64,000 nt of DNA. It comes from Tetrahymena thermophila SB210 (lineage: Eukaryota; Ciliophora; Oligohymenophorea; Hymenostomatida; Tetrahymenidae). Below, piece after piece: positions 1 through 64,000 of the stretch. The notes beneath the pieces were generated by a model. It worked only from the letters and a program-made list of their open reading frames with translations. It had not been told where the DNA came from and did no database searches. Made by a program: the position numbers and the translations under genes. How positions within the stretch are numbered: the stretch's first letter is position 1; each line of letters starts with the position of its first letter. The stretch lies in assembly GCF_000189635.1 (NCBI RefSeq), contig NW_002476387.1, forward strand, positions 434,001 through 498,000. The letters are read 5' to 3'.

Positions 1-1758
1 TAGGATGATCCCTAAAAATAATCCAGGCATCAAAATTAAATATAAAAAATTATTTATTTTATTAGAAAGCAAATTGTAGCAGCTCTCATTTTACAAAATA
101 TTTTATTCATCTACCTTTATTTTAAACAATAATTTTATGCTTACAGAAAAAGTAATTAATTTAAATTAAGTTGAATTTTTCAGAAAATTTATATTTTAAT
201 TAACAAAAAAATTAATACCTTGCGAAATAAATAGAAATTTGAAGAGGAGCAAATGTTTGAGCATTCCCAGTTGTTTTCTAAGAATTGAATTGTTTATATT
301 GATTGCGAATTGACCTATTTTATTGCATAATCACATTAAAGAAGACTTTTAAATCCCTAAGAACTAATTACTGCGAAAGGATATTATTTTTAAAATGAAT
401 CTACATTTTCTAATTAAATTTAACATGGGCACTACGAACTGCAAAATAAAGTAGAGGCTAGATTATAATCTTTTAAAAGATCTTAACTCCAAAATAAACT
501 AAAATTATTTTCACACTTTAGCGTTTAATCTAGCTTGGAAGAAGACTTATTGACAGAAATAATACTCTCAAATACTCCTGCAGATACTGAAGATAATACG
601 ATCAAGCATACAATTACTATTAATGAGATTGTATGAAAAAGCATAAGTGGTATTTTATCAAGTTTTCTTATTTAAAATGTACTTATTAATATAATTAAAG
701 ATGACAAAAAAATCTAAATGTGAAATTGATTTTCAATAAAATTAGGGAGATGCCCTCTCCAGCCTCTTCCACCATATTCTAGTATGTATATCGAAATTAT
801 AATTACTAATAATGAAAAAATCATGCTCAGATATTAAACTACTTTTATAATTTTTATGCCATATTAAATAGTAAATGTGTCTTCATTTTTCTAAAAAAAA
901 ATATCGTATTCATCTATTTGTTTTTATTATTCTTTTGCAACTATTGCTTGTTGCTACTTTTAGTCTTCTAAATTAGGATATTCGATGTTCATCTCTGCTT
1001 TTGTCTAATTTTGAAAAATCTACTACGATTTTACTTTCTTTAACTCTTTAATTAATTACTGTATTAATTTATTCTTATTATAAAAAATACCATATAGATT
1101 GATAGATAGCTAATATTAAAAAATATTCTTGTAACCAACTAGAACTTTTATAATAAGAATATATTCTGCAATTTATATATTAATTAAATTCATGTTAAAT
1201 TAATTCAAAAAAAATAAACTGAAGATTAGGTTTACAATCAAGATAATAAAAAAACGCATTATTTATTTTTATTCGTGACTCGGATTATAATATTCAACGA
1301 ATTGAGTGAAAGTTAATTTGTATTATCATATAATAAAAAATTTAATGAGGGATATTTAAAAAATTAGCATTAAATAATCATTAACTTTTTATAAAAAATA
1401 ATATTTGTTAATAATTAAAAAATTCAAAAATTTTTTATATTTTCACAAAATATTTTTGTGATTATTTAAATAATAAAATGGATGGATATATTTCATATAA
1501 TTTCTTTTATGAGGTTAGAAATATTTGTTTTATAAAATTTAATTTTTAATCAAATTTATTATTAAATATTAAGAAAAATTAAATTGGAAAAATATTTTGA
1601 AAGTAAAATATTATTTTCTATTAAGTTATCAGGAAAAATATGGGCTACAGATCAGAAAAGTATTGTTTGAACAGCTTTCTTCTATCATTCTTATAAATAT
1701 ATGATTATATATTTTGAGAATAATTAATTAGTTGCTTAGAGACTCTTTTTAATACTTG
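1..1758. other. AT-rich flank with scattered coding scraps
   Basis: No complete gene is supported here. Most of the stretch is AT-rich spacer. Two patches stand out by richer base composition. One, 544-636 (+), reads as an open frame ending in TGA with a protein-like composition (about 30 codons: acidic, Thr-rich, ending INEIV). The other, 716-799 (+), resembles a reverse transcriptase motif and is listed separately. They may be decayed gene or element remnants, but chance cannot be excluded because only TGA terminates frames in this code. Confidence 0.4.
716..799 (+). pseudogene. possible decayed reverse transcriptase fragment
   Basis: Read with TAA/TAG as Gln, this strand gives a frame containing NQGDALSSLFHHIL at 740-781. 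Non-LTR and related reverse transcriptases carry a conserved block of the form QGD-x-LS-x-LLF just before the catalytic YxDD block, and this peptide resembles it. The GC content of 745-775 is clearly above the surroundings. No YxDD block, no endonuclease and no long flanking frame could be found, so at best this is a short remnant of a retroelement. A chance resemblance is a serious alternative. Confidence 0.25.
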
Positions 1759-2082
1759 ATGAAAATAAAAGATATTCTTGAAGAATTTAAGAGCTTAATA
1801 ATCAATTAATTGCTTCAAATTTTATTTAGATAAATCAAAAAAAAACATAATAAATCCTCGTTAAAATGGACATTGAAAGATTAGGTAACTATTAAAAAAT
1901 GCAAAAAATTAAAGGCTAAATATTTTTTATCTCAACTAGGTATTGATAAAATTAAAACCAAGCAAACCAAAGTTAACCGTCTCTAAAAGATGGAAGAAGA
2001 GTTAGAGTTCAATGAAAAAATTGGTAAAAATAACTATATACAATAATTTAATAGCAACTAAAAGCAAATTTGTTTTTTATGA
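1759..2082 (+). CDS. hypothetical small basic protein, 107 aa
   Basis: An uninterrupted frame runs from ATG at 1759 to TGA at 2080-2082 (108 codons including stop) with several TAA/TAG codons read as Gln. The peptide is Lys-rich, with an amphipathic start (MKIKDILEEFKSLI), a central segment beginning KWTLKDQVTIKKCKK, and a charged segment around KMEEELEFNEK. The middle has the spacing of a small helical, possibly DNA-binding, domain, but no family was recognised. Codon composition is more coding-like than the flanks. It could be an intact small gene, or one exon of a decayed larger gene or element. No partner gene is adjacent. Confidence 0.38.
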
Positions 2083-3331
2083 ATTTTAGATAACTTGCAA
2101 TCATTAAATTTAGTTTTAGAAAGATACTCTGAATATATCAAGAAATCCTCTAAGTACAATACAAATAGTAAAATTATTTTCATATGATTTTTCTCTTTAT
2201 TTTTCATATTTTTTTCAAATAAAATAGTTAATCGTGCCATAAATGATGATTTCGATGATTCTTTAATATGAAAAATTTAGAAAAAATGAAATATTCTTAA
2301 TAAATCTTGTAAATATTTTCTATATTTTACCTATGCGTAATTCATTTAAGTCATTGATTCATTGTTTTTTTACTTTCACTCCTAAATAAATTATTTATTT
2401 ATTCACTCATTTCTATTTTGTTAAACTTCTTTATCCTTTGATAGATCATATAAAAAATAAATCTTCTGATTTTTACCGATATTTACGAATGCTTTCCAAA
2501 TTGCACTAAAAAGAAATATAATTCATAATGGAAAAAAACATTAGATTAATTAATCATATCATAATTATGGAATAATCAATCAACTAAAAAATAAAAAATT
2601 ATTAAAAATGGTTTTACATTAATTAATCTAAGATTATAATAGATTTAAAAATTTTAAAGAAATTTTAATTATTGTTTTCTATCTATTTAAAAAGTTAATA
2701 ATTTAATATCAATCTTTTTATGTTAATGCTATTAAGAAATTACTTTGTAAATATAATTCCAACCAAAGCGATACTTTTTGATTTAATAAATTGATAATTA
2801 TTAAATTATTGATTAATTAAGTATTAAAGAATTTAGTTTATTTTTTAAATAATCATTTCAAAACAAATTATTTTATATTTTAATAGTAAGAATTTTTGTA
2901 ATTAATTACTTAATTTTAAGCTTTAAATAATTTTTTATTTCGTTCATTTTTATTTTTGTTTTCAGTTTTTAAAAACTATTTTCTTTTTTAATTTGATCTT
3001 ATATTTAATAATAGTTTCTTGACTAATATCTCCAAAGTAAATAATTTTATTTTGAATAGAGTTTGCTTTTTTTTTTAGTTTGATTAAAATTATATATTTT
3101 TTAAATATATTTCGAGGTTGACTAACTAGTTAAAATTAATTCTATATAGATTTGACTATCATACATACAGAAGTAATATACAAGTTAAGTTTATAAGTAC
3201 ACAGTTTTGTATTTTAAAATATTAATTAGCTGTATTTATATTTATGAGTTAATTAATTTTGTTGTTTCAAAAATTTATTATTTTATTTTGTTTCTTTATT
3301 GTGAATAACAAAAGTTTCAGAAAAATTTTTT
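2083..3331. other. AT-rich intergenic spacer
   Basis: Very AT-rich sequence with many homopolymer runs. No protein-like frame was found on either strand with ciliate decoding. It lies downstream of the CEP290-like gene (transcribed leftward) and presumably includes its 3' UTR. Confidence 0.6.
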
Positions 3332-6300
3332 TCATTTTCTGCTTGGCACTTTCTTTAGAGTGCTATTTCCCTATCCAGCAGCTTGGAATTTGTTTAGAGA
3401 ACCAGATCTTTTACTTTCTTCAAGTTCTCCTATTCTTCTGTTAAGTCTTTGCACTTGAACATCGAATTGCTCTTTAGCGAATTTTAATTCCTATAAGAAA
3501 AATAATTGCTTAATAAATTAAATGATAATTAATTATTAATGATTACTTTATTATCTCTTTCAATGTTATATAATTAATCGATGAGATTTTATTCTTCTCT
3601 TCTCTATTTATCTAACTTGTCTTTTAAGTCTTTAATTAAAAGATCTTTTTCTAGTATAATGTTTTGCTTTAAGTCATCTGGATGAATCTTAGTTTGAGAA
3701 AGGGAATCAATTTGATTATTTAATTTTAAGTTATGGATCTTAAGCTCCTTTAATTATTCTTCTAACTTAGTCTTTTCTTCTTTGACTTTCTTTAATTCTA
3801 ATTCTTTAGTTCTTAAATGTTGATTTAGAGTATTCTTTTCATCTTCAAGTTCGAATATCATATCTTTAAGCTCACTCACGGCTTCTGCCTATTTTTTATA
3901 AAAAAGCATTCAATTTATAAAATTTTTTAATAAAAAAACAAATAAAAAATTACTTATTGACTTTGATTCTGTCCAGAACTTTGTCTGTGTAAAGGAGTCA
4001 TTTCTAAACCTGTTTTATTCATTTACTTCTTAAGTTATGTTTCAAGAGACTTGCATTGTTCAGACTTTAGATTCAATTATTTCTAAATCTTATCTTTTTC
4101 ATCCTTGATATTGCTTAATTAAGCTTTAAGCATATCATTTCTCTTCTAAAGATCTTCTTAAATTTTATTAGAGGCTTGTATAGTAGAAGCTGGTCCGAAC
4201 TTCTCTTTAGTAGCTTATGGCTTGAATCCATCGCTTCTGTCAATATTAGGAATATCTCCCTTTCCTATAAATATAAAAATAATTTAATTAATAAAAAGTT
4301 GAATAATTTAGATAATTTTTTTTTACCTTTAACGTCAACATCTATTTGCTACTCTGATTAGATCTCAGTTGAATTGACATTGTTAATTAAATAAAACAAT
4401 TTAATTATATTCAGAGGCTACTAGTCTCCACTTAGAGTTGACTTCATTCCTTGGGAGGTTGTTGCTTAAACAGGCTTTGTCAATAAATTATAATCTTCTT
4501 GTCTTATCTTTAAATCATATTTATCGAATAGCTTTTTTAAATTTCCAACTGTAATATTTCCACTTTATTTTTCTTAGCTATTCTTTAATTCTTAGATTAA
4601 ATTAAATGATGGATTTTCCTTTACAAATCTTCTTATTTGGAAGGCAACATCTTCTGCATTTTAGAAATCAGATTTTTTATATGGCTTAAGGAAGTTTTCT
4701 TCATCAAATAAGTCATCAGATTTTAATCCCTGCTTTTTGATAAATTCAATCTTTTCTAAGAGTTCTTTCTTTTCAACTTCTAACTTTTTAAGAGTTTCAA
4801 GTACTTTTTCTTTTTCAGCCTTCTCTTTATTTAAAAGCTTTTTCATATCTATCACAGCAATATTTTAACTCTCTGATTCTACCCTTCCTCCTAATTTAAT
4901 TTTTTCTTTTTAAGATTCCTTGATTGACTTAGATTCTTATATCTGGAGTTAATCGACATCGCTTCTTGTAGATGATAGCTATTGCTTTAATTGTCTGATT
5001 GTTTTTATAGCTTCTTTCATTTCCAATTCAAGTTTCTCATTATCTTTCTTTTATTGGTCTACTTTATTGCTTAACTCTTTATTGTCTTTTTTAACTTACA
5101 AAACTTTGTCTCTATATTAATCTTCCTTTTCCAAATTTTGTTCTATTGCCTTCTTATAGTCATTTGCTAAATCAGTTTGTTATCTCTTGATCTCCAAAAT
5201 ATCTTTATCTCTCTTCTTCAAGAGTTTGTCTAAGCTTGCTACTTTAGCCTCAAGTTCTTGTGTTTGATTGTTTCTTCTTTCTAAAATGAGCTCATCTTCT
5301 AATTATCTAATCTTTTACTCAAGCTTAAAGAAATTTTAATAAAATATTCTGTATTGTAAATAGATAATTTTACTTCAACTATTTTAGCTTCTAATGTTTT
5401 TTGCTTTACTTCAAGGTTGTCCTTCATATTATTCAACTATTCTATTTGTCTATCTTTTTGGTCTAAAGTATTTCCAACATCATCCCAATATTAATTATTA
5501 TTGAAATGGGAGCTGCTTTAAACAACCATACTTGGATTTTGTGCTGAAATAGAATTAGGTGCAAGATTAATTTAAGCAATCAAACGGCGAATTTCTTAAG
5601 AATCTTTTTCTTTTTCGATACGATAGTCTCTCTTCATCTTTTCAATAAGTAAATCTTTTCTTTCTATTTCATGATTTTTATCATCTATTATACTTTGTAG
5701 AGTGCTTATAGTCTTTTAAGCAGCCTAAGCTAATTTTTCTCCTTCTTCATTGAAAATTTAAGCTTATTAGACACGTGATGGTTGATATTCGTTATTAGAT
5801 CTAAATTATATTTTTTAAATAAATTATTAACAAATTTTATAACTATTTTAAATTACCTCTTAATCTAATAATTAAGCTCTTTAAGCTATTTGCTTAACCT
5901 ATCGTTTTCATCTTTTAACTTCATTTCAATATCCTTAGCTAATTGCAATTATTGTTTTAATTCTGAAATAACCTCTGTTTCCTCTCCACTTTCAATCTTT
6001 TGACCTGGTGTCTTTGGTTATGGTGTGTCCTTGTTCATTCTAACGACACCAACCAGTTTATTTGTTTTGCCTGCATCTCTTCTCAATTTTAGTAAGGTTT
6101 CCTCCTCTTTGTCTTTAGCCACTTTGTCATTCATAACCATTTCCATAGCTTCTTAATGTTTTTAACGCCAGAACTATTCTCTGTCATTGAATTTTTTGTT
6201 GACTTATTCAAGTTCGTTTTCTAATTACTTAACATGCTCTAAATGTTACCTAGTTATTCTTGAGAAATATTCTTCCTTTTCTTTAGCTAATTCTTAGTCT

Positions 6301-9300
6301 CTCTTAGCCCTATTAAATTATTGTATTAAAATCAAATTAAAATTAACGTTTTTAAAGTAACTTACTTCATTTCTAGAAGTCTCTATTCAGAAACCTGCAT
6401 AGATAATTCTATAATTCTTTAGTGGAGTTCATCAGGATATTCATTTTAAAGATCTCTTTTGAGTGTGTCGAATTGTTATTCAAGAGCTTCGAAATAATCA
6501 CACTTAACTGAAATAAAAGTGAAAAGATAAATAAAGATAGATTATGGAAAAAATAAATTATTACTAGCTAATTCATGATTTTCATCTCTAAGTTTCTTAT
6601 TTTATATTTCTAAATTCATTTTCATTGATGATAATTCATTAATACGAGAGTACATTTCATCTATTTTACTCATGTTGATAGTTGGAAGTATTCTAGATCT
6701 TAAATCTGTAATTAAGTCCTCATACTCAGTAATCTTTTAACGTAAAATTTCACGAGTTTCAATGGCATCATCTTTGCTTTCAGCTAATTCATGTTCCAAT
6801 ATTTGCACTTCATATTATTACTTTTCATAGTCATGGATAAGATTATCGTATTTAATATTGGTTTAAGCCTAATTAAACCTTGAAACCATAAGAGAGTGTT
6901 AAAGTTTACCAACAACAGCCTTCTCGTCAGATAAAGATTGAAGATCTTTAATTGTTTCATGTAGATGCTCGGTTTCGAATTTCTTTCTCTCTAAGGTAAT
7001 CAATAAATCCTTGACTTAGTTACTTGAGAACTCATGCAAATCTTTAAGAATTCTATTTTAGCTTCTCAATTCAACATTTTCCTTGAGAACTCTCTTATTT
7101 AAATTATGAATTTATTTAGCTCTAAATTTGGTTTCACTTCCTTAAATGATATTTAAATATTTATAATTCAATCTTTGAGCTTCATTGTATTTTTTCATAA
7201 TACTGAGAATTTCACCTTCTCTCTCATTTAATCTTTTAATACAATATTTATTTAATTATTCAATTTTTATTAAAAATTTTATTTACTGAAGTTGAATTCT
7301 TGCATTTTCTTTCTTTGACAAGTTGAGAGAATACATCAAAGTGTCGCATCTATTAAGAAGGTTCTTTTCTTTGATTTCCATTAAACTTATCTTCATTTCC
7401 AGACGAGCCTCTTTAGGTAGTGCTTGTATATCTTAGTTTTCAACATTATCATAGCTTGTATGCTACTTTTGCATTTCTTTAATTTTATCACTGATTTTCT
7501 TCATTTTTTATATTTTATTTTTCTCAACTGTTGCTTATTTAATGTAGTTCAAAAGCTCATTGTATTCAATGTAGCCATTGCTATCATTATCTATATCACG
7601 GAACAATTACTTAATTTATTCATCACTTATATCAACTTTGAGGTTTTCAAATAAGCCTTATTAAAATAAAACATGAAATTCAAATTTAAAACAAGCAAAT
7701 AAATTCTTATTTTACCTTTAAATTCTTTTAAAGATATTTTTTCATCTCCACTGTTATCAATGTAATTGTATAAATCTTTAATATATTAGCCTTGCTAATG
7801 TATAGCTTCATCAATTTTTAAAACTAATTGCTTTTACCAGCTCAACTCCTCTACATTCATTAATATTTATTATCTATTTTTATATTAAATGGTTATAAAT
7901 TAATTCTTCAAATATCATTAATTTATTTATTTACCTCATGACATCTTATATTATATTTTCAAAGAGTGCGTGGAATTCACTATATGTGATTTTTCCGTCT
8001 CCAGAAGTATCAGCAATCTTAAAAACATAATCTACTGTATCAGCTTCTATGTCTTTAATAAGAGATTGCAGAGTAACTAGCATTTCATCCTTAGTAACTT
8101 CACCGCTGCGATCTTTATCAAAAGCTTAGAAAGCATCACTAATGCTTAAACCTGCTTGCTACATTTTTTCCCACAAAGTGAAAATTACTTATTCCTATGA
8201 TTTTCTTATTGTTAGTCCTTATCTCCTCATTTTTCTTGAAAATTCTTTTAAATCAATTTTGTTGTTACCATCGAAGTCCATAAATCTATTATTATAAAAG
8301 GAAGATCAATAATTTTCATTTATTAAAATTAATAATATCTCATACCTAAACAGAATTTCTATCTCTTGATTGCTGAAATCTACCTTAAGTTTTCTCATAG
8401 CTAGCTAAAATTCTGATGGATTGAGTTCACCATCTCTATTATCATCAATTTAAGCAAATACTTGCATAGGAGAAATATTTTTTTGTTACATTTTCTAAAC
8501 TAATTTTTGCATTGCTTACTGATATCTCCTAAAGCTTTAGTCTGACATTTCAAGCATTTTCTTGATTAATTCAGTTTCTAGTTGTAACTCAACCATTTCA
8601 TCTTCCATAATTCTTATCTTAGTGTTTCTCTCATCTAATTCTCTTTCATAATCTAAAATAATTAATTAATAAATACAAAATTAATACGTTTTTGATTGAT
8701 TAATCTTACTTTTTAATTTTTATATTTAGGAGAGAAGAGCAGTATTCTTTTCCTTTATATTGGCAAGATCATCTTATGATTTTTCAAACTTATTTCTTAA
8801 AATGTTGTGCTTAGACTTAGAGACGGAGTTTTAACATTCTTAAAGCAGTACCTTAAGGTAATGGGAAGCCTTCTTCTTCCAGTCTAATAAACTATGAATT
8901 TTTTATATAAGCTGTTCTTCTTTATTTCTAAAGTCAACATTCATATTTTTATATGACTCACTGAGCTCGTTGTATTCGTCCTACAAACATGAATACTTTC
9001 TTGATATCCTATCAATTTAAAAATTTAAATAAGAATTTTTAATAACGAAAATAATAAATTACTTAATTAAAGTCACGTCTAATTTTGAAATTTTATGTGT
9101 TAATTCTGCTATTTTTTATAGTTACAAATTTTTATCATTTTTCATATGAAGTTCATTCATTTTTTTATATTCATTCAGTTCTTCTTTTAATTTTTAAACT
9201 TCCGCAGTTTTATCTCCTAATTACGAGTCATAAATTTTAATATTTTCTTTTAACTTTGTTGTTTCTTCATAGTATTTTTCATATAAATTATCTTAAACAC

Positions 9301-11148
9301 GCAGACAATTTTATAGTTGTCTTTTCATTTCTTCAACCTCCATTTCCATATTTTTATATTCTTCTTCCTTTACTTTAAGCATTTTCATACTTTCTAAATT
9401 CATAACTTAAAGTTATGCAATTTAATATTTAGCCAAAACTGTATCGAAACCTACTCCAGAGTACAACTCAAAGATATCAGCAGGTATCATTTGTTTGAAT
9501 TTGAAGCTCTTAACTTGTGAAATATCTTCCCAATCACCAAAAGATCCAGGCATAGGTTAAGGTGGTCTGGCTAAGTTAGACTAGTTTCCTTATAATCTAG
9601 CAATTTATTCAGGATTTCCTTGTTACTACTTATCAGCAGGATATCTTCCTCCATTCTTTTTTATTTCTTCGAGTAGTTCGTTAACTTTAGCTAGCATCTA
9701 TTTGAGCTACTCATTCTAAAATGTAAGATTCTTAATATCATCAGCATTCTTTTAAAAATGCAAAAAAAAAAAAAATTAACCATAAAAAATCAAACAAAAT
9801 TAAAATATTAATATAACAACTTCTTTCTATCAATAATATTTAATTAGAATTATTTTACAAATAACATAAAAAGTATTGAATTAAATATGATAAATAATCA
9901 TAATTCATTTCTTTTTTATAAGTCCATTTAATTAACGCAATTAATTTACATAGTGAGAAGCTGGAATATGAGAAGCCATGTATGTACTATCATTTCTAAA
10001 GTTGGAATCCCTTTCGTATTATTTTAGTCTTTCTTGTAAGTCCTTAATAATCATATCCTTTTCGTGCATCTTAGAAGAATCTCCATGCATTTTTGTATTA
10101 GGAAGCTAATTAATAATATGATCTGCTACATACTGATCTAACTTCTCCCTATAATTTTGATTTAATTTTGTTGTTGAATTTGCTAAATAATTTCATTTTG
10201 GATTTCAAAAATATAATCTATGAAAATCTTTTTAAATTTAAAAAATAAATAAAAGCCAAATCTTATAATTACAATTATTCCTTGGTGAGATTTTTATAAC
10301 GTTCACCTTTAGGACGTTGATCATAGAGGTTAGAGAGAGTTCTCAATCTATTTCTCAATTGAAGACGCTCCGCTTCAAGCTCCTCATTAAGTTTTTCTAA
10401 GGTTCTATTTTAAGCCTTATAATCTTCGATTTGATGCATTTCAGCGATTTTAATTTCTTCCAAGTTAAAACCATAATTCTCAGGGACTTGTGCAAGTCTT
10501 CTCAAAACTCTATTTTCAGCCAAGATGTTATCCATCTTTTCACTGAGTTGTGAGAACTTTTGTCTCTCAGCTTCTAATTTCTTTTTGTATGAATTCTCAG
10601 TTTCATTTTATTCCTTTTAATCTTATTCCCATTTATTTTCATTAAACTCAGGGCCTTCCTATCTCCTCTTCAAATTTTTCAATTCTCTTCTTAAATTTAA
10701 AATTTGCTAGTCCTTGCTATTAATTTCTTCCAAATAAGCTTTTATTTGGTTGTTGTAATTAACGTTTTGGTTTTTTAGTATATTAAGCTCTTGGATTGTT
10801 TGATCATATTTTGCCTTTTCAAATTCACTGACTTTTTTTTCAGCTTCTTCTATAAGGGCTTTTGTTTTCTATTTTATTCTCTCACCTTAAAGTGCAGCCT
10901 CTTAGAATTCATCGCACTCCTGTAAATAGCATTCAATTTAAATTAAATAAAAGAGGATTTATCATTTTTTTAATTTTATGTGTAATATTAAAGTGAAAAT
11001 TATGAGAGATAATATATTTGAATTAAATTACTTTGCTAAGCTTGATATTTGCATCTTCGAGAGCAATATTTTACTATTTGATTTCCTCATACTTTTCCTT
11101 CATAAGCTCAAGCTCTTTCCTGAGCCTGAATACTTCATTGTTACTCAT
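3332..11148 (-). CDS. CEP290: CEP290-like giant coiled-coil protein with EF-hand array
   Basis: Multi-exon gene of roughly 2,200 residues, starting at ATG 11148 (MSNNEVFRLRKELELMKEKY) and ending at TGA 3332-3334 (KKVPSRK-stop). The first exon ends near 11030 at GTAATT and the next starts near 10922. Almost the whole protein is heptad-rich coiled coil. Near 10520-10440 the peptides RRLAQVPENYGFNLEEI and, further on, LNEELEAERLQLRNRLRTL match the order and character of the conserved 'ELRERxGLEP ... EIESLEEERLDL' stretch of CEP290, the transition-zone protein of cilia. The C-terminal exon carries LKFAKEQFDVQVQRLNRRI, also typical of the end of protist CEP290 proteins. Between the coiled coils, about 8480-7580 encodes six EF-hand-like loops (for example DIDNDSNGYIEY and DTSGDGKITYSEF). 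The expected role is linking doublet microtubules to the ciliary membrane. A different EF-hand/coiled-coil basal-body protein is the main alternative. Confidence 0.68.
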
Positions 11149-13139
11149 AATCTCAACTGAACAGATTCAAATAATAAATATTATTTAATACTTCTGTTTT
11201 ATATTTTTTTCTATATAGTTTGATGAGATAGAATTCAATAAGTTAAATAATAAATATTCCTATTTAGAAAAAATTAAATGAATTATTTTTGAAATTTATA
11301 AATCCTCTTCATATTTATTCATTGATTCATCCATCTATTTGATCAATATTTATAAAATAATGCAAAAAGAGAATATTTAAATTAAAATGAATGAAGTTTT
11401 AATTTGTTAAACATAAGAAATTTTTAAATGTAAATATATATCGATTGACCAAATCAATCAATTTAACCAGCCAGCCAAACATTCAATATCTTTTAAATAT
11501 TTAATCTGTTAATTATTTTTCATTTTTATTTTTAAAATAAACTAGATTTTTAGCTAAAAATAATTTAAAGTAAAATAATACTTGAAATAAAAAATAGAAT
11601 TTGCTATTAAATAATATATTTATTAAATCATTAAATAAATTTTTCGTTTTTATTAAAATATTTTCATTTAAAATTTTAAAAAATCTATTTTTTAATATAT
11701 AAATTTGATTTATTTTAACTTTATTATCATTCTAAAATTAGAATTTATTTTAAAAATGAATATTATTTCATACTATAATTCCTCGATTCATTCAAATGTA
11801 ACATGCAATTGTAATTAATTAGTTTTAATAATAAAAAAAATTTGTATTCCTTTTTATTCAATTGAGTAAATATTACTGTGGAAATTGAGGAAATAAGGTT
11901 TTATTTATTAAAATAGTATTTAAAAATATATTAACTAACTGTAGCTCCTTATCATTCTAATAATAAAACAAAATACATTTTGTTTATTTTATAAAAATGA
12001 GAAATCTAACCCAATTAAAATAAAAAAATGTTGTAATGTAAAGTTAAATTTCTTAGTATTAATTAAATTGAAAGCACACTTTTGTTTTATACTTAATTAA
12101 TACTTAACAAATATTAAAAAAATTTATTTTTCATAGAAGTAAAACTAAACTAAAATGAAATTTTATTATTTTGAATAGACAGCATAATAGATCATATTTT
12201 ATTGGAAGCTAAATTTAATTTTAATAACTATCCTACAAAGTTTTTTTTTAGAATCTAAATATTTTATTAGTATACCGAATTTGTTAGTTTAAAATAATAA
12301 TTATTATATTTTTATTTGACATCTGCTTATTTGATTTTATTAAAAACCATAATACATACTTACTTGTATTACTAAATATAAATTGTAATATTATTATCAT
12401 AATAAATTCTGCATTCTTTCGAGAAACTAAAATTTAAACTGATACTACTACTACTACTGATTATAAAAATTTTTTATAAATTAATTTATTTTTTAGTTTA
12501 TAAAAGATTTAATTTTTATTGAAATTATTTTTTTTTGGAAAGACACTTCTAAGACAATATATTTTATAATCTCTTTATTTTTATTTTAAGATTTTAATTT
12601 GTAAAGCATTTTTTCTTACAACTATAACTATAACCTATTTAATGATTACTTTTATTTACACAAAATAACAAATTAACATTCTAAAAATCAATTCTATTTT
12701 TATCTCTTTAGAGTGTAAAATCATTTGTAATTAAAGTTCTAGCTTTTTTCTAAATATTTATTAGAATAAATTTAATAAACATACATAGTAATTTCAATAA
12801 TTAATTGCTTTTTAAAAATACTATGGAATCATATAGCATTTGTGATGGTAATGTGAATAAATTTCTATTGGTTTACTACTTAATATTGAAAATGACGAAG
12901 GAAAAGAATAAATTATAATCTACGCTTTTTCTACTAATGAATAGTGCATAATCACTAAACCTAATCTGATAACTGTATAACGCAATTAAATAAAACTAAT
13001 TAACTTTTTTAAACTTGAAATAAAAATAAATAGAAACAAATAAATTATAATAAAATAAATAAATCAAAAATTTACAAAAAACAAAAAAGATAACTCAAAA
13101 AAAAATATAATATAATATAATTCTAATTACTAATTTAAA
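11149..13139. other. AT-rich intergenic region between divergent genes
   Basis: Spacer between the CEP290-like gene (leftward) and the TPR gene (rightward), so it should contain both promoters. A short (ACT)5 run sits near 12440-12456. About 12848-12990 (+) shows a patch of protein-like frame (LLLNIENDEGKEQIIIYAF, then further codons) with no ATG or splice context; it may be a gene remnant or chance. Nothing else was seen. Confidence 0.5.
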
Positions 13140-14630
13140 ATGATCATTAGCAGATTCTTATAGAAGACATTAAATTTTAAAGCTTAAAAAATATTGTATC
13201 CAAAGATTTTTAATTACAAATAAAATTAGCAGGTGTGCTTATTTTAGGTGAATAAATTTAGAATTTCTGAAGAAATTCATGATAAATTGGATTTTTTAGA
13301 GTGTATTTAAAACTATAAAGATATTCTATAGCATGACGAAAGAGATTTAACTACTTTAAATAACTTAGCAACTCTTTATTTTAACCATTAATGCTACACA
13401 GAGGCTCATACACTTTTTGAAAAATGTATTGAAGTAGATCCTACCTTTTCTTCTGCTTATACACATTTAGCTAGGATTTATATAGAGTAGAATTAAATTG
13501 ATTTAGCAGTAGAACTACTCAATAAAAATATTTCTTACAATAAATAAAGTATTGAAACTATTTTCTTATTGGGATTAATTGATTTAAAACAATAAAAATA
13601 TGACTTTGGAATTAAGAAGTTATACGAATGCATAAATCTTAATCCTGATCATACAGAAAGCTACCTTCAACTAGGGATAGGTTATCGTAAAATTAAAAAT
13701 TACTCAAAATCAATCTAATACCTGAATTAGTATTTGAATTTAACATCCGACAAATCTGAAGCTCATTACCAGCTGGCCCTTACTTATGAAGATCAAAACG
13801 AATTAAGAGATGCTATCAAATGTTACAAAAAAGCTTTAGAATATAATCCTAATAATTATAAAGCATATAAAAATATTACAATGGCTTACATAGAGCTGAA
13901 AAAATTTGATAAAGCAAACAAATATTTAAGTAAAGTACCTAAATAGCTATAAGATGATTTCGATTTTTTATCAGCAACTGGTTATATGCTTGAATAAGAT
14001 GGTAAGTATGAAGAAGCAGCTGCTTATTATGAATAATTTGGTGAAAAATTTTAAAAAGATTACAAATTTTATTTAAGTTTGGGAAATTGCTATTTAAAAA
14101 TGGGCTAGTTTGATTTGGCAGAGAATATGTATAGCGAAGGACTGATGCTATCACCTGAATATTTTTATATTGGTCTAGCAGAAGTTTGTGTAGTTAAAAA
14201 AAAATATTAATAGGCTATTTAATACTTAGAAAACGCAAGCGATATAGATCCTGATAATAGAGATATTTATTTAAAAATAAGTAAAATTTATGAGGCTTAA
14301 GGCCAAATATTTGAAGCAATATAGTATTCTTACTAAGTCATGGAAATTACACCTAATGACTTAGATATTATAATCAGATTATCTTAATTACATCACTAAG
14401 ATGGTAATGCTGAATTAGCTGCTTAGTTCATGAAAAAAGCCATAGAGTTAGAACCTTCAAATCCTGATTTGTATTATGAATATGGAATATTAATACAAGA
14501 ATTAGGATTTGACGAAGAAGCAGAGGAATATTTCAAAAAAACTCTTAGTATTAATAACCACTACCCATAGCTATTTAAATTTAGCTAAGAATTAGCTAGA
14601 AGAGAGGCTGGTTTAGAATAACCTAATTGA
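13140..14630 (+). CDS. TPR-repeat protein, possibly mitochondrial
   Basis: A single intronless frame of 497 codons from ATG 13140 to TGA 14628-14630. From about residue 50 the protein is a continuous tetratricopeptide-repeat solenoid: repeats of about 34 residues with the W/L-G-Y-A-F-A-P pattern, such as the segment around AHYQLALTYEDQNELRDAI followed by CYKKALEYNPNN, and AELAAQFMKKAIELEPSNP. Roughly ten to twelve repeats can be counted, with no catalytic domain. TPR solenoids bind peptides and scaffold complexes. The N-terminus (MIISRFLQKTLNFKAQK...) is basic, free of acidic residues and amphipathic, like a mitochondrial targeting sequence; that is inference. It ends shortly after the last repeat with a degenerate helix (AGLEQPN). 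The specific orthologue is not recognised. Confidence 0.85.
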
Positions 14631-15329
14631 TATATCAATATTTTTTTAGTAGAATTTAAATGTTAGTCTTTAGAAAAATAATTCTAATTAAAAGTTTATT
14701 TTTAATAGATTTTATTTATTTAGTACTTTATTAGATTAATTAAAGGAATCAATTATAGTTTTTATTTATATAAAATATTTTTATCTATTTTGTTTTTATC
14801 AGCTTTAAAGATTAAAAAAAATATATTAAAATTTCTTTTTTAAATAAATATAAAAAACAAAAAACATTTTATAAATTAGAATTTTAATTAAAATAGTTTT
14901 TATTCTATTTAAAATTTAGGTTCCATAGTAGTTAAGAGGAACTGCTTACATCAAATTATATCAATTCTAAGCCTTCTTATAGATATTTTTATTTAATGGT
15001 AAATTTTAGTTTAGCTAAACTGAACTACTTGCTAATAGTCACTCATTTTCGGAATAAATTCATATGTATTTTGTTTTGTAAGTAAAATTAAAATTAAATT
15101 CAAGAGAAATACTGTAATTTTTTTTCTGCATAAAATTTATAAGTGTGTATATGAGTGAGAGTGAATGAGTATTCATTAAATTAATCAAAATATAATAAAG
15201 TATTGATTGGAATAGTTAATTTTTATACAAAAACTAAAACTTTCAAAAAACTTTACAATAAATAAAAATAAACAATTACCATTAATTTATTTTATAGTAT
15301 TTGATTTTTAGAGATAGATATAGAAAATA
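14631..15329. other. AT-rich intergenic spacer
   Basis: Spacer between two rightward genes. It contains runs of A and T and no protein-like frame. It probably holds the 3' UTR of the TPR gene and the promoter of the next gene. Confidence 0.6.
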
Positions 15330-18300
15330 ATGAGGACACATATCATTAGCAACCAGATACTCGTACTCTAATTATTTTATCTATTTTTTAATATATCTAT
15401 CTATATTTGTTTATCAAAAGTCTGATCGATAGGTACCTTCTCAGTAGCTGAGACCATAAAGTGCTAAGATATATGGCTAACGAGCAATACCATATAACCC
15501 ATAATAATAAATTTCTTAAGGGTATTCTTCTAATTATGAAGTAGAAGATCCTGAAACTCAATCAAGTAGGGTGTTTAAGCCAAGTCCAAAAATTGCATAC
15601 ACGTATATAAAAAGATTATTGGAACATACTTTTATTAACAGATTATATTTTTTATTATATTCATAGTAATAGAAGCGGATCTGCAAATAGATCAGTACCA
15701 AAAAAGCCGATTATGAATAATTATAAGTAAAGCTATTTAACAAAAAAGTATATAAAATAATAATTTGCAAAATATTCTTAGTGTCAACAACAATAGCTCA
15801 TTTAATAACGGAAATGAATTAGGTTATACTGAATATAATAAGCATTTGCCTAAATAGATATTTTATGATAAAGAAAAACTTTATCAAGAAACCCTTTAGC
15901 TCAAAAGCAAAATAAATGATGTTTCATAAGAGAACTTGAAATTAAAAACAAGATTAAATGCTTTAGAAGTAAGCTTTTTTGCATATTTTTCTTAAATAAA
16001 TGTTTTATCTAAAGAAAGAAACAGCAAAAATGGAAAGGTTAATTGAGGAAATGGAGTTAAATGGTACCTATAAAAATCATTTCTCAAAAAATTCAAATGA
16101 TGTATTTTTTTAGATATATCACTTAAATGTTAATTAATGCATTTTTTTTATTTTTAGCAAGCTTATCTTATAGCCAATTTAAAGAAAAACTTAAAATAAA
16201 ACAAAATGGAGTTAGAATTTAAGTAAGAAGAAATAAATAAATTAAAAAAGAGTGTTAAATTTACTAGAATATAAGAGCTTGAAGCTGAAAAAAAAGCATT
16301 CTCCGATGAGACAATAAGATTAAAACACCTTTTAGATTAGGCTTTATATCAAAGAATGAATTTAAACATGTAATAACTAATTCAATAAATATATATTTTA
16401 AAATATCAACAAAATAATATTTTTTAGTCCAGATGGAGAAATAAAAGCTGTAGAAGAAAAATATTATTAGTAAAATAATCTCATAACACAGCTAAGAAAA
16501 GAAAATGCAGAATTAGCTTAAGCTATTAAAAATCTTGAAGATTAAAATTATCATCTTTAAGTACATTTTTTCTCTTCTTCTGAAAGCAATAAATTCATTT
16601 TTCAAAATATAATTATACATAAAGCAATCTTACTAGGATGTAGAAAGAAAAAACTAAAAAGAAGTCTAAATGCTTAAAAAAATTTTGAAAGAAAAAGAGA
16701 AAGAGCTTAATGAATAAAGAGGAGACATTGATAAATATTAGTCAAGTCCAAACTAAAAGAATTTTTCTAAAAATATTTCATAGAAAAGAGAAGAAAATAG
16801 GTATTTATTTATTGTTATCAATATTAAGTTTATTTATTTCAAAATTAAATTCTATTTTTTAAATTATTTTTTATTCTTCAGAAATAATTTTCAAGAGAAG
16901 GAAGCTCTTTTTTATATTTTTTTTTATATAATTTAACCATTAATTAATTAAATTTAATAAGCAAAATGAATTAGGAAAATAAGAATTTAAGGGATTAAAT
17001 CAATCAAAAGCAAAGAACTATTGGAGATTTAGAAAAAAAAATGTAAGAAACCTAATTACAGTACAGAGATTTACTAGACAAAGAGAAAGATGAGAATAAT
17101 GTGTTGAAATAAGAATTAGAAAAAGAATTAAAATTAAACTAAAATTTGAGAGAAAGACTTAAAGCTTCTGAAAAGAATAAAAAGTAACAAATTTTAACTT
17201 ACTAACTCATAATATTTTATAAAAGCTATTATTTTAGTTCTTATTAAATTTTGTAAAAATTATCAATCACATAATACATATATTAATTTTATATTTAGAT
17301 AATTAATTAAATTTTAACTCAAATTATTTCTATTTTAATGTAATAAATTATTGTTTAAATTTAAAAATTGTATTTTATAAAAAGTGAGTCTTATTTGCTA
17401 TAAGATAATCCTGTTGATTTTACTTCTAAAAAGCTTTAAGAGAGAACCCTTCCTTCTCATATTAAAGCTAAACATGTAGAGAAGGAACAAAATTAAGAAA
17501 AAAAAGAATCTAAAAAAAGGGTAGAAATCGTTACTCTTGAGGTAATTAAAGAAACAGGAGAGGAACTAAACTATCGTTTTAGATCTTAAGGTTTAGATTG
17601 GGATGAAATTATCTCAATTATATTCCCTAACATAGACGAAGAAAGTGATATACCTACTTTGAAGAAAATAGTTCAAGAGTAATTAAATTTAAATAATGTT
17701 AATTAATTGACATTTGTTTTGAAATATAAAAAGAGAACCCTTTAATATTAAAGATGAAAAAATGAGTGAATTTATTTCTAGATATTGTATAGAAAATAAT
17801 ACCTTTGGAAATTGGATGTTTTTAGATTTAAGCAAAAAATGCAGCAATCACATCATTAAAAGTATTTTAAGGTAGATAGTAGGTCCTTATAGATTGCTAA
17901 CTTAAGAAGAATCATAAAAAATGTTTGACCATATCACTGATGTAAGTTAATTAAAAAATATTGTGAATAATTAAAAACTATTTCAAAAGGTTATAACAGC
18001 TAAGAAAGCTCCTTTAAATGGATTTATGAAGGAGAAAGGATACAAGAGAGGCTATCTCAAAAAGGAAGAAATTATTGAGGTTTTCACTATGTGTGAGGCT
18101 GACTTAAATAAAGATCAAATAGATTACATAATTACAAGCATAATAGTTCATTCAGAAGATCTCCAGAAGCTTTAATATTAAAAAATATTTGATATATTTT
18201 AGCCTAATTAAGAGCCACCTCAATACTGCATATACAATAAATAAAACATGGATAATCTCTATAAATTAAAAAACAAAGGAAATATAAAAAATTAACAAGA

Positions 18301-18930
18301 CGATGAAGAGAGTGACGACGATTTTAAGGACCTGACTGAAGCTGAAAGAGACGCTATGCGTAGACACGATGAATTAGTTGCAAATTAAAATAACACAGAT
18401 GAATAGGCAGGTATATAAAATAAACATGATCATAATTAGGATTTCTAACAAAAGTCTCATTAATTTGAGCACACTGAAACTAATAGTTAGAAGCTATAAC
18501 AAAAATCAGAATTTTTGGATTAGCCGTCTAAGCATAAAAATGATAATTATAATTAAGCTTCTAGCTCTAAGATGTCATAAAATCACAATGATTTGAAAGA
18601 AAATAGCTAACATTTATAAAAAATAGATAATAACAATTAATTTTAGTCTAATTAATCTTCAAAGCAAAGTAAATTTAATAGGTTTTAATTAATTAATTAT
18701 AAAATTTTATTTTATTTTTATTAGATGGAAGTGATCCTCTTCTAGAATCAAAGGGATATTAAGACGGAGATAATAATTACTATGAAGACGAGGAGCAAGA
18801 TGACTATGAAGAATTAGTAATTAATTAATATCTTTATTTGATATTTAAAAAAATTTTTTATTTGTTTTTTTAGAATTAGCACAATGAAATAAAGTAAGAA
18901 GACATATCTGATGCACATATTGAAATATGA
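15330..18930 (+). CDS. coiled-coil protein with acidic/Gln-rich tail, IQCE-like
   Basis: Multi-exon gene; the best start is ATG 15330, joined by an intron (15363-15430) to SDRQVPSQQLRPQSAKIYG. Coiled coil follows: EKLYQETLQLKSKI, then ELEAEKKAFSDETIRLKHLL, a layout seen in a protist family related to IQCE (ciliary base, EvC-associated in mammals). One 34-nt intron is needed near 15747. The second half (17400-18230) is a helical, EF-hand-like region (EVIKETGEELNYRF, then FGNWMFLDLSKKCSNH), followed by an acidic Asn/Gln-rich tail and TGA at 18928. Just before 17740 the frame shifts by one base at an A5 run, so the upstream frame would stop at 17755-17757. An ATG at 17762 could instead start a second gene, but a 4-nt gap between genes would be extraordinary. 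Family assignment is tentative. Confidence 0.6.
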
Positions 18931-19354
18931 AAAGAGTAAAGCTATCCAAATAGCATTTAATTAAGAAATAATAAATAATAGTCTTTTATAAATGCTAATA
19001 TATAAAAGAGAGTATGCTGTACAAATCCAGTTACACTATGTTACAATATCAACTATATTAAAATAGTAACAAGCTTGTTGCTAATGTATATAATATATGT
19101 CCATAAATCCCAAATTCTTTAGTGTTTATAAATAAATAAAGAAAAAATATTAATATTTTTTACAAATTAATTAAAACCTGATAATTAAAAGCAGATCTAT
19201 TCATTTTCTTTTATTTTATAAATATTAGCTTTAATTTTACTTATTGATTTTAGAAAATTTATAAGCATCTTTAAGGATTTTTGTTCACTTTAAAAAAAAA
19301 AATTAAATTATATCAAAAAAAGATTTGCGTTGCTACTAAAAATCTAAAGCTGAA
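18931..19354. other. AT-rich intergenic spacer
   Basis: Short AT-rich spacer between two rightward genes. No frame or RNA structure was recognised. Confidence 0.6.
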
Positions 19355-19937
19355 ATGGATCTTAAAAATAAAAACCCAATTAAAACTACATCTTTTACAA
19401 TTTAAAGCTCAAAGGTAGAAAAAGCATCAAAAGATGACTCTTAAAAAGTAGAGTCTTTTGAAATTCCTGAAACTTAAGTATGCATTAGTATTTTTTCAAA
19501 CGTAGTGAATGTCACAATCACCTAAACAAACAAAATAGGAAATATAGTAAAAGCAAATATTTTAAGTTTATTTTAAAGCTAATATATTTATTGTTTTAAA
19601 GATTGAAGCTTACTCAGAAAATATTGATGATATGACAAATGATGATAAAATTTATGAAGTTAAAACACTCTTTGGTTAAAGAGACATAGAACTTTACGAG
19701 TTGATAGCTAGAAGTATAATAGACTTATTTTATAACAAACAAAGAATATTTGAGTTTATGGTAAAATAACTTCAACTAGAAAGACCTGATCCTTATACTT
19801 TTGTTTCACCATTTTACGGAAAGCAATTAATATTAAACATTTCATTGCTAAATATTAAAAATGAGCAAATTCATTAAGATATTTATAATCATATAATGAA
19901 AAATTTTCAATTTAACTTTATGGAATTTATGCTTTGA
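19355..19937 (+). CDS. hypothetical small protein, about 150 aa
   Basis: Two exons. Exon 1 starts at ATG 19355 (MDLKNKNPIKTTSFTIQSSK) and ends after ...PETQ at GTATGC (19478). Exon 2 begins after TTTTAAAG near 19602 with IEAYSENIDDMTNDDKIYEV and runs to TGA 19935-19937 (NFMEFML-stop). Phase 0 is kept across the intron. The N-terminal third is polar and Ser/Lys-rich, the rest looks globular and helical (YELIARSIIDLFYNKQRIF, then KQLQLERPDPYTFVSPFYG). No signal peptide, transmembrane segment or known domain was recognised. The coding quality (balanced charge, Gln codons TAA/TAG) is good, so it is probably a real gene of unknown function. Confidence 0.6.
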
Positions 19938-20888
19938 GCCTTATATATCTATCTATATTAAGTAAGTATCTTTAAATGTAAATTTTTACTGTCTACTAAA
20001 TGATTTATGTATAATTTATTTATCAAAAATAATTTAATTAAAATATTTTTTAATCATAAAATATTCACTAATTTTTTATAAAAATGCATTTTTGTATTCA
20101 AAAAATAAATATTTCTCATTATTAAATTTATTATTTTATTTTCTAATTTTAGAAAAAAATAAATAAAATTAAGACAAAATTAAAAAATATGTATTTAAAA
20201 ATTAAAAAAAATAAATTAAAAATCATTTATCTTTTTTTTATATCTTGAAAATAATTTATTTTACAATAGTTATTTTATGAAAATATATTGCATAAAATAT
20301 TTTTGCTATTTTATTTCTTTCATTTATATTAAAAACCATTAATATTTATCTATTAACAAGTTAATTTCGTAAATTTTTATTAAAAAAAAATAGTAAAATA
20401 ATATAAAATGAATAAAAAACATATTTTCAGTTTATGAAATTTTATTAATATTTTTTTAATAAATCTTTTATTTTTTTAAATAAATAAAATAGACTTTTAA
20501 AATTGTTAAAGTAGAATATGTTGGATTTATTTTTAGAATAAAACTGAGTTATAATAGATACATTTGCTTAGATTAAAAGGTTGTCAATTTAACGAAATTC
20601 TGGTTATCAACTTCTATTTTATTTTTGATTTGTTTTGAAATTTAATTTTAAAAATCAACGAATAAAAAATCTTTAAAGTTAAGAAAAAGAAAAAGAAGGT
20701 TTTTTATCTCTCTAATTAGATTTGTTTTTGAAAACAAAAAATATTAAAAAATTAGAAAAAAAACACTCTTAAAAAAGTATAATAGAGATTATCGGGAGTC
20801 AGGATTTTCTTTCTCATTTTATCCACCATTTTCAAATATATTTTAAACAGCTTGCTCAAATTTATAAAACTCTTATACAAGATAAATT
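19938..20888. other. AT-rich intergenic spacer upstream of cyclin gene
   Basis: About 950 bases of AT-rich sequence with long A and T runs and no protein-like frame. It should include the promoter of the cyclin gene at its right end; no specific element was identified. Confidence 0.6.
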
Positions 20889-23625
20889 ATGGATTTTTAA
20901 GACTTCTATGCTAACTATTTGCGCTAATAGCAAATATAGAAAGCATGTGACAATATGAAATAAGATGAAGTTGATTACGATATGTCTCAGGCTAATACCT
21001 TATCAAACTATACTAGTAGGACAACAATAAATTCTAATTTTAATTAAAACTAGTATCCAATGCAGGATGAATCATCTACATAAACCCTGTTGTTGAATGG
21101 ATCTAACTAAAATCAAAAAGGAATAGTAGGTTTCACTAATAATAACTTAAAGAATTAACAAAAGCTTCTTGATGTAAATAACTAAAGAGTCTTTGGAAGA
21201 GAACTCATAAATATTGATCAAGAAAGGACCTTTGCATAAAATAACATATAAGTAAAATAAATTTCACATTTATACATTATTTTAAATTGAGTAAGTATTT
21301 AATCATTTTATTAATACAATTTTATTTTACAGAATAATAGCAAGAATCAATAGAGCTAGAATTATTCTAAGCCTACTGGATATTCATAAATTGAGAAATA
21401 AAATTACGCCTAAACATGCAACAACAATAACAAATAATTGAGTGATTAAAATAATTTACAATAATAAAATAATCTTAATCAAATAAAATGTAACATGTCT
21501 GTAGAATGTGATGGTCAAAATTTAAAAGGAGAAAATTAATAAAAATTAATTGATGTTAATAATTAAAGAGTCTTTGGTAGAGATATTGCGAACGTCGATC
21601 AAGAAAGAACATTTTCATAAAATAATATGCAAGTAAAATTTCATTAAAAATCATAAGCCAAATCATTTACTAATCAAATTTATTTTGTTTTACAGAATAG
21701 TTGCAAAATTCAGTAAAGTCAGAATTATGCAAAACCTATGGGGTACACAAAGATAGAAAAGCAGAATTATATGTAAGTTCAAAATAAAGATGAAAATTAA
21801 ATCTACGCTAATCATACTAAGAACAATATGTATGTTGAATATGATGGTTAAAATCAATAAAAACTTGCTAATCCCAACAGTTAGCGCGTTTATGCCAAAG
21901 AAACAACAATTTCTGACCAAGAAAGACTGCAACAATAAAATAATATTCAAGTAAAATTAATTCATTTTAATTCAAAAAATATTTTTTTTTACAAATTTAA
22001 ATAATTTATTTATTTATTTAAAGAATAATTTCAAGTCTCAACAAAACTAGAACTTTGCAAAGCCACTTGGATATACTAAATTAGATAAGTAAAACGTTTA
22101 AAACAATAACCAATTAGAATAAAATAGCTAACAATAAAGTAACTGCTTCAATTAACTAAAACGTCACATGTCTCTTGAATGCATCAATGGTGATGACAAC
22201 CAAAATATAAAATGTGAGAGCAACTTCTATTCTCGTAATAGTATGGCAAGCTAATAAATGTAAGATGAAAATTATCATGCGGCTTCAAATGGATTTTCCA
22301 ACAACAACAACACCTATAAAGCTAATACTTGCAAAGCTTCTTACGATAAAGAGAATTTCAATCAAATATCAACTGGATTTAGTGGATTAACTTAGTCAGT
22401 TCAATAAAATATAACTTTTAGATAAAAAAATGTGATGGATGTCGAAAACTCTCAACAATCTCATGCAACCACTTACAGGTCTTTGGAAAGAAAATAAGTA
22501 GTTGAATACACCTTCCCTAAAGACACACTTCAAAAAGATCCTATTTACTAATACGCAAGGACAATTTTTGATTATCTACGTAGCAACGAAGTAATAAATT
22601 ATTTCTTTAAAACTATTTTATTCAAAAGTTTGTTTATTTTAGAATGAATTTTTATATATTTTTGGTTTATTTATCAAAAGGAAGCGTATTGCGCTAAAGG
22701 GACTATGAACAAAGTGTAAGATGAAATAACTGCTAGAATGAGAGCTATTATGGTAGACTGGATAGTTGATGTGCATCTCAAATTTAAGCTCTTACCTGAC
22801 ACACTATATTTGACTATTAATTTGATCGACAGATATATTGAAAGAAAGTAAATTTCCAAAGATAGATTACAACTTCTAGGTGCTACTTCAATGTTCATAG
22901 CTTGTAAATTTGAAGAAATTTATCCACCTGAGATTAATGACTTTGTGTTTATATGTGATAGTCTCTATACAAAGGAATAAATATTATAAATGGAGGGTGA
23001 ATTAATCACAGCAATTAATTTTGATTTAACTTACACCAGTCCTTTACGTTTTCTTAACAGATATAGTTACCTGAATGAATCCACTGAAGTATAATACTAT
23101 TGTGCACAATATCTTTTAGAGCTCTCTCTAATTGAGTATAAAATGACTGAGTATTCTTCATCAAACTAAGCTGCAAGTGCACTATATTTAGTAAATAAAA
23201 TATTTGACTAACCATGGAGTGAAGAGCTTCGCAACCAATCCCACTATGATTAGTCTTCTCTTAAAAAATGCGCTAAAGATATGTACGCTCTTCTTTAAAA
23301 GGCAAATGAGTTCTAATACAAGTATCAGATTTAGGTTGCAGAGTATGAAAATTAAAAATAACTACAGATGGCTTAATTAAAACAATGGTATAACCTTGAA
23401 AAGTCTAGACTAGAATAAGAATAGAATTTTGTCTAAGATCATCACGAATAATTAGAAATAGACTACGACCAAAAGAGAAAAGAAATAGAAGCTAAATTCA
23501 AAGAAATCAAAGGCTAATTACTATGCAATAATAAAAACTTAGTAGCAATTATCCGTAAATTTTCTCTTGCTGAATTCAAAGAGCCTGCTAAATTTCTGTT
23601 TTGCCTAGAGTATCCTTTGCCCTGA
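20889..23625 (+). CDS. B-type cyclin with repeated N-terminal exons
   Basis: Five exons: 20889-21251, 21333-21632, 21696-21950, 22024-22590, 22681-23625, all joined in phase 0. The first cyclin box lies in exon 5: [18 protein letters not shown] is the classic cyclin A/B signature, followed by [18 protein letters not shown] and [12 protein letters not shown]. It is preceded by the usual helix [11 protein letters not shown]. The second, helical cyclin fold ([12 protein letters not shown] onward) is also present. A Gln-rich coiled tail follows and the protein ends at TGA 23623. Cyclins activate CDKs for mitosis or meiosis. The long Asn/Gln-rich N-terminus (exons 1-4) contains repeated units ending in QRVFGRE/D...DQER. 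KEN-like and RxxL-like sequences occur there but were not proven degrons. Total length is about 810 residues, far longer than the 400-450 usual for B cyclins, because of these repeats. Confidence 0.93.
21163..22082 (+). repeat. tandemly duplicated exon units in cyclin gene
   Basis: The end of exon 1, all of exons 2 and 3, and the start of exon 4 are diverged copies of one unit. Each unit begins after the intron with Asn-rich sequence and KPxGY(S/T) ([39 protein letters not shown]). Each ends with [17 protein letters not shown] or a variant ([30 protein letters not shown]) and QNN(I/M)Q, directly before a GTAAAAT donor. Introns are all phase 0 and 63-81 nt long, so whole exon-plus-intron units can be gained or lost without breaking the frame. 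Confidence 0.88.
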
Positions 23626-24530
23626 ACATAAATAATAAAATAATTAATAACAATAAAACAAACTAATCATTAATAAAAAATATTTTAAAATTGAAAGTTT
23701 AAATAAAACAAATAAATAAATAAATATTAAAAAATGAAGCTTTTAATTATAAAATGACAGAATTAATTAATTAATTAACCAATAATATAAAAAAATAAAA
23801 ATAATTATAATGATAACCTATATTATCACTAATAATTTTATATTAAAATACTATAATAAATAAATACATTTTGATCTTTTGAATTATTTTTAAAGTAGAT
23901 TATTTTTTATATAATATCTTAATTGTAAGTATCCTATCTATCTCATTCATTTTATGTTTTAATCAATCGATTCATTATATTTATTACATAAATCACTCAA
24001 TTACCCTCAATAAGTTTCAATTCTTAAATCAATTTATTTTCGCTTTTCAATATTAAAATTAATTTTCAGAAAGATAAATTAAAATTTGAAGTTTTACAAA
24101 CTTGTTAAAAATTTTAGGAAAAAAACATAAATTTGAATTTGATTTTTAATAAATTTTTGATTTATATGAAAAATAAATCTTTCAAAAGTAATTAAGAAAC
24201 TAACTAATCATGAAAAAAATTAAATTAATCACAGATTTTTAAAAAAGCTACAAAAAATTTTAAATTAATTTAAATTTTTGTAAAAATGTAAAACCTCGCT
24301 CGATTCGTTCTATTTTATTTTTTTAAATTGTTAAATTTTCTCCTTTCATTTCTGATAAAATTAATAAATAAAATCATGAATTTATGAATTATTTTAAAAA
24401 GAAAAATCAAATAATTTAATAAATTTTTAAAGTAACGTTTGTAAATATAAATACATAGCTGCTGTGTGTTTGTTTTATTTTTCAGTAATATATAGAATTA
24501 ATTATATTTTATAATAATATTAGTATAATT
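23626..24530. other. AT-rich spacer between convergent genes
   Basis: Lies between the 3' ends of the cyclin gene (rightward) and the Gln-rich gene (leftward), so it should hold two 3' UTRs and terminators. Sequence is AT-rich with TTAA-type simple stretches. No gene-like frame was seen. Confidence 0.6.
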
Positions 24531-27500
24531 TCATCTAAATGGTATTACAAAATTTATTTCTTCTTTATTTTATTATTGCTACTAATTATTTTGTTTCTCT
24601 ACTTCCTATGTTTCATCTTAATTATCATACTACTAATTCTTTAAAGGCTCATATTTATAGTTTGGAAGTAACACAACATTCTCATCATCTTTGTTCTTTT
24701 TTTATATCGCTCCTCCATAAGGAACGAAGTTATTGCCTGAAGAGCCAAAGAACGAGCTTGAAGATATAAATGAACTTTGTGCAATCAATGGTTTATTATT
24801 ATTGTTGTTGTTATTATTATTATAATTAGTACTTACTGGATCGCTTATGGCGTTTGTTGTATTATTTTTGGCATTAGCAGTATCAAAGCTATTGTTTGCA
24901 GGAGTAAATAAGCTTTAATTACTAATTATGCTTTATTTTTAAGATAAGTTTTATTAATTTTATATTTAATTTTATGTAGCTTATAAATTAGAGTTGTTTA
25001 TTATGCTATTACTTTAAGATGGTACGTTATTTGTATTTTAATCAACTTAAGAATTATTTGTGAATACGTTAGAAGTGGTAAAGAAGCTAGAGTTATTTAT
25101 GAATGATTTGTTTTGAAGTTTATTCTATTAATCATTAATAATATTGGATTAAGTACTCTCTTATTTTGTAGAATTATTATTGTTTATCTATTCTTGTTGA
25201 TTAGGATTAAAGGTGTTATTTGAAGGTTAATAATAAGGATTTGTATTAGTACCTAAAATATCTTCTTCACTTATAGGACCATCATCATCACTGTTATTAT
25301 CATCTAAAATATTGAAGTTGTCTTCATCACAATTTTCAAAAGTAAATGCATCTTGGTTGCTACCAATTTGTTCTTCTCTATTATCATTTTATATAATATC
25401 AAAGCTATTATTTTTTGGGATATTGTCAGAATCGCCTCCTTGGTTCTATTTTACCTAAGTTTCTTATTACTAATTAGCTTATTTAGGTTATTCTTATTAT
25501 GTTTATAATTATTAAGTAGTTTGATTGTTTTATAATTAAGGTTATTTGTCTTAAGTTGATTCTAAGCTTTTTTTGATTGAAAAATTACTTTAACCAGCAG
25601 CATTTTCGGAAGTTTTTTATTGCAATGAGCTTGATCTTTACATTGGATCAGGGCTCTTTAATCTGTTTTAAGGTGAAATAGTGCTACTTCCTAATACTCC
25701 ACCTACACGAGAACTTATATCACTGAAAATACTTTTTCCTCGTAAAGAAGTTTATAACTTAGGAGGGTTAGAATTAGCTAGGTTGTTATTTGAATTACTA
25801 CCTTATGTAGTTATAGGTGACACAAGACTGGTTGAACCGATAGACAATTTATTTGAAGGGGTAGTTGATGTTAGAAGGCTAGAATTATTAATCATACTTG
25901 TAGATCCTGCTTACTAGTTAGCTGGATTTAGTTGTGGAGAACTAATTGGAGGTACTTTATTTTAAGAATTTAGAATGCTAGTTGAGTTTATAAGACTTGT
26001 AGAGCTAATTCCAGATTTTTTAGAATCATCTGAAAGTTACGAATTTAAAGAAGTATTTAATTAAATTTAACTACTATCTGAAGATAAACTATTATTTAAA
26101 CTGCTGTTTGTTGCAATTTCGCCTTTATCTTCTGAAGATGTTTAGGAAGGACTGACAGGATGTATAGCAAAATTTCCCTACTAGCTTTAGTTTTACTCCA
26201 TATTTTTATCTTCGTACTCATCTCTCATGTCTGTGGGTTTGCTTGCTTGGGCCAAAATTAAACCGAATATATTATTAAAATTAGAGCTATCCTCTTAGCG
26301 TTTTTGATCTTCTATCTCCTTTTAGTTTTTAATAAGTCTTTTAATGTAATTTTCATCATTTTCATCAGATAGACTTTCTTCTTCACATGCAATCCTTTCA
26401 ATTAATCTCTTGTTTCTTTATCTCTCAATTAGTTTGTCTTAATTAGGTGGTTCTTAGTTTTTGTTAATCTCTTCTTCTGCTTTTTCAAGAATCTTATTAA
26501 CATTTTCACATCTTTGATCATTCAAAGATCCAATTTAGAGTATATCTCTCAAAAATTCATTCTGCAATTCATACTATCTAAGCTCATTCTAATTTTAAAG
26601 TTTATTAATTATTTAATTTACACTATATTTATGTATTTATTTACTTGAAGAGATAAAAATTCTTCACTGTCTTTGATGTACTAATCATAAACTACACTCC
26701 TTAGTTTCAAAATTTTTCTTTTAATATTGATATTAACTTCTTTTAAGTTTTTATTTAAGCTCTTTTTATAATTATAAATAGATTAAATATGAATATTTAA
26801 ACTAATTTTTAATTTTACTTATTCTTTTATCAGAGATTTTTAGTAAAAAGTTATTTAAGCCTTCACACCCTTTTAATCTGTGTGCTTTTGCACTTGTTTA
26901 AATTTTTAAACAGTCTTTTAAAAAGCGAATTTGTAATCCTCTAACTCTTCTTTTGTTGACCTTAATTCATCTTACAATTTCTAAACCAAATCTTAGCTCT
27001 CTTACAGTTACTTTTTCAGTTGTGTTATTTTTTCTTCTTCTTGCTGATCGTAAGCTTATCTTGTAGGAGTAGGCGCTGTTTATATTTAAAAAAATATTTT
27101 AAACTTCATCAAAAAAATATTTTTAAATGATTATAAATTACATTTTCTAGGACCTTAGCTTTTGGATGGAGTTTTCCTAGCAGATATGATACTACTGTCA
27201 AGGTTCTGTCTAGAATATTTGGACACCCTGTGTGAGTTTTACTTTTAGCTTGCCATCTGATCTTATATAGATCCTCCTCCTACTGAGTGATATTAGGGCT
27301 AAAGCTAAATACCTTAAGAATATTATGAAAAAGTTTATTAAAATGGAATATTTTAATTCGCCAATTAGCTTGAAACACTATGATTAGAGCTTCTATCTCT
27401 TTATAACTTGCTACGAATAAAATTGTTATTGCTTTATTGTATCTACTAAATTTGTGGATTTGTATTTCCTAAGTTTAAAAACGATTAATCTCTGCTTGGA

Positions 27501-29398
27501 AAATAGTTTAGTTGGTTGCTGTTTTATGGTAGAATTGGTGAAGGTTGATTTGTTATATTTGAGAGGAAATCCTCTTCGGTGTCATCTTAATCTGGAGATT
27601 AAAGTAGTTGGTACTGATTCTAAAAGTTTTGTATATTTTTTTTTAACTTGTTTGGCTAACTTTGAAAGTTTTGAATTGAACTGTTCTTATTGTTTGAAGT
27701 TGCTCTTGGTGGAGCGAATTTGCTATCAGAGTCTTAATTATTAGGAGTTATCCTTATCCTTGAGTTATCTCTAGCACTCACACTTTGTTGTTAGCGAGAC
27801 TGATTTTAGAGTTAAGGGTAATCTTCTTCTGATTTTCCTTGATCAAAATAATATTAATTCATATTACTTTAAGGAATGACATTAGATATTTAATTTGGCA
27901 TAATCTAACTGTTACCCATCTACTAATTAAATGGAAATGGGTTTTCAGAAGTATAAGGAACTTTAGACATTTTAGGAGTGTTGAATGAATTCAAGCTTTA
28001 GTAATCGTGATGATGATTAGAGCGAACTGAAGGGTTATTCTTGACAGTTTTTATATATTGCTAAAATTATGATTAGTTGTTTTAAGGAGTTCTAAGGATT
28101 TCAGCAGGTTAGTTTTGTTGCTATTATTGAAGATAATATTAGTACTAAAGTTTTTTATTATTTTTCATGTCTTAATTTTTTGAGGTGTAGCTGCTACTTA
28201 ACTGATTCTATTACGAATTTGTTAAGAAATCACTATACATATTTTCTTATTCCTCTATTTCATCTTCTTAATTATATCCTTGGTCTTCGAATGTATCTTA
28301 TTCTTATTAGTAGTCGTTTTCTTCATTAGTAGCTAGTATCCCATCACTCAAATAATGCTAGTTACTTATTAAATTAGGATCGATCATATCAAAATTGTAC
28401 TGTTCTTGGTACTATTTTAAACTCATTTGGTTTTATCTTTAATTTTAAAGTTACTATTAAAATTACTGTTGTTGTTACAAAAAAGGCATTTATCTCATTT
28501 GCTGATTATTTATTTGGGATTATTGTGGAATCTATTACTTTTTTTATTGTGTTTTAGCTTAGTTTTAATTTATTTACTATTATTATTAATTTATATTTTA
28601 GACCATGTTAGCTTGGTTAAACATTTTAGCTCTTTATTATGAGGGTTACGATTAATATTATTATAAAGGCTGCTGCTACTATTATTATTATTATTACTAC
28701 TACTAAATTTGCATCTTTAAATTTTGTTATAACTGCATCTAGTTGTGTTATTTAAACTGTTACTATTGTTAAACATGTGGACTAATTTGTTAAGATTAGG
28801 ATTGATGCAGATTCAAAAAATTATTTTACTGAAGGTTAACTTAGTCGTTCATTAGCGGAAGTCTCCTTGAAGCATTTATTGGAGAATAAGAATGAGGAGT
28901 TAAACTAGAAATAATTGATGAATCATTTTAGTTGTTAAATTCTATTCTTTTTGCAAGCTTATCCTTAGAGTTTGAATTTAAAATTTATTTTTATAACTAA
29001 GTGTTTCCTTATTGCTGCATTTATCTTTTATTATTGTATGGAGTAGTCACTTGTTGTTAGTTCGGAGTGTAATGTATTGATTAGCTAGGTTGCCTATTCG
29101 TTGTACTAATAGAGCTAGGTGATTTAGAGTGAAATGCAGAATTGTTAGGTGATTTTTATGGGATATTACTATTATAAAGCTATTAAGACCATATTTATTA
29201 GAAATTTTATTGTTAATTTTATAAATTTAAATTTCCTGATTATTAAGGAGTAAGTGAGGGTGTTTCCATTTCACTGTTTGATCCATAATTATTATTACTT
29301 TTTACTTTTGCTCTTTCTATGTTATTAGAAAAAAAGTTACTATTATTCAGAGTACCCATTAGAGAAAATTGATCAGCATTATTTTCATTGCTCTCCAT
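24531..29398 (-). CDS. large Gln/Asn-rich protein with short coiled coil
   Basis: Starts at ATG 29398 (MESNENNADQFSLMGTLNNS) and ends at TGA 24531 (FVIPFR-stop), with one huge first exon to about 27140 and several introns between about 27110 and 26590. The exon-1 product is mostly Gln and Asn with interspersed Ser/Pro. A run of more than ten Gln is encoded by mixed TAG, TAA and CAG codons near 28690-28660. Coiled coil sits at about 27070-26280 (EEEKITQLKKQLQES, KLQDELRSTKEELEDYKFAF). The C-terminal third is Asn/Ser-rich again, ending with a charged tail. No enzymatic domain was recognised. Such prion-like composition is typical of RNA-granule, transcription or scaffold proteins; function here is unknown. 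Confidence 0.7.
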
Positions 29399-30537
29399 AT
29401 TACTAAGTTATCTAATTTGCTTTGTTTTTTAGATCTTTGAATTCTCAACCGATTGCTAATATATTTTAATTTATAAAAATGTTATTTAGTAGATTGATAA
29501 GCATATTATGCATAAATTAATTTGTGGTTAATTAAGCAAATGTAAAAATTATGCTAGCAAAATTTAGAAAGAAGAATGAATATTCCAATTGTAAGAAAAG
29601 TAATTTATTACATTTAAGGTTGATGCCTGCTACTTTATTTACTAAATTTAATTAAATAAGTTATCAATATCACGCTCTTCCATTTCTTATTATGTATGCT
29701 TATGTAGTAATAATTAGATTTTGCTTATTAATAATGTATGAATGATTGATTGATTGATATATTTATATAAATGATATAATTAATTATCCCAATTATATTA
29801 CTGTTAATTAATTAATCAATAAGCAAATATTTTTTCTATTTCTTTTAATTGATTTTTAAAAATCAGAATTGAATTAATTTAACAAACATATAAGGTATTA
29901 TTTTAAATCTTTTTAAGTTTTTTCTTGCTATTTTTGAATATTTTTTTTAATTTCTGCAATAAACATAATCTATTCATAATCTACTAACAACCATATTATA
30001 AATAATTTTTATCTATTTATCTATCTTAATATGTTGTTTTTACCAAAATTATAAAATATAAAGATAAGAATTGAAATTTGCATATTGCTTTTAAACGGAT
30101 ATTAAAAAAAAAGACTTTTAAAATGATAAAATCTTTATTAAAATGATCTACTTATTCTTTAAATTAATTTTTATAAATAGTATAATCAATTTTATGAACT
30201 TTCCTTAGAAATATTTAGTATTATAAGATAGATAGATATAAATAAATAAATTTTAAATCGAATGAATAATCAGTTTTAACGATTTTGATAAAAGAACTAT
30301 ATCAATGAAATTAAATTTTTAAAAATTGAAATTGCCAAAAATAAATCAAAGGTTTTATTAAGATTTAACATAAATTGAAATACATAAAACAAGATAAATT
30401 ATTTTAATATTATATAGGTAAGATTGAAGACAAAGAAAGATGGTTTTTACATTTTATTATTTATTTCGTTATTGATTTATTTATTCATTTATTATTTTAT
30501 TTTTGTTAACTTTAAGTAAATTATTGTGTTATTTTAT
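29399..30537. other. AT-rich intergenic region
   Basis: Promoter side of the Gln-rich gene at left and 3' side of the Rap/Ral-GAP gene at right; both genes are transcribed leftward. AT-rich with short TGAT runs near 29740. No convincing frame was found. Confidence 0.55.
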
Positions 30538-33500
30538 TCAAATTTTTAAACGATTAGCAATATTATTTGAGATATTTGTATTGCTAGATACTTTAATTTA
30601 AGATTAATTCTGTATTATGGAGTTAGTATTTTTTTAGTTTTAATTTTAATTTGTATTCCCTATATATGGTTAAGGCTAATTTATTGAAAATAATTCTGAA
30701 ATTGGAATGTTGCTTTTTTATGGGATAGAAAGCTGTTCTTGTATCTAAAATATCAAACTTTAACGAGACTTATAAGGACGTAATATATTTTAAGGTAGAT
30801 TTTGGTGATATCTTGCTTCTAAAATTGGTAAAGGTATAAAAAATTAATGTTTAATTGTTAAAATAAATATGAATGAATGCTTACAATACTGCTGAACGCA
30901 ATAACTTGCTTAAAGAGATACTATCTTTACTAAAGTATCTAAGAATTACTCATGAATAACTGATTTATCTATCCAAGGAAAGAAGAAATCTCCTAACTAT
31001 TTTTAATTTGTTTAGTAAAAATTATTTATTATTGGTTAGTTTCATTCAAAAAGCAAATTACTTTATCCTTTCTTATAAGATTAATTCTATAGTAATTATT
31101 AGTCAAAGGGTGTATTACTATATATGCTGTAGTCAGCTAACTTGGTATGATGTATTACCTATATAAATGTTTAATTTGATTGAATTATAAAAATTTATAA
31201 ATTATTTTTACTAGTATTTTCTGATATTTTCACACCAGATGATATTTACAAAATCGTTTCCAATATGTCTTTTCTTAGATACAAATTGCTTATCTTCTTT
31301 ATTTTTTATTGGCATCATAGTGACTACATGGTAAACTACCTCACAGTTATAAAAATGATTATATATTGTGTATTCACCGTCTCTATCTGGACTTAATCCT
31401 CCTAAAAAGCCCTAATGCTCACTCAATTTCACTTTTTCACCTAGATTTTCTAAGAATCTCTCATATCTTTAGCTACCACATTAAGCTTATAATATTTATT
31501 ATTCATTATCTTAGTCCTTACCCATGAATAAGACCCCAATTTTAACCTTGTCGCTTGCTAATTTTTTAGATTTAAAATGTAAAATTGTTAAGTATTTTAA
31601 AAAATATTTACTTGAATATTAATCAATCTAGCTTATTATGTTTAAATAAGAATCCTATTGATGATCTATAAAATTGCATTTATTATTATCTTTTATCATG
31701 AAAGGAACTTCTTAAATGAAAGACTTTAAACTTCTTGTTACAGTTTCTTGATAAACTGGGTCATGTTTATTTGCTAAAGTAAATTATTTACTGAAAAAAA
31801 AAATTTCAAACTAATTAATAAAATACAAATTTTCTAATTTACTTAAAGTTTCCATTCTTTTAAGGGCTTCTAGGCATATTTTCTTCTTCTTACTCTTGAT
31901 CATCATCATCACCAAATTAGCTCTAATTATATTGTTGAAAATGTTATAATAATATGAACCAATGAGCAATTTTAATCAATTTAATTATTTAATTTGATAG
32001 AAAGGTTTTTTAACAAAATTTTTATTGAATTTTTGGAATGTTTATCAAATAAAAAAATAAATTACTTCATTTTCAGTTTAAACAATTTGTTCGTGAATAA
32101 AGTAGATTATTTATTCAATTATTTTTGATAATTAATCATTTTTAGTTTGTTTAGGAATTTCTTTACTTACTTTACGTTTTTCTTCACAATTAATAGGTGG
32201 ATTTTTAATCATATGTATCAAACTTCCTTCTGACTTGTGAGTTTCTTATAAATATTAAGTCAAGTTTTAATTATTTGGTTAGGGCTTTTTATCTTTAATT
32301 TCTGATTTACTTTACTTTTAGGCTAATTCATTATGATTGTTTAAATTTATTTATTGTGTAAAATGATTTTATTATTGATTTAGATTTATTTAATTATCAT
32401 CTAACTTATCGTTTGATCTCAAAGCTTTTTAAAGAGGAGATTCAACTAATTTTTCTCTTACTTTCCAAATAAATTTTCCATTAAGGTCCCTGATAATTGC
32501 ATATATTTAGGATTTGCTATCAAGTAAAAAAGAAACAAGTTTCTCACTATCTAAACAAAAGCTTAAATACTTGTTTTCTATAAATTCAGGTATATATTCG
32601 CTGATATCTTAAAATTAATGGTTACTGTTCTTTTTTATGTATTTTTTAATTTATGATACAACTCCTTGATTTTGTTAACTCTTTTTTAAAACGCTTGAGT
32701 TATTTAATTGGCTCTATGCACTGCAGTCAAAAGAAGTTGCTTAATGCGTTTTTTACTTGAGAACATCTTTTTCTATTTTAGAAATTTCAAAAATTATTTT
32801 TTGCTATTGCTTCATTGATTCATGGCAGCTAATAGTATGATAAACAGATTCGCGACTCTTTAGGCTAAGCAAATCACTTTAAGGCTCAACTAAATCTTCA
32901 AGTTAAAAGCTAAACATATCATCTTACCTTTAATCAAGGTAATTTTTCATCAACTATGACAAAAAGAATTATACATCATACTATAAGTCACTAATTTAAG
33001 ATATATTATGTAAAGCCTTAATTAAATTTTCTAAAAACCTTTTTGCATCTTTAAAATGTTTTCTGCAGTTAATTTCAAAATATCTAAAATTGAAAATCCA
33101 GTTCTTTTAATTAAATAAATTTACTATAATTGTAATCTTATATTTAATAAATTTACCTGCAAACAATGAAGAAGCTATCTAGAAACTAATACATCCTTTT
33201 ACACTTTTTCTTATAAAATTTGTGTTATAGTTCTCATAATCCTGTTTATGGTAGTTTTTTGTATTAATGACATTTAATCAGCAAGAGCGAACGAGTTTAT
33301 AAATTATATGGAGTGGTATTAGATTTATTTACATGAATTGTATTAAGAATTAATATTTTTTAAGATGAAATCCCATATAAGCAGCTGTTTTAAAATAATT
33401 CAAAAAATTAGTTTTAAAATAATTAATAAAAAATTTTATACTTTTATTTCTTGATTTTGGAGCTAATCTAAAAGAACTGTAAAAAAGAGAGATTATAAAT

Positions 33501-36500
33501 GAAATATCACATCGATTGTAAAGAGAGTTTCAATATTGATATTAGGTTAAAATAGCGAAATAAAGTGGTTTACTAGAGTAGTGATGAAATAATTAATAAG
33601 TGGAAATGATGTTTTCTTTATCTCTTAAATTTAATACAAATTTTTTAACAAGATAATTATTGACCTAATAACTATTGATCGACTTTATTTACTGAATTCA
33701 TCATTAATTGCAGAATGGTTCCAAATAGTTGTTGATTCCAACAAATAATTTTAAAGAAGTATTTAACTATGTTAATTTGAAGAGGAAGGAAATATAGAAG
33801 AAAGAGACGAAATGATAAATGAAGAAGAATGGCAAGCAGTATTAAAATCTTAACCAGCTAGAAATATAGCTAGCATATAACTAAAATCTTCAGGTGCTGA
33901 AACAGGGTCTATCAAATATCCTAAAATTTACTTTGATTTCTCTAAAAATTTATGAATCAAGCTGTGATGTTTCATTAATTCAGGATAAGTTGAAAAAATA
34001 TCTTTATTCACTACAATTGCTGCCACGCTAAACTGTTTTTAAATAATATAAATTATTAATTATATTTTTATATTTAATTGGATAATTTACGATTGGATCT
34101 GTGTCTTCGTTAAGACAATAATTAAAGAGTTATTCCCATTGATTAACTATCTCTCCTAAGGTTTCGTTTTGTTAAGAATGAGCTTTGTTGTATATTTGAA
34201 AAAAGGATTTCATAATAAAAGCTGTATTTGTGATTGTAGCAAATTTTTATATTTTTGATTGCTTGTTACCTAAATCTTACAAGATCTAATAAGTTTCTAA
34301 CTTACTTTGTATATTTAAATAACTGTAAAATATAAAAAATAAAGTATTTATTGATGGAGGATATCTTATTATTTATGATTGTTTTTATTTATTTTAGATA
34401 TTAAAAGAACTAGAAGCTTGACTTTAACTAGTATTTAAGAAATTAGAATGCTTTTAGCTCTAGTGAGGAGTCAAGAAGCAATAGATTATTTACTGAGTAT
34501 ATTTACATGATAAGTTCTGATTTTATAAATCTACGAAATTTGAGTTATTACAAATTATATCTATTTTATACATCAAATTATTGAATTAAATAACAAGATA
34601 CTCTAATTTATTTTGTTATTCATCTTTTAAATACAAAGATGATCTTCGATTTTTCAAATCATTTATTTTAGAAGTTTATCCTTTTTCTTTTGAATTCTAT
34701 GATTTGTTTTTCTTTGGAGAAGAATTTAGTGACTCTTCTTTCGAACAGCTTAAAGCACCCTCCAATATATCGTTAGATTCCTCTGCTTCACTTTTTTTTG
34801 AATGAATGAACCTTGATATATTTCTATCAATTTCTTATTTTGTCAAGAATTAGCTGCCTAAGCGAAAAAAATCGCTCCCTTCATTACTATCAGAGTTATT
34901 TCCTTCTTACTACAAAACATTATTGATTTATTCACTAAATTAAATATTCTTTTTTTAGGCAAATAAAGTTTCACTGTTTTCATTGCTTGCATTCACAAAT
35001 ACGAAGCTGCTGTTAGAATTTTATTCGCTTTGTTCAACCTCTGAAAAATCCGATTTTGGAAGGTTTTGTTAATTTGAATTATCTCGTTTCCTATTAAAGG
35101 ACAAGTTTTATTGGTTATTATTCCTAGGATTTGTGCCTTCCTGTTTATTTTCTGTATTTGTCTCACTGTAATTACCTATATACTCATCAAGTAGAATAAC
35201 ATCTTCCATATTAAGTAATTTTCCCATGTTTAGATAATTTTTTAAAACTCCTTACAGTATTTTTTAATCTTGCTTTTCTTTGTATTGAGGCTCTATATTT
35301 GAATAATTAATTTTTTATAGAGGATTAGAATTATTTTCTGATTCTATTGAAGCAGAACTTTTTTGAGATTAAGATAAATTTCTCTCCTTCACAACCATTG
35401 TATGTAAATTTATTTAATTGTTGACACTTTCACTTTATCTTTACTCTTTCTAAAGTTTTTGCCTTATTTTAATTACATCTAAAATCATTTGTAAAGTATT
35501 TTCTAACTAATATGGCTAATTTTCCTTTTTCAAAACATTTCCTAAATAAACAACTTCTCCTTAAAATATATCTAAATTCTCTTAAGAATAGAGTGTATCA
35601 ATAAATTTAAAAGCAATATTTTTAACATAGTCACTTAAATTTTTTAAAACGTTGTATCTGTTTAATAATTCAATTGACATTTGATGCATTTTCTCTCTCA
35701 AGAGAATGATATCTTCGCTGTTTAGCTTATTCTCTTCCAACAGCTTATGAGAATCTTCTTTTCTGAATGATTTTTCAAGCTATGCTAAAAAGATTCTTTC
35801 CTAATAACTCATCAAGAGGAAAAACAAGTCAATCAGCACTTTAGAGTTTTATTCTTAGTCCTAGTCTTTATTTTACATCCATTCATTTAATCTATTTATT
35901 ATAAAGTTAAAATTTTTAATCCCATTTAAATTAAAATAAATTTTACAAGTCCTCTCCTATTTTAATAACTTTTGTGCAGAATGTTTTGAAGTAAGGAGTA
36001 GAGCGTATTTGATCATGATTTAACTTTTATAAACAGTTTATGTAAATTTCTGCTCTTTTTGGAGTAATCTTAGTATGACTTTAAAGATGGGATTCTTAAT
36101 AATTTTCCTTTTTAAAATTTTATTTCTTTTTCTAATGATTTTGTCTGATAGTCATCTCATGTATTATACTCTCTTCGATTTTCATTAGAATAGAAGATAT
36201 TAAGACAATGTTGTCATTTTCATAATAAACAGGAAAAAGATCTCCAAAATTGGCCATTTGATCAGAAAAAGTACTTATTATATCATTTGCTATTTTATAA
36301 TATTCTTCTTTGTCAAAATAGCTGTGTAGGAGATCTATATAGTGCATATACTCTTTTTCACTAAGTAATTTGTGTCTTAAATCTGCAATAACTGCTGTGC
36401 TTCTTCTTTCTTTTTACTTTTCCTTCTTATTAGTGCCTAATTTTTACAAAATAAATTTTTTAATTTCGTAACAGAAAAATGCTAATAATTACTAAGAATA

Positions 36501-38311
36501 ACAAAGAAAAAGTTGATTTATTTAAGAAAGCTTGATGTTAAATTTATTTTAGTATTTTAGTCTAGTAAAATTTAATCAGTAGATAAACCATAGATCATTT
36601 AATATTGCTTGGTAACAGTATCTTATCTCTTAAAATATTCTTCGGACCATTTAAGGTAACTTTTATCAAAACAAAGTTAAAACCATGTCTAAGAAAATAT
36701 AAGCAACCACTTTCTCACATTTTTAACATCCAATTGCATGTATTTCCATATTTCCTAATTAAAAGTAAATTTTTAAATGAATGAATAAATAAATATTTAA
36801 TTTTTTAGTAAATTAAAACAAAAATATTAAATTTTTATCTTAGTTTTTTATATATTTTAATTTCATATTGTATTGCTTATTGAGATTTCATAAAATTTAG
36901 ATTTTGATTTCGGTATCGTTAACATAATTTATTATTGATTCAACTTAATACTACTATATCATAAAATTAGTGGTATTTTTTGAGAGCCAATAAATTACAA
37001 TAATATAGCAAATCATTAAAAAAACTATTGCGTAATTACAAATTTGAGATAAAAATATCATAGTTTTGGAAATAAATTTTATGTGTTTTCCTATTTAAAG
37101 TGTAAATTAACATTTCAATATCCATTATTCATCTAAAATAATTTTTTTTCCTAATTTTTGATAATGCTTAGCATGATAAATATCTTAATATTTGTTTAAT
37201 TGCTTGTTCAATATTGATAGATAATTTGAAACTAAAACTAATGAATCAACATAATTACATCTAGATATTGCTTTTCTGATTTTTCGTGGCTTACATCTTT
37301 AATATAATTTGTCCAAACAGGCATTCCATTGCTCGGACTGTTAAAAACGCAGACATCTTTAATAGAGTTTTAAGAGTATGGTTTGCTAAATGACTAAAAA
37401 TCTATTATATAATTGAATAGCGTAAGAACGGATAGTTCTTGTAGCCTAAATAGCTGATTGAAATCATAGCTAGAAATAATCTTAAAAAGGAGAATAAAAC
37501 CTAAAATTCTTGCTTCTTCTTTATTTTAATAATCGAGACAGCAGTAAATGGTTTGAATGATTTGCAAGCGAAAGACTCCTTTCAATAATTCTTGAATATT
37601 TACATTTTCTAAACTGTCAAAGAAAAAATATAGTAACTTTAATGTTTAAAGGATATCTCTACATTAATTATTCTGATTAATTAGCTTTTAAAAAAAGCCT
37701 GGATTAATTTTATTAAGATGATCTTAAATCAGTTCATAAACGACCCTGTAATTTTGATTCAAGGACTAGTGCCATATATGATTGAGTTTGATATTCTTTA
37801 TTATTCTATGCTGCAATTTCATCATAGATATTCCGTTAATATTAAGCACTCCTGATGAGTTATTAGCTGACTAATTCAACTATGACTAATTAACTGGCTG
37901 GTTGCTTGAGTGTTGATTTTACTAATTCTGACTATCTGCTTATTCATCCTTGCTAGTATTTTATTGCTCTCCTTCATCCCTGATTTGTTTATAAACATCC
38001 ACTAACTACTAAAATCTATGCTTTGTTTTTTTATCTTTATCTAAAATAAATTCTATGCTTGCATTAAAAGCCTTTATTATAGCAGTCTCCTAATCATCTG
38101 TATTGCTCATTCGTATAAGAACAATCAATTAATCAACTATCTATCCAATTAGATTTCTATCTTACTACTTAATATTATTGATCGTAATAATTTAATTATT
38201 TTCTTATTTCCTTCCTTCTAATATTATAAACTTATTTATTTTCTTAAATTTCTTTATTATGAAATTTCATTTTACATCTGTGTATGGCTTAATATCAAAT
38301 ATTTCATGCAT
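30538..38311 (-). CDS. large Rap/Ral-GAP-domain protein (TSC2/RalGAP-type)
   Basis: Multi-exon gene of roughly 2,200 residues. The C-terminal part holds a Rap-GAP domain (about 31900-31000). Its motifs include DKVKIGVLFMGKDQ, YERFLENLG, GFLGGLSPDRDGEYT, CEVVYHVVTMMP and KKRHIGNDFVNIIW; the Asn of HIGND is the catalytic 'Asn thumb' of the family. It ends with TAYIVIHPLTNNYYRINLI. Upstream is RDLNGKFIWKV, a motif found before the GAP domain in RalGAP-alpha/TSC2 proteins. The N-terminal two thirds are helical, probably HEAT-like, with a Ser/Asn-rich insert (about 34700-35400). Such proteins inactivate small GTPases (Rheb, Ral, Rap) upstream of growth control. Start is uncertain: MHEIFDIKPYTD at 38311 needs a 24-nt intron, and MSNTDDQETAI at 38110 is the conservative alternative. 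The last exon's frame is also uncertain, and the stop could lie near 30755. Confidence 0.82.
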
Positions 38312-39196
38312 TTTTAGTTTTTGGCATTACTTATTCTCAATATTTTACAAGCTTAAATTATAATTTAATTGCTCTTACTCCACTACTATGTAGAGTTAGC
38401 TATCTTAGATTATGCAGTTGAAACATTTTCAAATTGAAAAGATACACATATAGACTTTTTTAAATCCATTATATAAGTTACTTAACAAGAAGCTTAAAGC
38501 CTAATCTTTATTAAAATATAATTATAAAATTTTAGAGTTGATTCATTAGAAATATCAGATAAATACTAATTAAATCTTTAATTTTAAAAAAAAGCAAATG
38601 AATTTGAGTAAATAATGATAAAAAATTTACAACTCATATTACATTTCAATTTATGAACTTTTATCAGATTTATAAAGAATTTATATTTTTTTTTATAAAT
38701 TTATTTTTAACATTAAAACAAAATAAAATAAATAGAATATCTTTATTAATTAAATTACTCTAAAACCTCAATCATGTTCCATACACTATCAATATCCCCT
38801 ATTTCCAAAGTCATATCATTAAAAATTATTTTTATTTTAAAAATTATATATTTGTTGTTTGATGACTGGATGATTATTTACATTGTATAAATTGTAATGA
38901 TATTTTTATAAAATAAAATCTTAAAAAAATAAATAAAAAATTATATATAATTTGAATTTTTGTTTATTGAATGCTCAAAAACTTTTAGAATTTAATGACC
39001 AATAATTAGTTATTTTAATCTTTTTAAAGAATATTTGCTTTTTAATCAATAGCCATTTATTTCATTTATGTATTAAAAAAACTTTAATTTAGAAAGTGCA
39101 AAAAAAGAAAAAGATTTATCACTTTTGAAATTGTAGATTTATAAAATTTAAAGTCAAATATAAACATAAAAAATAGATTAACTAATGAATTAATAA
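38312..39196. other. AT-rich spacer between divergent genes
   Basis: Divergent promoter region between the leftward Rap/Ral-GAP gene and a rightward coiled-coil gene. About 38320-38440 (-) shows a short open stretch (MFQLHNLRQLTLHSSG) that might be 5' UTR or an extra first exon of the GAP gene. Nothing else was recognised. Confidence 0.5.
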
Positions 39197-42100
39197 ATGA
39201 ATACAAATTTGCCATACGTACTTAATGATTAAAAATATCATTTCCTTTAATATGTATTATAAATAGATCGGAAGCTCAAGGAACATACCAATTTAAGGCT
39301 AACACAATATCATCAATTTGCAAGATGATAAACTGAATCAAAATAGTGTAAATAACAGACGAAAGCTTGTAAATTTAGTTTAATTTTAGTCTTTATAAAT
39401 TTATTAAATTTGATTTTTTTAAGTATGTTTAAAAATACCCTAAAAATTTGGACAGTAAACTAATGACAGACATTTTAGGAGGTCCTTTGATTGAAGAAAT
39501 TCCAAAAGATCCACCTATACGTAGACCCAGAAGTTAAAGCAAAAAGCACTTAAATGATAGGACAAATAATTTATCTTTGGACCAAAACAGCATAATGGGA
39601 GACAACGATAGAATGAATAAAAATTCTATGAGTTTTCATGTACCTTAATCCAAAGATAATAATAGTTTATTAGAAAAAGCCATGCTTGAAAATGATATGT
39701 ATAATTTAGTTTATTGAGCTTAAAGAAATAGTTTTTTTTAAGAATTAAATTTAAAATTCCTTTGTAACTTAAATTATAAATACAAATTTTTGATGCAATT
39801 ATGAAACAAGTAACTTGGAATAATTTATATAGACAAGAACTTAGGGAGAAGCTTTATAGATAAGAAAGGAACATGGGCACAATGAATGATTTAGTGAAAA
39901 GTTTGGAAATCAAATTGTAAACAAGATAACAATTACAAGATTCTGATATTCAATAAATTTTAACTGCCAATAAATCTTAAGTAAAAATTTAAAATAAGAT
40001 GTCGATTTAATTTATTTTATTTACTGTTTATATAATTAAATAAAGTTAAATACTTACGAGCAAAAAATAAGGGATCTTGAGCTAAAAATTTAATCTGATT
40101 AGAGACAATATGATGATATAAAAAAGAACTTGTAACAAAATGATCAAAATCAAAAAGAAATATTAAATTTTATAAGAAATATGCAAAAAGAGGTATTTTT
40201 ATAATTTAGCTGCTTATAAAATTATTTTTGTTGTACAAAAATATAAAGGAATCTAACTAAATAATGAATATGAAAGGATTAATACAAGACAAGTTAACAG
40301 AGGAAAATAATAATCTTTCCAAAGAAAAAGCAAAAACAAAAGCATTATTTATGGAAGTTGTGAGGTTAGGTGAAAATTAAGAAAGATAGTCAAACAGTTT
40401 CAAGTAAACTCAGCAAGATCTGGAAGAAAAGATCAGGTTTTTGGAATCTAAAATAATGAATGGGGAAAAAGCAGTGTCTCATCTTGCAGAAAAGGGCGAT
40501 AAAAACATAAATCAAATGGGTGAATGGGGAGAAGTCACAGCATAAAGGTGATAATTATCTATCCATCAAGATTCAATTTTATAGTAAATTATTTTCTTAA
40601 AATTAGAATTAGAGATTTTGAAAACGGCTTGCAAAACCTTTAAAGAGAGCTAGTTAAAGAAAAATAAAATATAAGAAATATCGAAGAAAGTAATAGCAGA
40701 ACAGACTAAGAGATAAGAAATTAGCTAAAGTTAATGAAATCTGATATTACTGATATGAATGAGAATTACTTTAGCTAAATATCTTAAAAATTATACTAAG
40801 AAAGAGAGGAAAGAAACAAAATTCTAGATGAAATTCAAATGTCAATTGACTAAAAATAAAGGATTATGGCTGATAAAGTTAATTATGATAAACAAGAATT
40901 AAAAGAAAAGGTAGCATATGTTGAGCAACTACTTAAGTAGGAATCAATTAAAAACTCTGAAGGTCTCTTATAAATTTAAGGGCAATAAGACTAGCAGCTT
41001 AAGTACTTGCAGGAGCAACTCAAAGCGTTTGAAAACAACTAAATAAATTCAGAAAATAAACTCAAATAAGACATTATTAAAATTCAAGAATAGTTTAACA
41101 GAGTAAAATATTTGTTTTTACATTTATAATTGAGATTATATTTTATTTTTATTTAAGGACTATTTGCAATTTAAAAACTATCAAAATGGACTAACTGAAA
41201 AAATAACAGAGATGATGCAACAAGAAATAAAAACTAGAATAAATTCAGATATGTAACGAAATTCAAAGTTTGTTTTTTATTTTTTGGTTAATATGCATTT
41301 TTTTTAAATTTAGAGACTTAAAAAATTTAACAAGCGACATTGCTCAAGATATAGTTTCTGATATTAATAAACTAAAAGATGGAATAGAATAATAGTTCAA
41401 GGAAGTATATGATGAAATTAAAAACATGAATTCTGAATGTGCTCAGAGGTGCTCCAAATTGAGTATCTTTACTGAACAAGAATGCTCTAATTTAGGTACT
41501 GAATTTATCAAAAAGTTTGATAAATTGAAGGATATGTTTACTAAATTAGCAGAATAGTTTAAGTCACACTTGATTCACTACGATACAAACAGAAATTCCA
41601 TATTGCAAAAAATAGATTTCGTTGATTCTAAATATAGTAACTTAGGGTCTGATTTACTTTTGGCATTGTAAGACTAATAAAAAAATTTCTAGGAAAAAGT
41701 TGAATCTGAGATAAAGTTAATGGATGAAGAGATAAATGGAGTCAAAATACAAACTTAAGATAGATGCATCAAAATCGAATAAGAATAATTGAAAGATATA
41801 GAATTAATTAAAGAAGCTATACAAGATTTAACCGGAACTTTGAATGATAAAATCGATAAAACATAAAAGTAAAATGATTTGATTCTGTAGAATAATGATG
41901 ATAAACTTTAGGAAGTGCTTATTAACACATAAAAAATAAAAGACTAAATTCAAATTTTTGATGAAAGAATAAATTAAATGCAAGAATAGAATGTCACTGG
42001 TGCAAGCTATTCTATTAGTCAATTATAATCTGAGATAAATTTAATAGTTTAAAACTAAAATAGTATAAATACTTAATTTTAGGTTGATCTAGATCAACTA

Positions 42101-42886
42101 ACTCAAAATATAAATACAGCTGATTAAAATAGATAAAATTAAATGTAAGAGCTGGTCGAATACAATAGCAATTTCGAAGGTTTCTTTCTTTTTTTCTACT
42201 TCTTAATCAAATTATTAAATTTTAAATATTTTAATATAAAATGATTAATTTATTCAAACTTGCTTAAAAAAGGAGAAATGGTGGTAAAAATTCAATCATT
42301 GGAAGAGTCAATTTTAAATAACTTAAAAATAATAAATCAGACGATTCAAACAATTGAAGTAAGTTTTTGCACACTTTAAAATTTTTTGAATTTGTAAATA
42401 TTAATGCTAATTTTATAGTCACTCTAGTCTACTTTCGATGAGAATATTATAAGTTTATAGGCAGAAATGACTTTAGAAAAAACAATGAATAAGACAGAAT
42501 TCAAAAATCTTAAATAAGATATTAATGATCTTTTAAATATATTTGAAAAAGTCAATTCAAAATAAGATAAGGAAAATCATCAAAATAATAATTAAAAGAA
42601 AGAAGAAGAAATAAATTAATTAAGAAATGAAATGCAAGAAAAGTATGAAAGAAAACTTCAGTAAGTATTAGAAAATATAAAAAGAGAAAACTAAGAATTG
42701 TGGAAGCAAAGCTTAGAATAAATAAACTCAAATTACAGTGGATTAATAGACAAAGAAGATTTTAATAGTAAAAATAAAAGTAATTAAATTCCTAATAAAA
42801 GTGATATAACTTTCTAGACAAGGTTAAATGAAATATTACTCACTCAAGATACATACAATAAACCTTACTTAAAATAAAAGAAATGA
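39197..42886 (+). CDS. long coiled-coil protein, unknown
   Basis: Starts at ATG 39197 (MNTNLPY), followed by a 48-nt intron, then IGSSRNIPIQGQHNIINLQ. An exon rich in basic and proline residues contains MTDILGGPLIEEIPKDPP and RRPRSQSKK. From 39830 to the end the product is nearly all coiled coil with many introns, for example RLGENQERQSNSFKQTQQ and EDKIWD-free heptads to FQTRLNEILLTQDTYNKPY. TGA is at 42884-42886. Length is about 1,000 residues. A conserved-looking segment NQMGEWGEVTAQR occurs before the second coiled-coil block. No motor, kinase or EF-hand domain is visible. It resembles structural proteins of the basal body or cortex, but this is inferred only from the coiled coil and genome context. 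Confidence 0.75.
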
Positions 42887-43190
42887 TATTTAATATTTGC
42901 TTGTCTTTTTTTCTTTTATAATTATATTTGATAAGTAAAGACAAAAATCATTTTAAATAAAATATTTAAAATAATATGTAACTAATGTTTGTTATTATAG
43001 ATCTTCTGTTTTATAATAGATTAAGAGTATTATTTGAGGAAAGAAAATTTGTGATATTTATAATTTATTTTATGAAACTACAAATTCAAATTAATTAAAA
43101 AAATAGAAACTTAACAAAAATATTTTAATTTAAAAAGAAATTTCACTTTATTTGAAGAAAATTTATTACTAAAATTAAGCTCTTTTTTAA

Positions 43191-43415
43191 CAAAATAGCA
43201 CTATTATAAATAATTTTAACTGGGAGAGCCAGCCAATCACCAAAAACTAAAATCCAAGATTTTAAAATAAAAATGATATGATAAAAATAAGAAGCTATTT
43301 GCGTAGAAATTATAAAAGCAAGTAATCTGCGTTTAATGATATTTATATTGATGAATTCTAAAAGATGATAAAGGGAAAAAAGTAATAAAAAGAAAGAAGT
43401 AGAAGAGTTGACTGA
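43191..43415 (+). CDS. possible small gene or exon, 3' end
   Basis: In the spacer before the Myb gene an open frame of at least 75 codons ends at TGA 43413-43415. It has codon composition better than the flanks (NNFNWESQPITKNQNP, then MIKIRSYLRRNYKSKQSAF and DEFQKMIKGKKQQKER). The reading frame stays open leftward to about 43110 without a clear ATG; an in-frame ATG exists at 43278. The product is basic and helical at the end. It may be the last exon of a small gene or a short remnant. No family was recognised. Confidence 0.35.
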
Positions 43416-43636
43416 TTTATTTATTTATATGGTATCTGTTATTGATATGATAAAAATCCTTAAGAACAATAATTTGCTGTAAAAAATTAAAAGAATACAA
43501 TAACTTATTTCTTTAAATTAGAAAGTAAATTAATCGATCAATCAATTTTGTAGAAAAAAACTTTAAAATTTACCAAAAATTTACTATTTTTTGATAAGAT
43601 TTACAAAATATCATAAAACACCAAGTTTGTAATATT

Positions 43637-46600
43637 ATGATAAATCCAGGTATTCCTTTCAAAATGGTAGCTCCCGCTCCCAATAATCCCTTCATTTAGA
43701 TGCCAAGTAATTTTTCGCTTATTTATTTAAATGTTTTGAATTTGTAAATGAAGTAACTTTTTACAACTAGCAAATGAATTAACTAACTTTCATGTATTGG
43801 TAATACACAATTCAAAAAAGGAGAATACAAAAATTCAAATAAAAAAATTATTTATCTTAAAAAGCAATTGATTTTTGAAATAGTCAATTTTGTTATAAAT
43901 ATATAATAGTATTATAATAGCAATAGCAGTTTATGATAGACCCAAGTGGATAACAGTAAATGTTTGCTATCCATTAAAATTAATAGCATCAGTAGCAATA
44001 ATAATTACAGTAGTAGATCAACAATTTGGTGTCTGCATCAGCATTGGATGATTGCGATTCAGGAAGTAATTCAGATGGAGAATCTTAAGTTTTAAGTAAT
44101 TTAAATATTTATGTTTTTGCAATCTAATATTTTAAAATAGCTATTAATTAGCTGCAAAAGATTGCTTAAATAAGTTCATAACTCAACATATGAACATATA
44201 AACAAATTATAAAAGTCATCTATTGATAATGCGATTTTATTTTTATAAATTAGCTAATAACCCAGAAACTGCTAAATAATACTTTGACGATTTCCTGAAA
44301 TTAACATAGCAAGTTGATCCCTCAAATATCCAACTTAGTACTGTGATAGAATAGTATAATATCAGTTTCAAAAGTATGCCAAATGATGAAGAAATGAAAG
44401 CTGAATTCAATAGAATGCTATAAAAATACAAGTATTATTTTTGGTTTTTACCTAAACAAATTAAATTAAAAATTATTCTAAAAGCTCAAGCTCGTAAAAA
44501 GGATAAAAAAAAAATTGGAATGATAACGAAACAAAGATATTATGTTGGATAGTGATTAAAGCATGTGTTCTATAAAATTTAGATTGCAGACATATAGTAA
44601 AACTATTATTTATTTTAACTTTTAATATTTAATTTATATGTATCTTCTGTAATCAAATTAAACCAAACATTCTCATCAAAAGATTATTAGTAAATTTGAG
44701 GGTTAATCAAATTTTTACATATAATAGGAGGATAAAATTTGGGATGATATTGCTAAAATGATGATAGGTAGAACATCAGAAAGTTGTAAATTTAAGTGGC
44801 TTTCTTTATCAAAGTTAAACTTATAATAAATTCCTTGGAGCGCTGAAGAAGATGCTTTACTGCTTTCTATTATAAAGTAAGAATATAAAGAATTTAATTT
44901 AACATGATTAATATGAATAAATATATTAAATTGTATTTTATATAGAGATTATAATGCAAGCAACAAGGGTAATAAATGGAGTGAAATCAGTAAAGAGCTT
45001 AACTCTAGGTCTAAAAAAAATGTATTTAGGTAGGGTAAATAGTGCAGAGAGAGATGGAATAATCACTTAGACCCAAATATCAATAGGTATAATAATTGTG
45101 CCTATTTTTTATATAAAAAAATTTTTATTAAAATAAAGAGGACCTTGGCACGATAAAGAAGATTTGTAGCTACTAAAGCTAATTTTAGAGAAAGGTAAAA
45201 AGTGGTCTGACGTTTCTAAAGAATTGAAAAGCAATAGAACTGAGAATAATGTAAAAAATAGATTTAACAGTATCATTAAAAAAGAAAAGCAAAATTTAGA
45301 AGAAACTAAAGGAAAAGCTGAATCAAATATGCCAGAAAACGATTTAATTCACATCTTAATAAAAAAATATACGACAAGGATTTCTCAAGGATTCACTTTA
45401 AATTGTAAGGAAGAAGAATAATCTAAAGTAAAATCTTTTAGCAATTTCAAAAAAATATGTTTTCAAATTAATTTTAATTAAATAGGATTAGTAGACTTAA
45501 GATAATAATTAAAAAAGCGAATCTCCTTTAGGTAAAATTGAAAAGCAAAAAAATAAGCTTAAAGATTTAGTTTAAAAAGAAATAAAAACAAAAGAAAATT
45601 AAACATAAATAGCTGGATAATAAATAAATAGTATGATTTTGGAAGATTAAAATCAGCTTAATTAATAAAAAATATCCTAAAATTAAATAGGAAGCTTTTT
45701 TTAATTTAATGATGGAGGACAAAATTCTTCTGAAGTGGTTGCTAACTAGTAATAATAACAATTATAACAACAGCAACAATAGTAATAATACTAATAATAA
45801 TATTAACAATATATTAACTAATAACTGACAAATCAGGTTGTAAATCCAGAACATTACTCTCCAAATACTTTGAACAAAGCTTTCTTGGCACGTAAGAATT
45901 TATTTATTTATTTTGATTATTAACTTTAGAAAGTTATTTTAATAAATTTATAAATTTAAAAACAGAAGCTGAACAAATCAGCTAATGCTCTATGAGTCCA
46001 GGTAATTCCTAATAAAATACACCTCTTTAATAGCACCATAATTAAGGCCTACTTCAGCTATTTTCTGCTAATGGAGGATATATTGCAGCTAATCCTGCAA
46101 ATGTATAAACTTAAATAATGCAGCCATATTTAAATTAACCTCAATAGCAGGGGTAATAACAATCTTATCAATAATAACAACCCTAATAATCTCAATTTTT
46201 CTCTTAGTCTTAATAACAAAAATAATTAACAGAAAGCCCTTCAAGCTACAAAATTAGAAATGCTATGGACTTAATTAATTAAAACGATGCAGTATCCAAC
46301 ATGAGCTTAGCCTTTTTTAATCCTCAAACTTAAGAACTTGTAGAAATAGACCATTAGCTGCTTGAAGAGTATACCAAAAATTAAGTCAGAATACAATTGT
46401 AATAATATGCATAAAACATTAAGAGCTCAACATCTTAGCTATAGACACCAGTTCAAACTCCTTAACAAACTCCATAACCTACTTTTTAAATTATGTTTCA
46501 TTAATTATAAAATTAGATGGTAGGCTAAGCTGGAAGCAATTCACCTCAGTAGTATTAGCTGTACAACAAAGGAAATAGTCCTACTTTAAATGCTGGAATA

Positions 46601-46999
46601 ATCAACAGTCAGACAGGTACTACCCTTTCTTAGCAACAGCAGCAATAACTTATGGGCATAATTGGTACTCCTATATCGCCTTAAACAAATCTGTTTAATA
46701 TTATGCAAAATATGTCTCCAGCTGCCTCAGGTTATAACACACCAAACAATAGTAATAATAACAATAATTAAACAGACATTAGAAGCATAAATTAAATGCA
46801 GTAATACTCAAACTTCTTTATGAATAACGCAAATAGTATGGTGTAGCAGCCTTAATAATTCCCTATTTAAGCAGTGTAGGGATAAATATATATGCAAGCA
46901 AATTCAAATAATAACACTAACTTTACTAAAGATTAAATTAACTATTCTCCATCTAAACAGAATTTTGCTAATTAATATAATTAAATTAACTAGCACTGA
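43637..46999 (+). CDS. three-repeat Myb DNA-binding protein
   Basis: Starts at ATG 43637 (MINPGIPFKMVAPAPNNPFI) and ends at TGA 46997. After a Gln-rich exon and an acidic stretch (DDCDSGSNSDGE) come three Myb/SANT repeats between about 44500 and 45290. Repeat 1 is around NWNDNETKILCWIVIK plus IAKMMIGRTSESCKFKW. Repeat 2 is PWSAEEDALLLSIIK with ISKELNSRSKKN and GKQCRERWNNHLDP. Repeat 3 is GPWHDKEDLQLLKLILEKG with KKWSDVSKELK and NNVKNRFNSIIKK. The spaced tryptophans and the recognition helices are as in the R1R2R3 Myb family, which binds DNA and controls transcription, often of cell-cycle genes. Repeat 2 carries a longer loop (DYNASNKGN). The rest of the protein (45480-46999) is Gln/Asn-rich, with a Thr/Pro-rich stretch near 46440, probably a regulatory domain. 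Confidence 0.88.
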
Positions 47000-47040
47000 C
47001 TAAAAATTCTAAATTACTTTAATACTTAACAAAAAAAACA

Positions 47041-47062
47041 AATAAATAAATAAATAAATAAA
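47041..47062. repeat. (AATA)n microsatellite
   Basis: Five to six tandem copies of AATA just downstream of the Myb stop codon. Simple-sequence repeat, likely polymorphic. Confidence 0.9.
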
Positions 47063-47096
47063 ATATCATAATTCATCCAACCATCCACCTATCCCT

Positions 47097-47119
47097 ATCC
47101 ATCCATCCATCCATCCATC
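47097..47119. repeat. (ATCC)n microsatellite
   Basis: Between five and six tandem ATCC copies, preceded by degenerate copies from about 47075. It is unusually C-rich for this DNA. It is not the CCCCAA telomere repeat of Tetrahymena. Confidence 0.9.
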
Positions 47120-47641
47120 ACTCTTTATCATTTAAACTTTTTTAATAATGTAATCTAATAATAAGAAAACTACTTTTATGTTTTAAATATTTTTATCAAG
47201 TAGATAAATTATTAAACATACTTACTTTCCTCTCTATAATAAAATAATTTTCTTTTAATAAACTTTTAAGAATTTTTTTTATCTCATATTTTATGTGTAT
47301 AAGATGCTATATTTGACTACCTATAGAAATCTAAAGATAAGTAAGCTTTTATCATACTTCTTTCACTAAATTAGCAATTAAAAACATAATATAAATAATA
47401 TAAAACTTTATTTCGTTATAAATGTTTCCATTATTTTTACTCAATTCCTACATAGTGAATAATAGTAACAAAACTAAAATAAATATTTTATAAACAAGAT
47501 TAAATAACTTAAGCAATTAAATGATAAATCATTTTGAAAACTTTTGTTGAATTGTATTATACAGTTAATTCTTATTATTAAATTATTCACATATATAAGT
47601 ACATATTGTATTTTATAATCAAAATTCAGAAACCAACTCTT

Positions 47642-48480
47642 TCATTTTTTTAATGTTGATGTTGAAGCAGATGTTCCACCAGATTTTGTTAAGGTTTTAC
47701 TTGAAGCGGTATTCGTTAATGTCTTTGATGTAGAACTACTACTTTATTTATTTTAAATAGTATTACCGCTTGAGATAGTTTTAGAAGAAGTTGTTGATTT
47801 TGTTGAAGAAGGAATTGTTGAATTTTTATTAAGGGCTGAAGATGATGCAGTGCTAATTGTTTTGCTAGAAGTTGACTTATTTAAAGAATTTTATTTAATT
47901 TCAGTTTTAGTAATCTAGGCTTTATTTTCGACTACTTTTTTAGGTACTGAAAGAGAAACATTAGTAGAGGCTGCACTAAAATTACTTTTATTATGCTCAT
48001 CGTCAAATTAGTCATCTTCTTCTTCATCACTGGTATCATCACTATCATAGTCTACTCCATTCTCCAATTCTTCTTCTCTTTTTTCTAATTTTTCTTATTC
48101 TTCCTCTTCTTCCATTTCCTTTACTAAAAAATAATTCATATTATCATAAATTAAAAAGAAAATTTACATTCTTTGCTGTTTTCCTTCAAAAATTCAATAA
48201 ATTATTTTATTTTCTCATTATTTGGTTCTTTTTTAATAACTAAATTGCTCTTAATATAAAATGTTTACTCTTTTTAAGAAATATTTTACTTTATTAAGCT
48301 ATTTATAAAGCTTTTTCATAATTTTTTAACCTAATTTCTGATAAAAACTAAAAATAATTTTAGATTAGAAAATCTTAACATAACTTAAATTACTAAAATG
48401 TGAAGTGCTTTTTCATCTAAAGCCTTTTCAACTTGCTGGGCTATAGTGGGTTATTCTTAATTTTCAGTTTATTTGTTCAT
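47642..48480 (-). CDS. small acidic, Ser/Thr-rich protein
   Basis: Starts at ATG 48480 (MNKQTENQEQPTIAQQVEKA) and ends at TGA 47642 (STSTLKK-stop). Between the first exon (ends ...KALHIL) and the block IKKEPNNEKIKQFIEFLKEN one or two short introns are needed; their exact borders are unsure. The third part is strongly acidic (EMEEEEEQEKLEKREEELEN, then DSDDTSDEEEDDQFDDE). The last 110 residues are low-complexity Ser/Thr/Lys/Asn with repeated SSKT(I/L) motifs. No domain was recognised. It could be a nuclear or chromatin-associated acidic protein; this is speculative. Confidence 0.6.
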
Positions 48481-49135
48481 TTTTTAATTTAATCTAAATT
48501 ATCTACAACTTTCTTTTAACAATTTAATAAAAATATCAAAAAAACATAATATATGATTGTGGTTAGATATAAATTTTTTAAACTATTCAAATCTATTTAA
48601 TTATTTAATAAAAGCTTGTTAGATTCTATAAATAAATATTCAATTCTGATTTTTTTTCTACATTAATTTTAAATAATTTAAAAGAAAAAAAATTATTTTG
48701 CAATCAAGTAAATAATTTTTAAATACTTTTAAAAATAAAACATGAGAAATTATTATAAAAAATCAATTTTTATATGTTAATCAAGAAAAACTTAATAGTT
48801 TTAATTCATTATTTTATAAAATAATAATAATAAAATGAATTAATTGAGTGCTAAATATTTTAATTTAATATTCTAGTGTATAAATCCTTTAAATTAAATT
48901 TAAATACACTCAAAATTTGAAATAAATTAAACGATTAGTATCCAATAAATATTTAATGTTTATTTTGTTTTGTTTTGAACTTTGCAATTAACAATATCAA
49001 ATTATACAAACGTAATAATTGATAATAGATACTGCTTAAATTCAAAAATAAATTATAACCTTTTAATATCATCTAGCATTTTTTTATAGTTATCTTTTAA
49101 AAATAAATTTAAACAATTCAAAACATTTTAAATAA
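48481..49135. other. AT-rich spacer between divergent genes
   Basis: Divergent promoter region between the acidic-protein gene (leftward) and the CEP164-like gene (rightward). AT-rich; no element identified. Confidence 0.6.
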
Positions 49136-52100
49136 ATGAGACGGTAAAATAACCAATAACCATAACAATAGATGCAAAGAAATATGAACCAATAAATAAA
49201 AGGTTAATAGAATTAGTATGACTATGAATATGAATAAGAAGATGATGATGATATGGATGATTAGGAAGGATATGGTGAAGATGAGGAAGGCGAATATGTA
49301 TTCGAAAATGAAGAAGAATATTTGAGATATTAGGCTATGAGAGAATATGAATTAGCTCAATAAGGAATTCATTTAGTTGAATAGGGCCCTGATTATGAAC
49401 CTACAGAAGAAGGTATTCAATAAAAATTAATCTTTTATAAAAATTGCTGGTTCATTTAATTTTACAATCAAACTAAAATAACTCATTTTTTAATGAGATT
49501 CATCACAACTTTTTTAAACAAAAGAAATACATGCGTACGCTGAATTTTTAGGAATGAATTTAGAAGAAGATTAAGAATTTTTTGATATAGCAAGAGAGGG
49601 ATTGATAGCACCTTTACCAGAAGGTTGGTGTTTTGCATAAGTTGATGGAGAAGATGCAACTTATTTTTATTGCAGATAAACAGAAGAACTTTTTGAAGAA
49701 AATCCTAATGATGAATTATTTAAATAGAAGTTTTAAGATGCAAAGAGATTAAAGGAAATTAAAAAGTAAAGAGAAAACCCACCAGCAGCTGCTTCAAAAA
49801 AGCGCTCTAAACTTTAAAACTTAATCGATCAATACTCAAATAACGATGAGGAGGGTAAAACAGATGCTGGAAAATAAAATATGAAATCATAATAAATTAC
49901 AAATGTGAATATAAGTAACTTGGATTCTTCTGCCATAACAAGTAATAAAAATAGCGTGATTGGACAAACAGGAAAAACTAAGAATGAATTAAATTCATTA
50001 AATAACATAGTAGGATAGTAAACGTCTAAGAACCTGTAGTCAAAGCAAAATAGTGCTTTAGAAATAAGCTAATCTTAAAGCAATAACCTTGAAAGTTTGA
50101 CGAATGCTAAAACTGTGAATACTAAAAACAAATTAACACCACTTGAACCCTTAAATGAAAAACTTTCAAAAGAAATGTCTTAGAGTAGACCTTCTTCTAA
50201 TATTAATTTAGGAAAGAAAGAAAGTGAGTATGATTTTGATGAAGATGAGCATGCTTTTTTATAGTCTGACGATGATGAATAAGAAGAAGAAGATAAAAAA
50301 AGTAAGCAGTCATCAAATCTACCTAATGAAAAGGTTTCTATACTTGATACTAAAAGCCAAAATAGCAGACCACCTTCAGCTTAATAAGATAAAAGCAAAC
50401 AAGTCAGTAAAGCAGCCAGTTAAGTTGTAACAGAAAAACCACAGTCTAAAATATTAAATAGTGATAAAACTTTAACCAAGAAAGAAAGTTCATCTAAAAT
50501 TCTTTAAAATAATATTGTTGAAGAACTAGAAGAGGTTAATCTTGAAGAAATTTAGAAGCAGGATATTTCTAAAAACTTGAATGCATAAAAATTAAATCCA
50601 TTATCTGATAAGAAACCTCCTTCTCTTATTAAACCTTTAGAGAAAAAACCATCAAAAGAAATAGTCACATCTTAAAAAGAAAGTACATCTAAAAAAAATA
50701 CATTAAAAGACATACCAAGCATTTTAGAGGTATCTGACTAAAAAATATTGGAATCAAGCTAAAAATTAGAAGGAAAGAATTTTAATATGATAGAAAATCA
50801 ATGTATTTATTTTTTATTTTAGTTCTTGTTGAATTTATTTATTTTTATTAGAAAAATCTAAGGAAATAAAAAATGAAGTCAAAAAAGAAATATAAGAAAT
50901 TGATAATTAAAATATTTAAAAAAGTTAATCTAAAAATATAGAACATAAAGAAAAAGAGGATTTTGATAAAAACTACTTTTCTTCTAGTCAGAAATACCAG
51001 TCAGTAGAATCATAAAAAAAGACAGATAATTCAAAAAGCAACGAATACAATTTAACCAAAGAATTTGAAGATGCTGAAAATAATACTTACACTTATAGTA
51101 AAGAGGAAAGCTTAAGTTAGGATGACATTGACAACAAAAATATTCGAAATTAAGAATTTAGCCCAAACATAAATTATATTCCCTCATAGAGTGCTTCTAA
51201 AGATAAGAATTCTTAGAATAAAAAATTGATAAAGATAGAAGAAAACCTAAATGAAAATGAATCTGATTTGTTCTAAGACAAATAACAGGTAAAAAGAGAT
51301 TTTAATATCGAGGCGTAAGATTTCTAAGATTTTTAAGAAGAAGAAAATGAGAATGAAACAGTGGAAATAGACATATAAAGCTTATAGTTTGAAGAGTAAT
51401 TAAATATCTAAGCATACATAGAAGAAAAAGAAAATGAGCTAAACAAAAAGCTAGCTTTTTATGAAAGAGATTATAGAGAAAAATAGATCAGTTTTAATAA
51501 TTTAATTTAGTAGTAAAGATTTTCTAATTTTGATAGTGTTGATGTTGCTAGAAAAAGAGTTGACTATCTTCAACAAAAAGAAAAAACAAGAATTAGAGAG
51601 AAGATTTTAAACGAAATGCAAGCTAAAGAAGATGAAGAACTTAGAAAAATGTAATCTAAGCTAGATGAAGCTGGAAAAATATGGAAAGAAGAAGAAAATT
51701 TCAAAGTAGAGTTGAAAGTGAGTGAATTCAACAATATTTTTAAAGATAAATATTTTAAAAAACTTGAGTAACATGAAAGAATTATTAAAAATCTAAAAGG
51801 AATAATTTCTAAAAATGAGATTATTTACTCACAGTAGAGAAATTAATTAAAAGAGAAATTTGATTCTGCATATAGAGCTGCTCTTTTTTAATAAGCTTCA
51901 GCAAAGCATTAATAAGAATTAGCTTTGCTTGAAAAAGATTTTGAAACAGATAAATAAGATGCTGTAAACTATTTTGAAAATGAATTTGAGAGGACAAAAC
52001 AAGTAATTTTTTAACAAAAAAAGCTAATTAAACTTTAAATATTGATAATTTTATAAACAGCTTGAAGCGGATGAATTATAGAAACAAAAAATAAACATAA

Positions 52101-54081
52101 CAGTAAAGCAAATAGACATAAAGGAGATATTCATAAAAAAATACTACCTTGAAAGATCAGAAAGAGAGCTAGACATGAAAAAGTAACTAGATAATATGTT
52201 CTTAAAGGAAAAGGAGAATTTAGATTAGATTTACTTGGATAAATTTTAGCAGGAATTAAATTAACATCTGTTCAAAAAGTAAAAAATAAATGAGCAAGAA
52301 ATTGAATTTCTAAGCCAGATGAATTAATAAAAACTTTATGATTTTGAAAAACTTACTATGAAAGAATGTGATCATAAGATAAAAGTAATATACTAAAAAT
52401 GAATATTTATTTTTGAATTAATTTGATTTTTATTAAAATTTCTCATTTTTCAGGAAAAATATTTTAGAAATCTATTAATTATGTTAATCATATTTAAAAT
52501 AAAAATAAAGCTATTAGAAATTGAGCATTCTAGAAGACTAAACTAATTAGAGGAGTAGTTGAGATAATAAAAAGGATTAAAAAATAATTATAGATATATT
52601 ACTGAGAGATAAAATCTAACTGAGTAAGATACATAATTATAGATAGCAGAAATAAATAATATAATTCATCTCAAAAAACAAGAACTTATCATTTTAAAAT
52701 AAGAAAACAAAAAATTCCAAAAGGATTAAGATGAATTGAATTTTGTGTTAAATATTCACAAAAATTAATCAAATTTGTATTAATATCTTTAATAATTACT
52801 TGATAACAAAAATAATTCTATCAATCATTTAAAGGAAAGATAAAAATAGAAAGAGAAGGATTTCAAATCAATTAAAAAACAAAAATAACCAGCTTAGTAA
52901 TAAAATCTAACTAATGGATTATTAGATCAAAGTTTAACTGATATCTAAAATATCCTAATTAATTTTCCCTTAACTAACGAAAAGCTCTACTAAAATAAAA
53001 AGAGGAGGTAATTAATTTTATTTGTTTTTTTTTTTTTTGGGAAAATAATTTTGATTAAATAAATATAATCTATTAAATCAAACAGTAAATTGTGGACAGA
53101 GTGTATAAAACGTGAAAACTAAATAATAGAATAAGCAAAACAAAAGCTTAAATACTAGAAGATATATTTGAAAACTGTATATGTAGACATTTAAAGAGAA
53201 AAGGAGAAATAAAAATAAGAAATAGAAAAGATAAAGAAATTATCAGACATAAAAGAAGCTGAAAAAGAATTCCAAATTAAGAGTTTGCAAACTCAAAGTT
53301 AAAACCTTGTGTAAAAATTTAATGAAGATGTTAAAACAGTTCGTAGAAATGAAGAACTTATGAGAAAAAGAGATGAATAAATGCTTTAAGTTGAAAAGGC
53401 ATTTAATAAAGCCATGAATTTAGGGTTGGATGAAGATAGTTTGATTGAATAATATGTTAAGCTTAAGTAATTAAATAACCAATAATTAAGAGAATTAAAG
53501 TTAGTTCCTAATAATGTAAATTTTTAATTTTAATTTTATTAGTTTAAATTATAATCAAAATAAAATTTAGGAACTTGATATTAAGACTAAGATTAATAAT
53601 TATCAAGATGTATCAAGCTATCTTGATGTAACAGGAGACGATTAACAAAATGATCATCAATATACTCCTTAACTCTATGATAAATTCTAATTTGTAGACA
53701 CAGAAATCAACAAACCTCCTCATTAACTAAAAGAATTATATGAAGGATTAAATACTCCTTTCGTAAAAGGTTTGATGCAACAGAGATAAGAACAAAACTA
53801 GTATGATGTTAATCGTGTAGAAACTTTATTAAAAGATGCAAAGTACTCCTAGCAAATTATGTCTGTTAAGCTAAATGGATTTTTACAAAGAAGAGAATAT
53901 GCTAAAATGACAGAAAATGTAGAGCGTTTTAAATCTGAAGTTTCATCACACAAACAATGGTTCAAGGATGTTAAATAATATGTAAAACAAAATAAAATAT
54001 AACATTTTAAATTTAAATAAAAAAAATTGAAGCTCATAGTTTTTTTAATAAATTAAAATAGATAAATTAGACACTTATTGA
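49136..54081 (+). CDS. CEP164: CEP164-like WW-domain coiled-coil protein
   Basis: Starts at ATG 49136 (MRRQNNQQPQQQMQRNMNQQ), then a long acidic stretch. At about 49525-49740 comes the conserved N-terminal module: IHAYAEFLGMNLEEDQEFFD, IAREGLIAPLPEGWCFAQVD and TEELFEENPNDELFKQKFQD. CEP164 proteins have exactly this order: a helix, then 'AREGIVAPLPPEWKPC', then a WW domain ending in HP-x-D. The second WW tryptophan is replaced by Phe here. A low-complexity Ser/Lys region follows (49800-51100), then coiled coil to the end, about 1,400 residues in total. CEP164 builds distal appendages of basal bodies and is needed for docking and ciliogenesis. The C-terminus is set by an intron 53982-54039 leading to LDTY-stop at 54079. 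Without it the frame stays open to 54381 with noncoding-like sequence. Confidence 0.82.
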
Positions 54082-54734
54082 TAGAAATTAAACTCGCTCA
54101 CATTTAAACACAATAATTTGATTATAATGTAATAAATTTGTATTTTAAATGTAAAATTACTGTTCATTTGCTTAATTTTCATGATAAAAACTAAAATCTT
54201 AGCAGAAATTAAAGAGTCAGTTTGATTCTTAATTAATATATAAAATTTACTTAATTCATACTACATAACCATATGCTATTTAATTTAATTTGTTTGTTTT
54301 TTTAAATTAAAATATTTAATTTTATATATTCAACCTTAAGTGATAATACCTACAAAAATAGATTTTTAGCAATGGTTTTTTGATGCTAAGCTGATCAAAC
54401 TTAAATACTCAAATTAATAAGCATTTTTTATAAAATTTTAAAAATATTGAAATAAAAGTAATTTTTATTTATATTGCTTTAACTTTTAAATAAGCAAATT
54501 CATTAAAAAATTTAATTTTAAAATAAATTTTATGTTTGAAATAAAATAAAATAATTATTGAAAAAATTGATAGGATAAAAAAAATAATTTATTTTGGTTT
54601 ATTTTTTGTTAATATTAAAATATTTAAGCAGATGAATGAATGTATTCAAACTTGTTAATACTTGACTTGTAACTCAAACAAAAAATGCCTTTATGTGAAA
54701 TCAGATTATTTTTCTTCTTTTATATTAAATAGAT
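54082..54734. other. AT-rich intergenic spacer
   Basis: Follows the CEP164-like gene. The sequence is AT-rich with long T and A runs and no coding character, although the CEP164 frame would stay open to TGA at 54381 if the last intron is not used. Confidence 0.55.
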
Positions 54735-55130
54735 ATGCATGCAGCAAATAAAATTGAAAATTAATAGTAAATAATTAATAAATAGTGTTATTGTTTATTT
54801 GAGGAAGAAAGATAAGAAGAGATTGATTGTCTTTTTATTATTGATTTTATATTAAAATAAGAAATTTAGGATAAAAAAGCAGCAAAATCAATAGTTAAGA
54901 AATGGTATGTTTCATATTTTTAGATTAAGATACAATCATTTGCAGATTTCTCTTAAAAAATAAAATCATTTTAATGCGATGTCTAATAAAAATAATTCCT
55001 GCATCTACGGGTCATCGATGAAATTATATAATTTATAAAAAATATGACAATTTTTTAGTTTTAAATTAGAAAAAACAAATGCATTAGTAATAAAGATCTA
55101 ACACTAAGAAATAAGAATTTACTTTTATGA
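54735..55130 (+). CDS. possible small protein, 131 aa
   Basis: An intronless frame from ATG 54735 (MHAANKIENQQQIINKQCYC) to TGA 55128-55130. Composition is protein-like, with an acidic segment (EEERQEEIDCLFIIDFILK), a basic helix (KKAAKSIVKKWYVSYFQIKI) and a locally raised GC content (54985-55020). A second open frame from ATG 54739 overlaps it, so the choice rests on charge balance and is weak. No homologue was recognised. It sits only about 200 bases before the first clear NDUFA12 exon and could hold that gene's 5' region instead. Confidence 0.35.
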
Positions 55131-55330
55131 TATTATAAAAATCATTTTAGCTCTGATAATATCAAATAACTTGTAGAAATATAAACTAATTAAATATTTT
55201 GATCTTGTATTAAAAACTGAAGACAAGGAATTAAATTCAGCATATTTATTTTGTTTAAGTAGAAAGAGAAATTAATGCAAATTGATAATTGATATAAAAT
55301 CTAATCTAATGCAATTCTATTTTCATATAG

Positions 55331-56254
55331 GGTTTGTGGTCTTGGACAATTAACCAAATGTTAACCCCTAAGTTCTGGGTACATTTAAGAAGAGAAGGTT
55401 TTATAAAAACATGGACTAGAGGTCACAAGGCTTCTAGACATGCTCACTACGTTGGTGGTAACAGAACTGATGGATATACAAAGCAAGTTGGAGAAGATGA
55501 ATTTGGCAATAGATATTATGAAGATTTTGATGTTGATCGTAAGATAAATTAGATAAAATTTTTACATAAAATTAGTTTCTCCTAGCATTTTTGAATTAAT
55601 GATGGATGAATAAAATATTTATTAAAATTGAAAATATAAAATACATTTTGAAAATAATTTACAATATAATAAAAATCTAAATAGCCTACAAAATCTTTAA
55701 TTATTTATTTTTGTATATCTTATAATATTTATTGAGAGAACAATAATAGTATAGATGGCATAAATTTATATACTCTTATGCAAAAAAGATAATTAAAACA
55801 TTTTATCTTAATAAAATAGACAAGAACCAAAGAAGATGGGTTGAATTCAGTGATTATTTCATGTAAATGTGGTCTAATGGTGATAAAGTTCCCGTCGGAT
55901 GGCACGGTTGGTTGTCTCACCAATACGATGATTTCCCTACCCGTACAGGAAACTCCGCATTCGTGAAACACCATTACCTTAAATAACACACTGCAAATCT
56001 TTCCAACACTCCTCTTAATCACGTTCCTTAGGGTGCTCCTCAAAATCTTAATAGAATGAGATTTATGTAATTTCAATATAGAGTTGGTATTATAATTTTA
56101 AAAAATATTAACCCTTTTAAAACATAGAACTGCATAAAGAGATAGAAGTAGAGCTCCCTGGTAATCTCCTAAAGGTGAAGGAGTCTTTTAAGGTAAGAAA
56201 CTCATAGTTGCTTCTAACAGTCCTTTTATCGATGACATGTCTATCAGAGACTGA
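55331..56254 (+). CDS. NDUFA12: NADH dehydrogenase (complex I) accessory subunit NDUFA12
   Basis: Three exons are clear. The first visible exon (from 55331, after ATATAG) reads GLWSWTINQMLTPKFWVHLR and contains TKQVGEDEFGNRYYED, the NDUFA12 signature LVGED.YGN.YYED. The second (from about 55830) has RRWVEFSDYFMQMW and VPVGWHGWLSHQYDDFP, matching the RWVxY...P.EWHxWLH..D family core. The third, after an intron starting GTAATT (56069), ends with SRAPWQSPKGEGVFQ and FIDDMSIRD-stop at 56252. The protein is an accessory subunit of the mitochondrial inner-membrane complex I. The initiation codon was not found: the only in-frame ATG of the first visible exon is internal (55352), so a short upstream exon is likely. 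GC content and codon bias of the core exons are well above the flanks, as for highly expressed genes. Confidence 0.9.
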
Positions 56255-57036
56255 AAGGCTTAAAAGTCAAATTTAGTTTTAAAAATGAGATCCAATCTTT
56301 GAGGAAGGAAGATCTGAAAAACATGAAATAAATAAAAAAAGATAAATAAATTTTATATTTTGAATGAATATAAACTAAAATACTTCAATATTAAATTTAC
56401 TGTAGATCTATGAATTAAATGTATTTTATATACTTCCTTTTAAAATCCAGGATCTTTAAAAAAATAAAAACTGACTGACAAAAAATTTTTTTCTTCTAAA
56501 ATATTTATTTAACATTTTTGTGTTTAATATTTTTAAATTGTTGTTGTTTTTTAACAATTGATAATTTATTTATATATAATATTCAATAAGAATAGGTAAA
56601 ATAAATTAAAATTAAAATATTTATTCCTAATGTATTCAATACGATCAGCTAGATCATAAGCAGTATCATGAATCTTATTAAATTAGAATTTTTTTAGATA
56701 AAAGACAAAAATTTTATTTTTACAAATTTATTTTCCAATTTAAGTTTGGAAATTTTTGTTTTTTTTTATTATTATAAAATTAATTTATTTTTTTTGAGAT
56801 AAAAGAAATAATATAAAGCTAAGATTAGTATTATTGCAAAAATAATAGTTTGTATTAACTTATTTATACATTTAGCTAAGCTTATTAAAAATAAATATCT
56901 TTTTGCTACTTGAGTTTACGATGGTAATTATAATAAGTAGCTAATAGATACCTATAAAATTATAAATTATAAAAATTAAAAATTTAGCTCAATTATTAGC
57001 AATTTTAAAAGATTAGTAGAAACAAATTTATTAGAA
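56255..57036. other. AT-rich intergenic spacer
   Basis: Spacer between two rightward genes, with no protein-like frame. The right end should hold the GPN1 promoter. Confidence 0.6.
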
Positions 57037-58571
57037 ATGGAAGAAGAAAAAAGTCAACAAACTAGCACTCCTTAGACTGAGTAGACCTAGAAAGTACCAG
57101 GAGGATTAAATATTAACACTGAGAGAGTTTCTTTATTAACAATAGGTATGGCAGGAAGTGGAAAAACAACATTCGTTAGAGTAAAATTTTTATAAAATAA
57201 ATTTTAGAATTATAGTTTAAAAAGAGTAGAATTTGAAAAGCTAGCTTATTTACTTTATAAATAATTAAATAGTCTTTAGTATAGTATTTATTATTCTCTC
57301 AATAAGACCCTGCCTACGTTTTAAATTTAGATCCAGCTGTTTAATTTTTACCATATACTCCAAATGGTGACATTAGACAAACAATAGATTATAAAAAATT
57401 AATGAAAGAACATTAACTTGGTCCAAACGGTGCAATTATGACAGCATTAAATCTCTTTTGTGCATAAATTGATGAAACTATTAACAATATAGAGGCTACT
57501 AGTCATACTTCTAAGCATGTAGTAGTTGATACTCCAGGATAAATCGAAGTTTTTACCTGGAGCGCATCAGGTTCTATAATTACTCAAACTCTCCTTACAT
57601 CTATGCCTACTGTAATATATATAAAAAATGAATTTGTTTATTAACACCATTTTAAAGAGGGAATATTATAGATAGAGTGGCATTTAAATTTTATTATTTA
57701 CTAGCATAAGTATTTATTTATCTAAAAAATTTTAATATTTTATAAAATTATAGGTTCTTTTATATGTTCTTGATTTAGCTAGATGTTAAAATCCAAACAG
57801 TTTTATGAGCAATATGATGTTCTGCTGTAGTATATTTTATAAAATGAAGCTTCCAATGATCATAGTCTTAAATAAAGAAGACGCTGCTGATAAAGAAAAA
57901 GTTTTGGGTTGGATTAGAGATTACTAAAAACTTCTTGTAATTCACAATTTAAAAATAAATTTAGAAGTATATATTTATTAAATAAATAGGAAGAATTTTA
58001 AAATTATGATTCATATCTTTCTACCTTTAGCAAATCTATGGTCTTAAGTTTGGATGAATTTTATAACTAATTGAGAGTAAGTATTAGACTTTTATTAAAA
58101 TTCATTAATTATTTGCTTTTATTTGAAAGGTTGTCGCAGTAAGCTCCCTTAAAATGACAGGATTTGATTAGTTAAAAGAAGCAATAGCTAGTGCAAAATA
58201 AGAATTTATGGAGTAAATTTAATTAATATTAAAGAGTGAAATTAAAAAAAAATATTTACAGTGTTTAATACAAAGATCTCGTTAAAAACTACAATAGAAG
58301 GATGGCTGAAGAATAAGAAAAGTAATAAAAAGAATTAAAGAAGTTTATGAAAGATTATAAGAAAACTGAAGAGTAAAATAAAAAGAAAAAACCAGAAGCT
58401 CCTTTAAATGTTTAAGTTAGCCATGTTGGACCAACTAAATCTAAAAAAGATGATGAAGAGAAAGGTAATAAAATAAAATAAAACCAAAAAACAAAAATAT
58501 AAAATTTATTATGATAAAAAATAGAAATCAAAAAAGCTGAAGAAAAGATTTAAAAAATGAATATCGAATGA
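57037..58571 (+). CDS. GPN1: GPN-loop GTPase 1 (XAB1/Npa3)
   Basis: Exon 1 (57037-57180) encodes a polar start then LLTIGMAGSGKTTFVR, the P-loop. Exon 2 (from 57273) has QQDPAYVLNLDPAVQF and LGPNGAIMTALNLF, the Gly-Pro-Asn loop that names the family. It is followed by [20 protein letters not shown] (switch II) and later the NKEDA base-recognition motif and SMVLSLDEFYNQLR. The C-terminal tail is Lys/Glu-rich coiled coil, ending at TGA 58569 after a last small exon (EIKKAEEKIQKMNIE). GPN1 assembles RNA polymerase II and brings it into the nucleus, with GPN3 as partner. Five or so introns of 50-130 nt separate the exons. Length (about 390 residues) and motif order agree with the family. Confidence 0.95.
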
Positions 58572-59587
58572 TTTTAAAGATGAAAAAAGTTAATTAATAA
58601 ATAAATAAATAAATTATTTTGAATAAAAAATAACAATTAAATATTTATTTCTTGTGTATGTATATTTTTTTAGTTAAAAATTTTGAAAAAAAACGATTAA
58701 TTTGTTTAGAATTTTAAAGTGTAAATTAAAATTACTTTTGTTTATGTTTTTATATTTTAAAAAATTAAAACAAATACTCCAAATTGAATCTTTCAATTGA
58801 TATGATAAGTCTTAAAATTAAAAAATTTCATCTTAAGCATAAAATTAAAAGCAAAAAAATCATAATAAATTTTAGAAAGGAAATTAACGAATAAAAAATT
58901 GTAAGGCAAATTTTTAATTTTTAATCATTTTTAAAAATTAACTAAAGTTATTTATATTCAATTTATAATAAGCATAATAAAAAACAAATATTAAATAATA
59001 ATAATATTTTTTAATTGAAAGAAAGTAAAAAAAATACTTTAGAAATAATTTTAATTTTATTTTATTTAAAGAAGTTTTTAAAATTTGAATTTTATTATTT
59101 AATTAATTTATTTTTTATTTTAATTTAAGAATGAAATTAACATTTAGACTTTCAAATAATTACTTTATTATTTTAGTAAAATATTTTAAAACTTAGGTTT
59201 AAATTATACTTAAAGCTTAAGGTGCTTTGCAAAAGTGTAAGTTTAAAAAATTAATTAACTTTTTTTTTCTCTCTTATTCTTTGTGCATAGTTTTGAAATT
59301 TTAAAAAAAATATATTTGTTGAGAAATTTATTTGCTTTACTTTTCTAATTAAATGATTTGAAATGTGAATAAATTATATTATAATAATTGATTGGTTGAG
59401 TACTCAACAACAAAAAAAATAAATCACTATATTAAATAAATATAATAGAGATTAAATAGATTTTGTGCAATATTTTAAAATTTGTCTGGATTATACTATA
59501 ACAGTAAGTAGATAAAACGCAAATTTATTTGTTTTTTTGTTTGTATATAATTAGTTTATAATAATAAAATATTTAATTAATAATGTT
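58572..59587. other. AT-rich spacer between convergent genes
   Basis: Holds the 3' ends of GPN1 (rightward) and BOLA3 (leftward). Very AT-rich, with short TAAA-type repeats near 58590-58612. No frame was recognised. Confidence 0.6.
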
Positions 59588-60101
59588 TCACTATTTAGCT
59601 TCTTCTTACTTTTTAGCTTCTACTCCTAATGTTTTAAGATTATAGCCGTGAACGTCTTTAAAAATATCACTTAAAACATTATTAACCATTTAGTGCTACT
59701 CAACTCTAGATTTTTCATTAAAGAGAGGTGATTATACTACCATTTTATACATTTAGCCACCTTTTGATTAAAATGAAATTTTTTAATTTAAAGTATAGAA
59801 TGTTGAAATGTGAATTGATTAAATAAAATATCTGAAACAACATAGCTTAAATTATTTAAATATTCATAAAAGTTATAAATTAAAGCTAATTACAAGCACT
59901 TCCACCAACAGATGTATCTTCAACTTTAACATAAGTTGCACTCAATTCTTGCTTAAGAAGATCTGCTATTTAATTTTCTTTTTATCTCTTAGCTTCTTCT
60001 ACGGAATTTGACATTCTCATCTTGAGGATTTAGTTAAGGCCTCTTTGTTCGTATTAAGCAAATAATCCTATTTTTTTGAAGGCGTTTCTGAAAGCTAACA
60101 T
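59588..60101 (-). CDS. BOLA3: BolA-family mitochondrial Fe-S assembly factor
   Basis: Two exons: the first from ATG 60101 to about 59895, the second from about 59770 to TGA 59588-59590. The N-terminus (MLAFRNAFKKIGLFAQ) is basic and amphipathic, as in mitochondrial targeting sequences. The BolA domain follows: VEDTSVGGSACGGQMYKMVV, SPLFNEKSRVEQHQMVNNVL and FKDVHGYNLKTLG. The GG-x-x-C-G segment and the His of the VHG segment are the expected Fe-S ligand positions of the BOLA3 type, and EQHQMVN is nearly identical to that family's QQHQMVN. BOLA3 works with glutaredoxin 5 and NFU1 in delivering [4Fe-4S] clusters to mitochondrial enzymes such as lipoate synthase. The protein ends with a short Lys/Glu tail. 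BOLA1 is a less likely alternative. Confidence 0.88.
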
Positions 60102-60872
60102 TTTTGTGAGAGTAAAAATTAATTTTTAAGACTTATGATTTATTTAGTTTGATATAATTTAATTTTTTTTATTATTTTGATTTTTGCTTATCCTTGATTA
60201 ATATTTATATACATACAAAAAAAAAGTAAAGACTATGACTACTAATAATTATTTATCAAATAGATTTTCTCTATGTATGTATGGAGAATAATTGACCATC
60301 AGGAATATCTCGATTTTATATATTCAAAGAATATCTACAGTTTATCTCATCTAGCACTCACAGAAAGTTCTTAATGAAATAGAAGTGATAATCATAGAAA
60401 TTTCTGAAACACATATCATCATTTCATAATTTGATAGATCAAATTTAAACAAATAATTATAATAATAACTTTTTATCAAGAAATTTTCATATTTTGTTAA
60501 TTTTACTTTAATTATCTCTCTTACCTTAAATTTGTCTATGCTAAATATTTTATATTAGCCATCTGTTTATGTTTGCGATGAAAATTAACAAATTAATGTT
60601 TTTATCGAAGTATTTTATTAGTTTTAATATTTGCGAAAAAGAAGTTTTTACCCATACAATAATAATAAATGTGTAATATTTTTAATCTGATAACTATAAC
60701 AAAAATTTGTTTGTTTACTTGCTTTACTTTTACTATGAAAAAATTTATTTTTAAAATTAGTTTTACTGCTATTAAATTATAAAAACATAAAATTACATAT
60801 CTTATCTTATTTATTTTTGCTAAATTTAATTAAGATTGAAATATTTCTTTGCATGCATGCGCCATTTATTCA
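60102..60872. other. AT-rich intergenic spacer
   Basis: Lies upstream of BOLA3 and downstream of the FAIM-like gene, both transcribed leftward. No convincing frame was seen. Confidence 0.6.
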
Positions 60873-62787
60873 TCAGAAATCCAGTAAATCAATAGCATTA
60901 GCTTGTTTATTACTATTTTATGTAAATTAGTTAGATTGTGCTACATTTGGCTACTAGAATTATTGTTATGCGGGTTGAGTTGCAGTGAAATTCTATTAAA
61001 ATTAGTTAAATTATTAAAATTGCTATGCTTATTAAGAGTAAGCTGCCTATTATTGCTAATAGTTTTATCCAAATTAATTATTGTAAAATCCTTACTATTA
61101 GTATTGTTAGTTTTAAGTATTAATTTGTTATTGAGGCTATTATTAGAAATTATTGTTAAATCCATTAAATTACTAAGGTTATTGCTGCTAGATATTTTAT
61201 TAATATAAGTTGCTTGTCTTAAATTTTAGATAAAAATAAATAAATAAATATATTATTTTTTATAATTTAAAATATTTACTTAATTCTAAGGGAGCATTGA
61301 AGTCTATGGTTAGGATATATTTTAATTTTAAGGCTAAGCAAAGAAGTCAAAGTTAGTTTTTTATTCTACTTAGTTTGTTACATTAGTAGAATTGGTAGTT
61401 GGTTCATCATCATCCATGTCAAGTAAATTTAATTATTTAGCTATTTTTAGTTATTTATAAAAATAATTAATTGTCTATCCTTAAATAAAAAAGTATACCT
61501 TATTAAGTTTAAACCTAAGTAGAGGAAGGCTATTAAATCTAACCTTATGATTTAGGAGGAGAGATTTCTATTTTTTTTTAAGAAGCTGAAGTGATGTTTG
61601 TTTGAGAAGGGAAAAAGTTAAATTCATTTGAGCTATTCTAATTATTTTAAGAATTTTTTTCATTTTAATTTGACTAATTTGAATAGAAATCAAAGCCTTT
61701 TTAATCATTTTAATTTGTAGCATTAATTTTCTTTTAAGATCCTCCAAAATTGCTAAAGCCCTCATCAAAATTGATATTTGAATTGCTTGTATTTTTTTGA
61801 GGTAAAGTTCCAAATGCTCCAAAAGAATTGTTGTTATTGTTATTACTATTGTTATTGCTATTGTTTGTTGATTTATTTCCGAAATCGCTAAAGGAGAATT
61901 TGCTAAAATCATTATTTGCACTACTGTTATTACTTGTATTTTTAGTGTTCAAGTTGCTGTTATTATTGCCCTTTAATTAAAAATGAAATTAATTTTGATA
62001 ATTTTAGAAAAGTAATTACGCTGGACTTTCCCAAATTCAAATTCATTTTAACTTTTTGTTGTTGAAGTTAGCTATTTCGTTTTCATAAATTAAAATATTT
62101 TATTAAATGATATTATCGAATAAATAATTCTACTTATTTTGGAATTCATTCTTATCGACATTATCTATTCTAAACTCTTCAAATTCACTAAAATTAAATT
62201 ATAAATTAAATATTATCAAAAAATTTCTTTTCTTTTTATGATTTTAAAGTCAAATTTACTCTTTGTTATCCCACTTAAACTAACTTTTCTACTTCTCTAA
62301 AAATAAAAATAAAAATGCTTAATTTAACATCTTTCTAAAAATAATTGAGTAATTCTTACATGTGTTGTATTCATGAGAAAAAACTTTGTTGTTTATTCTA
62401 AATTCATATGTATTTCCTTGTTGTATGATGTTGCAATCATTTTATTCTAAAAAGAACTAATGCTAAAATATTGATGAATTTGCACTTTTAGTTATAATAG
62501 TAAGTTAGAAAAATAAATTTCTACTCAAATTATTTATTACTTATCATCTTCGTATTTCAAAAAGCCATCAACCATTATTCTTCTTTTTGAAGAAAAATTT
62601 GAGTACTCTAATATGACTAAATGCCTTCTCCCGTTTATTTCGAAATCCCATAAATACTTTAACTTAGAGCTATAAAATTAACAAAATAATAAACTAAAAT
62701 ACGAACTATACTAATTTTTTGTATGACATACTTTTTTATGTATTTTCCAACTTCATCAACTTCATATCTATATATCTTAAGGCTCAT
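60873..62787 (-). CDS. FAIM-like domain with Asn-rich, clathrin-box tail
   Basis: Starts at ATG 62787 (MSLKIYRYEVDEVGKYIKK) and ends at TGA 60873 (AIDLLDF-stop). Exons 2 and 3 give YLWDFEINGRRHLVILEYSN, then SSKRRIMVDGFLKYEDD and later CNIIQQGNTYEFRINN. This resembles the beta-sandwich of FAIM (WxV-x(8)-HxIEFEH...GKRVVYVDG). After a linker come Asn/Ser-rich repeats with FSFSDFGN, SFGAFG and GFSNFGGS. Then NLLDMDDDEP (about 61420) and the terminal DLLDF, both like clathrin boxes (L-L/I-D/E-L/F-D/E) of endocytic adaptors. The terminal LLDF is reached through a 32-nt intron near 60913-60944. The fusion suggests an endocytic or vesicle adaptor role, but that is inference from short motifs. FAIM assignment is moderate. 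Confidence 0.6.
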
Positions 62788-63547
62788 GTTTCTAATTGTT
62801 ATTCTTCTAGTTTACAAATAATTAATATCCTTCTATTTTGATTTTAATTAAAAAATTTTTAAAAGATTTTTAATTTTTTTACAAAAATTTATAACATTAT
62901 CACAAACAATATCATTTCAATTAAAAGTGTGGTAAATATTCTCAAAAGAAAACAACATATGTTTGAATCAGAAAAGATCAATTTTTACAAAATTTTTTCA
63001 TAATATATCTTTGCTGCTTAAAAATGTAAATATAAGATGTAAAAAATTGTTTATAAATTAAGAAAGCTCATTCGAAATAGATATTTACAAAAAAGCCTCC
63101 CAAATCATTTATTAATTTCTATAGTAGAAAAAACAAGAGTATAATCATTACCTAAACATAAAAGCCTTTAGAATTAAAAGTTATTGATTTATGTGAAATT
63201 AATATCACAAACATAACATTATTATATTAATTGCTAATAATTTAAAGATGTAAAAAATCATATTTATGATAAAAAGATTTATTAAATTTTTAAAATATGA
63301 AATTTAAATACAAAAATAAAGAATTTTAAAAGGAAATGCAAAACAATTTTCATATTTAAAATTTAAATAAGGAAAAAATTTAATTTTGTTTCTCATTTTT
63401 AAAAAGTTTGATAAATGCTGAGCTTTTAAAATAAAAAAATAAATACAATTACATACATTCAATAGAAATATTTTTAAATAATAATACAATAGATAATTAG
63501 TAATAATACAATTGATAAAATTTTAATTCAAAGCTTTTTCTAGCCTC
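62788..63547. other. AT-rich intergenic spacer
   Basis: Upstream of the FAIM-like gene and downstream of the last gene. AT-rich, with no frame of protein-like composition. Confidence 0.6.
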
Positions 63548-64000
63548 TCAAATCTTAAGAGGTGTACTAAGACCACCTCTTGATCTGATTTGGTTAACAT
63601 ATTCTAAACTTTCTTGTAAGCTAATATCACTTTCTTGAATCTTATTTGAGAACTATTTTTATATAATAAATTAATAAAAATAATAATAATTATTTTATTA
63701 TTTATTACTTCAGTAGCATCAGTGGCCTTTTCATGAACGAGAAGGGAAGCAAATTTATCAACTGGTACTTAGTTAATTTTTTCCTAATTAAAAATATTAA
63801 GCAAATAAATAAATAAAATTTTAAGATCCTAAAATAAAAATTTTACTTGGAATTTAGAGAAAGATTCCTTGAATTGATCTTGATTTTTCTTATCAAGCTA
63901 TTCAAACTCAGGAGGATAAATATACTACTTAGTCTAGATAGATAAAATATTATCAATAGTAAGTTGAGGATTTTTGGGAGATGCTTAGTATTTTTCTCTG
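63548..64000 (-). CDS. 3' part of unknown gene, cut by window edge
   Basis: Three leftward exons with coding character. The outermost reads EKYQASPKNPQLTIDNILSI and TKQYIYPPEFEQLDKKN. The next reads EKINQVPVDKFASLLVHEKA. The last has SNKIQESDISLQESLEYVNQ and ends with GGLSTPLKI-stop at TGA 63548. The visible C-terminus is about 110 residues, helical and polar, with no recognised domain. The start lies beyond the right edge of the window. Gln is encoded by TAA/TAG as elsewhere. Confidence 0.65.

Follow-up and report, generated by a model that had tools for sequence, protein, structure and literature searches.

Destruction boxes (D-boxes) of cyclins lie in the N-terminal region of the protein. 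In excerpts of two papers, the key residues of the D-box are R1, L4, and N9 with I, L, or V at position 7, and consensus D-box peptides have D at position 6 (PMC12401543, PMC8764033). APC/C substrates with several degrons, such as Hsl1 with a D-box and a KEN box, cyclin A2 with D1/D2, and Acm1, are also described in excerpts (PMC8764033, PMC9289945); in Hsl1, D and KEN together lead to a large gain in affinity (PMC8764033), and an excerpted review of APC/C degrons states that the same-type degron repeats present in many substrates remain unexplained (PMC9289945). Tandem intragenic duplication of exons together with introns is known from Tetrahymena itself, where, according to an excerpt, many LRR genes carry arrays of exactly 90-bp exons with phase-2 introns (PMC6564038).

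The cyclin gene analyzed here resembles the mitotic cyclins with an APC/C D-box (RxxLxxxxN) in that a core with R1, an acidic residue at 6, an aliphatic residue at 7, and N9 occurs, at equal spacing, N-terminally in an A/B-type cyclin. It differs from them by Gly in place of Leu4, Phe at position 3, and Arg/Gln at position 5, as well as by the triplication of the module, a candidate degron, as an exon–intron unit. As in the multi-degron substrates, more than one degron-like motif is present in one N-terminal tail along with KEN; unlike Hsl1, cyclin A2, and Acm1, as these are excerpted, the cyclin has multiplied the same motif by tandem DNA duplication including an intron (PMC8764033, PMC9289945). 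With the LRR arrays of the excerpt it shares the genus and the type of duplication, but three apparently old units with phase-0 introns in one gene stand against the many LRR genes (PMC6564038). A literature search covering titles and abstract openings, with few subscription journals, yielded no ciliate cyclin destruction box, D-box variant, or repeat of this kind.

Gene Model and Identity of the Cyclin

The window, i.e., the whole stretch of 64,000 nt analyzed, is part of a genome of 101 Mb in 445 contigs. Together with the ciliate code, a telomerase RNA that appears identical to that of T. thermophila makes this species the probable source. The predicted, sequence-based gene model of the cyclin (20889..23625, plus strand) consisted of five exons (20889-21251, 21333-21632, 21696-21950, 22024-22590, and 22681-23625) encoding 809 aa with the ciliate code (code 6), which fits the region. 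Introns 1–4 were 81, 63, 73, and 90 nt in length, and all of them were of phase 0. The donor GTAAAAT, originally predicted after each copy, was found after exons 1–3 but not after exon 4, which was followed by GTAATAA.

The Cyclin_N (residues 487-612) and Cyclin_C (residues 615-708) domains scored 155 and 69.5 bits against Pfam cut-offs of 23 and 22, respectively, and the closest solved structure was cyclin B1 (2.7e-50). With both domains above the cut-offs, the predicted product is an A/B-type cyclin, B-type-like. A charged tail of about 100 residues, rich in Gln, Glu, and Lys and coiled-coil-like by eye, was encoded 3′ of the second cyclin domain (23320-23622). To our knowledge, such a C-terminal tail is unusual for a B-type cyclin.

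Architecture of the Repeat

Self-comparison of both DNA and protein confirmed the original prediction that the cyclin N-terminus contains diverged tandem copies of one module. One unit, consisting of an A block (QRVFGR...DQER), a phase-0 intron, a B block (KPxGY), and a C block (MSVEC-like), was present three times. The consensus of A block copies 1 and 2 was QQKLxDVNNQRVFGRExxNxDQERxxxQNNxQ; that of the B block, after which a spacer of variable length follows, was NNxKxQQxQNYxKPxGYxxIEKQN; and that of the C block was MSVECDGQN.

All units are on the plus strand. Unit 1 (21153..21533) contained the A block, intron 1 (21252-21332), the B block (21333..21404), and the C block (21492..21521). Unit 2 (21534..21851) was organized in the same way, with intron 2 (21633-21695), the B block (21696..21767), and a C block running to 21854 (21825..21854). 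Unit 3 (21852..22199, 3′ limit approximate) was the most diverged, with an A block of decayed core, intron 3 (21951-22023), the B block (22024..22095), and a C block reading MSLEC (22165..22194); positions of the C blocks and of core 3 were counted on the sequence. The repeat, expected at 21163..22082, is real, but with the MSLEC block it extends to approximately 22199.

The D-box-like cores of units 1 and 2 were RVFGRELIN (21186..21212) and RVFGRDIAN (21567..21593). The third one (21885..21911, in the block reading QRVYAK) retained R1 and had changed at position 3 (to Y), position 4 (G to A), position 7 (aliphatic to T), and position 9 (N to I); judging from these residues, it is probably weak or inactive. 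KPxGY at the start and QRVFGR at the end, both predicted for the copies, were found in the units, but exon 4 has KPxGY only and the third block reads QRVYAK.

Exon 1 carried the A block only, and exon 4 carried the B and C blocks without A. Exons 2 and 3 aligned with each other over their full length, as in a tandem exon duplication, while exons 1 and 4 were part copies. Because the unit straddles an intron, the duplicated element was an exon–intron–exon junction and not a single exon, and for the same reason exons 2 and 3 look like whole copies. Simple copying of whole exons was rejected, since the unit limits fall inside exons.

Significance and Age of the Repeat

Direct repeats of 106 nt at 21153/21534/21852 had 78% and 62% DNA identity to the first copy, so that the A blocks of units 1 and 2 were the closest (78%, versus 62% between units 1 and 3); those of 88 nt at 21319/21682/22010 had 73% and 67%. 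The best ungapped 106-nt self-match comprised 83 identical bases, while 100 dinucleotide shuffles gave a mean of 55.8 and a maximum of 60. At the protein level, exon pairs 1-2, 1-3, 2-3, 2-4, and 3-4 each scored above all 1000 shuffles and remained above all of them with every N and Q masked, although the margin of masked pair 1-3 was narrow (32 versus a shuffle maximum of 31). Exons 1 and 4 showed no significant protein similarity (580/1000 shuffles reached the score, 611/1000 after masking), which is expected because exon 1 has only the A block and exon 4 only the B and C blocks. Similarity confined to low-complexity Asn/Gln, which had been named as an outcome that would speak against the array, was rejected by the masked shuffles for five of the six exon pairs.

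The A block pairs had dN values of 0.13, 0.38, and 0.41 with dS of 1.85, not computable, and 2.79; for the B block pairs, dN was 0.14, 0.28, and 0.18 with dS not computable, 1.37, and not computable. These dS estimates are short and rough, as each comparison included 13–21 synonymous sites and three of the six values were not computable. With synonymous sites near saturation and proteins alike, the copies are read as old and selected: the array looks maintained at the protein level rather than recently expanded.

The A Core in Sister Cyclins

The genome contained 25 Cyclin_N matches (10 plus-strand and 15 minus-strand loci). We compared seven paralogues (L042-L048), the strongest cyclin-core matches after the focal gene from 13 matches, using a 9-residue profile built from focal cores 1 and 2 only (self-scores 40 and 40.5); 88 overlapping stretches of the 64,000-nt window served as background, with a 9-residue maximum of 25.0. 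Upstream of the cyclin box, scores of 34.0 (L045, RVFGQELSN), 32.5 (L042, RAFGREIQN), and 31.5 (L044, RRFGRDLSN) were found, none of which was reached by any of the 88 background stretches. Second-best scores in these three genes were 14.5–16.5, indicating a single copy of the core in each. Three of the seven paralogues thus had a single core of the common form RxFG[RQ][DE][IL]xN upstream of the cyclin box, and R, F, G, and N were invariant across the five rows of the alignment (focal copies 1 and 2, L042, L044, and L045; copy 3, L043, and L046 were excluded). L046 was borderline (24.0, reached by 2/88 background stretches), and L043, L047, and L048 were not above background (reached by 27, 81, and 48 of 88, respectively). 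By eye, L043 has RVGKDITN, shorter by one residue.

Within 1.5 kb upstream of the 15 minus-strand Cyclin_N loci, no core scored more than 22.0 (background maximum 25.0), except in L018 (34.0), which is the same gene as L045. Among the 10 plus-strand loci, the FG core form was found only in L017 (the focal gene), L019, L020, and L023, and the canonical R..L..[ILVMF].[ND] was found in none of the 10. A 17-residue profile was noisy: L043 and L046 scored 24 and 23 (reached by 7/88 and 11/88 background stretches), L045 scored 28 where the background reached 27, and a score of 30.5 came from an L041 stretch that looks unrelated. This profile alone does not separate L043, L045, and L046 from background; its scores in L049, L050, L065, and L066 (24.0, 16.5, 22.5, and 25.5) were at background level.

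Genome-wide, the A-core pattern occurred at 14 sites versus 5 for the reversed control. Four of the 14 were in cyclin genes (two in the focal gene, one each in L042 and L044), a count that is not independent because the pattern was devised after L042 and L044 had been seen. The other 10 comprised two sites with in-frame TGA, two Ser-initial ones, two in frames of <50 residues, and four in longer frames. In all five paralogues examined, a phase-0 GTAA donor was found 14–30 codons into the scored stretch. Support for a shared intron position is weak because GTAA donors are common wherever DNA is AT-rich, a phase-2 donor competes in L044, and the stretches of L043 and L046 are doubtful. Repeat exon 2 had no match in plasmid sequences, and the cyclin box had no relative in a collection of genome contigs; both sets were free of other ciliate genomes.

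The B and C Blocks Elsewhere

The B pattern was found at four sites genome-wide (control 0), three in the focal gene and one on contig C283; the latter, in a short frame and lacking the remainder of the block, was taken as chance. The B profile gave best forward scores of 18.7–26.0 in the seven paralogues versus self-scores of 102–105 and reverse-strand bests of 5.3–30.0, none of them convincing, and 18.3–25.3 in four further stretches. The B block, a second conserved motif, was seen only in the focal gene in this genome search.

Look-alikes of the C block (M[SY][VL]E) may represent a further shared motif. LSMELD was found in an upstream open frame of L042, and MDVEN was present both in focal exon 4 and in L044, where it precedes the box.

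Likeness to the D-Box and Components of the APC/C

Four D-box columns are kept in the A core: R1, acidic 6, aliphatic 7, and N9. The D-box peptides RLPLGDISN and GRAALSDITN, in the excerpt giving them, have R1, D6, I7, and N9 in common with the Tetrahymena cores (PMC12401543). Both R1 and N9 were present in cores 1 and 2 and in L042, L044, and L045, and R1 only in core 3. At position 4, Leu was replaced by Gly (Ala in core 3) both in the focal gene and in L042, L044, and L045, with Phe at position 3; for this reason, we term the A core D-box-like and do not class it as a canonical D-box. With its core recurring as a single copy in three of the seven sister cyclins and matching four D-box columns, the QRVFGR block is a likely degron. 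The degradation link proposed earlier is supported as far as this resemblance goes.

A KEN tripeptide (YDKENFN), a candidate KEN box, was found in exon 4 (22348..22356, plus strand). By eye, KEN occurred in the N-terminal part of four of six cyclins (the focal gene, L043, L044, and L046); the tripeptides of L042 and L045 were discounted by eye because they did not fall within likely coding exons. Chance occurrences of KEN are frequent here, some open frame containing it in 7/10 plus-strand Cyclin_N loci. Full-length matches above the cut-off to the Cdc20/Fizzy WD40 family were found at five loci (L068-L072, on contigs C443, C332, C308, C280, and C158), one of them with an in-frame TGA in the match. 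One matched the PDB chain of Fizzy-related protein homolog (Cdh1) over the whole WD40 domain (5.6e-107). APC10 was found as three pieces on one contig. With five Cdc20/Fizzy loci, the complement of APC/C activators seems to be enlarged.

Interpretation of the Array

Our best explanation, to which we give even chances, is that duplicating the junction twice produced an array of D-box-like APC/C degrons serving faster or timed destruction. The ancestral gene would have had an exon 1–intron 1–exon 2 junction with a D-box-like degron just before the phase-0 intron. Two tandem duplications of this junction inside the cyclin gene, with unit 3 presumably splitting off first, would have given an N-terminus that is Asn/Gln-rich and probably disordered and contains two intact cores, a decayed one, and KEN further down. 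The intact cores may dock alternately, or jointly with KEN, on Cdc20/Cdh1 and APC10 of the APC/C, which would raise the effective affinity and change the speed or timing of destruction relative to the single-core sister cyclins. This explanation is weakened by the absence of the D-box-defining Leu4, the decay of core 3, and the borderline score of the core in L046 and its background level in L043, L047, and L048. The missing Leu4, in every copy and every paralogue with the core, speaks for a conserved ciliate cyclin docking motif that is not a degron and whose repetition would raise avidity for a partner such as a CDK regulator, a localization factor, or a phosphatase; Phe and Gly, invariant in the five aligned rows, are also not required by the D-box consensus. 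Docking of this kind is nevertheless rather unlikely in our estimate, as the four conserved columns coincide in spacing with R1, D6, I7, and N9 of the D-box and the motif is N-terminal.

Alternatively, the tandem duplication, lying in a disordered tail, may be neutral or nearly so, with copies that add no function and decay, copy 3 first. This would fit the lost key residues of core 3 and the varying spacer lengths; tandem exon arrays in Tetrahymena LRR genes are attributed, in an excerpt, to unequal crossing over (PMC6564038). We hold neutrality improbable in view of the low dN with near-saturated dS in the A and B blocks and of the likeness still seen between cores 1 and 2 and among the three B blocks. 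Alternative splicing was also considered: exons 2 and 3 would be cassettes that keep the frame, and isoforms would contain from one to three modules. All introns are of phase 0, exon ends are alike, and leaving out exon 2, exon 3, or both would preserve the reading frame; excerpted data for T. thermophila list 139 cassette exons and 832 intron retentions among 1,474 alternative events (PMC3274533). Even so, we regard a splicing role as very improbable: introns of this gene are 63–90 nt long, while those in cassette events average 279 bp, and mostly intron definition is reported, as excerpted, for T. thermophila (PMC3274533). The earlier view of each module as an exchangeable exon was not supported, as units begin and end within exons, key residues are missing from the third A core, and no A block is present in exon 4. 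The 63 nt of intron 2 (21633-21695) are a multiple of three with no in-frame TGA, and 21 residues would be gained in frame if it were retained. Retaining intron 1 would bring in an in-frame TGA, and retaining intron 3 would shift the frame.

Returning to the degron array, a broader reading can be proposed only tentatively: Tetrahymena mitotic cyclins may use a shifted-anchor D-box, RxFG[RQ][DE][IL]xN, instead of RxxLxxxxN, here multiplied together with the private KPxGY by junction duplication into a multivalent degron array that would set the destruction time relative to single-degron sisters. A cyclin with two intact cores and a decayed one next to single-core paralogues in a single genome, that of a ciliate probably amenable to laboratory genetics, makes copy number testable against destruction timing. 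If true, a D-box variant without Leu4 would show how far the degron code drifts while the receptor stays recognizable.

Other Open Frames in the Window

The frame at 49554-50876 (plus strand) has a start that is WW-domain-like by eye (LPEGWCFAQVDGEDATYFYCRQTEE), with no Pfam match at 0.001. An open frame at 13140-14630 (plus strand) encoded a protein of tetratricopeptide repeats (Pfam). A coiled-coil-looking frame was found at 8306-9697 (minus strand), with sub-threshold EF-hand matches near its end; it is, we presume, reminiscent of a centrosomal or ciliary protein.
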